NCBI GenBank assembly: GCA_037974965.1 | Contig: JBBPFI010000006.1 | Location: 806,001-870,000, forward strand | Reading direction: 5' to 3' | Length of the DNA stretch: 64,000 bases | From: Dacryopinax spathularia | Taxonomy: Eukaryota > Basidiomycota > Dacrymycetes > Dacrymycetales > Dacrymycetaceae | Shown here: piece after piece, positions 1 through 64,000 of the stretch | How positions within the stretch are numbered: the first letter of the stretch is position 1 | How the letters are laid out: each line of letters starts with the position of its first letter | Notes under the pieces: model-generated | Database searches by the model: none | What the model saw: the letters and a program-made list of their open reading frames with translations, nothing else | What the model was told of the DNA's origin: nothing | Made by a program: the position numbers and the translations under genes

Positions 1-384
1 GAAAATTGCCATGGAGAGCATCTCCGGCGGTCCAGGCCTGCGAATCGTCCTTTCAGCCTTCGACTGGTTGTGTAGAAGTGTTCCACGTACCAGATGGTCG
101 AACTTACCAACCTTGTCCCAGAACGCTTCGATCGACTTGACATCCTTAGCATCGATCGTCAACCCAGAAACAGAGCCCTGGAAGGCCGGGTTGCTTTTCA
201 ACAACTTGGCAACAGCAGCGTCGACCTTTGCCTGGCTGCTGGAGGAGATGATGACCTTTGCGCCATGTTCGAGTGACCCTTTGGCTACGGAGTAGCCGAT
301 ACCGGACGAGCCGCCCACCACGACGACTAGCTTGCCAACGAGGTGTCTGAGGGAGGGGGCACTTTGGGCAGTTGCAATAGACAT
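1..384 (-). CDS. SDR-fold protein, 5' part only (runs off the window)
   Basis: N-terminal part of a short-chain dehydrogenase/reductase-like protein; the gene continues past base 1. The start ATG is at 384. The protein begins MSIATAQSAPSLRHLVGKL, followed by a Rossmann beta strand and the cofactor loop GGSSGIG. A short intron follows the FDHLV segment, then an exon reading AWTAGDALHGNF runs off the edge. It is nearly identical in layout to the complete gene at 1071-2060, so the two are tandem duplicates. The substrate cannot be told. The relatives in this window lack the usual catalytic Tyr and Lys, so this copy may share that loss, but the relevant exon lies outside the window. A TATA-like element is at 468-473. 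Confidence 0.85.
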   Translation of the reverse strand, partial: MSIATAQSAPSLRHLVGKLVVVVGGSSGIGYSVAKGSLEHGAKVIISSSSQAKVDAAVAKLLKSNPAFQGSVSGLTIDAKDVKSIEAFWDKVGKFDHLVRGTLLHNQSKAERTIRRPGPPEMLSMAIF

Positions 385-1070
385 GACTGTAGCCTTGTAG
401 TTGTTCTGCTGTGATCCTTAGAGCCTCAGGGGAGATATAGACCGTAGACATCGCTTGAGCAGAGGTACTTATATGGATTATTAGTAATCCAATTGGTCGA
501 CCGCGCAACCGGCGTCCGGGCAGCTCGAACGCCCAAGCCCATCGGTCCATCGATGTCCACGACCATCCACGGCTGTCCACGCCTTTCGGCCCAGTACGTA
601 TTGCCGTTATACCGTAAAAAATCGGAGAGGCACGACCTTGGCAGTGCGGGGAGCGGTGAGGAACACGACGCGCCCTCCGAGCAGCGGACTTGCGCACCAT
701 AACGCGGGATCATGCGAAGAGCGCGTCGGACAGATTACGGACAAGACTATTCCGCCGCCTCATCCGCCACGGTTTCTCCGAAAAACAAAAGGAATGACTC
801 ATGGGTTATGCAACTGGACTGATTACTTCAACCTGGAAACGTAATAAACCCAGTACATACTTTAGGTAACTAACTTAGCTTGACTTCGCAGATTCAGTCA
901 CTGAGCCATCTTGCTCTTCGTCTCCTTGATGCAGGTTTCCAAATCTATTTCTCATTGTCATCTCTACACCCAATATCATTCAGTTCATTACTCTCGCTCT
1001 TCGTCATCTCATCTTGTACTCTCATCGACTGTCTGATTCGCATTGAGATCCCATGCTCTTCCACCACGCC
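385..1070. other. Intergenic: promoter of the first SDR and 3' flank of the second
   Basis: No gene seen. The left part holds the TATA-like element (468-473, minus) and a segment around 480-570 that resembles the region upstream of the SDR gene at 1071-2060. The right part is probably 3' UTR of the gene at 1071-2060. Confidence 0.5.
468..473 (-). promoter_or_regulatory. TATA box of the first SDR gene
   Basis: TATAAG on the minus strand, 84 bp upstream of the ATG at 384. The equivalent position upstream of the tandem paralogue also carries a TATA-like element. Confidence 0.5.
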
Positions 1071-2060
1071 TCACGCCAGCAGTGCACCACCCTCAACATC
1101 GATAGTCTGCCCAGTCATATTCGTGCACTTCATCAGGAACAGATAGGTCTCTGCGACCTCGTCGGGCTGAGCGGTATGCTTCACAAGGGAGTGCTCGGCA
1201 AAGTTCTTCAGGAGGCCGGCTCGCACGTCAGCGGGCATGCCGTCCCAGAGCTGGATTATGGTCAACTGGGATCCTGCTGCAATGCATCTGGAGGCTTACC
1301 TCTGTCTCTACACCACCCGGCGCGACTGTGTTGACACTATTGCACAGTGCGTTAGTTCGATCCCATTTGACTTAGGAAAGGAGCAGACACACCGAATGGG
1401 AGCCAAGTCGACCGCAAGACCACGGGTGATGCTCTCTACAGCTCCAGCAACAGCTGTCCATTGGTCAGCTACTGACCGCCTTGTATCGACAATCCCTGCG
1501 TACCAGCAGTCATAGCCCATCCCTTAGCGGGCTTGCGAACGACAGTCCCGACTGACATCGTGACTGACGCTCCTGGGTTGAAGAGTCCCTTCTTATACGC
1601 GTACTTGGCCGACAGGACGGGTCCCCAAAATCGGACGTCGAAGATGCCCTTCTGGGTCTCGAGGTCTTCCTCCATGAAGTTCATGAGGAGGGGATCACCC
1701 GCGGTCCAGACCTATTCATACATTCTAGGTAAGCTTGGTACCACGTAGTTCAGATGTTTGACGCACCAGATGGTCAAACTTCCCAACCCGATCCCAAAAC
1801 GCCTCAATAGACTTGACATCCTTCGCATTGAGCGTCAAGCCGGAGACGGAGCCCTCGAACAACGGGTTGCTCTTCAAGAGCTTGGCAACAGCAGCATCGA
1901 CCTTGGCCTGGCTGCTGGAGGAGATGATGACTTTCGCGCCGTGCTCGAGGGAGCCTTTGGCGACTGAGTAGCCGATGCCGGACGAACCGCCAACCACGAC
2001 GACTAGCTTGCCGACGAGGTGTCGGAGGGATGGGGCACTCTGGGCAGTAGCGATAGACAT
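1071..2060 (-). CDS. Atypical SDR-fold protein, tandem paralogue
   Basis: Complete minus-strand gene with short introns; start ATG at 2060, stop at 1071. Order of landmarks: GGSSGIG cofactor loop, an acidic/Lys-rich helix region, FDHLV strand end, VWTAGDP, a Phe-Trp-Gly region, a strand with SVGTVVRKP, then the helix that normally carries Tyr-x3-Lys, then VDLAPIR and the C-terminal GQTIDVEGG strand. Joining exons at 1508 and 1452 gives GWAMTAAVAGAVES, so Thr and Ala stand where Tyr and Lys normally stand. The fold is therefore clear but classical SDR catalysis is doubtful. It resembles the divergent bacterial SDR group typified by PRK07041. It forms a tandem pair with the gene at 1-384 and has a third relative at 23877-24928. 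Confidence 0.88.
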
Positions 2061-2873
2061 GGTTGTTGGATGACGTTCAGTAGTTACGCAGGAGTCGTCA
2101 GGTTGATCTGCAAGGTACACGTCGTCGCTTGAGTAGGCCTAGTTATATCCGCCAGCCGGAGATCGCCAGCACATGTGGATTACGTCGTTGCTCGCAGCTT
2201 CGACGCCTCAACCGCTGTGCCGGCCCGGCGATCCATCGACGTCCACGATCACCCATGTTCTCATCTCATCGTGTCGGCAACGTAAGCCATTGTAGGGGAC
2301 TCGGCTCAACAGCTGCGATAATTTGCACAGAGAAATGCAGGGGCTTTAGGAGAGTGGCTAAGGGACCGGATGTTCCATCCTCGTTCCGGCGCGTTCCTAC
2401 GACAACTTGCAAGCATGGACAGGTGGCTCGCTCCGGAAAGACGGCGAACAACAGGTCTTACAGTAGCATCAGAACAGAACTACCGCTGGCCAGCAACAAC
2501 GACATTATCTGGGACTTTCTGCAGAGAATAATTGTGGAAAGTGCATGTAAGCACTTGCCCCACGAAAGACCACGCAAGACTAAAATGGAAAAGCGATCCG
2601 GACTGACGAGTGGCGGCGGTTAGGAGATGCGGTGGCGGCGGTTAGGAATGCCAACCTCTTTTGAAGATCCATGAAAAGAAATGAAGTACTTCTTGCGATA
2701 GTTATATCGATCCCAAAAATTAGTAAAGTCACGTAAGAGATAAGCCTGACAATCGATCGGACGTGACCGCAAGGTGCCAAAACGCGACGCGTGCTGTCGT
2801 CGCCTCGTCCCTACATTCTTGTAGGGCAACCTCTTACAGCAACCACATTCTTGATTATCTCTTTTGTATATGT
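2061..2873. other. Divergent intergenic region (SDR / POLK)
   Basis: No gene seen. It holds the promoter of the minus-strand SDR gene (TATA-like element 2142-2147) and that of the plus-strand polymerase gene starting at 2874. The stretch around 2225-2255 resembles 535-570 upstream of the other SDR copy (shared core CCATCGA-GTCCACGA). Confidence 0.5.
2142..2147 (-). promoter_or_regulatory. TATA-like element of the second SDR gene
   Basis: TATAAC on the minus strand, 82 bp before the ATG at 2060. It sits in a stretch similar to the promoter of the tandem copy: a TCGCTTGAG core precedes both TATA elements on the plus strand. Confidence 0.45.
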
Positions 2874-5173
2874 ATGCCCCCGCCTAAGCCTCCAGAAGTC
2901 GATTCTCTTGTCAAGAGGCTTGCTGGGCCATCTACGAACAAGGCTGGACTAGCACAGGATCAGAGTGAGATCAACCGGATTATCGCTGAAGCGTCCAAGG
3001 TACATCCCTGCACGCAGATCTCGATGAACTGGCTCTGACAGCTGTCCACAGGGCTCGAAATTCTACGAAGTACGGCATCCTCTCGACGAGCTGGGATGCC
3101 GTTCTGACTCTACGTGCAGAATGAGAAGCGCAAAGATGAAGAGCTCACTGCTCGTATCAATCGCCTGCTGGAAAAGCGTGACTCCGTCATCAAAGGCGCT
3201 GATCTAGCGAGGTTAGAGAAAGCAGCGGACCAGATCGTACGCCCTTCCGCTCCTTCCGGAAGAAATATATGCTGATCGTAATACAGCTAGTCGAAATGGA
3301 AGCCAAACGAGATCTTTCACAGCTCATCGTACATGTCGATGCCGATGCGTTCTATGCTAGCGTTGAAGTCATGGATAATCCGGACCTGAAGGGAAAGGCT
3401 TTCGGTGTTGGAGGCGGGGTGCTTACGACGGCCTCATACGAGGCACGCAAATACGGTGTAAGGAGTGCAATGCCCAGTATGTCTTGCGCCACGCGCAGAT
3501 CACGCGTGCTCTGACCTTCCTTCTAGTGCACATCGCCAAGAAGCTTCATCCGGATCTGATCATCGTCCCCTGCCGTTTTCCCCGCTATTCGGAAGTCTCG
3601 AAGTCAATGATGAGCGTCCTGCAGCGCTTTGATCCCAACATGCATCCTGCTGGCTTTGATGAAGCCTATCTCAAGTACGCCCTGCCTTGTGACTGTATTT
3701 CCATGCGCGCTGACATGCAGGTCAGCATCACGATGTATTGTGCTGAACACGAGCTGGATCCGGAGGAATGCGTGCAGATCATTCGGGAAGAGGTGCATAA
3801 GGAGACGGGGTTGACGATCAGTGCGGGTATTGCACCGAACAAGGTGCGCAGCGCGGACTCCTTTCCTCGACAGCAGCTGTCTGATGCAACTTCTAGATGC
3901 TCGCTAAGATCTGCTCAGACCGAAACAAGCCGAACGGACAGTTCATGCTTCCCTTTGACCGTCGCGCTATCGTTGCCTTCATGAAGGACCTTAGCGTGCG
4001 GAAGGTGCCCGGGATAGGCAGGGTGAACGAGCGCGTTCTCGAGGCAATCGGGGTAAAGGTGCGTACAATCAATTCTGCTCATAGAGCAGCTCCTGACGAA
4101 AGTCAGACTTGTGGCGACATCTACACCCAACGAGCAGTCATCACCCTCCTCGACCACGAACTCGGCCTACACGGTCTCCTGCAAGCCCACCTAGGGATAA
4201 GCAGCAACAGAATCGAGCCTCCGATCCGCGAAGCTCGGAAGAGCGTAGGCGTAGAACGCACATTCAGCGCCGTGGGCGATACGGCCAAGTTGATGGAGAT
4301 ACTGGAAAATATCGCGGAGAGCTTGGAGGAGGATTGTGAGCAGACTGGATGGGCTGGGAAGACTTTAACGTTGAAGTATAAGCTGCATACGTATGAAGGT
4401 GAGCTTGCGCATGCCCTCGTATGGAACGCGATTGACCGGCTCTGCAGTCTTCACGCGAGCTAGGTCGCTCGACCGATACATAAAAAGCAAGGAGGATCTG
4501 TTCTCTGTAAGATGCATGTTCTTCCCCCTTACGTACCGCTGATCATTATCAGATCGGCTCTGAGCTGCTACGCAAAGAGCTTCCACTGAGAGTCCGCTTA
4601 CTGGGCCTGCGGTTGACCCAATTGAAGGACTTGCGCGATAAAGGCGAGAAGGGGATCAAGCGGGTATGTCTTTCCACGTCAAGTTTTGGCAGGCCTGGTC
4701 TGACTGTTTTCAAGTTCTTCAAGGATGCAGGCAATGAGCCACCAAGGAAGCGTACTCGCCTGAACGACGAAGAGGATACTCAGATGGGATCTATGATGGA
4801 AGATGATGTCGAAGAGACCCCCATGGACGATGGGGATGCTCGAGGGACAACCATGACGCCAAATGCCAGCCCCAGCCGAGATAGCAAGCGGATTTCGCCT
4901 AACGGCAAAGGCCGACCAGCGGCCGAGGAGGAAGAACCTTCAGATGGACGGCAGAGACTCGTCTGTCCGATCTGCTCGAGCTCGCTTCTTACCGACAACG
5001 ACGGATTCAACGCTCATGTCGACTATTGTTTGAGTCGAGGCGCGATTGCTGAACTGGCGACGATGGGTTCAGATGATTTCCCTCCTGCCGTATCACCCAA
5101 GAAGAAACCGGCGGTCCCACCGAAAAGCCGAACATCATCGAATCCATTTCTCTTGAGCAAGAAATCGAAGTGA
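2874..5173 (+). CDS. POLK: DNA polymerase kappa (Y-family translesion polymerase)
   Basis: Nuclear Y-family polymerase that bypasses damaged template bases. The start at 2874 ([10 protein letters not shown]) begins an N-clasp region typical of the kappa/DinB branch ([16 protein letters not shown]). The palm motif [12 protein letters not shown] carries metal-binding Asp and Glu; after removing an intron the second catalytic motif reads GFDEAYLNIT (Asp-Glu kept; the common Ser-Leu before them is Gly-Phe). A helix-hairpin-helix region ([12 protein letters not shown]) and little-finger domain ([10 protein letters not shown]) follow. Near the C-terminus is one UBZ4-type ubiquitin-binding zinc finger (CPIC, HVDYC). 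The extreme C-terminus is basic (LLSKKSK); I see no clear PIP box. Several short introns, including an 18-nt exon at 3052-3069. Same strand as the next two genes. Confidence 0.95.
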
Positions 5174-5430
5174 GCAATTTTAATAGTTGGATTGTATGAT
5201 CTCCAATGCTGTAACATTATTACGAGAGAGTTACAGTAGCATTGTATAACGCAGCATAACAATGATTTATTATAGCCGTTCCTCATGCCGGCGCGTCCCG
5301 GATGCCCCGCGTCATAGTCGGGTCCCAAAATTTCGGAGGTCCCTACTCCGGACTGACTGACCGTCCCTCAAGCGCTCGTCCTACTATATACCCACTAAAT
5401 TCTCGTAGGAGTCCTGCAAGGATAACCACG

Positions 5431-7608
5431 ATGTTCGCCAACTATCTGGCCAATGCCATAGGTCGTGCAGGCTGCGTGGCCGGTCCTTCAAGGCGACATC
5501 TTTCGACAGCGCCGGTGCGCGCATTGGGTCGACCTCAGGTCGTGCGACCAAGACTGCCTCGATGCTGGAATGGCTCAAGTGGACCCTCTGCCCACGTTCG
5601 GCCTAATTCGACATCCTCTCCTGGCTCTGAACCAGAACGGAAACGATCACTATGGGCTCCCATGGCGGTCATCGTCCTAACCGCTACTGGGATAACGCTA
5701 TACTACACCAACCAACCCTTCCGGCACACCGTCCTAGCCGTCAAGCGGTGCAGCATCTTCGGCGTCGCTGTCGTAGCTTCCGTAATAGACTACAAGATCA
5801 CGATCAACACGACGCACCAGACCCCGGAGGAGATGTTCGACGCCTACTCGCGGTGTCATAAGCGGAGCGCGGAGCGGGTGCTCGAGGCGCTCAGGCTGAA
5901 CGGAGGGATATACATCAAGCTGGGGCAGCATGTCTCTTCTGTTCGGCTGTTACCGACAGAATGGACGAGCACGATGCGGCCGCTGCAGGATCAGTGTCCG
6001 ATGACGCCGATAGACGAGGTGGAGGAACTGTTCTTGGAGGATACGGGGAAGACACTGAAGGAGCTGTTCTCGAGCTTTGACCCGGAGCCGGTGGGGGTTG
6101 CGAGTCTGGCGCAGGTGCATATGGCGGTGGATAGGGAGACGGGGAGGAAGGTGGCGGTCAAGATACAGCACCCGCATTTGGAGGAGTTTGCAGCTGTCGA
6201 GTGCGTAGTTTTTTGTTGCAGGGCTTGAGGCGCATATTGAGAGCTGGTTCGCAGTATCAAGACCACTATGTTTGCCATGGACTGGGTGAAGGCGCTGTTT
6301 CCCAAGTGAGCTCTCTTTGAGTATGCGCTGTACTTTGTCTGACGGCTGCTCCTAGCTTCGAGTTCTCCTGGCTAGGGGAAGAGATGCAAGAAAACCTCCC
6401 ACTAGAGATGGACTTCACTCACGAAGCGCGCAATGCCGAGCGAGCCATAAAAGACTTCGAGTCCGACGCCCACACATCCCTCTACATCCCCCAAGTCCTC
6501 TGGGCAAACCGGCGCTCAATGGTGATGGAGTACATCGAGGGTGCGCGGGTGGACGACCTGCCCTTCCTGGCAAAGCATGGGATAGACCGGAATCGGGTGT
6601 CGCAGGAGCTGTCGAGGATCTTTTCGGAGATGGTGTATATCAAGGGGTTCTTCCATGCGGATCCGCATCCGGGGAATCTGTTGATTCGGCCTGCACCGCC
6701 GGGAAGCAGGAGTCCGTATAACTTTGAGATTGTTCTCTTGGATCATGGTGCGTGCCTGTCTACTCAGGTGGGCGTTGGACATTGACCGTGTGCGCCAGGG
6801 TTATACTTCGATCTGGACGACGAGCTGAGGGTGAATTATGCGCGATTATGGCTCACGCTCGTGGCACCGAATTCGGACGAAACCCGGCGAGCAAGGCGGA
6901 AGTATGCCAAGCTAGTAGGAAACATAGACGACGACCTGGTACGCTGCCTTCCTCTTGCACTCGATAGCATATAGCTTACACCTTCGCAGTACCCGCTATT
7001 CGAGAGCGTCATCACCGGCCGAGCTGGCTTAGCGGGGACATGGGACAGCGAGGAGGAGGCTGCGCAGAAGAAGCAAAAGCGGCCTGGAAGCGTTATGGAC
7101 CTGCTGCCAGCCTCGGAAGAGGAGATGGAGCGTATGAGGCGAGCGATCATCTCGCGAGAAGGGTTGATCTCCGATCTCTTTCATTTGCTGAGGACTGTCC
7201 CAAGGTATGTGCCCTCGTGACACCAGTCGGAGGAGAGGCTGACTCGGCGACAGACGATTGTTGATGGTCCTCAAGCTGAACGACCTTACACGAAACCTCG
7301 ACCAAGCATTATGCACCACACACGGCGAAACCCGAATATTCATCATCGTCGCGCGTTACTGCGGGCTAGCAGTCTGGCAAGCCGAGCTCAAAGCGCTCCG
7401 ACAGCGCTGGGCATGGCAAGGACTATCATTCTCCATCCTCCGGCAGCTAACGACAAGCTGGTTGAAGTATCACGCGATCTGGAATGGGCTGTGGTTTGCT
7501 GAGGTCGCTATGGACTGCAGGGCGGGGGCGGTGAGCGCTTTTAGATGGGTTACACATTTATACCGGGGTCTGGGGGCGGCCAACCAGGCTGCTGCTGGGA
7601 TACTGTAA
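5431..7608 (+). CDS. MCP2: Mitochondrial ABC1/ADCK1-family kinase-like protein (MCP2-like)
   Basis: UbiB/ABC1 atypical kinase. The chosen ATG at 5431 gives an Arg/Ser-rich, acid-poor N-terminus (MFANYLANAIGRAG) that looks like a mitochondrial presequence, then a membrane segment (APMAVIVLTATGITLYY). Family motifs follow in order: KxGQ in YIKLGQHVSS, the Ala/Lys strand VAVKIQHP, EMDFTHEARNAE, MVMEYIEGA, the catalytic loop HADPHPGN and the metal-binding DHG. Introns interrupt the kinase region. Length and order fit yeast Mcp2 and human ADCK1, inner-membrane proteins tied to mitochondrial lipid and CoQ homeostasis. The assignment to ADCK1 rather than other ABC1 members rests on the ending (WAWQGLSFSILRQL, YHAIWNGLW) and is less certain than the family. 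Confidence 0.9.
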
Positions 7609-7974
7609 TGTTATACTTATAGATGTGATGGTTGTAATTCTTGAGGATAATGCTCTCGTTCATATTCAAGGTTCTGAGTACATTGTTGCAGCGGTCGAGT
7701 CCCGCTGAGTACCCGCCGGGTCATTGTTGCGCGTCGGATGCACGCTTCCCCACATCGTATGCCGTTGTCGGCCGAGGAGAATGGTACGGTTAGCTCGCCC
7801 CCTTATCACTGATGAGCCCCTTATCATAGGGGATGCATGCGCATGTAACTACGGAGGTGCACCTATTCACCACGAGTTGAATATAGCCCAGCAGTGAGGC
7901 CAGCGTGAAGGACAGCGAGCTCCTTTCTCGTCCACCACCACCTCATCCTCCTTCCCTGTACGCGTCTTGTTCCA
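7609..7974. other. Intergenic between MCP2-like and BLH1
   Basis: About 370 bp holding the MCP2-like 3' flank and the BLH1 promoter. A GGTCGAGTCCC stretch near 7686 resembles a tRNA B box but no cloverleaf or A box fits it. Nothing else seen. Confidence 0.4.
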
Positions 7975-9735
7975 ATGGGTTCCTCGCAGTCCACGTCTCG
8001 GACGGCTACGTCCGCCTCTGCTCTCTCTGAGAAGGCCGCGCATACCCATGAGCAGCCACGACGCTCGACCCAGCCTTCAACCGAGGAGCTCGCCGAAGCC
8101 CTCGAGTTCAACCTCGACCTCTCCACCCCCTCGGGCACCGTCTCACTCGGCGAAGTAGCGAACTGGCAAGCCGAAGTCGAGGCGGACCCGAAGCTCTCCC
8201 TGTCCCGAACGATCCTGAGCAAGAGCGACCCGAACGCGACGCTGCTCAAGCCGACTGCTAAGGTGTACGATGCGCATGTGTACAATACCCAGCTGGACTT
8301 CAAGGCTGGACCTATTACGAGCCAGAAGGCTAGCGGGAGATGCTGGATGTTCGCCACGAGTGAGTCCAAGCCCCTAAGGAGCACATATGCATGCTGATGG
8401 CTCACGCAGCGAATGTACTGCGGTACTCGATCATGAAGAAGCTCAACCTGGAGGACTTCCAGCTCTCGCAGAGCTATTTCTTCTTCTACGACAAGCTCGA
8501 GAAGTCCAACTACTACCTGGAGAACATGATCGAGCTCGCTTCCGAGCCGCTCGACTCGCGCCTCGTTTCCTACCTCAGCACCGCACCCATCAACGACGGC
8601 GGACAGTGGGACATGGCAGTGAACATCATCGAGAAGTACGGCGTTGTCCCGCAGGCTATCTTCCCCGAGTCCTTTTCCTCTTCAAACTCGCGTGCGATGG
8701 ACACGCTCCTGACGACGAAGTTGAGGGAGTACGCCCTTTCCCTCCGAAGGCAGCAGAACGACCTGCTGGCCGTCCTGCAAGCGCGGGGCGTTGCACTTGA
8801 GGCAGCACGCGCAGCCGTTCACCGCCAGCTCGAGAAGTCCAAGGGAGAGTACATGAAAGAAGTATACACCATCCTTTCCGTCGCGCTTGGTATCCCGCCG
8901 AAGGCGAGCGAGAAGTTCAAGTGGGACTACTATGACAAGACCGGCACGGCAAAGTCGTTCACCGGCACACCGCTCGAGTTCTACAAGAAGTACGCTATTA
9001 CGCCCCATGATCCTAGTACGGCATTCTCTATCGTGAACGACCCGAGGAACAAGTACAACGCGCTGTACTCCGTCGAGAGGCTTGGCAACGTCTGGGGTGC
9101 AAGGCCAGTGCTCTGTACGTCACTGTCCTTCGTCTGCTCTGCCACATGAGGCTAATTAGTATGTAGATGTGAATGCTGAGATCGACAGGCTGAAGAGTGC
9201 GATCGTCAAGAGCATCAAGGCCAACCATCCCGTCTTCTTCGGCTGTGACGTCGGCAAGGAGTCGGACCGCGATCTGGGCATCATGGACTGTGGGATCTAC
9301 GATTACGAGGTGCGTGAGCCCTCCCGGTCCGAAGCGATTGTTACTGATAGAGGGTGTGCAGAACGCATTTGATATCAAGCTTGGTCTGACGAAGGCAGAG
9401 AGGATGCAGATGGGTGAGAGTGCTATGACTCATGCGTAAGTCCAAGTCTGGCACACGTATTTGAAGTCGCGCTGACCTGGCATACCGATAGGATGGTCAT
9501 TACTGCCGTACATCTCGACGAGTCTGGCAAGCCCATACGGTACAAGGTCGAGAACTCTTGGGGAACCGATGTCGGTGACAAGGGCTTCTTCGTCATGACC
9601 GACTCTTGGTTCGACCAGTACGTCTACCAGGTGGTCGTTCCCAAGGCACTCGCCGACTCCGACCTCGTCGCTATCTTCGAGAAGGGCGAGAAGAACATGT
9701 ATCCAGCTTGGGATCCCATGGGGGCCCTCGCGTAG
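7975..9735 (+). CDS. BLH1: Bleomycin hydrolase, cytosolic papain-like aminopeptidase
   Basis: C1B cysteine peptidase that forms a hexameric barrel; the family hydrolyses bleomycin, homocysteine thiolactone and peptides. The papain triad is visible: Cys in SGRCWMFA (about residue 124), His in MTHAMVITAVH, split by an intron, and Asn in ENSWGTD. Family signatures LSQSYFFFYDKLEKSNYYLE and PINDGGQWDM are present. The C-terminus MYPAWDPMGALA matches the tail that enters the active site and sets aminopeptidase trimming. The start at 7975 follows TTCCA and gives MGSSQSTS, which fits an N-myristoylation signal (Gly2, Ser6), followed by a Ser/Thr-rich leader of about 60 residues. It ends 191 bp from the convergent BRE1 gene. 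Confidence 0.96.
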
Positions 9736-9926
9736 TGGGCGACTTGCTCGTTAGGATGGTAGATCTGTACTGTTACTGGAGTTATGTATATCCCCTCGAG
9801 ATTTGTTGTGTAAGGCATCCTTGCAGCCAAGCCTGCAGGTGTCGCGAATTATATTCCTCCCTAAGTGTGGTAAAAATACAAGTGCGTGAACGAATCCCAA
9901 GAATAAACAACAGCAAGGATGACTAG

Positions 9927-12900
9927 TTACTGGAAATAGAAGGTTTGTACGTCTGACTGAGCGAAAGGAAGGCCGCAGACCGGGCACTTCCGCTGTCGAC
10001 TTTTGATACGTGCGTCAATGCAGTCTTTGCAGAATGCTGACACGGAACAATCAGTATCTGCACAAGAGCAGGATGTGACAGGCGCTTACTATGCATGCAC
10101 TTGAGCAAGATCTGGCTACGGAAGTCGTTGTGACAGGTTGAGCACTTCAGGATCTCCTGCATGGAATGTGAGCTATGCCTTTCACTGTCTGAGGAAGACG
10201 CGTACCTTAAGTTTCTTGTTCTCGTCCGCCAGTGCCTGCACTGCCGGACCCGCGCTGCTTGTGACTGCTGGTGTGTCCTTGACCTTCAGAGCATTCCGCT
10301 CTGACTCTTCCTTCAAAACTTTGAGATCTTCCAGCGCCCTTCTCAACTCCGCACTCTTTCGCTCGTACATCGCTACGCCATTTGTGTTATGATGCATGAG
10401 CTATGAGAAACATCAATGACAGTGTCCATGTAGGGAACATGATGACGAACATGAGTGTTCCGCCGCACTTGTTCCTCAACATTAGCCTTAGCTTTCGCCA
10501 CCTCGGCCTCTTGTAGCCGAAGACGATTCTGAAGGTCGTGCAGAGCGGTGTTCAGTTTCGCCGTTACGGCCTGCTGCTGTGCTAGCTGTTGCTCGAGATG
10601 CTTTTCTGTTTGCTCATGCTTTTCAATGACGACTTTCTGCTGCCGATTCGTGCGCAAGGCGGCTTCATGCTGGATAGAACTCTCCTTCTGCAGCTTCTTC
10701 TCAGTGTAGTACTTGCTCTGTTCCTGTGCTTTCTATAGTTTCGTCAGTAAAGAGCTGAAGAAATGACGCTATGGCACCTACTTCGCTGGCCAGCCGCCGG
10801 ATCTTATCCTCCAGATCGGCGACGTCGAAGGCTTTGCTCTTGTTCTGCTTCTCTAGAGTATCCCAAGCTGCAGATATCCTGTCGATTTCAGAGTACAGAG
10901 CGTCCGCCGTCTGTGCGAATATGAGCACCAAGCAGTGAGACAGCTACGGCGCTACTTACAGCTTCGTCATCTTGCATCTTCAGCTTCGCTTTCCGGAGAT
11001 CCTCCTCTTTCGCGGCCAGAGCATCGGCAGCTAACTTGAGATCGGGCGACACGGACGCATCAGAGCCAAATAGTGCCTCGAACTTGCGGGCCTTCTCGAG
11101 GATATCCTGCACGCCTTGTTGATCGAGGGTGAGCTGACTCTCCAACGTCTCGATCTTCTTGCGTGCTTCACTGGACAGCAGATATCAAGCAATGCTTGAT
11201 ACAGTATGAAGCAATGACGTACAGTAACTGCTTCGTTGTCTCCTGCTGAGAGAAAGCATCTGGGCCAGACCCGATAAGGAAGCTAAGGAGATCGGCATCT
11301 CCTGCCTGAGCAGCCAGCCTTGCTCTAAGGCGCTTGACTTCTGATTGGAGCACGCTTATTCGCTGCTCGCAACTCGAAACAAGCGTCTTGAGCTCGGTGA
11401 CACTCCTCAACTTCTCCATCTCGCGGCTCTTCAGCATCTCTTTCTCTGCGAACAGGGCATCCCATTTCTCGCGAAGACGGGTAAATTCGTGCTGACGCTT
11501 CTCGATGATCAGCTCGAGCTCGTCGACACGCTTCTTGTACGCCTCCTGCGAAGGCGCGTGAGATAAGCGCGCGCATGAGGTATAGGGTCCTACACACCTC
11601 CGTCTTCTGCTTGAACTCTGCTTGTTCGGCAGTAAGCTTCTCGAGACGTTCAAGCACAGGCTTGATGAACGCCTGGGCTTCCTCCGCTTGCTGCCTCCAC
11701 TCCCGAGCATCCACCTCTAGAGCGGCATATTCCTGCGACGAACGTATTGCCTCGCTTGATGGGAAGTCCGCCTGAATCCGGTGTGAACAAAGGCGGGTTG
11801 AACAGAAATGAATCGTTACGGACCTGATATTTCAGCCGCTGGATCTCTTCTAGGAGCTGTACACGCTCTTGAGCTGCTTTCTGCAGCTCCTCTTCTCGTT
11901 GTCTTGCTCGCAGCTCCCAGTTCTCTTGATCCACTTCATGTACATGGCCGTTCGTGAGGGGCGCAGCCGGTTCCTGATAGCGATGTTACTACACAAGCTA
12001 GATATTGCAGGAGCTGCACGTACCATGGGCACATCAGCAGCCTCTTCCTTGGGCTTTTCCTCTGCGGGTGTGCCTTCTTTGACGGGCTCCTCTTTGGCCT
12101 TCGCACCTTTCGACTCCATTTGTTGCACAGTTTTGCTGCGCGAGCGATCTACCCGCTTCTCCGCCTGCGATAGTTCCTCCTTGTACCTCTCGAGATCCGC
12201 CTCCACTTGCTGTAACCGATTGCGTAGCAGCTGAAGCTCGGCGCCGCGGACATCAGCCTACCGCCAAATGTCAGAATCTACCTAAAGATATTGGACACAG
12301 AAGGTCAGCATTACCTCCTCTCGAGCCCGACGGGCGTCCTGTTGCCAATTACGCTGTGCTTCATCTTCTAACTTGACGGATGGCTTCACAAGCTGTTCAA
12401 CTAATGCTACGGTTGACCGTGCCCGTTCTGCTAGCTGGGTCTTAAACTGTGTCGCAACCGACTCCATGGTCGCGTATCTGTCTAAGCGCAACAGGTCTAC
12501 AGAAGTCAGGATAAGATCGCTTGATGAAAGGAAATGCGTTGCTCACTCTCTGGCGGTGCAGAGTCTGCGGTAGCACCGACGCGTTCTTGTATGATGTGTA
12601 GTAGCTAGATACCATGCGCTGAGCATCTTCGACAAGGTACTCATCGCGGCATCACGGACCTCGATCCAGGTAGCTTCCATAGCAGCCATAGCAGCCTCGG
12701 TCGCCTCCTGCTTTCGTTGTAACTCAGCAACCTTCCTCTCAGCCTTTTCCTTATCCCGGCTGTACTGCTTCATCTGCCTCCACAGCGCCTCCTTTTGAAA
12801 GAGCTAAAGAGGACGAACCATGAGCGATATCACCGGAGAGCCAGCTGACTGATGCCTACATCGACATCAATGTCATGGTTGTCAGCGACGACCGGAACTG

Positions 12901-12991
12901 GTGAACCATCGCCTGAAGACAGAACTCTTCGCTTCGGCATTGGAGACGGTGTCATGCCATCCTCTTCTAGAGGACGTTTTAGTGCCTCCAT
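9927..12991 (-). CDS. BRE1: BRE1 E3 ubiquitin ligase for histone H2B
   Basis: RING E3 ligase that monoubiquitinates H2B with Rad6 in transcribed chromatin. The start at 12991 gives MEALKRPLEEDG and a basic KRRVLSSGDG motif. Most of the protein is coiled coil (Lys/Glu/Gln-rich heptads over about 800 residues), broken by many short introns. The last exons give the RING: ILKCSTCHNDFRSQILLKCM, then across an intron HTFCKDCIDARIKSR and RKCPVCGLPF, ending in the conserved SDVQTFYFQ. That C-terminal phrase is diagnostic of the Bre1/RNF20 family. Minus strand, upstream of and co-directional with TLG2 and NAR1, but each gene has its own gap of about 250 bp. Confidence 0.95.
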
Positions 12992-13239
12992 GACTATCCA
13001 AAGAGAAAGGAGGAGGAGGAGGGGAGAGATAGAGGTATCGAAGGTGTCGGTCGAACGCGACCTCTGTGAGCAGAGCGACTTCGACCCATCGATGGATGCT
13101 TCCGCCGGGACCATTCGGAAGCGGAATATTTGTGCGACTCTTCTCCGTTTAAGACCACCCCGTTGATATGTGATGAATAAGGCAGACCATGCAGCAGGTC
13201 CGATGCAGTTATGATTAGCATTACAATGGCAAAGTACAT

Positions 13240-14653
13240 TTATCGCCAGCGTACACGATAGTAACGGGGGAATAATGCCGAAATAGGGGTATCCAGGGAT
13301 GGCTGCGGGGATGGGACCGGGGGAGCAGAACCTCGGCGCGGCTTGAAGATAAGTACCAAAATAAGGCCAAAGATGATAAGTATGAGTAGGAAAATGCAGA
13401 GTCGTCGACCCGTATTGCGTTGATATCTAAAACCAGCTTGAGCTTTCATGCAAACTGCAAGGGAGATTGTACGCACTGGGTAGCCACTTTTAGCTCTTTG
13501 ACAGCCTCCTCAACATGTGTAGCGGTCTGTTGGATATTGTACTCCACGCTGTCCAGAATGGTCCCTTGATCGATGACCATGGTAGAAAGGTCCTTGAAGA
13601 GCTCCGCAAGACTGCTAATCGACTTCGCCAGTTCGGTAAGCTCGCGATCTCGTTGAGCGATGTCCAGGTCCGGTGCGGCCATAGATTGCACTTGTCGGTC
13701 ACCGGATAATAGTGAACGAGACTAGAACGCGTTCAGCGAAGACCAGATTGCAGCGGCGGGATACATACTGCTTGCAGGTCGTCTTCTGCTGCGGTCATAC
13801 TCTCCGCCCCCTTGAGTGATATAGCACCAGACGCGACAAGCAGATCCTGGTGCTTGATCGAATGACCTTGCAGCTCTGTCACACACGGTCAGCCCCCCCC
13901 CCCCCCCCCCTAGCTGTCCGGGACACGCAACACGCACTCTGCATATACACGCGCTGTTTCTTGCGGAACGTAGCACTCAGATCCTGCACCTTTGCAGCCA
14001 GCGCTCGCTGTACATTTACGGCAGTCCGCTGTTCCTGCTGGTTTCCAGGTTTTGGAGGGAAAGAATGTGACCCCGCGACTTGAGTTATCCGTTGAATAAG
14101 GGTATGACATCGTCTGAAGTCCTATGCATGGAATCAGCAGTGTTCCTATGGCGCCATGGCGAAGGAGACACACCCGCGTAATGTCATTGCTCAGGTTCTC
14201 GATCTCCCGCTCTTCCGCACTTCGGTCAACGAAGCCTGGAAGGACGTGTTTTGCTTGTAGCTTCTCCAGTTCCGCAACTATCACCTTGAATCAGCCTCTC
14301 AGGTAGTTTGGACGCGCCTCCAGCCCTTACTCTTCTTGGCGGTATCCCGTAGAACCTCTTCGACCTGATCGGCTATATCGACCCTACAGAGCGCTCATCA
14401 GACACAGACATCAGGGCAGAGATGCACAAGCAGCGCACCATTTTGGCGGCAACGTCTCCATATCAATCGTCGCATGCACCCTCTCCCCAACGCCCATAAG
14501 CCCCTCCCTCTCATCATCCGCCACATCCTCCCTAGCCCCATAATGCTCGTCCAAATCCTGGATTCGTCTTCGTGACCTGGACGAGCGCGCGACCGAGTCC
14601 CTATACGAGAAGAAGAGGTTTGTCCGGGAGCGTATGAGTGGCTCCGCCTGCAT
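13240..14653 (-). CDS. TLG2: Qa-SNARE TLG2 / syntaxin 16
   Basis: t-SNARE of the trans-Golgi network and endosomes. The start at 14653 gives MQAEPLIRSRTNLFFSYRDS, a short N-peptide of the type used by Sec1/Munc18 partners (Vps45), then the Habc three-helix region and a SNARE motif (DIAQRDRELTELAKSISSL, zero-layer Gln in MVIDQGTILDSVEYNI). A single C-terminal membrane anchor follows (LCIFLLILIIFGLILVLIF) with a luminal tail of about 35 residues ending RVRWR. Introns are short; one contains an 18-base G run (C run on the plus strand, 13893-13910). Plasma-membrane syntaxins are less likely because of the ELTELAKSISSLAELFKDL signature and the luminal tail. Confidence 0.92.
13893..13910. repeat. 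C18 homopolymer inside a TLG2 intron
   Basis: Eighteen consecutive C on the plus strand (G on the transcript), located between donor and acceptor of a short TLG2 intron. Prone to slippage and sequencing error, but it does not touch coding sequence. Confidence 0.95.
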
Positions 14654-14907
14654 CGTTTGCTTGTCGACTTGTCGACTGTGCAAGAGAGGCACTCAAGGGT
14701 ATTGATGACGACGTGCTGCTCGGACAAGGGATGGGCGTCAGGGACGGCGAACCGAACCCAAATCCGGCGGGACGGAAGTAACCCAATTTATGGGCTTCTC
14801 CACTACTGCGGCGCATGCCAGGAACACGAAAGTCTGAGAATGCGAAAATACGTAGTTATACATTGAATAATAATGATAGGATTACATCCACGTCTAGACA
14901 ATCCCGA

Positions 14908-16774
14908 TCACCACTTGACAGCGAGCCCAATCACCTCACTCTCCACAGCCCGATACTGTGTCCTGAATGCCTTCCGGCGCTTATTCTCCGCTTCCTCATC
15001 CATCTGACTCGCCCAGCTCCTAGGAACACCATCATCCCCAGGTTCGCATACCTCCTTCAGAACTTGCAGTGCCAAAGCATCCGCTCGGCGATGTTTCTCC
15101 GACTCCGTAGGCCAAGCAGGGAGCGCGGGCGCGTTCTGATCCGGTGAAGGCGGCGGGGTAGGCAGGCCGGTCTCTTCAGCCCAATACGCCTCCTCCGTCC
15201 GCCTCAGCCAGGCCTTATCGCCCCAGCGTGAGCTCGGCGTCCCTGCTGGTGTAGGTGCAGGTCCAGCAGAATCCACCTGGACTCCTTCGCTCGCCCAGTC
15301 TCGTACGAACCCTTCTTCATCCGTAACGGCTTTGACCATGTCGGACGGCTTCATCTGCCCTCCGCCGTTCACGCATCCTCCGGGGCAAGCCATCACTTCC
15401 ACGAAGTCGTACGTGTTCTCCGGCTCGTTCGACGCGCCGGGTCGTAGTCGTCTGCGAGCAGTCCCGCCAGGCATGCGCCCAAGTACGCCCTTCCCAGTCA
15501 CGACACCCGCGTCGCGAGCGACTTTTCGCACAAGGTTCTGCAGGTTCCGGAAACCGTAGCATGTCGCTGCGCGGAAGACGGGCTGGACGGGTTCGTCGCC
15601 GGTTTGGACTGGCTTGAGGGTATATTCGACGTAGTCTGCTGAGCCGCGGATAGGTTTTGATTCCAGCACGAGCTTGGTCGGCGAAGCGGCAGCAATGTGG
15701 TGAATAAGAGCGTGGAGGTATGAGCCAGACGTCGATCCGGGATGCGGTACCAGTGCTGGTATCTCGCTCTCAAAGGTCGAGGACTCGGTAGCGACCGGCG
15801 CGGATAGGTCGAGTCCCTTCTCTCGTAATAGCAGCGCCAGCTCGCCCGTCGTCAGCACACAATCCACGTCCCGCGTCGCGTACTGCTCGTTATAGAAATC
15901 CTGCCTCGACGCCTCCAGCTTCTTGTCATAACACGGCATGACGGTAACATGATATATCTGGTCCGGCGTCTTGCCCCATTTCTTGCCCAACCACTCCTTC
16001 ACAAGCGTGCCCATGACCTGCTGTGGGCTCTTGACGCGGCTCATGAAGGGTAACATCTCCCCGTGCGTTTTCTCGGCGTAGCATACCCAGCCTGGACAGG
16101 CGCTGGCAAGCATGGGCAGGCGCTCGGAGGAGCCTTCGCCTCCTTTGCCTTGTTGGCGAGCTTCGACTCGCTCGTTGAACTCGACTGCTTGCTCGAGATG
16201 CACGAGATGCCGGGCAAAGGTCGTGTCGTAGGTACGGTAGAAGCCCAGCTGAGAAGCGAGCTGAGATATCCGGTGTAGGAGGGATGAAGCGGATGGTGAA
16301 GGTGAGAGGGAGGCGGAGAGGGAAGCGAGTGATTGAGGGGATATTGACAACACGGGTATCTTGTGCTCTGGCTCTGATGGTGGCGGATTCGATGAAAGGA
16401 AGTTCAGCACCTCCTCGTGTGATTGCAGTGTTATGAGAACGGATTCGGCGGAAGTGATGCATCCACTACATCCTCATCAGCTCCATTCGACACTCAAGCA
16501 ACCAAAAGCGAACGCACCTGCATGCCAAACAGTCATTCAAGCTAATCTGTGCCGTCTCCAGCTTCTTCTTACTCCCCCCGCTCCCAACCGCTCCTCCTTG
16601 GGAGACCTCATAGTACCCACCCTGAGCATCCACCTCGATCTGGGTCGCTGCTGCGCCTGGTTCTGCGGTGATGGGCTCGGGTTTGTTGGTTTGCTCGACG
16701 GGCTTGATGCATGCTTGTGAGGGGTTTATGAAGTCGTTTAGGTCGGTGAGGGTTAGTGCTCCTGAGAAGGCCAT
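14908..16774 (-). CDS. NAR1: Cytosolic Fe-S cluster assembly factor NAR1
   Basis: Iron-only-hydrogenase-like protein of the CIA pathway, which delivers 4Fe-4S clusters to cytosolic and nuclear proteins such as DNA polymerases. Two exons (16774-16518 and 16465-14908) give 604 residues. The N-terminal cluster ligands are a Cys near residue 22 and the [13 protein letters not shown] motif, which is split by the intron. The H-cluster-type cysteines follow: [25 protein letters not shown] and [11 protein letters not shown]. No hydrogenase activity is expected in this family. Length is at the long end for fungi, with extra Pro/Ser-rich stretches near the C-terminus. The C-terminus ends VIGLAVKW; a terminal Trp is the CIA-targeting signal known for this pathway. 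Confidence 0.95.
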
Positions 16775-17219
16775 GTCTTTTCACTCTTCGTCCGACACAA
16801 TAAGAGAAGATAAGAGAACAACCGGGGAGGAGCAAAGTTGAGCTACTGTTACCAAACAAGCGAGGTGACTATAAACGAGTGGGACGACTGGCGGACCGAT
16901 GTGTAGACTTTCAGGATCATTACGAATCAGGGTCGGAAGCGAAAAGGGGCAAACAGGGCGGCGCGGGACCCCGCTTAGCCGCCCACTCCACAGCCGATAA
17001 CCCCGACAGCCAATCATAGGTCGGCTTTTACCCAGCTACAAAGCGCTCGTCCGCTGCTGGTGGTACGAGGTAGTTAGTTACATTTACCTTTTGCAAAAGG
17101 GGCAACGTAATGCATGAGCAATCGCATTATCAAGCAAATTACGACAGTGCAGAAATAATGTATGTAATGTGTGTATGTTGACCAACCGCGAGCCCACAAA
17201 AAACTAAAGACAAAGCAAC
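16775..17219. other. Intergenic: NAR1 promoter and 3' flank of ferritin-like gene
   Basis: About 445 bp with no coding signal; NAR1 promoter to the left, 3' flank of the ferritin-like gene to the right. Confidence 0.4.
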
Positions 17220-18169
17220 CTAGGAAGAGACCTGCGGCTCGCCGGGTGCGGTGAAATCGTACGGAATGGCGAGCACGGCGGGGCCAGCGACGGTGTTGTC
17301 GTCCGTAACAGCTGAATCGCTAGTGGTGACGACCATGAATACGGTGCCAACCAAGTTGTCGGGGATGGTGATGCTCGCATCCTCGGTGATGTTCGCGTAC
17401 ACGGTGTCAAGGCCGGAGAAGAATGCTCCGTAGTAAGGACCAGGCGTGCCGTTAGCATCGAACGAAAGCTGGATGGTGCTACCAGCGGCGACGGTACCAG
17501 TGGTCGTAACAGCGGGGAAGGCCTTGACGGGAAGAGTCGGGTTGCTGCTCGGGCATGAGGTGATGAAGGCCGCAGCGAGCGTGTAGACCTGATCGACGTC
17601 CAGGGGGGTCTCGTATGCGGTTGACCAGGGGTACCCGGGCTGCGCTGCGCTTGAAAGCCAAGCCTGGTGCCGTGCCTCGACCGAAAGGATGGAGGCGGCC
17701 GCGGTGAGGTAGTCCTTGTTGGTCAGCAGCTTGGCTGCGCCGGTGTATGCAGACGAGCCGACCTGCTCGAGAATGGTGGCAAGGGCAACGAAGGAAGCGG
17801 GGTCGTTGTAAGGGAAGTTGTAGGAGCACTCCTGAGTGGCGCCAGACCCGAGCGCAGAGCTCAAGAAGGCAACATGCGATGCTTCATGTGCGCCGATCTG
17901 AGCAATACGACTGTATATCCGCGTAAGTATGCGCATATATCGCGTGTGTGGAAATATACATACCCACGAACCCAGTCAGGGAAGCCAGCTGAGGTGAAAG
18001 CGTTGTCGTCGAACTGGGAGAGACCGTCGGCGTAGAAACGGGCCTCGAGGTGCTCAAGGGTGAGCGCGAAGTTGAGGACGGTCGTGTCGATGTCGTCACG
18101 CTTGGTCTGGGCGGGGTGAGCAAGCACGCCAGCGGCGGCGAGGAGGGCGGCGGCGAAGGCGGTCTTCAT
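17220..18169 (-). CDS. Secreted ferritin-like (Rds1-like) protein
   Basis: Two exons (18169-17964, 17910-17220) encode 298 residues. A cleavable signal peptide is clear (MKTAFAAALLAAAGVLAHP), followed by a KR site. The ferritin-like four-helix core shows the family's carboxylate/His helices: LNFALTLEHLEARFY, then IGAHEASHVAFLSSAL split from the first helix by the intron, and SILSVEARHQAWLS. The C-terminal half is a Thr/Ser/Val-rich beta domain. The match is to fungal ferritin-like (PF13668) proteins such as S. pombe Rds1, which is stress-induced; any iron or oxidase activity here is untested. A strong TATA box lies 94 bp upstream. It opens the accessory block at 17-25 kb. Confidence 0.9.
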
Positions 18170-19258
18170 TGTTGCTTTTGACTTTGGCGGAGTGAAGGTA
18201 CTTGAGGGTGACGCGGAGGGAAGAAGGGTGATGAATCAGAGTTGAGAGGACAGGCAGGCGTACTTATAGGGGAAGAAGAGTGCTGCTTTGCCCCGCACGT
18301 CAGAGTTGTCTCACAGAGGAGAAGATGGTGCGAGGATCGGAAGCTGGTGGCCAGAATCCCAACCCCCTTGGGCCTGACCATCGTCGACACAACAAACAAG
18401 CCTGACTTCTCAGCATTCCCAACCGATCTAGAGCGCCGAGCACGGCGGGGAAGGACAAGAACAACGTACGACGCCTGCGTAAGGTTGCGGCAGAGCCTAC
18501 GAGAGCGCCGATGGTACGACCAGCGTCTGAGCGAGGTTGGGGAGACACGTGTGCTCTGGTATGCGGGAGCATAGGTCGTAAGATGACGGCCTAGTCTGAG
18601 TAGGTGCCCAAGATGTGCTAAAGGCAGGCAAAGAACAGAGCCATCAAGAGGAGCACTTTGGTAGGAGCAGGCAGAGGTGATGTCTCCGGAGCGCGTCATG
18701 TCGTTTGTCCCACGAGGGTACATGGGCGCTCTGCGGAGCCCAATGGGCGGACAAGCGCTCGATGGTGAGGAGTGATCGGCCCATAAGTGGTCGGCACCTG
18801 CCGATCGCGGTTTGTTGTCGTACGTTACTCGAGTTATGCCTCCGTCCGAGCTTGCCGTCACGGAGTTGCGGCCAAGCGCAAAGTCGTCCGACAGGTGTTG
18901 TTGACTAAAGTGTGCCTCGAAGCATCGTCATCCTCCTCCCCTCAACCCGAAGTAACGCAATCCCATGATGCAGCCGATGTGAAGCTGAGGATGCCGAACG
19001 ATGAAGAGCGAGCTTTGAGGAGGCAGGCAAACAGACCACAACAAAAGGAGGCGCGGCTCTGCACGTGACTTTGAGAAGCCTCGCCCCGCACTTCTTCGTC
19101 GGACCCTACCGCGAGAATGCCAATTAATCCCCTCCGAAAGGAAGGCGTCCCTTCCATTGCGCCTCCAAACCTGCATGCCTCTCCTCGCGCCGTACATAGC
19201 TCTTGACATTGCCCATTCCATTCTTCATTAATCGCCTAGACGACCGACAGGACCAAGA
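18170..19258. other. Divergent intergenic region (ferritin-like / Smr gene)
   Basis: About 1.1 kb between two divergent genes. It holds the TATA box of the ferritin-like gene (18263-18268). Open frames here lack codon bias, homology and start context. Nothing else is recognised. Confidence 0.45.
18263..18268 (-). promoter_or_regulatory. TATA box of the ferritin-like gene
   Basis: TATAAG on the minus strand 94 bp before the ATG at 18169, with CCCC immediately upstream on that strand (CCCCTATAAG), which overlaps a stress-element core (CCCCT). Confidence 0.6.
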
Positions 19259-20293
19259 ATGGCAGCTATCATACTTGGCATATTCCAGCTGCTGCAGAAA
19301 CTGTTATGTGCGCCACAGCAGCCACAAGATCAACAGGCTTGGCAGCAACAACAGCAGCAGTATGGGCCTCAGGGACAGTGGCAGCAGCCACAGGGGCAAT
19401 ACCCACCGGTACAGCAGCAACAGCCCTGGCAACAGCAGCAGCAGCAGCAATGGCCCACGCCTGCGCAGGGACAGTGGCAGCAGGGCCCTCCCCAACAGCA
19501 GCAACAACAGCCATGGCAGCCCGTCCCGCAACACCAGCAACACCAGCAGCAACATTATGCCCACTCCCCCTCTCCTCGCCCACACGCGAATCATGCGCAT
19601 TCCCCCTCTCCCCGGCCTCAAGGAGGGATGAACGGCGACATGCAGCACGCCGAAGACCCGCACTACAAGGCCCTCCGCGCGCAAGCGAACGAAGAAGGGG
19701 ACAAGATGGCCTCCTGCTTTGATAGGGCACATGAGGCGCATCAGCGTGGTGATGGCGCGGCGGCGAAGGAGCTGAGTAACGAGGGACACGAGCACCAGAG
19801 GAGGATGGAGCAGCTGAACAGGCAGGCAGCGGACTGGATATTCGCTGGTGCGTCCTTTTCCTTGCCTTCTTTCGCTCCCGCTGACTCGGTGTCTAGCGAA
19901 CAATGCCGCCTCCCCAGAGGGTACAGTTGACTTGCATGGGTTGTATGTGCAGGAAGCGATTGACAGGACTGAGGCTGCTATTCAGTCCGCTCAAGCGAGG
20001 GGCGAGCCAGAGCTTCGGGTCATAGTGGGGAAAGGGTTGCATTCAAAGGGGCACGTAGCGAAGATCAAGCCTGCAATAGAGCAGCTCATGGCCAAGTGCG
20101 TTCCGTTCCTCTTTCTCCCTTGCTAGCCAGGCTGACCAGGAGCGATAGGTACAACTTTGCCGCTGAGCTAGATCCGGAGAACGAGGGCGTCTTGGTTGTT
20201 CACCTTGGCGGGGCGGCGCAGGGCAGGAGAGGGATGGACGCGGACGAGGTTACGCGCCGGTTGGATAGTGACGAGAAGTGCGTTATCATGTAG
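19259..20293 (+). CDS. DUF1771-Smr domain protein with N-terminal amphipathic peptide and CaaX end (CVIM)
   Basis: Three exons (19259-19847, 19897-20095, 20149-20293) encode 310 residues. Order: an N-terminal hydrophobic/amphipathic peptide with Cys17 (MAAIILGIFQLLQKLLCAP); a Gln/Pro/Trp-rich low-complexity stretch to about residue 125; a DUF1771 helical hairpin (DPHYKALRAQANEEGDKM, then HQRGDGAAAKELSNEGHEH); and an Smr domain (TVDLHGLYVQEAID, VIVGKGLHSKGHVAKIKPAI). The Smr family binds nucleic acid and some members are endonucleases; the DxH-type motif DLHG is kept. The last four residues are CVIM, a consensus CaaX farnesylation motif. The protein may thus be anchored at both ends. It is the first of four low-complexity proteins in a row. 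Activity and membrane attachment are inferred. Confidence 0.88.
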
Positions 20294-21187
20294 AGCGCCT
20301 ATTTCTTGTAAGAGCGGGGTTACTCGCCCGCGGTGCGGGGTAGAATGGTCGTTCGCTGCAGGGCAGTGGCGGATCTGTAGACCATATCTATAATCTAGCT
20401 TAAGATGTCTGCTAATCTCACAGCCAGCTTCCAGTGCGACTTGTATTCCCGGCCCACAAGAATCTCCACTCGTCGCCTTCTTCCTCGGACCTGGTGAGCA
20501 ACACCCCCTCGGCACGAAAAGGCACCAGACCCCTACTAAGGACACGTGGTTCCGCGAGGAATCCCCCGAGCCCCTCCTTCCTTCCTTCCTTCTCTGCTCT
20601 TCACCGCCTTCACTGCAGACTGAAAGACATCTATCGCCCGGCAGTAGAGATATTTCACCCGCTGGCCTGGGCGCAGCAGAAGATGTCGCGCATTTCGAAG
20701 TGTCTGACAACCGACAATGCGACCTGATGAGAGGGCGCAAACCCGGTACGCGTTGCATGCTATAAATCCCAGGCGCTGGGACGTATCAGACCTCCCAGGC
20801 GAGGGGGCGCACCCAGCAAAGAGGGAAGGCGTTGACGTGCTAGCGACAACCGCTGGCCAGCGCGTCCTGCGCCGTGAATCAGGACTGAGTGATTGAACGG
20901 GTTGGGGGATGTGGGATGCCGACAAATCCAAAAATACTTGGAAGGGCCGTGCTGCGGGTTGATGGGGTTGCTGGTCTGTCTTAGATAAAGGGTGCGAGGG
21001 GCGTCGTTTTGCGATCGAAAACAGACCGAGTTGGGAACGCAAGAAACCCCAGAGCGAGCGCGCGAGACCCCCCGCCAAAGCACTCTATATATCCTTCCTC
21101 CTGCTCGAAGCAAGTTGAGCATATACGCGCCTATCCAACTTCGAACACCTCGAGTTACCCGACCGACCGAACGTACGAACGAACGCC
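20294..21187. other. Intergenic with (CCTT)n and TATA element
   Basis: About 0.9 kb without a recognisable gene. It contains a CCTT tetranucleotide run near 20576-20594 and, at the right end, the TATA box of the next gene (21086-21091). Confidence 0.45.
21086..21091 (+). promoter_or_regulatory. TATA box of the 21188 gene
   Basis: TATATA in the context CTCTATATATCC, about 97 bp before the ATG at 21188, followed by a pyrimidine-rich stretch. Confidence 0.6.
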
Positions 21188-21572
21188 ATGGCCCTCATAT
21201 ATATGTGCTACAAGCTCATCCGCAAATACTTTTGCACGCCCGCCGAGGCGCCGCAGCAGCAAGAGCAGCAAGGTTACGGAGGTCCTCCAGCTGGATATCA
21301 GGGCCAACCGGGCCAAGGAGGGCAAGGCGGGCCCTACCCGCCTCAGCAGGGTTATGGGCCTGGAGGGCAGCAGCAGATGATGCAGCAGGGGTATCCGCCT
21401 GGACAGCCAGGAGGTCAGGTGTACCAGATGAACGGCGCGCCGCCCGGTCAAGGTCAAGGAAGGTGAGCACGCCGCTTCAGCCTTCTAGAGGCGTCGGGCT
21501 GCACCTCGGATAATGTGCTGACGCCGCTGATGTAGACAAGGACAAAACTGGGCCAAACCGGGCGGAGAGTGA
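21188..21572 (+). CDS. Small Gly/Pro/Gln-rich protein with N-terminal Cys-anchored peptide
   Basis: Two exons (21188-21462, 21536-21572; donor GTGAGC, acceptor GTAG) give 103 residues. The N-terminus MALIYMCYKLIRKYFCTP is hydrophobic and basic with Cys7 and Cys16; it aligns with the start of the Smr protein (K-x-x-C-x-P at the same place, also next to Gln-rich sequence). The rest is Gly/Gln/Pro/Tyr-rich with loose YGPGG, YPPG and GGQ repeats and no hydrophobic core, so it is expected to be disordered. The last exon reads QGQNWAKPGGE. Not recognised as a known family. Membrane attachment by palmitoylation of the Cys residues is a guess from composition. It has its own TATA box. Confidence 0.75.
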
Positions 21573-22056
21573 GGTTCTTCTTGCTTGCCCGACCGCACTT
21601 CTTCGGCATGCTGAGGCTGGATGGATGACGCTGCGAGCGGAGCGAAGAAGAAGAGGATAGGGACGCCGGACGGTTGATGCTAGAGGAGCTTGTTCGCTGT
21701 ACATGTACAATGCATACCTTCAGTTACGGGATATGCAACGTCACTACCCCCCAAGTCTGCGTAATTTGTCGTCGGACCTTCGTCTAGGCCTGTCGTGTGC
21801 CGTTGGTGGGGTCCGAGGGGTGAGGGACTTCTGCATAGCATCGTAGCGTGACTTGAACGACTCGGGTTTGTGGGACTGTCGGCTTCGGAGGTTATCTCGG
21901 TGGAGCTGTGCTGCCTCAGACAACCGCGGTCAGGCCTCGAGCAACCGTTATCTTGCATAAATACCGTATGGCTGCATAGATCGCATAGCACCAAACGCAA
22001 GTCCACTTGAGACGACCTCATCCAAAGCACCTAAGAGCACCGCAAATCGCACCAGC
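21573..22056. other. Intergenic, promoter of the 22057 gene
   Basis: About 480 bp. Holds the TATA-like element 21957-21963. No gene seen. Confidence 0.4.
21957..21963 (+). promoter_or_regulatory. TATA-like element of the 22057 gene
   Basis: ATAAATA, 94 bp before the ATG at 22057; same spacing as in the neighbouring genes. Confidence 0.5.
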
Positions 22057-22640
22057 ATGGCCTCCATCCTCTTGATCAAAGGCATCGTCAAGGGTGTCAA
22101 AGCCATCTCCGGCCACGACGACAAAGACAAGCACCATCATCATCCCGAGCAGCAGCAGCAATACCAGCAGCAACAGCAGCAGTACTACCGGCAGCAGCAG
22201 CAGTACTACCGGCAGCAAGGGTACTCCGGCGGCCCTCCTCCTCCGCCAATGCCTCCACAGAACAACGATCGGCACAGCCGTCGCGAGTATGAAAAGGCAC
22301 AGAAGGAGTACGAGAAGCAGCTGAAGGACTGGGAGAAGCGGGACAAGGAGGCGCGGAAAGAGGCTGAGAAGCAAGCGAAGAAGAATAAGCATCGGAAGGG
22401 CAGTCCGCCGCCCCCTCCTCCGCAGCAGCCACAGCAGTACTACGGCCCGCCAGGCGGAGGGTACAACGGCTACCCGCCGCAGAACGCCCCGGGAAACGGA
22501 TACTACGCGCCGCAGGGCCCGCCTCCCCAGGGATATTACGGACCCGGTCCGCAGCAGCAAGGTGTGTACCGATGACTTGCGCTTACAGTGAGTCGAGGCG
22601 CTGATGCGTGTCAGGAGGCAGGCTGGTGAAGCAGCGCTGA
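22057..22640 (+). CDS. Small Gln/Pro/Tyr-rich protein with charged central helix
   Basis: The first exon (22057-22561) begins MASILLIKGIVKGVKAISGH, an amphipathic Lys-containing helix, then His4 and poly-Gln/Tyr, a charged central helix (YEKAQKEYEKQLKDWEKRD, KEAEKQAKKNKHRKG), and a YGPPGGGY/APQGPPPQGYYG tail. Unspliced it would stop at 22573-22575 after QQQGVYR. I prefer splicing of a 53-nt intron (donor GTGTGT, branch CTGAT, acceptor TCAG at 22614) to a second exon 22615-22640, giving 176 residues ending QGGRLVKQR. The same phase-1 junction after a Gln codon occurs in the genes at 23195 and 44740, and the 44740 gene also continues GGRL. No known domain; likely disordered apart from the helices. 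Confidence 0.75.
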
Positions 22641-23194
22641 GAGGATGGATCGCCCAAAGACCTGGAGAGAGGGGATGGATCGTAACACGAGCTTGACCAA
22701 GTAGAACCAGAACCGATATACAAGTTTTGCCCATTTGTCTCTATACCCTTGCAATGTACAGTATCGACAACCAGACGAACTGAGCTGAATGTATGCGCAC
22801 AACTGCAACGCACGAAATCGGAGACGCGGCTCGGAGATAGTCTGCAACTTCCCTCCCCCGATCAACAATCACATGCTCCTCTCATCTCAGGGGTAAGTGG
22901 AGCGCGGGATTACACCTCGCGTCATTCTTTGGAGCGTGCTGTACTCTCAGTGGTCTAACTTGGGCAGTGCCTGCGCCGCGCCACGTTTCTCGATGAGGGG
23001 CGGTTACCTCTTTCTGCGACTTTGCGCAGTTGCTATGCTCGAAAAAGTTACTTGGCACAATCTTCGCTCCAACGGGCACGGAGGCCTGCAAACCCGCCTC
23101 AAGCTCGCAGGATGATATAAGTTCTCCTCAAGCTCGTGTGCCGCAAGGGATCTCTTAGACACAACCAACCAACTCTTAAGTACAAACACCAAAC
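22641..23194. other. Intergenic, promoter of the 23195 gene
   Basis: About 550 bp with no gene; TATA box at 23116-23120. Confidence 0.4.
23116..23120 (+). promoter_or_regulatory. TATA box of the 23195 gene
   Basis: TATAA in GATATAAG, about 75 bp before the ATG at 23195. Confidence 0.55.
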
Positions 23195-23641
23195 ATGTCA
23201 GCACCATTCATGCCCCCCACTCACCGCCGAAGCCCGGCTGGCGCCTACCCGCCCATGCGGCCCCAGCCGGTGATGCCCATGCCCCTTCCGGTCCCTACAG
23301 GCCGGAGGAGGGGTCATCACGGCCCTCGGAGGAGCCCTAACAACATGGCCTACGCATCTGGAGGATACGGTGGTTATCCGGCATATCCGCCTCAGCAGCG
23401 ACCGCAGCAGCAGCCGGCGTTCTACCCGCCGATGCCGCCGAATGCCGCTGCTTATCCGTATCCGTCGGGAGGGATGATGCAGCCTGGCTATCCTATGCAA
23501 GGGATGCCACCACCTGGAGTGCCGTACCAAGGAGGCGTTCCGTTCCAAGGTTCGTCATACTTTCCAACCTTGTGGAGTCATACTGATGGTTTGTTGGCAG
23601 GAGGGATGCCTTTCGACCGTCCGAGGAGGAGGGGATACTAA
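23195..23641 (+). CDS. Small Pro/Tyr/Met-rich protein ending in RRRGY
   Basis: Two exons (23195-23549, 23601-23641) give 131 residues. N-terminus MSAPFMPPTHRRSPAGAYPP, an Arg-rich patch (TGRRRGHHGPRRSP), then Tyr/Pro/Gly-rich repeats (YGGYPAYPPQQ, AAYPYPSGG, MQPGYPMQG). The 51-nt intron (donor GTTCGT, branch CTGAT, acceptor GCAG) lies in phase 1 after a Gln codon; the last exon reads GGMPFDRPRRRGY. The minus-strand gene at 44740 has the same RRSP-x-x-AY N-terminal phrase, the same intron phase and place, and the same RRRGY end, so the two are paralogues. No known family recognised; low-complexity and probably disordered. A TATA box is close upstream. Confidence 0.78.
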   Translation: MSAPFMPPTHRRSPAGAYPPMRPQPVMPMPLPVPTGRRRGHHGPRRSPNNMAYASGGYGGYPAYPPQQRPQQQPAFYPPMPPNAAAYPYPSGGMMQPGYPMQGMPPPGVPYQGGVPFQGSSYFPTLWSHTDGLLAGGMPFDRPRRRGY

Positions 23642-23876
23642 GCATGCGCATATATGCTAGCTTGTTGATACGCAGCCTGGACATTTGTTGGATATAGTAC
23701 CTTAGCTTCTGCAGAATGGACACTAATGGATCCCGCTTTTAATTTGTTATGACCGCAGCCGCCTGCATATACGCTCCCGCCCGGAATGACATCCGAAACT
23801 TGAGCTTTATTCTTCATGTTACGTACAGCAGCTCACGAACGCGTTAGGGGGGACGAGCTAAGTCCCCCAACCCTGC

Positions 23877-24928
23877 CTAGGTAAGGAGAACACCGTTCTC
23901 CACGAAGATCGTATGTCCCGTCATCATCGGGCACTTCATGAGGAACAAGTAGGCCTCTGCAATTTCCGCAGGCACTCCAACCCGTCTCAACGGCGACTTC
24001 TCGATAGAACTGCTCTTCATGCGTTCGAATGCGGGAGGGGGCAATGCCTCCCACATCTGTCTTCGGCATCAGCTAGAGACTTATGAAGCTAGGGTAGAGA
24101 CTTACCTCAGTGATAACCGCTCCCGGCGCAACCGCATTCACGCTGTTCCGAGGTCTCATTAGTCTTGTCGAGCGAATGTCAGGGACAGAGCACAAACCGG
24201 ACAGGGGCAATATCAAGCGCCAAACCTCGAGCGAAAGCCTCGATCCCACCCGCACCAGCTGTCCGGCATACGCGTTGAGCACCTCACCAATCGCTCTGAA
24301 TAAAGCTGCACCCACCAGCAAACATCGCAAAGCCCTTTACAGGCTGACGCGCAACCGTGCCGCATGTCAGGATCACCGAACCTCCGGGGTTGAAAAGGTC
24401 TTTCTTGACCGCGTACTGGACGGCAATGGCGGGGGAGATAAAGCGCACGTTCGGGCGAGCGTTCCACGCAGCGATGTCTTGTTCCATGAAGTTGGGTATG
24501 CCGACCGCGTCTCCAGCTGTCCAAATCTATGATGTTTGCCTGTATAAGCTAAAGACTTGGTAGGAAAAGGGAAAGACGCACCAGGTGATCGAACTTCCCT
24601 ATGTCGTCCAGGAGCTTCTGGATCGACGAGGGCGAGGTGGCATCCACCGTCATGCCAGAAATGGAGCCCTCAAAGGCCTTGTTGCCTTGAACGAGCTTGG
24701 TGACGGCCGCATCGACCTTCTCCTTCTTGCTCGAGGCGATGATGACTTTGGCACCGTGCTCCAGGCTGGCTTGGGCGACACCAAGCCCGACCTGGCACAA
24801 CCCCATTTCAGTGATATGTGTGAAGAGGTGTTTGAGGTGCTTACTCCTGAAGATCCGCCAACGATAAGGACGAGCTTGCCAACCAGATGACGTAAAGACG
24901 GCAGAGAAGATTCAGTCGGAACAGCCAT
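23877..24928 (-). CDS. Atypical SDR-fold protein, dispersed paralogue
   Basis: Third SDR in the window: start ATG at 24928 (MAVPTESSLPSLRHLVGKL), stop at 23877. The cofactor loop GGSSGVGLGVAQ is formed across the first intron. The core shows LEHGAKVIIAS, FDHLV, GGSVILTCGTVARQP and LALDIAPVR, ending MTGHTIFVENGVLLT. Joining exons at 24310 and 24260 gives GFAMFAAGAGGIEAF, so Phe and Ala replace the usual catalytic Tyr and Lys. It is more diverged from the tandem pair at the left edge than those are from each other. It converges on the small Pro-rich gene ending at 23641 and has a strong TATA box 114 bp upstream. Enzymatic function is doubtful on sequence alone. Confidence 0.87.
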
Positions 24929-25041
24929 AGCCAGCGGAAGAGCAGTCCTTCGAGTCTCAAGCAGATTTTCTCAAGTCAAGCACACGAGCTACAGGCCAGT
25001 GTATTCGCTGGCTCCCAATAGAGAGCCTCCCCCAAACCCAG

Positions 25042-25049
25042 CTTTTATA
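25042..25049 (-). promoter_or_regulatory. TATA box of the third SDR gene
   Basis: TATAAAAG on the minus strand, 114 bp before the ATG at 24928; a full-consensus TATA element. Confidence 0.65.
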
Positions 25050-25556
25050 CGTCTCCCTCCAGTCCAAACATCGTTACGCACAACGCAGACTAGGAAATCC
25101 ACGCTTACCTAATGTCCCAAGATCCACGCTTATCTAATACCGCCCAATATTACCAGGAAAGGCGACCAGCATCACCAGAATCAGGAGAAGTCAGAGCGCC
25201 GAGCTATAGCCAGCAGGACAGCGACCGAGATCGCTCGAAGAGGTTCGGGTACCCCGGGGCTGGGCCCACGGCGGACCACCGAGCGCTGTGAGGCTGTCGA
25301 CTGTACGTTTGTGCGCAGGGGCGCAGGAAGCTGAGATCTTGTGACCGGGACACTTCGCCCTGATCAGGAGCAGCGAGCATTCCGAGCCGGTCAGAGGGAC
25401 AGAGCAACTGAGTAGCCAAATCAATCTCCGGATGTAGCCCAGAGACCGCTCTGCAATTCCGAGAGGGACAGGAAGGATGGGATGACCGCGGGGAAACATG
25501 CATCCCATGAGGGACCGACCCGGCCAATCGCGAGCCGCGTTCATTCCCGTCTAGAT

Positions 25557-25562
25557 CACGTG
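25557..25562 (+). promoter_or_regulatory. CACGTG E-box in copy A
   Basis: ATCACGTGAG, 33 bp after a CCAAT box at 25524-25528; the pair is preserved in copy B. Confidence 0.35.
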
Positions 25563-25656
25563 AGGACGCATGGTAGTTCCTCATGGGGCATCATGGATGC
25601 CACTGACGACTTGCGTAGGATCCAGCATTCAACGCAGGACGAATGCGATGGCCGTG

Positions 25657-25686
25657 TCGTATCGTATCGTATCGTATCGTATCGTA
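25657..25686 (+). repeat. (CGTAT)n microsatellite
   Basis: About six tandem copies of CGTAT within copy A. Copy B has a shorter version near 26443-26458. Confidence 0.9.
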
Positions 25687-25829
25687 ATTGGAAACATGTG
25701 CGAGCCAGAGCGGTGGAGCATGAAGGCTTGAGCCGTAGTCCGCGGCATGTAGAGGCTGGGGCAATGCGTCCGGTGCGGCATAGACGGTCGATCACATATA
25801 TATTGTTAATCTTGGAGATACACTATCTG

Positions 25830-25873
25830 AGCTGGTCTGAGAATGCAAGTTAGCTGGTCTGAGAATGCAAGTT
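25830..25873 (+). repeat. 22-bp tandem direct repeat, two copies
   Basis: Two exact, adjacent copies of a 22-bp unit beginning AGCTGGTCTGAG. Confidence 0.95.
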
Positions 25874-26268
25874 GTTGATATCGTTGCTAATATGGCCTGT
25901 CAATGTAGGCCTGTCAAGCGTGAGAATACCCGGGCCAATGCGTGCGCGTCCTCCCAGTATGCCGATGTCCTTCCCTCCCCCGTCTTCTCGCTCGCGCAGT
26001 TATGCAGTCCGCTCCTTGCCGCTTTTGCAGCTGGCCCAGGATGAACGATCGCTGGCAGCCTTCCAGCCCCGACAACAGGCTTCTCATGCGTGGTACCCGC
26101 CCGGTGAGCAGGGTAAAGAGATCATGTCAGCGAGAGTAGGACGAGCACGAGGATTCCGAGCCCATCATATGAATAGCGCGCGGCCTAGGTGCCAAAACGA
26201 TACCAGGATAGCGAGGGGGGCAGGTTGGGAGGACACTGTGCACCAGTAGTGACAACATCTTGAGGCGA

Positions 26269-26575
26269 ACATCCCATGAAGGACCGAACGGACCAATCAC
26301 GGCCCGCTCCTGCTTTTAGTGCAAGTCACGTGAGCGAGCCATGGAAATTCCTCATGGAGCAGCATGGATGTCACTCACTACTCCTCCGTAGGATCCAGCA
26401 AGGATTCACGGCAGGACTAGCACGATGCTCCGTATCCATCGCGTCGTATCGTATCGTGTTGTGAACATGTGCGAGCCAGAGCAGCGGACAAGCGGGTTAA
26501 GCATGGGCCGCAGCTCATGGTCTGCGTCGATGGAGGCGGCATAGATGCGATTAAGTGCGTTTGATCTAGAGAAAC
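26269..26575 (+). repeat. Diverged non-coding duplication, copy B
   Basis: Second copy of the 25500-25825 block, about 770 bp downstream in the same orientation. CCAAT at 26293-26297 and CACGTG at 26327-26332 match copy A in order and spacing. Confidence 0.7.
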
Positions 26576-26773
26576 AATCGAGTCCGATGGTCTGTACAAT
26601 GCATGATGTGTCGTATCGTTATCCATGGCCGGATTGTGGGTTGTGGGTTGTAGTTGTAGTTGTACTGTAGTATGTTAATGCAGGTGTGCCCTTCCCTCTG
26701 GTGGGCAGTGTCCTCCCTCCTCACACTCCCCGAGGCACGCGGTTCGCGTCCTCCTTGCCGTGGCGGACTATGA

Positions 26774-28432
26774 TCACATGGGCGCGGTATCGGCCCGAGT
26801 GCTTAGACCGCGTCCGCCCCTCTCAGACCCTTCTCCCCCCACCCCCTCTCCCCCTGCGCCAACGTCGGCGCAACCCCCGGCCCCCCTCCCCCAACGACAG
26901 GCGGCGGGCTCGCACACACCCTCGCGTCCGGCATCACCTTCCCTTGCCCAGCACCCACCGGGTGGACGGGGTGAGGCGTGGGGGAAGCGAACGTTACGTC
27001 GCTGTCCCTCCCTGCTGATGCGGTGGCAGAGTTGGTCGCTGTGCCGTTACTGCGCGAGCCGACGGAGAGGGAGAGCGAGCGGGCGCGGGCTACGGGGTCG
27101 TCTGGGGATTGTTGCTATACCCGACGTTAAGATAAGCATCTAAATGGCAGGTGTAAGAAAAACAGGAACGTACAGGATCGTCCACATCCTGATCCGGATT
27201 CAACTTCCAATACTCAACATGCTTCAAAAACGCATACAGCCCCGTCGCCAACAAACTCCCCAGGAAAGGCCCCAACCAATAAACCCAATGCTCGCGATTG
27301 AAGCCCGAGACCACGGCGGGTCCGAACGCACGGGCGGCGTTCATCCCCGCGCCGGTGTAGAGGACGCCGAAGAGGTGGGAGGCGAAGAGGGTTAGGCCGA
27401 CGCCGATGGGGGCGAAGGCTGTGGAGCGGTGTTTTTCTGCTGCGAGCCTGTGGGGGGTGCGTTAGCGCGAGCTGTCTCTCTCTCTCTCCGCTGCTGCGCT
27501 GTGCAGTGCAGTGCGGTGGTGCGATGGAGTCTGGGAGAGGGAGGAGGAGACTTACATGAGGACGGCGAAGACGAGGAAGCTCGTTAGGAACATCTCGATG
27601 AACACCCCCTGCGCCGGGTTCACGTTCGGTCCCAAGCTGGGCGTAACGACCAGCGGGCCCGGCAACAGTCCAAGCAGGATCGCGCTCGCGACAATAGCTC
27701 CCAACAACTGAGCCAAACAATACAGCACGAACCTCACCGGCCCTATCGCCCCCACCAGAAGGAGAGCAGTCGATACGGCCGGGTTAAACACTCCTCCCGT
27801 AACGCGATAAAAGAGCCAGACGGCGACGAGTAGCCCGAGCCCCATGGAAGCGGAGATGTAGAGCAGCTGCTCGATGCTCGCTACTGTGTTTAGGGACTGG
27901 GCGCCGTTGGATGTGTTGGATGCGGCGGAGAGGAGGGAGGAGGAGGTGGCGGCGGCTTGGATGCCTCCGAGGCCTATGATGAGGAACACGACCTGCGCGA
28001 GGGGGGTCAGCTCTGTCGACTGGCTTTTACATATCCCGGCGAGTGGCAGGCAAACAGCGAGAGGAACAACAAGAGGAAGAGGAAGAGAGGAGGAAGACGC
28101 ACCGTCCCGACAAACTCCAAAGCAGCAGCAGTCAGATCCTGCCGTATCCCGCCAAACAAACTCCGTCGATCCATCCTAAAATTCGCTTTCCACCTCTCGT
28201 GTTCCCTTGCTCTCTGATCGACTTCGACTTCGTCCGCTTCTTCTTGCTCTGTTGGCGGGGGGAGCGGTTTCTCCCTCGCTTGGAGGTTGTTGTTGTTGTT
28301 GTGGGTGTGGTTGATGGTGGTGTGGGGGAGACGACGACGTTCCTTCTGCGCGCGAGGGCTGGACTGGGGGATGCGCTCGACGGGGTCGAGACCGGTTGGA
28401 GGGGTCGCTGTTGGAGGCAAAGGGGGAGACAT
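26774..28432 (-). CDS. Aquaporin (MIP family), second NPA altered to NAA
   Basis: Membrane water or solute channel. The start at 28432 gives MSPPLPPTATPPTG, then an N-terminal cytoplasmic tail of about 110 residues (Asn-rich, then Glu-rich). Transmembrane segments follow (VVFLIIGLGGIQA; SASMGLGLLVAVWLF), first half-helix GGVFNPAVSTALL with intact NPA, further segments (RFVLYCLAQLLGAIVASAIL; FLTSFLVFAVLM), and second half-helix GAGMNAARAFGPAVV, in which NPA is NAA. The Arg of the selectivity filter is kept and no glyceroporin Asp follows it, so an orthodox-type channel is more likely than a glycerol facilitator. A last intron (donor GTACGT, acceptor TATAG) leads to a Ser/Gly-rich tail ending STRADTAPM. 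The stop at 26774 depends on that splice. Confidence 0.88.
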
Positions 28433-30433
28433 CTTGCCGCTCCTTGAACACAGGGGGGTTAAGTACCGTGTCGGAATGGAGATCGAGACCGGCGGATTTC
28501 GGTGTCGCGTGCTCAAGGGGGAGGAGCGCGAGCAGGCGGAAAGAAGCTCAAGACAAGGGAAGGGAAGGGACGAGGGGGATGAGGTCACCACAGAAGAGGG
28601 AGTCGAGCTTGTGGGGAAAGCGAGACAAGAAGCAGGGAGAATCAGGTCCAGGGCCGGTTCAGGGCTGCCAGGGGCAGGAGCAGAGGGGGGAGGGGGCGGG
28701 CAGGGGAAGCGCGGGAAGCTGGAGCGTTCGTTGATCCGGAGTTACGCACCAGCTCGGTCGGCTCAGAGGGCAGAGGGAGGGGAGTAGCAGAAGGATCGGC
28801 GAGGAAGTGGGGGGGAAGCCTGCTCGTGTATCACAGGTCGGACTTGCAAGGGGAAGAGAAGGGAGGGAGGAGGCGAGACAGACAGAAGGAGGGATCGCGC
28901 TGATGATGCTCGAGCGAGTAGCGATGGAGAGCAAGCCATCTCCCTTCTTGTACTGCATTGCATTGCGTGCACCAGGCAGGCGCGACACGGCCAGAAGGAG
29001 GGGAAGGACAAGGTTCGCTTTGATTGAGGGGAGAGGAGGGGTATGCGGTCACTGTGGCGTTCTCGGGCTTGGGTGTGGCGGATATTACTGGCTCAGTGGG
29101 CTAATTATCAGCGAGGATGATGATCATCCCGACTTCTTGCTCATCGTCCATACTGGCACCAAAATCGACGGCGAACCAGCTCTTCATAACGGACATCTTG
29201 AATCCTCTCCATCTTCCTGAACTGCAAATGTCTTTTGTCCGAGCACTAGACTGGTCAGATCTGAGTGAGAGCAGCGTCCTCAGCGTTCTAGGTTGAGATG
29301 AGTGGGGATCCGAGACGGGTCGGACGGCTTGTCTTGCGCCTCAACAGTGGACTGCTTCGATCCCCTGCCCCTTCCCCGGAACCTGATTGTTCACCCAAAA
29401 ACCCAAAAAGCCAAAAGAATCAGGCGCAGGGGTCCAGCCGCCCCCGACCGGCCGTCCGCAGTCATTGTATCACCTTCATCATTGACTCTCGGCCACTATT
29501 GACGTCTCCCTTAATATTCGCAAAAAATTCAACTCACGCTGGGAAGAGGTGCGGGGTGGGCAGGCGGCTTGCTAGGATGAATGAGGGAAAAGAGGACGGG
29601 GATGGTGGTACGGATTTAGACGATGGCTTGATTATGACGCCCTGATTCACTTTCTGACCACCAAAGAACCCAGCTTGTCTGCGGCTCGTGCACGTGCGCG
29701 TGCTAAAGAAGTCATCTTTCATCTTCTCGTCTTCTGAAGAGCATGCCGACAATCGCAGTAAGCCATGCCGAGCGAGCCTCCATTAACCCTCTCCCAATAA
29801 TCTCGCCGTACAAAGTCAAAGTAAGAGGGGTGCAAGATCGGAGAAGGGAAGGGAGTACTTCGACCCCTTCCTGCACCGGCGCCGCTGTGTAAAAGTCTGA
29901 CGTCATCGAGTGATTGGACCCTCATCGACTTCTCGGCGCGCCGAAATTCCATGAGCTCGGCACATCCGTCGGCGTCCTCCCTCTCCCCTCCTAACTATAG
30001 CAAGAGCGCGCCAAGCCGGTCTCTCGTCCGTTTTTGCGCTATTGAATCTGCATATCGCCGTCCGAGGCAGCGTTGGTGTAAGTAAGAGCGGTTCTGTTCG
30101 GCAAGACTGCGCATTCGACTTGCTGAGGGGTTCTGAGCTGGGGGCGGAGACTAAGGACCGAGATAGATAGCGAGCGCGAGTGGGGGATCGGCGGTCATAA
30201 CAACGTACGGAGTGATCCTTGCAGGCCTCACACGACTTTGTGCTTGGCATACCTCACATACTCATACCCACTCTACTCTGCTCTTTGCTCGTCGTGCTCG
30301 TCCTCTTGGTCTCTCTGTGCCCAGAGTGTAACGGTCTCACCCGCCTCCCTTCCCCCGCCCTTCCCTTGTAACACTCAAGCCAAGCATACCCAACGCACCC
30401 AACGAGTAGAAGAGAAGAGCATAGAACGGAGGG
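28433..30433. other. Long divergent intergenic region (aquaporin / CNNM)
   Basis: About 2 kb between two divergent genes, with long purine-rich and pyrimidine-rich stretches (28500-28900, 30340-30400), probably promoter and 5' leader sequence. Open frames here show no domain or conserved pattern. No RNA gene recognised. Confidence 0.45.
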
Positions 30434-33400
30434 ATGACCCGCCCAGCAGCATACAGAAGCGCATCCATCCTCCTCCCTCTCACTCGTGCCCTTCCCTCGG
30501 TCGCACGAGCTCTCCTGCCGTACCAACAACCACAGCCCTCCCAGGATGCCGGTTCTGGGCTGCACATGCTGGGAAAGCGGGATGGGCCACATGATGCCGG
30601 TACGCCTCTCCCCTCCCCACCCTCTCAGGGAGAGAAGAGAAGAGAAGAGCACAGGCTGATGCGGATGGGCAGCGTTCATCGTTCAGGCTATCATGATCCC
30701 CGTGCTTGTCCTCCTCTCGGGCGTGTTTGCGGGCCTTACGCTGGGGTATATGTCGCTCGACGAGACGCAGCTGCATGTCCTCTCGGTCTCGGGCACGCCG
30801 ACGCAGCAGAAACATGCGAGGGCTATCATGCCGCTTAGGAAGAACGGGCATCTGCTTTTGGTGCGCGTCTCTCTTCCATCAACTTGGCTCCCCCTCTTGT
30901 GGGCGAGAGAAGAGGATGTGGGGCTGGGGCTGATGAGAGGATAGATTACGTTGCTGATAGCGAACATGATCGTCAATGAGACCCTCCCCGTAGTATCCGA
31001 CAACGTCCTAGGCGGCGGGATCCAAGCAGTAGTGATCTCAACAGTGCTCATCGTCATGTACGTCCCCCTACTTCTTCCCCTCCCCTCTTCTCCGCTCCCG
31101 GGTCGGGTCTGAGCGGGCAGGCTGATGGGGAGACAGATTCTCGGAGATCATCCCGCAGTCGGTGTGTTCCCGGTATGGGCTTGTGATTGGTGCGAAGATG
31201 GCTATCCCGACCAGGTGTTTGATCTACGTCTTCGTACGTCCCCTTTCCCTCTCCCCAATCCCTCCGCCGACGCACCATGGCGGACTGCCCCAAGCTTCGG
31301 AATGCTAACGGATCCCGCAGTTCATCGTCGCCTGGCCAGTCGCCAAAGTCCTCGAGCTCGTCCTCGGCCCGCACCAAGGCATAATCTACCGCCGGCAAGA
31401 GCTCAAAGAACTCATCAACATGCACATCGCCGGCGAAGGCGGCTACGGGGGCGACCTCGCGGGCGACACGGCGCACATCGTTGGCGGCGCGCTTGATTTT
31501 CAGGTGAAAACGGTTAGGGACGCGATGACCCCGCTTGAGGAGGTGTTCTATTTGGATGCGGACGCGAGGCTGGATTATGATACGCTCGCGAGGGTCGTTA
31601 GGACGGGTCATTCGGTGCGTCGTCCGCTCTTTCCTCTTCCTACCTCTTCATTCCCTTCGGTATACTAACCAGGCGAGGACAGCGCATCCCGATATTCGAG
31701 CGCACAAAAGTAGGCGATAAAGAGCAGATCAAATGTCTCGGCATACTCCTCGTCAAACAAGTACGTCCCCCCCCCTCCCATCCACCTTCACCCCCCCTTC
31801 CCCCTCTCCAAATACTTACCCCCGCTTGCTCACGCAGTGCGTCCTCCTCGACCCAGAAGACGCAACCCCAGTCCGCTCCATCCCCCTCAACAAGATCCCC
31901 ATAGTACCGTACGACGAGCCCCTGCTCGGTCTGCTCGACAGGTTTCAGGAGGGTCGGTCGCATATGGCCCTTGTGAGCCGGGTGCCGAGGAAGCAGGAGC
32001 CGAATTTGCAGGCTCTTACGACGGCTGCTGGGGAAGGAGGAGCGGGAGCGGAGGAGGGGAAGGAGGGGGCGAAGGAGGGGCTGACGAGGAGGTGGTTGAA
32101 TAGGATGCATCAGTTTGGGGAGAGCGACAGTTCCGAGGAGGAGGAAGATGATCGGACGGCCGTCAACGGAGAACTGGAGAAGAACGCCGGGAACGGCACT
32201 GCTGCGTCGAATGGAAATGGAACTGGAGCCGGGGAGAAGCAAGGTCAGGAGAGAAAAAACAGCAGCAGACAAACGCCGCAGAGGAAAGAGACGCGGTTTG
32301 GAAATAATTTGGAGCAGGCTATGCCGGCTGATGCGGTTTTGGATGAGAAGGGTGCTGAGCGGGTGAGTCTCTTCTTCATCTTACTTCTTCTCCTCTTTTC
32401 TTCTTTTGCTCTTCCTCCTTCTCCTTACCTCTCCTGTTCCGCCTCTTCCCTGCTGCTCCTTCCTTCTGCTTCTTTCTGCGGCTCAGGAGCAAGATACTAA
32501 TCCTGCGCATGTGTAGTTCTTGCAAACTCTCGAAGGGAACCCCCTAGGCATAATAACGCTCGAAGACGTTCTCGAAGGTCCGTAACCTACCCATCTCCAC
32601 CTCTCCCCCCCTCCCCCCGTGAACAATCGCTGACCAAAGTGCAATGCAGAGCTCATCGGCGAAGAGATCCTAGACGAATTCGACCTCACCGGCGCCCAAG
32701 CCCTGCCAGCATCGATGTTCGTGCCCGAAGAGGCAAAGCGGGCCGTGGCAGCTGCGAACGCCGCTCGGGCTCGGGCAGCCGCTGGGCAAGCTACGGGCGC
32801 AGCGCCTCCGGGTGCGGGTGCGGGTGTTCCTGGCGCTGCTGGAGCGGGAGCGGGAGCGACGAAGATGCAGCGGGTTGCCCAGAGACTGAGGGTTTTGCAG
32901 CGGACGAAGAGTACTCCTCCTTCTGCTGCTGCTACTCCGGCCTCAACGGCACCAGCCAGCGCAACAGGGAATAACCTCTCTCCCCCAACCGGAGGAACCG
33001 GAGGGAGACAAGACCAACAGCCGCACCATGCAGCTACGTCACCTCCTTCGTCCAATACTCCTCCTGGCGCAGGTGCAGGTGCTGGAGGAGCAGGAGCAGG
33101 AGCAGGACCCACAGGCCCCCCAGGAGGCAGAGAAACAGAAGGTCAGATCCCCGTCGGGGGCGCTCCGCCCCCGCCCCCACCTCCAGCTGCAGCTCCTGCT
33201 CTCACCTCTGGCTCAACAAGGCCAGAGAGGCCAGAGATCAGGTTCACCGACGAGCCCGAGTCCTTCCAGCGGACTGCTTCCCCCGCTTCTGGAGCTGCTG
33301 CTGCGGGCGCTGGCGGTGCTGGAGGGATGGGAGTTGGGGGGAGGGCGCCCCAGCGGGCGAGGAGGAGTATGTTTAAGAGCGTTAATGATGAGGGGGCTGC

Positions 33401-33521
33401 GTGGCGGGAGGGGCTTGTGGGCGCTAAGAGGAGGGGAAGCGGGCCTGGTACTGGTACTGGTGGTGCTGGGCAAGGTGGTGAGGGCGGTTCGCCTGCTCCT
33501 GGTGCGGGAGGAGCGGCGTGA
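30434..33521 (+). CDS. MAM3: CNNM/Mam3-type DUF21-CBS membrane protein
   Basis: Divalent-cation (Mg2+-linked) transporter homologue of the vacuolar or plasma membrane. The start at 30434 gives [17 protein letters not shown]21 follows: [20 protein letters not shown] with [15 protein letters not shown], then [38 protein letters not shown] and a segment around [15 protein letters not shown]. The CBS pair is spread over exons: [51 protein letters not shown]; and [21 protein letters not shown] Ser/Glu-rich insertion of about 90 residues divides the second CBS. The C-terminal tail of about 280 residues is Ala/Gly/Pro-rich low complexity and likely regulatory. At least eight short introns. Yeast Mam3 is the named fungal relative; orthology is inferred from domain order. 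Confidence 0.9.
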
Positions 33522-33757
33522 GGATGGTGTTGATTGAGGGAGGTCTGACGCTGCCATACACGATGCGCATACCCATATTGTAGAAAGCACATCTTGTAGC
33601 ACGCATAGACCACAGCATATGCAGCGAGGCACAAACATTGGCATTCTACACTACTGCAACCTAACGGCAACTCCCTCCTTCTCTTCCCAAGCGGTACACG
33701 CAGATTAACTAGCCACAACTATGTGAAAGCGAACGAACAGCCGCGATAAGCGATCAA

Positions 33758-33776
33758 CGCAACGCAACGCAACGAG
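33758..33776 (+). repeat. Short CAACG pentanucleotide repeat
   Basis: About four tandem CAACG units between two convergent genes. Confidence 0.8.
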
Positions 33777-33817
33777 ACGATAAGACAGCCTTTGAACATG
33801 AGCCTGACGGAGTGAGA

Positions 33818-36800
33818 TCATGCCTCCGCGTCGCCGGAGTTGGGGGAAGCCTTCGTAGGCCGCTCGATCGGTCCGAGCGACATGTGGGGCTTGTCCTCTT
33901 CTCCGGTCGTGTTCACAGCCTCTTTGGACCGAGACCACCACCTGCCGAAAGGGCGCTTGCTGGAGGAGCTGCTTGGCACACGCCCGTGCTTGGCATTGTC
34001 CGCCTCCCATGCAGCTGCGACGGCCGCGGCCGTGCTAGCCAGCGACTTGTCCAGCGAGACTTGGCTGGCGTTGTTAGAGACGGGGCGACTGGACCTATCG
34101 AATGGACCGGGCGCGATGTGAGGCAGACCAGGCGCGTAGATAGAGGATGGGGACGGCAAGTCGACCATAGGACCACCGGAAGAACCAAAGCTGTTGACCG
34201 TTTCGCGTGATCGGCTGGCGGGATTCCCAACGCCCAGGGCACGTAACTCGTCAGCCGACGGCTGGAAAGCACGCAGCGACGAGAAGAAATTTGGCCCGTC
34301 GGAAGATGACACCGGCAGGTCGGCGAACAGCGAAGTCGGCAGAGTGGTATTCTGGTTGGACGCGCGCCAGGGCATGAAGCGCGAGCTGAAGCTGGCCGCG
34401 CCGGTGTTGATCTGCGGCAAGCTGGTGCTCGAGGCCATGAACGACGATGGCGGCGTGAATACCTTGGCGTCCGGATTTAGGGCTGGCTTTTTGGACGAGA
34501 ACCAGCGTCTCTTCCCGTCGGCCGTCACAACCGGGTCCATCTGATCGGCGCTGTGATCGAAGACGATCGGGCTGTGAGGGGCGGAATCATGACGAGGGCT
34601 GAACGCGGCCCGTTGATCATTGTACCGGTCAAACGAGCTTAACCCGGCCACAGCAATAGACGCCGCTTGCTCCATCATCTTGTCAAGCATGTTCTTCATG
34701 TCGTTTTCAGGCAATCCATGTTGCGAACCGCGTCGGCTACCGCTGCCGACCGCGCGCCAGTCCTCAGTGCCAGAACGGGCAAGTTCAGAAGGCTGCGAGT
34801 GACGCCTCACTTCGAAGCTGCTTTGACCGCCACTAATTTCGCCGTTCTCAAAAGTAGGGCTGGATGGGGAGTCGAAGTAGGGACTCTCGTCCGGAACCAT
34901 ACGGGGACTATGCTCGGCCAGCAGATTGCTAGGCAGAAACGAGGCAGCGGCTGGCGAGAGCAAGTTCTCCATCCCGCGCGAAAGGTTGCCATTGCCTTCT
35001 CCCACCGCAGGGTTGAACGCACCGAACGACGGCGGAGGTGTATTGCCAGCCGCGGCGATGTCTTGATCGAAAATCGAGTATCCCTTCGCCCTCTGCGCCA
35101 GAGCATTCGCCGTGGCGGATTGGACTGGAGAGACCTCGCCGGGCTCGGAAGCACGGGCCCCCTTGAGGGACAGAGAGCGGCTGCGCGTTCCAGCCTGACC
35201 GGTTGGTTGAACATGTGTTTCCGGGCGGGCAAGCGCGGGACCGGATACGTTACGATGCTGGTGCTGGTGCTGAGCCATCTGGCGACGCTCGAACAGGCTC
35301 GGCTGATGGTGCGAATGTGTCGAATGGGAGTGAACAATGTGCGGCTTGGTGTGAACATGCGGTTGACCGCCTCGGAAGGGCGATCCACGATGATGCGGAT
35401 GATGCTTGAATCGCTGATCCTTCATCTGCTGCTCGAACGTCGCATGTGCAGCGCGAGCGACTTGCTCTGCCTTGATCCTCGCCTGTCTCTTTTGTTCTTC
35501 CTCGCGCACACGCTTGAGACGATCTTCGGCATGCTTCAGCTTTTCTTCCAAGCCTTGAGCACGCTCGGTAAGAGAAACCACTTCGGCCTCCTTCGTCTGA
35601 ATCTCCACTGTCTTCTGCTCCACCTCCTCCTTAGCTTCAACCTCCTTCCTCTTCCCCTCCGATTCAAGCGTCTTCACCCGCTCCGCATGGCTCCTCACTG
35701 CATCGGTCAACTCGAGTATCTCCCGCTCCAAACGTTGTTTCTTCTGCGCTGCACCATCTCGTGCAGCCTGGATCCCCCGCAGCTTCTTCTCCGCATCCTT
35801 GCGCACATTCTCCGCCTGTCTTCTAGCTTCATCCAAAGCACGCGTCTTCGTCTTCAACTCCTTCTTCTCGGCCTCATCCTGCCGCTTGCGCTCCCGCTGT
35901 TGCTCTACCGAGGCGTTCAACGCCTCGTGCTGCTCTGCAGACTGCGCCCGGACTTGATCTATTTGCGTCTGCACTTCTGACACCGCTGCCTCTGCAGCCT
36001 TGATCTCAGCGAGCAGCTCGACCACAGCAGGTTCGTTAGAAAACAACTGCGGCGGAGATGATGGTGTTTGTAGCGATGACGAATTGGCAGCAAGCTCAGC
36101 ATGTGAAGGCGACTGCGGAAGAATCACACGACTCGGGCTGAGTGTTGAGTCATAAGGCTTTCCAGCAAGCACGGGTGACTGCTGGGTGTGCAAGGGTAGA
36201 GACACAGATTTGGGCAAAGGTGGTGGTGTCGATGGACGGGAAGGAAGCCGCAGAGCAGGACTGGAGATATCAGCTTCAACTCCAGCTACAAGGGGTTGAG
36301 TATATGCGCAAGGACAATCGATGAAATCAGACGAACCCTCTACTGAGTCCGCAGCGTCCAGCTTGTGAACGCTGATGATTCTCGCCGACGAGCCTTTACC
36401 ATCCTTGCACTTCTCCTTTCCTCGTCCCTTCCGCTGAGGCACCGGAACGAGCGGTCCACCAATCCACCAAGTACCGAAAGCACCGATGATCCACAAGCCA
36501 GGTAGATCCTCGGGCTGAGAACCAGACTCGTCTGCGATAGTGGCTGCAGAAGTGCCATTCACCGCCGAGGAAGAGAGACGACCGCCCTTCCCGCTGGTTG
36601 CGGGCTTAACGATCGAGTCACCAGGAGCGGGTGGGTTCAGGACAGGTTGGACGATGCCGAGCGAGAAGAGACCAAATGAGCGGAGTGTATGCGGACCAGT
36701 GCGGAAAGAGACTGCGGCCCGGTTGCTGAATAGCAGACCAGCGCTTTGCTTGCTTGCTACTGCACCAGACGATTTGGCGATAGTCTTGTCACCATCAGCG

Positions 36801-37400
36801 GCCTTAGCGCTTGCACCCTTGTGCACCATGACGGATCCCGCTTTGGACTTCTCATCATGCGAGGAGAGGACTGGAATATGCAGCTGAGTAAGATGCCGAC
36901 GAAAGGTGAGCTCGGTGAGAAAGGTGCGGAAGGACGCCTCGTTCGGGTTGGTGAAATAAGCTAGAAGAAAAGATTGGTATGCGCATACATGCTGCGGGTT
37001 TATGATGCGCACCGATGACCACCAACACAACCATGAACATGAACAGCATTCCTGCGCTCCTGACCTGCTCCAGCGGCTCCGTAGCGACCGCTGGAGCGAC
37101 ACCGAGCGCACTCCTCCAATCCCATCCCAAATGTGGCGACTGCATCGAGAGCACGCTGAGTCCGCCGAAGAGGAGCCAGCCCATGCCCATCAACAGCCTG
37201 AGCCGGGCCGGAGAAGGGAAGAGGGCGGATGGCGGGAGCGCGGCGGTGTCTGCCTGCGCTGTGCTTGCTGTCGATGTCGAGCTACGTTGCTGTTGGTTGT
37301 TGTTGGAGGATGCCGACGAGGTGTGAGAGCGAGAGTTTGAACGAGACCGGGAGCGAGAAGCGGCGGCAAAGTGGCCCGGAGGCACGAATGAGGACGACAC
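33818..37400 (-). CDS. 1176-residue membrane coiled-coil protein of unknown function
   Basis: Two exons (37400-37013, 36960-33818), in frame. The N-terminus is Ser/Arg/Asn/Gln-rich and cytosolic-looking, followed by two membrane segments (LRLLMGMGWLLFGGLSVLS; AGMLFMFMVVLVVIAYF, completed across the intron). A third hydrophobic Trp/Gly stretch (LWIIGAFGTWWIGGPLVP) lies near residue 245. Then come a Ser/Pro-rich linker, about 190 residues of charged coiled coil (AEIKAAEAAVSEVQTQID to EEEQKRQARIKAEQVARAAH), a His-rich patch (HHPHHRGSPFRGG, HSHSTHSHHQ), and a long Ser/Pro-rich disordered half with many SP and RxxS sites. I recognise no named family; the layout suggests a membrane-tethered scaffold. 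One short intron only, unusual for this window. Confidence 0.8.
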
Positions 37401-38723
37401 GATGGACAGCCCCTTGGCAGGACGTTATACAGACAGAGAAAGGGGGAACGTGAGCGGGGTCGACGGCGACGCCGGTCACAGGTGATGATGGTGGCGATGG
37501 CGGGAGGACGGTAGAGGTGAGAATCTGGTCAATGTTTCAGCGCCCTGTGCTCTGCTTTTCGAGCGCCCAAAGTCGACTCACCTGCTCATAAGTCTACCGT
37601 CGCCACTAAATCTCCCCTAAAATCGTACCAAACCCGTTGACAGCTGCTCCGGTGCTGATACAGTATATAGAGAACGAAAGAAAAGCGCTATTAATGACTG
37701 CCAGGCCCCGGAATGAACGATGAGGACGGGCGAAGGTGAGGAGAGAGGGAGGGCGAGAGGAAGGCGAGGCGAGGACCGGGCTAAGCAAATTGGGCAAAGG
37801 GAGCGAGCGACGGAAGCACATGCTAGCTCTAACCCTCTCTTACGCACTGACTTGCACTTACGCACTCAGCCCAAATTCACCGACTCACACAAATCAGCGG
37901 AAACCTGCCTCCGGGGTCCTCCGACCTCCTCGCGCTTCTTTTGCCCATTTCAACCAATCAAAGCGCAGGGAAGCGCTCGGGCGTTTAATCGATGTACCAA
38001 AGCACCACATCATCATTAGCTCAGCCTCGGACCTTCGATGTGCACCCGCAACATCCTCCATCGTATGGGTTCAGCCCACCATCTATCGGTCCCACAACCC
38101 AACTTATGGAGCCCCACCTCCGTTATCAATACCCGACATTCCTCACATGCGAAAAGTCTGTTGTCAAGGGTCTGTTACCAGCTCATTCCTCATGTTTTGA
38201 TCACGATCGTTTAGAGTGCGGCCAATTGAGATTGTAGACCCAGTCCCTCTGATGGCTAGAATGGCTGACAGCGCATATTCAGCGGCAGCAGGGCACAGCT
38301 TCCTCGGGTCAAACCTCGGCCGAACGTGGCATCTGACAGCGAGCAATGCGATCACACGCCGATCAAAGCTTCTGGCAATGAGGCAGAACAAGGTATCAAG
38401 CGCATTGAGTTGAGATCCACTATTAGCATTACACTAGTGCAATCTGGCATCGCCACCATATTGCCAGTCCATCTATCCACAGCGAAGTGGTCCAGGCGTC
38501 GTTTACGTCCACTGGCAGACACGTTCTGCACGCCTAAACCTCCGAGCAACAGCAGTCCCGCGGCGAATCCTGCTCTCACTCCCCACGCATATCCGCCTAT
38601 CTTATCAGACCCGGCTTCTTGCTTCTTCGGAAAGCCTTCCGACCGAAAAGAAGACAGAAGACAAAGTCTGGTGACCGCATATCCCCCCACACGCTTCCAA
38701 CCTCCTCCAGCTTCTCCAGACCG
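37401..38723. other. Intergenic: promoter of the 37400 gene and 3' flank of PAM16
   Basis: About 1.3 kb. A minus-strand open frame at 38352-38690 contains a hydrophobic stretch (GFAAGLLLLGGLGV) but lacks a convincing start, splice sites or homology, so I do not call it a gene. Nothing else seen. Confidence 0.35.
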
Positions 38724-39633
38724 CTATGATGATGCCCCAGGCGGGGGAGGAGCTCCCGCGGAGGAAGGCGGCGGCGCACCAGGTGGTGTCGAACCAGGTG
38801 CGGAAGGCCCAGCACCCGGTACAGGAGCATCTTTCGGCGCGTTCACCTCTGCCTCTATCCGCTCCTTCGCACGGACGACCTTTGACTGCAGGTAGTGGGA
38901 GTACGGCGGCGGGACCTTCGGCGCTGGCTTTCCGGGCTCGGGCGGTGCGGGCGGTGAGTTCGCCTTGAACAGATGTTCGTATTTCTAATCCAGAGGGTCA
39001 GTAAGCTTCAGGGAGTAGTGACGCCAATACCACGCACTTGTAATACACTCGGCATTGGGTCGCCCTTCTTGGTGTTAAGGATCAGATGCGCCTCGTCCAG
39101 TGTCATCCGGTGTTGTCGTGTTAAGACATCGGTGACGGATCCCGAGTTGGCACCAGACACGCCAGCGACGTCGTTACCAAGTGCGGATGACGGTCGGTAT
39201 TGGGCATCTGCAAGCGAAATTTGTCAGCAAAGGCTCTACGCAGGACTTGCTCGCCATCGGGCTGCGCCGGCCGCAAGGCAGGTATATTGTGGGCGCTTAA
39301 CGCAGTTGCTGAGTTCCGGGAGCCGCGGCTCGCACAGCAACCTCATTCTCCAGCCTCCACAGACAAATATCCACCGAGCTCTCATCCGCAACACCCACCC
39401 GCCCCTGTCTCGCCCACCAAACCACCACTTCCTCCTGACCATGCAGCGCCCAACACCACGTCCCAGGGTAGGAAGCAACTGCTCACTTTTTACCGCTTGC
39501 CTTCCTGCCTCCCAAAAGGCTTTTCCGAGTATTTGTGACCCAGTAACGAGAATTTGGATGATAGCTCTAGGTGACGACTGCGCCTTCTGTCAGCCTTGCG
39601 AACTTCCGTAGAGGACGAAGATCAACTCGCCAT
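38724..39633 (-). CDS. PAM16: PAM16/TIM16, import motor J-like subunit
   Basis: Matrix-side subunit of the TIM23 presequence translocase motor; it pairs with Pam18 and restrains its stimulation of mtHsp70. The visible core is diagnostic: SSPRAIIQILVTGSQILGKA (N-terminal membrane-associated helix), FWEAGRQAVKN, VTDVLTRQHRMTLDEAHLIL, NTKKGDPM, then KYEHLFKANSP and HYLQSKVVRAKERIE. The J-like domain has the expected degenerate HPD. A Pro/Gly/Ala-rich tail of about 40 residues ends GASS. Exons: 39577-39487, 39207-39038, 38984-38724. No ATG lies in frame in the first of these; the only upstream ATG (39633) joins in frame if a 53-nt GC-AG intron (GCGAGT to GCAG) follows it directly, giving 174 residues. 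The start is therefore inferred. Confidence 0.9.
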
Positions 39634-39986
39634 TATGATGGAACAACGCGAGTAATAGGCGAGGTATGCAGTATTGGAAGAACAAAAATGCAAATGCAGA
39701 AAGATGAGAGACGAGGATGACGGATGTTCGTTGCAGAGGACGGCGAAGTTGCCGAAGATGTCGTGCGCGTATGCAAATGCGGCCCAAAAGTTGCAGAGGC
39801 GTTTCTGGCAAAACCGGCAGAGCGGCGAGAATGTGAGAATTGCGTGGCTGTGCTCGGGAGCGGACGGGTTCTTGGCTGCTTGGGCTTCAAGGGGGGCGTG
39901 ACATAGGGTTCAGCCCAGTTGGATACTGTCCTCTCTAGTCACAACTTGCTCGCACACTGTTGGGCATAGTTTCTGTTCTGCTCAGC
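39634..39986. promoter_or_regulatory. Bidirectional promoter PAM16 / Tat-SF1-like
   Basis: About 350 bp separate the two divergent start codons. No TATA box is evident, as expected for housekeeping genes. Confidence 0.5.
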
Positions 39987-41411
39987 ATGGCTTCCGAAAC
40001 TCCTGCGCGGGTGGAGAATGGGGCACCATCCGAGCAGCCGTTAGATCCCACCCAGATCGGGGAAGCCGGGTTCGTGGCCGACCCTCGCGTGTACATGGAC
40101 CGGATCACCGGTACATGGCGGTACGAAGACGACGACGGGACGGAGATGGAATGGGACGTGATCGGGCGGAAATGGGTGCCTGTCGTGAGTCCCTGTTCGT
40201 ACCCGCCGTTAACCGAACAGAGGGGGGAGGCTAACGCGTACGTATGGACAGCCGGATGAAGACCTTGTGAAGGCGCAACAAGCTGCATACTCCGTACAAG
40301 GAGTGGACGAGTCTACACCTGCTGCTCCGATCCTTAATAGGGAGAAGAAGAAGCGAAAGAAGGAAGAGGTGGACTATACGAGCGGGAACGTGCCTGCTCC
40401 ACCGCCGTCTAAGAAGGCCAAGTCTGACCAGCCAAAACGGAGCAAGAACACCGCTGTATACGTGTCAAACTTGCCGCTCGACGCGACGCGGGAGGAGATC
40501 GTGGAGCGGTTCGGCAAGTTTGGCGTGCTGGAGGAAGATGATGAGGGAAATCCGAAAGTGAAGATGTATGCGGACGAGGAGGGCAAGTTTAACGGTACTG
40601 CCCTGGTTGTGTACTTCAAGGAGGAAAGCGTGCCGCTTGCGATTACCATGCTGGATGAGGCCGAGCTGCGAATCGGAGAGGGTGGAAGTATGCGCGTTGA
40701 GCTGCCAGACTATGATAGCGAGAAGTGGAAGAGCAGGAAGGAGACAAAGCCGGAGAAGAGGGTTGTCGACAGGGCGAAAGTGACAAGGCGGTTAAAGCGG
40801 ATGGAGAAGTTGGTGGCCTTTTCTTCCTCTTCATGGACAAAGACTTATAATCTGCACAGCAAAGTGGCTGAGTGGGATGACGAAGATGGTTTTGGTCCTA
40901 TGCTCGAGAAGAAGGCGCCGTCACCTGCACCTCCACAATCACGCGTTGTGGTACTCAAGCATATGTTTACGCTTGACGAGTTGGAGAAGGACCCATCACT
41001 TCTTCTGGATCTGAAGGAGGACGTCCGGGAAGAATGCGAGGCACTTGGTCAAGTCACGAACGTCATTCTGTACGATGTACGTCGCTCTACACTTTGTCTT
41101 CCCTAGACAATGCTAACTTGCGATTTACAGAAGGAGCCAGAAGGCGTGATGACAGTCAAGTTCCGAGATCCTTTGAGCGCACAAGCCTGCGTCTTAGTAC
41201 GTCACGCTTTGTCCTTCCTGGAGCCAAGCTTACCGATCCTCGTCCACAGAAAATGAATGGCCGATACTTTGACAAGCGCCGCATAGTTGCGGAACTGTAC
41301 ACAGGCAGAGAACGATTCAAGCGTTCGGGCGACGACGTAGCAGAAGAAGTGGACGAAGCAGAAAAGAAGCGGCTGGACGAGTTCGCCGCTTGGCTTATGG
41401 CCGAGGAGTAG
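39987..41411 (+). CDS. CUS2: Tat-SF1 / CUS2-like U2 snRNP splicing factor
   Basis: Nuclear RNA-binding protein that helps U2 snRNA and SF3b assembly. The start at 39987 gives MASETPARVENG; an N-terminal WRYEDDDGTEMEWD motif is typical of Tat-SF1 proteins. A Lys-rich linker (REKKKRKKEE) precedes RRM1 (TAVYVSNLPLDATREEIVER, with YADEEGKFNGTALVVYF). The C-terminal domain is a U2AF-homology motif (RVVVLKHMFTLDELEKDPS through GVMTVKFRDPLSAQACVL and MNGRYFDKRRIVAELY); the Arg-Tyr-Phe loop (RxF) that binds SF3B1 tryptophans is present. Three short introns. Length is close to yeast and fission-yeast relatives and lacks the long acidic tail of the human protein. Confidence 0.93.
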
Positions 41412-41543
41412 GAGCACGATTGGCAGTAGTATATCACTATTCTTGCCTGAACTACGGATACATGCGTGTGTGGGATGATGGTATAATTGTTGGCGGCGGG
41501 GTTGCTCGTTTATTGTATACTGCGACAATGTGATATTGATGAC

Positions 41544-42331
41544 CTAGTCGAGGTCTTCGGGCACGTATTGGCCTTTCTTCATCCTCTCCGTTCGTGGTGG
41601 GTTACGGTCTGCCGAGTATCCATCAGTATATGCTGGGCATATTCGGTAGGAAGTAAGGAGCATACATCGATCCCTCCCATTGGCTTGGGCGTTCCTCCTG
41701 CCCGATCTCCTTCCCGTCTTGGGCAAGAACTCGTTCTTTGGCATCAAGCTAATGCTATACCTCGCCGTGGCCGCGGGATCATTCAACAACCACGTCTCCA
41801 ACAAGTCCAAGTTCCGCAAATTAGCCTTCCATAGCACATCCGCAATATCCCCAATAATCGGTACGAGCCCGACGAGCAGGTCGACAAGGACGTTGAATGC
41901 CATCCACCCTAGTGTGATCGGAGGGACGCCAAAGAGCCAGCTCAGGAAGATCTGGTAGAGGGCGAGGATGGAGCCGGCGAGGTCGCCCCAGAGAGGGAGG
42001 AGGGAGATGAGGTCGTCTACGCCGACGCGGAAGGGGAGTCCGGCTTGGGAGAGGAAGGGGAGAGCGTCCATGTACCTGCCCGCTTGTAAGTCATGCTGCA
42101 GGCAAGGTGAAGTACTAGCAGCGTAGCGTACCATGCCACAGTTCGAATATGGTTGTACAAGTACTGCGCCTCCTCGTTATTCCTCGGTCTCCTCAAAGGC
42201 GGCACGAACGTCGGCTTGAACGGTCCATAAGAACTCGCGTATCTCGGTCCAGCCTCGGCATTGCCAGACCCAGCAAAGTATCTTGCAAAAGAGCCAAGGT
42301 TTTGGAATATATAGTCGTATGCTCCTGACAT
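41544..42331 (-). CDS. DUF4112 small membrane protein
   Basis: The start at 42331 gives MSGAYDYIFQNLGSFARYFA. After an intron the DUF4112 core is clear: VDDLISLLPLWGDLAGSI, LALYQIFLSWLFGV, LGWMAFNVLVDLLVGLVPII and GDIADVLWKANLRNLDLLET. The paired Pro-x-x-GD motifs before and after the membrane hairpin are the family signature. A last intron (donor GTATGC, acceptor GGCAG) leads to a basic exon ending KGQYVPEDLD. Function of the family is unknown; it is predicted to be membrane-embedded. It lies tail-to-tail with the Tat-SF1-like gene and head-to-head with RPA43 (263 bp apart). Confidence 0.87.
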
Positions 42332-42594
42332 CGTGGGGTTTTCAATGTGATGTACGTGGGAGAGGTCGTGCTGCTGAAGTGGACAAAAAGGCAGGCGCAC
42401 ATTCATACGCCCAAAGCTGCAGTCGCTGACGTCAGGCGTAGGGGACCCTAGTGGCTATCCCTGTCCCTCGGCTCCGGCCGTAACTCCGAACGTCAATTTG
42501 GCCCGACCTGAATTTTCGTCTCACACCGCCGTGCATTGCAGCAAGTTGGGGAAGACATTGTATACCCCGCTTTTCAGCAGCAATAGCGACCAGC

Positions 42595-43894
42595 ATGTCG
42601 ACACCCAACAGCCCTTCCAAAAAGCGCAAGCACGCCGACCTCGAGCCCAGCCAATCCCAAGCCTCCACCTCCGCTGGCTCACCCACAAAGCCCAAAGAGA
42701 AAAAACACAAAAAGTCCAAGGCGAAGTCTTCAGCGTCACAAGCTGTGTTATGTAACGAGAATGGACCGCTGGACCAGCCTTTTACGAGGATTAGGGCGAA
42801 GATGACCGTGTCTATCCCTCCGATGTTCGCGAACAACCCGAGGCGAGGGGTGGAGGAGATGTTGGATACACTGGTTATGAAGTGCGCTTTTCCGCGCCAT
42901 ATCCTTGTGCGAGCTCAGCTAAAACGCGGGCAGATACTCTCAAACGTTGGAAGGCGTACTGCTGGCGCATTCTCAGCTCGCTTTCTTGGCACCTAGGGCG
43001 GTGCTGATCGCCGACTCACCCTTCACTACTGCACGGATTGCATTCACCGCCCTGGTCTGGCGGCCGAGGATTGGCATGCGTCTTCGCGGGACTGTCAGCC
43101 TGTGCGGGCCGGACCATATCGGCCTCATACTGGAGAGGACATGGAACTGCAGTGTACCGAGATGGGGTATCGATGGTGAGATATGGGAATATGTCGCTGG
43201 GACTGGGGAAGGCGGGGAGGGCGAGGGTGAAGAAGATGTTGATGGCGGATGGTGGAAGACTCGGATGAGCGGGGACCCATTAGGTGGGGAGAAAAAGACT
43301 GTGGACTTTACGGTCGTTGGGTGCGTACCACTGACAAGGCCTACGAGATTGCGTGCTAACTTGCTTCTCAGAATGACAATAGCCAACCATATGCTTTCCC
43401 TTGTCGGCTCACTCCTCCCCGACCCTCTCAACCCCGCCAACCTTCCCTCAGAAGACGCACTCCCCGCCGCCCTCACCCATCAACCCCATGCCCAGCGGGC
43501 AATCACACCCGAGAGCGAGTCCGACCTGGACCCGACCGAGCCAATGGTCGGATCTATGCTGGTGGACGGGGATATCCCGCAGGAGGTGGATGAGTCGGAT
43601 GCGGAGGAGGAGGATACGTTTGCGGCGCTCACGAGGCAGCGGGAGGAGGCTGCTGCTCAGCAACAGCGGGCGTTGCAGCAACAGCGACAACAGCAACAGC
43701 AGCAACAGGAAGCCCCACCTTCTTCCGCCCCGGAGGTCAAACGAGAAGACAAGGAAAAGCGGAAGAAGGACAAGGCGGAGAAGAAGAAACGGAAGGCGGA
43801 GAAGGCCTCTGGTAATAATGCTGAGAGCGGGGAGGGCGAGCCGAAGAAGAAGAAGCGGAAGAAGGAGAAGGTCAAGTTTGCTGATGGTGCATAG
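42595..43894 (+). CDS. RPA43: RNA polymerase I subunit RPA43
   Basis: Stalk subunit of Pol I that contacts initiation factor Rrn3. The start at 42595 gives MSTPNSPSKKRKHADL and a Lys-rich leader. The N-terminal tip domain reads RIRAKMTVSIPPMFANNPRR and EMLDTLVMKYSQTLEGVLLA, joined across an intron. The OB-fold domain follows (RIGMRLRGTVSLCGPDHIGL, with CSVPRWGI) and ends in DFTVVG after another intron. The C-terminal tail of about 150 residues is acidic then strongly basic (KKDKAEKKKRKAEK, KKKKRKKEKVKFADG) with a poly-Gln tract; it resembles nucleolar localisation tails. The order of domains and the leader match fungal Rpa43; Rpb7 or Rpc25 would be shorter and lack the basic tails. Confidence 0.92.
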
Positions 43895-44139
43895 GCACGG
43901 GCGTGGCATGTACGGTTGCATATTCTTTGGTTATGGGCATTCGTTCTTGGGTTACTTGGGATCGTCGACGTGTCGCACGTATGCGGGATGTCTCACCGGC
44001 CGTGGACGCTGTTGGACACGCTTTGTATCAATCATCCTATAGTTTCGCAAGCATGACCGGTTGGGTGAGTGATATAATTTACATGCAACGTTCAGAGTCT
44101 AATAATCATACAGATAAGTTACAATAAGAATCTATCCGT

Positions 44140-44740
44140 CTAATAGCCTCTTCGCCTCGCCCGTCGTGCAGCCAACCTTCCTCCTGCACATCTATTAGCA
44201 CATCTGTGAACCCAGCCTAACGGCGTACTCACCTTGTAAGGGAGCTGCAGCTGGTGGAGGTGCGACAGGAGCTGCCGCGGTCGGAGCATATGCAGGTGCA
44301 GGCGCTTGAGCAGGAGCAGGCGGCATTGCCTGTCCAGGTGGGTATGGGTATGCGCCTCCTCCTGCATTTGGCGGATAGCCCGCTCCTGCATTTGGCGGAT
44401 AGCCTGCTCCTGCATTTGGTGGATAACCGTAAGCCGGGGGCGGCTGATTCGGCGGCATACCGCCCGTCGCGGGGTTGGCGACCAAGTCAGCGGGGATGTC
44501 GATATTGACCGCTGGATTGGCTGGTGCCTGCATCGGCGGGTTCATGGGTGCATTGGCTGGCTGTGGGTATGCGCCAGCGCCGCCTGCTGTACCGGTACCG
44601 ATACCACTGAAGAAGCCCGTCGAGCCTAGCATGCGGCGGATGGGGCCGCCTCCCGTGAGAAGGCCTCCTTGAGCGAGAGGTGTGCCGCCGCCTTGGTAGG
44701 CGGCGAGTGGACTACGACGATTGCGACGGCCTGTGAGCAT
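44140..44740 (-). CDS. Small Pro/Ala/Tyr-rich protein ending in RRRGY
   Basis: Two exons (44740-44233, 44183-44140) give 183 residues. N-terminus MLTGRRNRRSPLAAYQGGG; the middle carries imperfect repeats (three YPPNAGAG-type units in a row), then Pro/Ala-rich sequence (PAPAQAPAPAYAP). The 49-nt intron (donor GTGAGT, acceptor GCAG) is in phase 1 after a Gln codon; the last exon reads GGRLAARRARRRGY. The N-terminal RRSP-x-x-AY, the intron and the RRRGY end are shared with the gene at 23195, and the exon start GGRL with the gene at 22057. Family unknown, likely disordered. A full TATA box lies 98 bp upstream, again as in the 17-25 kb block, about 20 kb away. Confidence 0.78.
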
Positions 44741-45842
44741 TATTGCGATTGGTCTTGGAGTTGGCCTTGCTGGTCGGTGAGAGTTCAGTGAATGGTAAGG
44801 TGCAGATGTCCGGCAGGTGTGTGCATCTTCCAGGTGGCTTTTATACTACCAAGAATTCCAGTCCGACCATGTTATTTGGGGAAGTGTTGACCATTGGAGC
44901 GGTGAAGTCAGTGCACTGCTGATATTAATTGACGAGCATAGCATACTACTGCGCGATGTTACCGAACTAGGTGAAAGGGCGCGTTGTCGGAAATCATGCC
45001 GCGATGCCGCGGACCGTTTTCAGACGATGACGCTCCGCCAAACTAGCTCCAACGCTTGGATATCCGAGCAGCTTCGGCCTACGGAAGCGTGGATAACCCC
45101 TTCCTGTTGCCAGAAATAGCTATATAGATGCTGGCTGTTGGATAAGATGGTGTAAGACACTGCCCGATGACGGGTGATGCGGTGCCTGTTCAACGCGACT
45201 TCGCGTGTGTATCAGTGTACTGTTGTGCGCCGATGCGCCATTGCCGGATCTGATAGCGCCGTCCATGTTGCCGCCCTAAACACTATGGAGCACCGATTGT
45301 CGGCAGCAGACCTCCGGCTGCCGAGCCGGGTTCGGTACAGTGTCGAAGCATGATTTGTTGTATCACCAAGAAGGCGGTACGGGTCCCGGACCTCCAATCG
45401 GCAACACGTTCGGTGGTCCTGGTCTGCTGCGGGCGGTAGGTTATAGATGAAACATTGCACATTCAGATAGGGTCCCATAATGGGTAATATTGTATGATTG
45501 GGTATGTCGGGCCTGACCGCTAGGTTGCTGTTCCTCTAGCGGAACGTATGCGAAACGCCTCGACGACCGGAACGAGACTTTCGAAAGCAGCGCGAGAGAC
45601 GGTGAAGATGTGATAGTCCGTGATGACTGTCTGCTTGGGTGGCAGATGCTTCACAGGTGCGTGTATCTTGCTGCGCGCGACTGTGATGCCCCGCTGTGCG
45701 TCGCTTCGACATGGATAGTCAGGTGCAGTAGGGGACGATGTCGACGGAGGATTCCTTGATTGGCTCTACAGAGGATTCATTAGCACGATCACTTCAACCC
45801 TCGTCAATCCAATCGCACCGAGCATGCGGCCAAAAACTTTAA
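44741..45842. other. Intergenic, no gene seen
   Basis: About 1.1 kb between two minus-strand genes. Contains the TATA box of the 44740 gene and a second TATATAG near 45120 on the plus strand followed by no ORF longer than about 30 codons. Confidence 0.4.
44838..44845 (-). promoter_or_regulatory. TATA box of the 44740 gene
   Basis: TATAAAAG on the minus strand, 98 bp before the ATG; same octamer as upstream of the SDR gene at 24928. Confidence 0.65.
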
Positions 45843-46241
45843 TCATCGTTCCGTCTTTTCTGAGCTTGGCTCAGAGGAGGCATCCTTTGATTGGACTGAC
45901 TCCAGTTCAGCCTCAACTGCTTTCTCCTGCTCTGCTATGCGCTCCCGCTCCTGCACATCCGGCTCTCGTCCCTGCGCCCGCTCAGCTTCTAAAACCCCGA
46001 TCATTCCCTCCAAATCCTGAAGCAACGTGTCCAATCGCGAATCGATCCCTTGAGCGATCCCATCAGCCTGCTCGATGCTTCTCAGGAGCTGGCCGACGTC
46101 CTGCGCGGAAGAGGGGTCTGAGGGGTTGAATGATCGGAGGTTGTGGAAGAGGTCGGCTAGCTGGGTGGCTGCTGCTATCTCCCGGTTTGTACCGTTGACC
46201 GTTTGACTGACATGAGAAGGCTTTTGTCGGTCGTTGGACAT
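45843..46241 (-). CDS. Small coiled-coil protein, unrecognised
   Basis: Intronless, 132 residues, start at 46241 (MSNDRQKPSHVSQTVNG). The centre forms a heptad-like helix (LADLFHNLRSF, LLRSIEQADGIAQGIDSRL, LLQDLEGMIGVLEAER) followed by a Glu/Gln/Arg-rich helix and an acidic-Ser tail. No membrane segment or Cys. The size and helix pattern would suit a subunit of a small coiled-coil complex (for example BLOC-1-type adaptors), but I cannot assign it. It shares a promoter region of about 180 bp with ILV1. Coding bias and clean start/stop support it as a real gene. Confidence 0.65.
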   Translation of the reverse strand: MSNDRQKPSHVSQTVNGTNREIAAATQLADLFHNLRSFNPSDPSSAQDVGQLLRSIEQADGIAQGIDSRLDTLLQDLEGMIGVLEAERAQGREPDVQERERIAEQEKAVEAELESVQSKDASSEPSSEKTER

Positions 46242-46419
46242 GGTGTAGTGTACTTAGCAGGATGTGATCGTGAGCAGCTGCAAAGGAATGACAGGTCGGT
46301 CTTGGCGTCGTCGGAGCCGATGTCCTCAGGGTCCTCCTGTCCCCGATCCCTGACTCCCCCAATCTTTGAACCAGAAAAAAGTGTGGCATTCCCCGCATCA
46401 ACATCCCCACCTCCGCGCA
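46242..46419. promoter_or_regulatory. Compact bidirectional promoter (coiled-coil gene / ILV1)
   Basis: Only 178 bp separate the divergent start codons at 46241 and 46420, so regulatory sites must be shared or overlap. No TATA box seen. Confidence 0.5.
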
Positions 46420-48209
46420 ATGACAGTCGCAACAACAACAAACGAGTACGCCTCCAAGGCTCCCGAACCACTAAAGAACCAATACCCCAGATTGCCCGCA
46501 CATGCGATCTTGCCCTCTGGCGAGCCGGACTACCTCCGGTTGATCTTGACGTCAAAGGTGTATGATCTTATCACTGAAACCCCTCTGTTGTTCGCGACGG
46601 GCTTGTCGCAAAAGATGGGCAATGAGATATGGCTGAAGAGGGAGGATTTGCAGAAAGAGGTGTTTAGCTTCAAGATTCGGGGAGCCTATAACTTTATGGC
46701 GAATCTGTCCGAGGAGGAGAGGTGGAAGGGCGTGGTTACTTGCAGCGCAGGTGACTAGTGCTGTATCACTGCTGTAAGAGCGAGAGAGATCTGACGAAAT
46801 TCTAGGGAACCATGCACAAGGAGTCGCTCTTTCCGGAACAGCCCTTAATATACCCTGTACCATTGTAATGCCCCTCGCCACCCCGGCCATAAAGGTCGCA
46901 GCCGTCCAACGCCTAGGCGCAAAAGTCGTCCTCCACGGCATAGACTTCGACGAAGCGAAATCCGAGTGCGCCCGGCTGGCCGAAGCGCACGGGTTGATCT
47001 TCGTACCGCCATATGATGACCCACTCGTCATTGCTGGCCAGGGTACGGTGGGAATGGAAATCCTCAAGCAATGCCCCAGAAGTGATCAGCTTGATGGGAT
47101 ATTTGCTGCTGTTGGGGGTGGAGGGTTGGTGAGCGGGATAGCGGAGTATGTGAAACGGATCGGGAGTCCGAAGACGAAGATCATCGGTGTGGAGACAGTG
47201 GATGGGGATGCGATGGAGCGGAGTCTTGCAAAGGGCGAGAGGGTGACGCTGAATGAAGTAGGGGCGTTCAGCGACGGCACCGCCGTGAGGCTGGTGGGAG
47301 AGGAACCGTTCCGGATATGCAAGAACCTGCTGGACGAAGTGGTCAAGGTGGACAACGACGAGATCTGCGCTGCAATCAAGGATGTCTTCGAGGAGGCTCG
47401 ATCTATCACCGAACCTGCTGGCGCGCTCGCTCTTGCCGGCCTCAAGCGATACATCCAGAACAACAACTTGGTGGGCGCGAACAAGCGATTCGTGGCTGTT
47501 GTCAGTGGGGCGAATATGAACTTCAGCCGATTGCGCTTCGTTGCGGAGCGTGCCGATCTTGGTGAAGGCAAGGAAGCGTTATTGAGCGTCGAGATGGCAG
47601 AAAGACCGGGAAGGTATGCGGAAGCGCTGTTTTATCGGAAACTAGTGCTCACCGTTCTCCAGCTTCAAATCCCTCATAGAGGTATTGCACCCACGCGCTG
47701 TTACGGAATTCGCCTACCGATACGCATCCCCGCCTAAGGCGCATATCTTCGTCTCCTTCCTGCTTGCCTCGCCGCTCAATCGCAAGCAAGAGATTTCTGA
47801 AATATTAGCCGGTCTCGAGAAGCTCGGCATGACTGGCATGGATATCAGCGATAACGAGATGGCAAAGAGCCACGCTCGGTACATGGTTGGCGGTCGCTGT
47901 GATGTGCCTAACGAGCGATTATTACGGTTCAGTGAGTTGCTTGAATCAGAAGCTGCGGGAAGAAGCTGATAGGGTCCAGTATTTCCTGAACGTCCTGGAG
48001 CGCTACGACGCTTCCTTCGCGGGTTGCGCTCTGACTGGAACATCTCCCTCTTCCACTACAGAAATCACGGTGCCGACGTTGGCAGGATCCTGGCTGCGAT
48101 CCAGGTCCCACCAAACGAGAATGAGCAGTTCCAGGACTACCTCGACAACCTCAAGTATGAGTATGTTGAGGAGACCGACAACGAAGTCTACAAGCGCTTC
48201 TTGCGATGA
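46420..48209 (+). CDS. ILV1: Threonine deaminase (isoleucine biosynthesis)
   Basis: PLP enzyme converting threonine to 2-oxobutyrate, first step to isoleucine. The start at 46420 gives [17 protein letters not shown]. The PLP lysine is in [32 protein letters not shown] and the Ser/Gly phosphate loop follow. Biosynthetic rather than catabolic: two C-terminal ACT-like regulatory regions are present ([47 protein letters not shown]), the sites of isoleucine feedback. The end is EVYKRFLR. Introns fall in the PLP domain, before the first and before the second ACT-like region. The N-terminus has no Arg and is poor as a mitochondrial presequence, although the yeast enzyme is mitochondrial. Confidence 0.95.
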
Positions 48210-49243
48210 TGGAGCACCTCGGCTGGAAGTGCATCCCTGTTCCTCCCGTCTTTGTATAATGCTGCTTGTCTAGAGAAGACTTATTTGGGCTTTTAGACTG
48301 CCTTTTATAGTAGGGCCCCAAGGACCTCGGGGATCGAAGACAGAGATCAGCTCGCTGGTTTTCGGGGCTATCTGATATCAACTTCCTTGCTCGCTCCCGG
48401 CGGGTTGTACCCTGCTTCTTTGTTGGTATAGATTTGCCTAATGGAAAGGAGCCTACTGGCTGGCGGTGATGTGCGGCCGCTAAGTTCGAGGAATACGAGA
48501 TGATGAGCTGGCGGTCAGGACTTCCTCTAGGCTAGAAGGTTATCAGAAGGGTGCCACGAAGGGGTTTTCACGCCCGATCTCGGGTGCGGAACAAGAATAA
48601 GGAGCAAGCTCTTCCCCGGCGTCCGATGGCACAGCTGGTGAAGATCGCCTCACGGTCCCTATTTAGAGGGTTTACGGCAGACGTGGGAGTCTCATCGTGG
48701 GTATGTTCGCTCGCGTTCCGGCAGAGCCCATGTCCGCCAGAAGACTTCCGCTGTATTCGACGCCCTTTTCCCATCCTTGACGGGAACCCGGTCTGATCCG
48801 GAGCTCACGTGATGGCCAGCAAGTTGGAAGATTTCTACGTCCTGTATCGAACAACACAGCTCACATCCTCCAGAGCGGATGCGACTTTGACTTTGAATCA
48901 GAGCTCTTTGGTGGGAAGACAACCCCGCAGATCGCGTCATACATTCACTGCCGTTCGTACATACACGGGGGTGGTAGTTCTGCGCGATAGTGGAGCGCTC
49001 AAAAATAACAAACTTCCGCTTCATCCTTTCTTGTAAGTACATACATGCGGGTCGTGCTTCGGTGCGAGCGTGGAGCGGTCACGAGCAGGAAAGACCCGTT
49101 GATCAAACGCCGGCTCGTCCAGAAGTCGGATTTGCGATTCCTATGGCGAACAAGCTTGAAGCGCTGCCTCGGGACAGTGGTCGGGAGTGAAGGTTGTCTG
49201 GATTACGTCGATGTTGGGGCTTCGAAGAGGAGCGGTTACTGTC
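48210..49243. other. Intergenic, no gene seen
   Basis: About 1 kb between convergent genes, with a CACGTG at 48806-48811. Open frames here have no coding character. Confidence 0.4.
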
Positions 49244-49985
49244 TTAGAATCCGCTACATCTCGTTGGCAGTCGCCGCTGGTTGAAGTTGTAGGTTGGATC
49301 CCAGCTGGGTGGTGTCGAAGGCTGGCTGGACGACCGCACAGAGCTGGGACAGCTTCCTGGCCAGCTAAAGCGGGGAGGAGATGCGGGGTACAGCGATTCG
49401 CCGGTCGACATGGCATGCTGGTTGGCTAGGGGAAAGCCTTGGGTGATGTCGGCCATTACAAGCCGGCGGACAAGTTCATCCATACACGCTCGGACGTAGG
49501 AGTGTGTCTCAGCAGAGTGAGGGTAGGGCAAATGCCTACGGTAACTGATACAAGTCAGACTGATGACGATTCTGGACACGCTAAAATCGTACTGCTGTAC
49601 CAGGTTATCGTGCCTCGTCGCCCTCTTTCCGCAGCGTGGGTACGGACACACATAAGCCTTCTCTCCAGTGTGCATCTTGCGATGCCTGAGGATGTCCATT
49701 CAGAGTTTGGAGCACTGGCAATCTTGGATCTAATCATACCTTGCTAGGTGGCCGGACGTGGTGAAGGACTAGACGTGTATGAGTAAGTGTCATGATCATT
49801 GTACAAAGGTGTGAAGTCCGTACCCTTCCGCAAATCGTACAGCGAGCATGGCGTCGGCTGCCTAGGCTTTCTTGGAAGTACGGACGAACGCTTTGTTCCC
49901 AAGTAGTCAGACGAGGAGGCACGTCCCGCTCATTCAAGATCGAGACAAGTCCACCTGCAGCCGAACGAACTATGAACGGTGACAT
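49244..49985 (-). CDS. Two-finger C2H2 zinc-finger protein
   Basis: Four exons inferred: 49985-49824, 49768-49740 (29 nt), 49685-49593 and 49535-49244, total 191 residues. Splicing restores a canonical first finger, CTICGRSFTTSGHLARHRKM-H, then the TGEK linker and a second finger YVCPYPRCGKRATRHDNLVQ, continuing QHLPYPH (13 rather than 12 residues between the second Cys and first His). The C-terminal half is Ser/Pro-rich (FSWPGSCPSSVRSSSQPSTP). Such paired fingers are typical of fungal DNA-binding regulators; the target is unknown. A TATATAG lies only 46 bp before the chosen ATG, so the start (MSPFIVRSAAGG) is less sure than the finger exons. Alternative junctions give in-frame stops. Confidence 0.68.
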
Positions 49986-51048
49986 GGTGAGGCATGGGAC
50001 ATCAACATACCGGACGGGGAGCCATTGGGCCTATATAGTCGAGATCGAACCACCAATAGCCAGATGCGGACTTAAGGGTGCCAAGATCAAAAGAAGAGCT
50101 CCGTCAGATCAAGCTGGGTGCAACTTTCCTATCTTGTTCACTTCTTCGCAACTAGCATTGATGGAGGGTGTTCGCAGGCGGGAGCGAACAACGCTTAAAG
50201 GATCGGCGGAAATACGAGACAGTACGGTAGCTTTCAGATAGCTACTGCTGATGCTTCTTGCCGTGCACTGCTCGTCTCATAAAGAAGACTTTTGAAATCT
50301 GCCTCTCTTGTATGAATTCCGCCCCTTCAGCAGATGTGGAACCGGAGCACGCCGGATGGCGCAAGATGGTATCGAACCCTGGAGGGTGTCTTTCGCGGGA
50401 AAGAAGCATTGTCTGACCAAAGGCGAGAGCCCATTGTCTTCGCGTCCGCAAAGCATGGGTTGAGACGAGGTTGAAGCATGGTATCCAGAAGCTCGCACAA
50501 AGGTTAATGTGGATGTCTCTCCTCAGGCTCTTGCTTCCATGCCGTAAAACCCCCACTCGGGACCAATTGAGACAATCAATCAATATCGTCCCTCACTTCT
50601 AAAAAGCCTCCGTCGGACATTGGCCGCACCCGGCACTGAGCGGGCGCCACGGCCCTATGGCAGCGTAAGGCCAGCACCGGCCATCACCGCAACAATCCCC
50701 TCCTCGACCGTGCGACCACCGTCTATCCTCAACAGCACTTATCTCCAAACATCAACATCGACGACCACAACCACATCAACATACATCTGACTGGCAGCTT
50801 GTACTTGCATACATCATCTTGGATCATTGGGCAAAGTTGGATAGGATAAGGGGATACCGAACGAGAGCGCCTCTGACCCTCGAGGCAAGGGACCTCGCTC
50901 GATCAATCGCATTCAGTCGCCGCACCGCCCTACAGTCACATCCAAATCCTTCGTCGCCTCATCATCAGCCCTCTTCGTGGCCACTATCCCATACCCCTCC
51001 ATCGTTCGACTGCTATAGCGGAGGACGACTTCCTTCGACCGGTTGACC
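49986..51048. other. Divergent intergenic region (zinc finger / ELL)
   Basis: About 1.06 kb. Holds the TATA-like element of the zinc-finger gene (50031-50037, minus). A GGTTCGATACC-like stretch near 50370 (minus) resembles a tRNA B box, but no cloverleaf fits. The right part (50690-51040) is a CA-rich 5' leader of the ELL gene. Confidence 0.4.
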
Positions 51049-54000
51049 ATGTCACAACCAACAGCTCTCTCAGGGCACGTTCGCCCACCAGCGTCCGCTC
51101 TACAAGCATACAAGATATCACTGCCTGAGGAAGTGCTCGATGCGATCAAGGAGGTCGCGTCATCTTCCACTGGAGGAGCGCATACGGGCATCCAGATCAC
51201 CCTCGATGGTTCCAACAGGGTACGTCTGCTTGGCTTGAACAGGCGCCGAAGGACATGAGTACTGACGTCTCTATGCGCACAGGGCCTCACCGTCGGTGCC
51301 TCGCACTTCCCCTTTTCTCTTATTCGGGATGTCTCGCACGACCTACTCTCCCGTTCCCTGTCCACCTCCGGCATACCAGGCCCACTCCAGCATATCGGTC
51401 AGATCAAACGAGACTGTGCTATCCAGCGGCAGCTCTCGAGCCGGACTGTGCAACAGATATCTGCGCGAAGTCATCAAGTGGAGGGAGAGCGCCGCGAGAG
51501 GAAAGCGATCTTGCTCGAAGACGTTCCACGAGACGTCGAGAATGCTCGTGGAAGGAAGGGAAAGGCTGCGCATAACCTCAAGCAGCAGGTTATCGGGAAG
51601 CGTATACCTCCTCCTGCGCGACCATCTAGTGCACCAGCCAGCCGAACCGGTTTGGCGCCGTCGGCCTCTGCTCCCGCAGGGTTGAATACGATCTCGCATA
51701 CCCAGCCTCCTTCGGTCACCGGTACACCTCAACCCAGAGCATCTGCCGGTCAATCAGTACACGCGGCCCAATCCGGCAGCAGCACTCCCCTTCCGCCTGG
51801 CAGCCAAAGAAATGCGCCGGCAGGCGGGAAGAGCCCGCTTCTCATGAAGATTGTACATCGTCTGGCGCACAAGCCGCATACCCTCAAGGATCTGAGCAAG
51901 ATCATCGGAGCGCCCAAGCCTGAAATCAGCAGGCTGCTGAGCAAGGCAAGCGTATAATCTTCCGTCAATCCAGAATGGTTCACTAACATTCATCTCCGCA
52001 TAGGTGGCATGGAGCATTGGCGCTGCTGCTAATCCGGACAACACCGTCTGGTCACTGAAGGACGCGGCCTGGCTTGATGTGGACCTCTTCTCCCCTCTGG
52101 CACCTGCATGGACACCCGCGGATAGGGAAAAGATCTACAACGAGACTGTGGCCGCCTTCCGTCGGCTTGGCTTGCCGGAGGACGGGAAGGAGCGACTGAA
52201 GCTAGAAGAGATGTGGGCTCGTGCGCGTGGTGTCGAGCCCCCAGTTCGCGTGGCGGGGCTCGGTATTTCTCATAAACCGGAAACGCCTGTCAAAGCGGAG
52301 ACTGGTGCGAAGCCGGAGAAGGAGAAAGATACGGAGAAGCAGGTGGAGAAGGAGTCAGTCAAGTCGCAGCCTCCGTCGAAGCCTGTCAGCTCCAGTGGAC
52401 CCATGGTCACTTCTTCTGGCATTGCCATCGGTGGCACTCTTACGGCCAACTTCCGACCTGGCATGAAGACAAAGGAGTCTAAGGCAAGCTCGAAAGCTGC
52501 ATCCTCTGCGGCTAACGGAGCCAAGGGCAAAGCCGAAAAGACGAAGAATGGGCAAGAAGCTCCAAGAGCTAGCGAGAAGACCAGGGACGACATTGAGGAA
52601 GGTGAAGTAGAGGACGAATCCTTATCTGCACCTGCCCCAAACAAGCCCTCCGTCGCGCCTGCTCCTGGTCCTGTTGCACCAAAGAAGAGCAAATATCCCG
52701 GATCCGCGAACATCACGCCCTCCAAGACGGAATCGTCAGCCGGATACGACAAGCCTACCGTCTCGTCCGCATCGAAGCAGAAGGAAAAGGCTGTGCTCAA
52801 GCCATCTGCTTCGGCGCCCAAACTTGACACGCCTGAAAAACCGCTCGGCACGACCAGGCCGTCTGCTGCACGTCCTGCCGAGCTGGCAAGACCGACCGAA
52901 GTGTCCCGGCCTGCTTCTGCTGCGGGAACGAAACCTCGTCCTTCCGAGAAGGAGGTCAAGGCCAAGGAGCCCGAGAGCAAGAAACGCGCTTCTGAGGAGG
53001 ATGAGGACGAACATCGTTTAACGAAGAAGCGGAAGATGGAAGACAAGTTACCAGCTAAGAGGGGCGAAAAGTCTGCTTCCAGCAAAATCACCGCGAGGGA
53101 CGAGAGGGTGCAAGCGCCTCTTACTTCTGCTCCAAAGGAGCCAAAAGTGGGAAGGAAGGAAGTGGAGGAGCCCGCTCGAAAGATCGCAGGGAGGAAGGAG
53201 GACTCGTCCCAGGAACGGCAGGAGCGGAGGGATACTGTCAGAAGACAGGACCATCTTGTCGAAAAGAAGGTCGCCTCCAGGAAGGAAGACTCTTCCCTCG
53301 AACGACCGTTGGCTAGGAAGGACGACTCTTCACGCGAGCGGAAACCATTGGCGGCCAGGAAGGACGACTCCTCTCTTGAACGAAAACCTTTGACGAAGGA
53401 GAAGAAGGAGGCCCTCTTAGCTGAGCGGGAACGCCAGCGGCGTGCGGAAACCGTCGCGAAGGACGGCAAGAAGCTCGAAAGTGCCGCGGATCGGAAGGCT
53501 GCGAAACGCAAGCAGATCGACTACAGCGATGACGACGAGACTCCGGCGAAGAAGCCAAAGATGGCTGCTGCTGTCAAGGCTTCAGAAGGACACGCGCGTT
53601 CTGAGTCCACGTCATCTGTCCACAGAGGTAATAGCAAGGTGGTCGTCAAGACTACTACTTCGAACGGCGTCCCCACGAAGCGGGAAGCATCTCGCCCTGC
53701 AGCGGCTGATAAGGGCAAGCGCAGGCAACCCGACTACACATCGAGCGAAGGAGAGCAGGAGGAGGCGTCGAAGCAGCCAAGCACGGTGACGCACCGCAAG
53801 CCGGAGGGCAGCTCCGCCCCTGCTCCTGTCATTGTAGACTCTAAACCACCGGTCCCGTCGGTGAAGTCGAAGCCCAAAGCTGCGAACGAGATCAAGCCTC
53901 GAGCTCCTCTCTCGCATGGCGACCTCCTTGTCAAGTCGTTACGCAAGTACGCCGACTACGTGGAGATGCACGCCAAGATCGTTCAGCAGAAGCAAGTGTA

Positions 54001-54196
54001 CGAGGATGTCCTTGCCGGCCGTAGAGAGCTGGGCGACAGCAAGCTCTGCGACCCGGAGGATATGGAGGATATTATCGGCGAATTCCAGACGGCACATACC
54101 GAACTGACAGGGCTGTATCAAAAGATGGACGAGCTAGCAGCTTCCGGCTCCAACTCCGGCGCGGGCACTGGACCGGCGGCAGCTCTCAAAGCGTGA
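51049..54196 (+). CDS. ELL-family RNA polymerase II elongation factor
   Basis: Nuclear factor that suppresses Pol II pausing. The start at 51049 gives MSQPTALSGHVRPP. The ELL N-terminal domain is seen as YKISLPEEVLDAIKEVASS, ITLDGSNR then GLTVGASHFPFSL after an intron, and QIKRDCAIQRQLSSRTVQQI. A winged-helix part follows (KIVHRLAHKPHTLKDLSKII, NTVWSLKDAAWLDVDLFSP). The long middle is Lys/Ser/Glu-rich and disordered, with several RKDDSSxER-type repeats near 53190-53390. The C-terminus has a helical segment (LLVKSLRKYADYVEMHAKIV through EFQTAHTELTGLYQKMDEL) that recalls the occludin-like end of animal ELL. Two or three introns near the 5' end only; the 2.2 kb last exon holds the rest. Likely counterpart of S. 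pombe Ell1. Confidence 0.85.
53190..53395 (+). repeat. In-protein repeat (RKDDSSxER type) in the ELL gene
   Basis: About four imperfect copies of an 8-12 residue unit: RKEDSSQER, RKEDSSLERPLA, RKDDSSRERKPLA and RKDDSSLERKPL. Confidence 0.85.
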
Positions 54197-54708
54197 GGAC
54201 GTGCTGGATGTACAATGTTTGTTTCCTTGATTTTCTCTTGTTCTCATGATTTTTCTCTGTTTTCCGCTTCTCCTGTTGTTGTTTTACTTTTGGCTTGATA
54301 CCTTTTCACGGGACAGCTCGAGCGGCAACGCCGAGCGGGTACTGTATCACCCTCCATTTTTTACACTGTTACCCCTTGGCCACATCCCATCTATCACCCC
54401 ATTCGTAAACACCCGCGACCATCACACACACACAACAAACGCAACAGATGTAACCTAGATACATTTCGACTCCCCTGCGTGTAATTATATTCCCCGCTCC
54501 GGTCGCTGCAGATGCTTGCCCGCATAGACAGTAAGCTGGGGCCGTCGTCGTTTCCAAACTCCATCCCCGAGACATTGCCTTGCATCATGCAGCTTTCTAC
54601 TGTATCACCTGTAAGAGCGTTCGGGCGACCGCACTCCGACATCCCAAACGATCGCCCCCGCTTTCAGCCCTGCCAAAACAGAACACCAACAGGCGCCCAG
54701 CTCGTATA

Positions 54709-54724
54709 TGTACAGTACTGTACA
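54709..54724. promoter_or_regulatory. 16-bp perfect palindrome
   Basis: TGTACAGTACTGTACA equals its own reverse complement. Related half sites (TACAGT/ACTGTA) recur at about 54721, 54850, 55006, 55134 and 55427-55448. Confidence 0.5.
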
Positions 54725-55157
54725 GTATGCATACCCTTTACAGGCCGAGGTTCCCAGCCAAAGCCGGCCCGATATCCGCCCCAGCTACCAGAATGTACAG
54801 CTCGCCGAGGCCAACACCGCGCTACGCTACGCTATTCATCTATTTACGGTACAGTACTGAGTATTCAGAGCGAGCCAACAAGCCAATACAAAACAGCACC
54901 GTTGCTGCATACATTGAATAACCCCGCGCTCTCCGGACGGAGGCCGACATCCCCGGATTGCTGACGATCGGGTGCTCTTCAGACTGCCGGCGGAGTCGGG
55001 CAGTCTGGTACAGTCTGGTTTTGTGTTGTATGTCCTTCCAGCGGTGGAAGAAGGGTGCTTCTACCTGGCGACTATATCGATTGTATTATATTGTATTGTC
55101 CCGTCCCGTCCTGTAAGTACTTAGTAGTAGTAACTGTACAGCATGATCCGATCACGA

Positions 55158-55283
55158 CACGTGATTGTGGGGGATAAGTCGCAAGAAGTCGATGCAGTCA
55201 CCCCCCGAGTCCGGAAAGGCGAGCTTGATGTCGATGTCGTCTTCTCACGTGTCAAACAAACCCGAATCCGCGCTCATATAAAA
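55158..55283 (+). promoter_or_regulatory. Promoter-like segment: two CACGTG boxes and TATAAAA
   Basis: CACGTG at 55158-55163 and 55246-55251, followed 26 bp later by TATAAAA at 55277-55283. The order is that of a bHLH-regulated Pol II promoter on the plus strand, but only very short ORFs follow. Confidence 0.45.
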
Positions 55284-55466
55284 CCCATAACTTATTCCCG
55301 CCGGCGACTCAGCGGCTCAGCGGCTCAGCATCCTAGTCCTCACACGGTCCATGCGCACCAATACAAGTATACAAGTATCTTGACAGCTAGCCCCCCGGCG
55401 CGAGATAGACTAGCCCTAGCCCTCAGCACTACTGTACATACTGTAGTGCGGGAGAAACGCTTTTGT

Positions 55467-55481
55467 CCCCCCCCCCCCCCC
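55467..55481. repeat. C15 homopolymer
   Basis: Fifteen consecutive C, intergenic; prone to length error. Confidence 0.95.
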
Positions 55482-56327
55482 TCCCTCCCAGCTTCCGAGC
55501 CGTTGATCGCGCTGCCAGCCAAAAGCAAAAGCACAGGACAGCAAGGCACAGGCACAGCGCGCAGCCCCAGCCCCAGCCGGCGGAAGAGCAGGTATAAGCG
55601 TGAGCTCCGCTCGGAGATGGGTACCCTGTTCAACAGCAACAACAATCGAATAACGAGGTCAATGTGCCGGTGGGGTCGGGCTGTTGATGTCCCTCAAGAT
55701 AGGGGGAGGCGCCAGCATGTACAACTATGATCGATAGATATCATTCATCCCCCTCCGCTGCCAAAGTATCAGGGTCTTGCCCATTCCACATCATCCCGTC
55801 TCCGCCCAGCCGAGCCGAGCCGAGCCGCGGCCCAGACCCATCCAAGGACAAGCGCATGGAACACAGGGTCCTCCGAAAAGGAATTTCGAGGGGTCCGGTC
55901 TGGACCTCCAGGCCGAAAACGACGATCAGGGGGCGCAAGGGCTTCTTTGCCTCCTATCCCGCTCGCGCCCTTCCGCGATTCCAGCCCAGCCCAGCCCAGT
56001 GCACCGCATACATCCAGGGCTGAGGGCTTCCTTTTTCTTCCCTTGAGGCTTGCAGACTTTGCCCCTTTTCCGGCTAGTCTGGCGGATGTACTTAGAAGGT
56101 ACTAACTTACTACGGAACAATTTTGGTCATTGGTCATTGTCAGTTACTAGTAATGTAGTTAGTGCGGGTCTGTGCGCCTGGGAGAGCAGGACAAGGGCGC
56201 GGCGCGGGTGTAGAAGGAAGCGAAGCTGGGGGATGATTATTATTGTGTGAAGAGCGAGAAGGACTCGGAGCTGGGCTGTGTGGCTGGGCTCGTGGGTGGG
56301 CCTGGCTGGGCTTTGGGGAGGGCGTGC

Positions 56328-56349
56328 GACTGGTGACTGGTGACTGGTG
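56328..56349 (+). repeat. (GACTGGT)3 tandem repeat
   Basis: Three exact heptamer copies in the F-box upstream region. Confidence 0.9.
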
Positions 56350-57122
56350 ACAGCTGATGATGGATGGCTGATGGGATGATGGACCAGAGCGAGACAGAGA
56401 CAGCGGCTTGGATAGGGTGAGGGTGGATTTGGGCTGTGACTGGATCGCTCCCCTCGCTCGCTATTCGCCCATCGCCGACGGGATCTCGCCCGCTCTCGCC
56501 CTCCTTCCGTTCGTGCTTCTGAACGATTCGTGATCGTATCCCTCTGCGCAGGCCGGTGCTGTGGCTCTCTGTCGCCCCCTTTTCACCCCTTCTTACCCAG
56601 CCCAGTCCCCCCCTCTGTTCGTAACTCCCCCTTGTTTCTCCCTTCGCTCGCTGCCCCCGTCGTCCTTACCACAACGACAACAATCACCCTTTGATTGGAT
56701 AGCTCTCTGTCTTGAAGAGCGTTGAGGGTTAAAGACGAATACAGCATCGCCCTCACCACCTATCTGTCTTCCTTCGCACGCCTTACTCCTTACTCGCATC
56801 TCACATCAATAACGATCAACCAGCTCACGCCACGCTCCATCGCTCACACCCCGTCATCCGCCGCATCGGGACTAATAACAAGCACAGAACAGGAAACGGA
56901 GAAGGAAAAGGAAAAGGAGACGGGAACGGGAAGGACACAACTCATCAAATAATTCAGGATAGACGAGGTACGCATTTAGCCCGCTCCCCTGCCTTTGTGC
57001 CCCTCTCCGGAGATTGCCAGCACACGCGTCCCCCTCCCCGCTCCCCGCATCAAATTGGCTAACAGCTCCTCCCCCTCCCCAGATTCATACAGATACAGAA
57101 CCAGCCACAGCCGCAACCGCCC

Positions 57123-59163
57123 ATGTTACTCCTCACCCCGACGCCTTCACCCCATTCCACACCTGCGCCTGCGCCTTTGGGCGTCCCGCCTCTGCTTCAG
57201 CTGCCTTCTGCTTCTGCTTCGGCTCCTGCGTCCTCCTCTTCCGGCTCGAGCTCGTCGGGCTCGGTATCGGTATCGGGTGCGAGAGCGCTGCGGACTCGCT
57301 CGCTGTCGCCCCGACCGCCAGGGGCGGGCACGCCGGCTGAACCGGTATATAGCGTGGTGGGGATGGCGAATGGTGTTCCTCACCCCGAGGTCGCCGTCCC
57401 TCCTACGCCCGCAGCAGCAGCAGCCGTCACAGCAGTCGCCTCCTCAATTGCGCCAGCCCGCATCTTCCCACACGACAGCCTCGCCTCCAAGCTCCCCACA
57501 GAAGTATGGAAGATGATCTTCGCCCTCCTCCACTCGACCGAGACGCCGCTCATCCCCGTAGCCCTCGTCTGCAAACGGTTCGACGAGATCACCTCCGATC
57601 TCCGATTCCGGCACTTATCCCTCCGCTCGCCGCCGTTACCAGAGACGAGCCCTCTCCGGCAGACATGGGGTTCTTCCCCCGCGCCGCCCGCAAGGGAACG
57701 AGACCGGTCTGCGGAGATGGTCGACTCCCTCCTCCGCCACCGACCTTCCCTCCTCCCCAAAGTCCGTTCGGTGCGGTACGTCTCCCGCCCGCAATGTCCG
57801 CCCGAGGACCGGATCCCCCCCTCGGGGACACTCGACTTCCTCTCCCAGCTCACCCACCTCGAAAGACTCGAACTCGACCGGATCCAGCTCACCGCCGAGC
57901 TCATCCACACTCTCCACCCTCTCCCGCACCTTCGCACGCTGATCCTAAGGGGGTGCACACCGCCCAAGATGGCCGTCTCCGAGTCCTTACTCCCCCGGTA
58001 CGCACTCACATTGGAAGAATTCTCGATCGACAACGTCCTAGAACAAGGGCCATTCGAGTACTTTCTTCCTCTCCTGTGCGGCGCCCAAACCAGGTCCGTC
58101 ATCTTCCAAGGCAAGCAAATCCCCTCGTGGTACCTCCGGCGTCCTTCGCCCGGCAGAGGGCCGGCCAGGGGGCTCCTCCTGCCTCCTAACGTGCTGAGAA
58201 GGTTTGAGCTCCCGATGGAAGGGCTGGATATCTGGCTCCTGGTGCAGTTCTTAGCGCATCAGAATGGGATTCGAGAGCTGGTGTGTGCGGGGAAGGCGCT
58301 GCCGAGGTTGGAGTTGAAGCGGGAAGTTTTGCCGGAGTTGGAGGGGCTTGACGTGCCTGTTGGGGCGGAGGCGGTGGGGTTGCTCGCTAAGGGGAGGCCG
58401 ATACGGAGGGCAAGGGTTCGCGCATTGGCGCGCAGCAGGGGAGAGGGTGCCAAACGAGAAGGTGAAGGGGCAGAGGATGGAGATGAGCAGGACGGTCTTG
58501 TCGGGACGCTCAGGGCGTTGAAGGAGGCGAGCGCGACGCCGCTCGAGAGGCTGGAGATGGACGTTGGGCAGCGTGTGTCGGCGAGGTTGGTCGAGCGCGT
58601 TGCGAGCACGTTTCCGGAGCTGAGGGTGCTGGTGATACGGAGCGGGGAGGCTCTGTCGGAGGTGTGCTCGCAATTCTTTGCTTCCCAGAGACATGCAGTA
58701 ACGGGTCTGCTTGCAGGATTTGCTAGGTGATAGTTTGCCTTCAGCGCTCCGAAGACTGCCTCATCTCAGAAGGCTAGAAACTGCCCGTTTGCCCTCTTCC
58801 TCTTCCTCTACCCCTCCCTCTCCCTGTCCCTCTTCACCTCCGCCTCCGCCTCCCCCAGCCCAGCCCATCCCCACCCTCCTAAGCACCACCGCCCAACGCC
58901 AGCAACGCCATGTAAAAGCGTACGAACTCGCTTGCCCCTCCCTGACGCACATCATGCTCCAGGGGATCGAGTGGGTCAGAGTCGGGAGGGGGGAATGGAA
59001 GGCTTATCCGTCGTTTCCCCCTCCTCTCGCGGCCGCAGGGACACAGAAGGGCAGTGGGGATGTGAGTGGCAGTGGTAGTGGCAGGGTAGGGAGCGGGGCA
59101 TGGTGGGATATTCCGCTTGACTTACATTCGGCCGAGGATGAGGGTGAGGCTGAGGGTGTCTAG
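57123..59163 (+). CDS. F-box / LRR-like protein
   Basis: Probable substrate adaptor of an SCF ubiquitin ligase. The start at 57123 (MLLLTPTPSPHSTPAP) opens a Pro/Ser/Ala-rich region of about 115 residues. The F-box follows: LASKLPTEVWKMIFALLHST, then LIPVALVCKRFDEITSDLRF-RHLSL. The body has leucine-rich repeat-like units (LDFLSQLTHLERLELDRIQL; LHPLPHLRTLILRGC; LPELEGLDVPVGAEAVGLL; TFPELRVLVIRSGEAL). One intron (donor GTGTGC, acceptor TGCAG near 58717) leads to a last exon with LPHLRRLETA, a Ser/Pro run and an acidic end (AEDEGEAEGV). The substrate is unknown. Spliced upstream leader sequence is likely but not resolved. Confidence 0.82.
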
Positions 59164-60559
59164 GCTGAGGGGGCAGGCGTGGGGGGATAGCAGATATGAG
59201 GTGATGCGGAGTTGTTTTTTGTTTGGCATTTATGGATCTTTTTCGGGGTTGGGGTCAGGATTGGGATTGGGATAGGGAGGATATATATGAATCAATGAGT
59301 AATAATGACGATATCTTCTTGCACCTCTCAATCTGTGTTGTCTTGATATGGCCCCGAGGCCGAGCTGGTGAGCTGGTCAGAGGAAGGGAAGGGAAAGAAG
59401 AGGACGAGCGATTCTCCAAGCAAGGAGCACCTGTACCCATATGAGAGAGAGAGAGAAAGATGCTAAATGAACGAGTACTGACTACAGGAAGGGGGGCAAC
59501 TGTTATTGTTTGACTTGGTTCTGAGATAATGCAATACAATGCAATGCAATTTAATGCAATGCAATGCAGGTAGGAGAGGAAGATGACTCGAAAATTGGGA
59601 GGGAGGTTGTCGGAGATGATGTCCGATGCGCTCTCTCTGCGTGCATTCGGCCAGCCGCTTGCGCCCACTCTAGCACGGCGGACTCTCAACAACCCAGGCT
59701 AACCCGGGTATGCGAGCAGGGGAAGATGGCATATTCTCCCGGTTGCATCCACTACAGGGTCATAAGATCGATGACAACCCCACATTTCTGCCTCAGGGCG
59801 GTCCGAGTCGTCCTACTACTTACATATGTACGGTATGGTGGGGGACAGAATCGAGCCGAGTCCTACAGTATAGAGGCGCGGATACTTCTCGATTGCACGC
59901 TGCACGCGCTTCAGCTGTCGCTGTGGGGTTGGAGCCATGAGCCGCGGACTGCCCTTGCCAGCGAGAAGTTGATTGATAGGCTTGGCCGGTGCCAGCTAAT
60001 ATGGAGCAAGAAGAGGCGGGAAGATCATGTTCCTCTGCGAAGGTTGGGGCTGCGCTCCTATGAAGTTGCCCAGTGGCTCGCAGAGTACGTCCACTGCTTG
60101 AAATCATGCAGGGGGGATAGGGCTACTCAGAGTATGGTGAATGACGAGTGATTTGTAATCCCCCTGAGATAACGATCGCAGTCTAGTCTCGTCCTAAGCC
60201 CAAGCCAGCTGTGGAGATTTGTGTGTCGGAGTGTCGGAGATAATCTTCCGCGGAGATGTTTGGTGGATGGGATGGTGGTGAATGGTGTGCTCGGTGTCCC
60301 TATTCCTTTCGTCCACCGGCCAAATCGTCCGAGTCGCCGAAACTGCGCTCGCTGCCCATTACACATTCAGTGAGTGACTCCTGAAATACTTTGGACAGTG
60401 CAGTACCGTGGCACAAGACACCTCTTCCTCCTTCCAGTCCTCTCTCCCTCCCTTCTGCTCATCACCCCACCAGTCGCCCGCCCACCCGCTGCCTTTATCG
60501 CATAGGCAGCACCCCCACCAGCAAAAATATCATTCTTCCCCCAACCGCCCCTCCCCGCA
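59164..60559. other. Intergenic with (AATGC)n
   Basis: About 1.4 kb. An (AATGC)-type microsatellite lies at 59527-59568. No gene or RNA recognised; the right end is the NMA1 promoter. Confidence 0.4.
59527..59568 (+). repeat. (AATGC)n imperfect microsatellite
   Basis: Roughly eight pentamers of the AATGC/AATAC type. Confidence 0.9.
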
Positions 60560-62321
60560 ATGGCCAAAAAACCGCCCATACCCGCCCTCTCCGTCCTCTC
60601 ATTCCACGACGACTCCCCACCTCTCCAACCGTCCACCGAAAGGAGACCGGACGTCCCCCCTCTAGATCTGGACGAGAGGCCGTCGGGGATTCGGGCGGTG
60701 GATCATTATCCTACTGTGGACGATAGCTCACCTCCTGGCCCGGGCGGGAATGGGGGCCAGGGAAGAGGGGACGACAGCACCCCCCCACCCCGCTGGCGGC
60801 CAGGCAACGGGTTCCAGACCCCTCCCGTCCTCGCGGGCACTACGAGCGCCTCCACCTCCCGAGTCGCCTCGCCCCGCGTGGAGAGGGAAGCGATGGACTA
60901 CGCGTACCACACCCAATCCCTCCAAGCGAGTCAGAGCAAAGAAGTCGACGGGACTGGCACTGGCGAGCCGGGCTGGGCTTGGACTGGAGGATTGGGGGTG
61001 AATAAGGTGCCGGCGAAGTTTAGCGAGAGGCTCGAGGCGGGGGTCTTTCCGCGGCATAGGCTCAAGACGAGGATGGTTGGTGCGTACTTGGGCTTTTGGG
61101 CGTGCTGAGAGTGCGTGGCTGATGAGGGGGACAGATGAGAATAAGATTCCTATCGTTATTGGTGCGTTGGCTTATACGTTGAAAGAGAGACAGGTGGCTG
61201 ACGTGAGAGCAGTTGCGTGCGGCTCGTTCTCCCCGCCCACATACCTTCATCTGTACGTCCCCATCCCTTCCCCCGTCGCCCAATCCGCCCAGGCGCCTCC
61301 AGAGCCCGTGCTAACGCACGGTCTCGCAGCCGCATGTTCGAAATGGCCAAAGACACGATCCTCGAAGACCGCAAGTACGAGATCATGGGCGGCTACTACT
61401 CGCCCGTCTCCGACCGGTACCGCAAGTCCGGCCTAGCGCCCGCGCTGCACAGAGTGAGGATGTGCGAGCTCGCGGTGGAGTACACGAGCACGTGGCTGAT
61501 GGTCGATGCGTGGGAGGCGACGCAGGAGGAGTATCAGCGGACGGCGGTCGTGCTGGAGCATTTTGACCAGGAGATCAATCGCGATGGCGGGGTCGTCATC
61601 CGGGGCGCGGGTGGCGGGGAGGGCGAGGGCGAGGGGAAGGAAGAGAGGAGGAGGATCAAGATTATGTTGCTAGCGGGAGGGGACCTGATCGAGTCGTTCG
61701 GCCATCCGGGCGTGTGGGCAGAAGAGGACGTGCGTATCCCTCCTCTCTTCCCTCGAGCTTTCGTTCCCTGCTGCGCTGCGAGCTATGATCGGAAAACGGA
61801 AGTGGATGCTGATGAAAGATGTAGTTGCAAATCATCCTCGGCAAATTCGGATGCATCATCGTTGAACGCACGGGGTCGGACGTATGGGCCTTCTTGCTCT
61901 CACACGATATCCTCTATCAACATCGGTGCGTCCCTCTCCCCTCTGCTCCTCTTCCCTCCACCATCCTTCCCTCCCCTCTGCTGCTCTGTCCCCTGATCGT
62001 ACTTCTCCATGACTTCGGTCCGCTACGCGGACCATGCCGTCCACTGCTGCTGGCGCTGACGCACACGAACAGGGGCAACGTAATTGTCGTCAAACAGCTC
62101 ATATACAACGACATCTCGTCCACAAAAGTCCGGCTCTTCGTCCGGAGAGGGATGAGCATCAAGTACGTCCCCTTCCCCCCGCCCCATCCTCCCAATCCCC
62201 TTACAAGTGCTGATGATCGCCTGTGGCGTGTGCGTGCAGGTATCTGCTGCCGAACTCGGTCATTCAGTATATATATTCGAACGGGCTGTATGGGCATAAT
62301 CCCAATACGATCCCGCCCTGA
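60560..62321 (+). CDS. NMA1: Nicotinamide/nicotinate mononucleotide adenylyltransferase
   Basis: Joins ATP to NMN or NaMN to make NAD or its deamido form; nuclear/cytosolic. The start at 60560 gives MAKKPPIPALSVLSFHDD and a Pro-rich leader of about 170 residues, as in other fungal NMNATs. After two introns the nucleotidyltransferase signature is VACGSFSPPTYLHL (GSFxPPTxxH), then RMFEMAKDTI, GGYYSPVSDRYRKSGLAP and the substrate-binding VDAWEATQEEYQRT. Further on come IKIMLLAGGDLIESFGHPGV and the C-terminal ISSTKVRLFVRRGMSIKYLL (ISSTxxR signature), ending HNPNTIPP with the stop at 62319-62321. An acidic Gly/Glu insertion (GGGEGEGEGKEE) lies before the LLAGGD strand. Six or so short introns. Confidence 0.94.
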
Positions 62322-62874
62322 TCCGCCCGCCGCCCGTGATCGCTCGTACGACCAATCTTACTCTCTCATCCGGGCTGGGATCGGCCAGCTATACAGCACG
62401 AGCGAATGAGGAATGAGTGGTGGGCAAGGAGTGTTGTGTTGTGTTGTAGTAGTACGCGTCAGATTAGACATGTACGGCTATGTATTCTTTCCTTTTTCTT
62501 TTCGTTTTCTTTTCTTTTCCTTTCATCTTCTTTATTCGAGTTATTGGGTGGAATGCGGGCTTGGGAGAGGAGGAAGAAGGAAGGGGGGCATAATGACAAC
62601 TGAATCTGAATCACGTGTCGACTGTAATTGCGCTCCGCTAAGCACCGGTCTGGCTCTTAGTTTGAAAGCCCGCGCAAAGAGTACGATTTGGTGTTAGCAA
62701 GATTACCTGGAGGAGAAATACAGCTTCCATGACGCAAAGCTGGTGAGCGCGAACGTTGAACTGCAGTGCCTAAAAAGGAAAGCACCGGTCAATTGCTTCC
62801 GTACTTAGGCAGCCTCAACGCTCTCGACTTCGACCTGCGCAAGTCGTATCCTCTCCGACGTCGTCCTCGTCAAT
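62322..62874. other. Intergenic with CACGTG
   Basis: About 550 bp; CACGTG at 62612-62617 in TCACGTGTC, the same context as 55246-55251. The remaining sequence is NMA1 3' flank and promoter of the next gene; a T-rich run lies near 62490-62540. Confidence 0.4.
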
Positions 62875-63489
62875 ATGCTTCATCGCGCCCTGCGGCCAGC
62901 AGCGAGAGCCTTGCGAAGGACGTCTCCCACTGCCTCTCGCGCGGCTGTTCAGCGACGATGGGAATCGCACGACTCGCACGGGTCGCATGATGCGCATGGA
63001 CCTAACCCTGCTTTCGACGCTGAGGCTCGGGAAGAATGTGCGTATATTCAAAACATCCTCATATCGTCGCGCTGACAGTGCCTTCAGCCTTCTTTACCCC
63101 TCTCTGGCGCAATGTCGCGATCGTCACTGTACTCGGATATGCGGCTTACGCCTTCTGGCCGCAACCCAAGGAAGGCGAGACGCCCTACCTCACCCGCGCG
63201 CTCTCCAGCGGCCAGACCACAGAACAGTCATTGGAGCACATAGAGCAACGTATAGCCTTCGTCCAGAAACAGGCGGAGCACAAGAAGGAGTCTGATGACG
63301 CTCCGCGGCCGCCTATCCATCGTTTCCGTTACAAGCAGTGCGTTGCCATGTACTCTATTCCCGTCCGCATACAGCTGAACCCCGAACAGCGCGTTTGACC
63401 AAGCAAGTCCGTACCTCATACCCGTTGGCACCCAAGCAGACCTGAGCGACGTCAAGATCAAGACGCGGGAGGATGCGTTCCACAAATAG
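62875..63489 (+). CDS. Small mitochondrial inner-membrane protein, candidate complex I 17.8 kDa-type subunit
   Basis: Three exons. The start at 62875 gives an Arg-rich presequence (MLHRALRPAARALRRTSPTA), then a His-rich stretch (SHDSHGSHDAHG), then across an intron the single membrane segment FFTPLWRNVAIVTVLGYAAY. The matrix or intermembrane part reads TPYLTRALSSGQTTEQSLEH, PPIHRFRYKHAFDQASPYLI (joined across the second intron) and PVGTQADLSDVKIKT. From memory this resembles the fungal-specific 17.8 kDa NADH:ubiquinone oxidoreductase accessory subunit, which has a similar TPY, PPVHRxRY, QASPxLxPVG and DLSDxxVK order. That match is the basis of the call; a generic mitochondrial protein is the alternative. 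Confidence 0.65.
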
Positions 63490-63580
63490 ATTTGTGTTTC
63501 TGCATGTCTAGAGACAAGGAATTAGGAATTGTAACATAATCATCTTCCTCTTTCCGCCCGCGCTTCCATTGTTCGCGCAT

Positions 63581-64000
63581 TCATTTCCTATTCACTCTCT
63601 GCTGCTGTATCTTCGCCCGCGCGGCCTCGGCAGCTCGCCTCGTCCCCTGCACACCCGCCCATCCCCTAGCCTGTAGCCACTTGACCACAGGAGGGGTGAT
63701 GCCAGCCACAATCCCAATGCGGAACGGGAGGAAGATGGTCTTGTGTATGCCATAAGCAAGGACGACCGCCGCCCAAACTCCCGTATTTCCCTTCTTCTCC
63801 ACGACCTCGCCCGCCTTCGCTCCGCTCGCAACCTCCACAGCCTCCTTGACATCCTCATCGTGTGCTTTCTGCGGCCACCAATCGCCCAAGAGCGCAAGCG
63901 TCTTCTCCTTCAGATAGTCCGTCACCTTCGTGACTTTCTCCTTTCCCAGCACCTGAATGAGCGCAAAGGCGATACTGAAGTCGATAACGCCAACAACGCC
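63581..64000 (-). CDS. FAM210/DUF1279 mitochondrial membrane protein, C-terminal part
   Basis: The stop is at 63581; the gene enters from the right edge, so the N-terminus and start are missing. Visible order: GVVGVIDFSIAFALIQVLG (first membrane segment), an amphipathic stretch with DYLKEKTLALLGDWW, a linker rich in Lys/Glu/Ala, then VWAAVVLAYGIHKTIFLPFR and IGIVAGITPPVVKWLQARGW. The pattern of a Tyr-x-His/Lys-Lys, Pro-x-Arg and TPP motif after the second helix fits DUF1279 proteins (FAM210A/B), which are mitochondrial and affect translation and membrane organisation. The C-terminus is a basic Ala/Arg/Gln helix ending VNRK. Confidence 0.78.
   Translation of the reverse strand, partial: GVVGVIDFSIAFALIQVLGKEKVTKVTDYLKEKTLALLGDWWPQKAHDEDVKEAVEVASGAKAGEVVEKKGNTGVWAAVVLAYGIHKTIFLPFRIGIVAGITPPVVKWLQARGWAGVQGTRRAAEAARAKIQQQRVNRK

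Follow-up and report, generated by a model that had tools for sequence, protein, structure and literature searches.

Described relatives and likenesses

The yeast protein YPL199C, a homolog of NONU-1 and of the no-go decay nuclease Cue2, has received less study than Cue2. According to the available portions of the papers concerned, it is S-acylated by Akr1 (PMC5364179), with Cys 233 and Cys 235 named by some predictors (PMC3929663); it takes part in nonstop decay redundantly with Cue2 and lies near the 40S head (PMC8583833); and it was recovered as prey with both Wsc2 and Mid2, one study reporting slow growth of the deletion strain independent of the stresses tested, another growth like wild type (PMC7466973, PMC6469404). 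Because of these interactions and the differing growth phenotypes, the main role of YPL199C is not settled. Both cysteines are presumably close to the C-terminus, given a length of about 240 residues. Elsewhere, CYSTM-type small proteins combine GYPPQ-like tracts with a C-terminal Cys-rich membrane segment, and the SPA and SPP proteins of Neurospora and Aspergillus are disordered proteins at the membrane-lined septal pore.

The 64,000-nucleotide window (the whole stretch of Dacryopinax spathularia DNA analysed) contains four adjacent plus-strand genes, here A to D (19259-23641), and a further gene, E (Table 1). A resembles YPL199C in joining DUF1771 with Smr and in lipid modification (S-acylation in yeast, predicted in A), and differs, as compared by description, in adding a Q-rich linker, a Cys-bearing hydrophobic N-terminus and a CaaX end. 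Cue2 and SppC (CUE-DUF1771-SMR) share DUF1771, Smr and the DxH motif with A but also have a CUE domain. The likeness of A to E to the septal pore proteins is likewise one of description. B recalls CYSTM proteins in being short, with GYPPQ-like tracts and a predicted membrane element, although its two cysteines lie at positions 7 and 16 rather than C-terminally. CYSTM membership of A to E was rejected: there was no CYSTM match, the last Cys of B is the one at position 16, and C, D and E are Cys-free.

Table 1. Features of genes A to E and upstream elements, in window coordinates
Feature	Position	Strand	Details
Gene A, DUF1771-Smr protein, 310 aa	19259..20293	+	exons 19259-19847, 19897-20095, 20149-20293
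N-terminal module of A (residues 1-19), hydrophobic helix carrying Cys17	19259..19315	+	possible S-acylation site
A low-complexity Q/P/W/Y/G tract	19316..19633	+	52/60 Q/P/Y/G in best stretch, rank 2 of 2,914
A DUF1771, across intron 1	19664..19904	+	hmmscan residues 136-199, 87.6 bits, 7e-25
A Smr, across intron 2, DLH (DxH) and GKG (GxG)	19926..20206	+	hmmscan residues 207-282, 2.1e-10
A C-terminal CVIM, CaaX prenylation signal	20279..20290	+	read from the exon 3 sequence
TATATA, 102 bp upstream of B	21086..21091	+	scan of 400 bp upstream
Gene B, 103 aa, G/Q/P/Y tract following a Cys-bearing N-terminus	21188..21572	+	intron 21463-21535 (phase 2)
ATAAATA, 100 bp upstream of C	21957..21963	+	scan of 400 bp upstream
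Gene C, 176 aa	22057..22640	+	intron 22562-22614 (phase 1), last exon coding GGRLVKQR
Gene D, 131 aa, P/G/Y/R-rich	23195..23641	+	intron 23550-23600 (phase 1), last exon coding GGMPFDRPRRRGY
Gene E, 183 aa	44140..44740	-	phase-1 intron 44184-44232, last exon coding GGRLAARRARRRGY

Gene A: domains and predicted lipid anchors

The sequence of A places it among DUF1771-Smr proteins of the type of yeast YPL199C, Cue2 and NONU-1. Its spliced model shows CTGAC branch-like sites, and in the product DUF1771 is followed directly by Smr, both over the hmmscan cut-off, with no CUE domain and no further Pfam match up to E 1. The nearest solved relative of the Smr domain is N4BP2 (2vkc, E 1e-14), and the alignment of VDLHGL and VGKGLHS in A with LDLHGL and TGRGNHS in N4BP2 keeps both DxH and GxG. 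The GxG of A carries Lys in the middle, a position that we take to be that of Cue2 R402. In the available text of PMC6598757, the R402K change in Cue2 had no discernible effect. Together, these motifs suggest that A has nuclease activity.

Three loci with DUF1771 and/or Smr are carried by the genome. A Smr gene other than A lies at C3:1049574 (L002), with a sub-threshold DUF1771 in its fetched part; this gene is a candidate Cue2/SppC counterpart, though the fetched part gave no CUE match. The external collections scanned comprised bacteria, archaea, viruses and plasmids. Viral contigs scanned with B, the A domains and the A Smr core gave no relatives, nor did plasmids; among genome contigs, the A Smr core matched a single Smr-like locus, which is bacterial (L041, 40% identity).

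An alternative is that the disordered proteins gather as plugs at the septal pore or at wounded membrane, with the Smr domain of A secondary, as in Aspergillus oryzae SppC. Likely disordered stretches in 13 of 23 SPP proteins fit such a scaffold, whereas the same source, in the part available, identifies Cue2 as the ortholog of SppC in yeast and places the activity in the N-terminal part that contains CUE (PMC10023807), a domain for which A had no match. The other Smr gene of the genome, at C3:1049574, also speaks against a septal scaffold, which we consider unlikely.

The N-terminal module of A has a helical moment of 0.39 (shuffle p 0.036), and candidate S-acylation sites in the sequences are Cys17 of A together with Cys7 and Cys16 of B. 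At its other end, A terminates in KCVIM-stop, placing Cys-aliphatic-aliphatic-X at the extreme C-terminus. We take CVIM to be an ending used by farnesyltransferase. CaaX proteins are described as farnesyltransferase substrates in PMC11121372, the available text of which contains no occurrence of CVIM. Lipidation of A is thus predicted from the CaaX end and the Cys-bearing N-terminus, and membrane attachment is plausible from these features and the yeast counterpart. A could instead be a partner of cell-wall sensors at the plasma membrane and not act in mRNA decay, as the recovery of YPL199C as prey by both Wsc2 and Mid2 might suggest, but the partly available reports describe a deletion phenotype of slow growth unaltered by stress treatments or of wild-type growth (PMC7466973, PMC6469404), and A retains DxH and GxG; we regard a role as signalling adaptor as very improbable.

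Composition, gene order and shared modules

The earlier note had described four consecutive plus-strand genes rich in Gln, Pro, Tyr and Gly, about 480-900 bp apart, with a known domain in the first only and a TATA box of their own in most cases, and our analysis bore out this description. In the spliced models, the four residues make up 36.8% of A, 69.9% of B, 52.8% of C and 55.7% of D; the intergenic gaps are 894, 484 and 554 bp; and Pfam domains over cut-off within the array are those of A, hmmscan giving no family over cut-off for B, C (scanned in its 172-aa form), D or E. Besides the elements upstream of B and C (Table 1), TATAAG lies at -79 of D, and no TATA box was found in the 400 bp upstream of A. 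The flanking genes named in that note stood in part: the upstream gene is ferritin-like (Ferritin_2, 1.5e-33), while the scanned piece of the downstream gene reached 3e-5 against SDR models, just under their cut-offs. Codon bias is near random in A, B and D and raised in C only.

We assessed how far the composition of these genes stands out by ranking 2,914 stop-to-stop ORFs of at least 60 aa by their best 60-aa Q+P+Y+G stretch, across 314 kb (264 kb contiguous including the window, and 50 kb from five other contigs). B (54/60), A (52/60), C (50/60) and D (44/60) took ranks 1-4, followed by E (40/60), with the next ORF at 36/60; an earlier ORF scan that also required at least 6 Q had returned A to D and one other ORF, E not being among them. 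If five such ORFs are placed at random in 264 kb, the probability that four of them fall within 4.4 kb is about 1e-4. Since their frames rank 1-4 among the 2,914 ORFs, clustering of A to D through chance is unlikely.

Shared sequence was found in a few pairs. Residues 3-19 of A align with 2-18 of B free of gaps (p 0.00025 against shuffles), and B resembles C (p 0.0005 against global and 0.009 against local shuffling), p values here being per pair, for 6 N-terminal and 10 low-complexity pairs compared. The other N-terminal pairs (5 of 6) did no better than shuffles, nor, against local shuffles, did 8 of the 10 low-complexity pairs, and DNA comparison of 10 pairs gave nothing convincing (lowest p 0.013 for A-C and 0.047 for A-E). 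The proposal that the array is built from common modules and not chance low complexity is therefore upheld for its departure from chance and for A-B, B-C and D-E (E lying outside the array), but not for modules running across all four genes. A tandem paralog family sharing sequence beyond composition was rejected for A to D, only the A-B N-terminus and B-C passing shuffles.

Gene C runs from an amphipathic N-terminus (helical moment 0.44, shuffle p 0.056) through a Q/Y tract containing 12-24 bp tandem repeats and a charged middle to a P/G/Y tract; retention of its last intron gives an alternative of 172 aa ending at 22575. The N-termini of B and C make it plausible that both attach to membranes. 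Searches of their own genome returned B itself only and, for C, other matches that were weak (best E 0.027).

The four promoters share 7- to 9-mers no more than random segments do. AGGGG/CCCCT, present in the 400 bp upstream of A to D, was dismissed as a shared promoter motif because 51% of random 400-bp stretches contain it. Bacterial promoter and terminator models, run over 19000-24000, gave 3 promoter-like hits against 1.8 expected and 1 terminator-like hit against 4.2 expected, and are uninformative for a fungus.

Gene E sits 20 kb away from the array on the opposite strand. Neither this D-like gene nor the CaaX end of A had appeared in the earlier note. D and E have in common RRSP near the start, AGAYP, AYPYP, QGG and RRRGY, and they align with p 0.0005 against global and 0.005 against local shuffling. 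The phase-1 intron of C, D and E falls at QG/G (the slash marking the intron), the last exon then completing 8, 13 and 14 residues, respectively; in D and E this exon reads G/G...RRRGY, and an [RK]3GY ending occurs in 3 of 5,011 phase-1 short-exon candidates, D and E included. With ends, body and intron position all shared, E is probably a paralog of D, neither having an N-terminal amphipathic helix. Low complexity is the reason why genome protein searches did not link the pair: E found itself only, and the other matches of D were weak (best E 0.079), positions 900-3186 of one of them (L009), inspected by eye, showing no D-like ending.

A favoured reading and its meaning

These patterns could arise among mere neighbours, with A an ordinary YPL199C-type gene and B, C and D independent lineage-specific genes whose Q/P/Y/G tracts came from codon-repeat expansion, with no joint function. 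The tandem repeats in C, the lack of similarity beyond composition in most pairs and the absence of promoter words in common all point this way, but adjacency of the four most extreme ORFs in 314 kb would be unlikely, and the A-B, B-C and D-E similarities would be unexplained; we hold this account to be possible, if doubtful. Our preferred reading, put forward tentatively and at somewhat less than an even chance, is an old, fast-diverging local cluster of genes for disordered proteins beside a lipid-anchored YPL199C-type DUF1771-Smr protein.

Under the preferred reading, the Cys-bearing hydrophobic N-terminus and prenylated C-terminus would hold A on a membrane, and its long, Q-rich disordered linker would give the Smr domain reach to ribosomes, where it would bind collided ribosomes and cleave mRNA. 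The small disordered proteins B, C, D and E would have originated nearby through duplication, which we infer for B to E, and through module exchange (the anchor of A-B, the tract of B-C, and the body and last exon of D-E). Amphipathic N-termini, Cys-bearing in B, would seat B and C on membranes, and their Q/P/Y/G tracts might build up a weak, multivalent coat able to gather A or other clients. Such a coat or condensate, the stress- or surface-related condensate system suggested in the earlier note, and joint action of A to E as a working system, are conjecture. The fullest version, a clustered membrane-tethered condensate module in which a coat of lipid-anchored B and C with D/E recruits doubly lipidated A, so that cleavage of mRNAs on stalled ribosomes is confined to one particular membrane, seems to us quite unlikely, and no spatially confined no-go decay unit of that form was found in the literature searched.

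D and E constitute a small gene pair documented here. The literature searched offered nothing explaining the lipid modification of YPL199C; a protein of this kind that seems to be tethered by each of its termini, next to a cluster of unassigned disordered proteins, would supply concrete partner candidates and make membrane-localised mRNA cleavage testable.

Gene models and composition of the array

Gene models for A to D, four adjacent plus-strand Q/P/Y/G-rich genes (19259-23641), were hand-built on splice signals in a genome of 29.2 Mb and 24 contigs (window from contig C6, 806001-870000). Introns in these genes and in a fifth, E, are short (49-73 nt), and those of A to D contain branch-like CTGAC/CTGAT sites. 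On the evidence of these introns and the gene content, the genome was treated as fungal. The intergenic gaps (A-B 894, B-C 484, C-D 554 bp) agree with the spacing of about 480-900 bp given in the earlier note, and its statement that only A has a known domain was upheld by Pfam scans: A matched DUF1771 (7e-25) and Smr (2.1e-10), B and D had no match, and the 172-aa form of C had sub-cut-off matches only (best E 0.0057, 16.3 bits vs a cut-off of 27). The flanking ferritin-like gene was likewise confirmed by Pfam scan; the scanned piece of the flanking SDR gene did match, yet fell just under curated cut-offs. Since 12-24 bp tandem repeats lie within the Q/Y tract of C (22148-22217), the length of this tract may differ among strains. 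A direct duplication occurs at about 25374-25717 and 26148-26488 (spacing 769-774 bp, pieces 75-88% identical), with a CGTAT microsatellite inside it (25653-25686).

Introns of the four array genes, and the outlying gene E (window coordinates)
Feature	Position	Strand	Basis or description
A introns	19848-19896, 20096-20148	+	Splice signals
B intron	21463-21535	+	Splice signals
C intron	22562-22614	+	Splice signals
D intron	23550-23600	+	Splice signals
E	44140-44740	-	183 aa, A/P/G/Y-rich; same last-exon ending as D; 20 kb away, opposite strand

We ranked stop-to-stop frames of at least 60 aa by how many Q, P, Y or G residues their best 60-residue stretch contained. Among 2,914 frames in 314 kb (264 kb contiguous including the window, plus 50 kb from five other contigs; 1.1% of the genome, mostly one contig), the four top ranks went to B (54), A (52), C (50) and D (44), followed by E (40) and a sixth frame scoring 36. 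E holds more A, P and G than Q (A 20.8%, Q 4.4%) and drops out of the list when at least six Q are required. With five such ORFs placed randomly in 264 kb, four fell within 4.4 kb at P about 1e-4. When whole genomes were simulated at random, a cluster of this kind arose in 3/60 trials if 554 such ORFs were placed, a number that is too high because this cluster is counted in the density behind it, and in 0/60 with 222 or 111.

Shared modules and the D/E pair

The first 20 residues were compared for the six pairs among A-D against shuffles with the first two residues fixed; p values for these and the low-complexity tests are per pair, uncorrected for pair number. The A-B match (p 0.00025) was ungapped over 17 residues and ended K..C.P, the other five pairs gave p of at least 0.13, and A-C reached 0.07 when only Met was fixed. 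For the low-complexity parts, B-C passed (p 0.0005 global, 0.009 local shuffle) and the other five of six pairs failed. The common modules previously claimed across the array therefore hold for the A-B N-terminus and the B-C tract, other A-D pairs being no better than shuffles. D-E also passed, with p 0.005 under local and 0.0005 under global shuffle. The other comparisons with E failed under local shuffle (p 0.94 for A, 0.10 for B and 0.20 for C), and C-E gave 0.026 under global shuffle. DNA comparison of ten pairs among A-E gave 0.013 for A-C, 0.047 for A-E and at least 0.08 for the other eight; because this similarity is so slight, any duplication behind these genes would be old.

Judged from its sequence, E is a probable paralog of D: both have a phase-1 intron inside a Gly-Gly pair and an RRRGY ending. 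The C intron is also phase 1, and its last exon yields GGRL, as in E. Phase-1 short last exons ending [RK]3GY numbered three among 5,011 candidates in the sequence examined, namely D, E and one other. Whole-genome searches with B, C, D and E returned self-matches only below E 0.02; weak matches followed for C (E 0.027, 0.135, 1.1) and D (0.079, 2.4), and at one of these loci (L009), inspected by eye, a D-like ending was not seen. Such searches are insensitive to relatives of this kind, because they left D and E unlinked. None of the scanned collections (viral, prokaryote-genome and plasmid) yielded a fungal match, and literature searches of openly licensed PMC papers, judged on titles and abstract starts, turned up no description of such a gene cluster.

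Joint action or unrelated neighbours

It is nearly as likely that A to D are unrelated neighbours as that they act jointly. Against joint action, 7- to 9-mers common to the four promoters were no more numerous than in random segments, and codon bias toward a ribosomal-protein exon (a single exon, recognised by eye) was raised in C only (z 4.6, against 1.2 for A, 0.0 for B and 0.7 for D). AGGGG/CCCCT was rejected as a shared promoter motif: it lies upstream of all four genes, yet in 51% of random stretches.

Relatives of A and a putative membrane-tethered Smr protein

Among solved structures, A comes closest to Smr domains of NEDD4-binding protein 2 (2vkc, 1e-14). Lys in the GxG of A probably stands at the position of yeast Cue2 R402. 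Replacing R402 with Lys had no discernible effect (PMC6598757). Relatives of A in its own genome were sought through two domain families, DUF1771 and Smr. On contig C3, locus L002 (C3:1049574, within C3:1048074-1051265) scored over the cut-off for Smr and below it for DUF1771, and the part scanned had no CUE match in Pfam; an opposite-strand neighbour resembles ribosomal protein S4 by eye. Locus L040 (C3:81183, within C3:80700-82300) exceeded the DUF1771 cut-off and was not among the matches of the genome-wide Smr search; by eye only, it has a CCCH-like stretch and an Smr-like end that keeps DLH, with a clear GxG absent. Searching the whole genome for the heme-peroxidase family yielded a single locus, which could reflect a fungus without lignin peroxidases.

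The C-terminus of A, KCVIM, is a CaaX box that resembles the K-Ras4B ending, and its N-terminus is hydrophobic and contains a single Cys. Helical moments over residues 2-17 were 0.39 for A, 0.43 for B and 0.44 for C (shuffle p 0.036, 0.086, 0.056; D and E 0.63 and 0.50). In predicted architecture A is most like yeast YPL199C, which also carries DUF1771 with Smr (PMC3200294). YPL199C is S-acylated by Akr1 (PMC5364179), and some predictors point to Cys 233/235 (PMC3929663); its place is near the 40S head, and in nonstop decay it and Cue2 are redundant (PMC8583833). It has also been reported to interact with Wsc2 and Mid2 (PMC7466973, PMC6469404).

A septal-pore route for these proteins is a real rival: SppC of Aspergillus oryzae, a CUE-DUF1771-SMR protein, accumulates at the septal pore upon wounding, and the deletion is rescued by its first 185 residues, which do not include SMR (PMC10023807). 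We favour as likeliest a membrane-tethered Smr protein with B and C as companions, in which A would act on stalled ribosomes via its disordered linker, and B and C would be disordered partners bound to the membrane.
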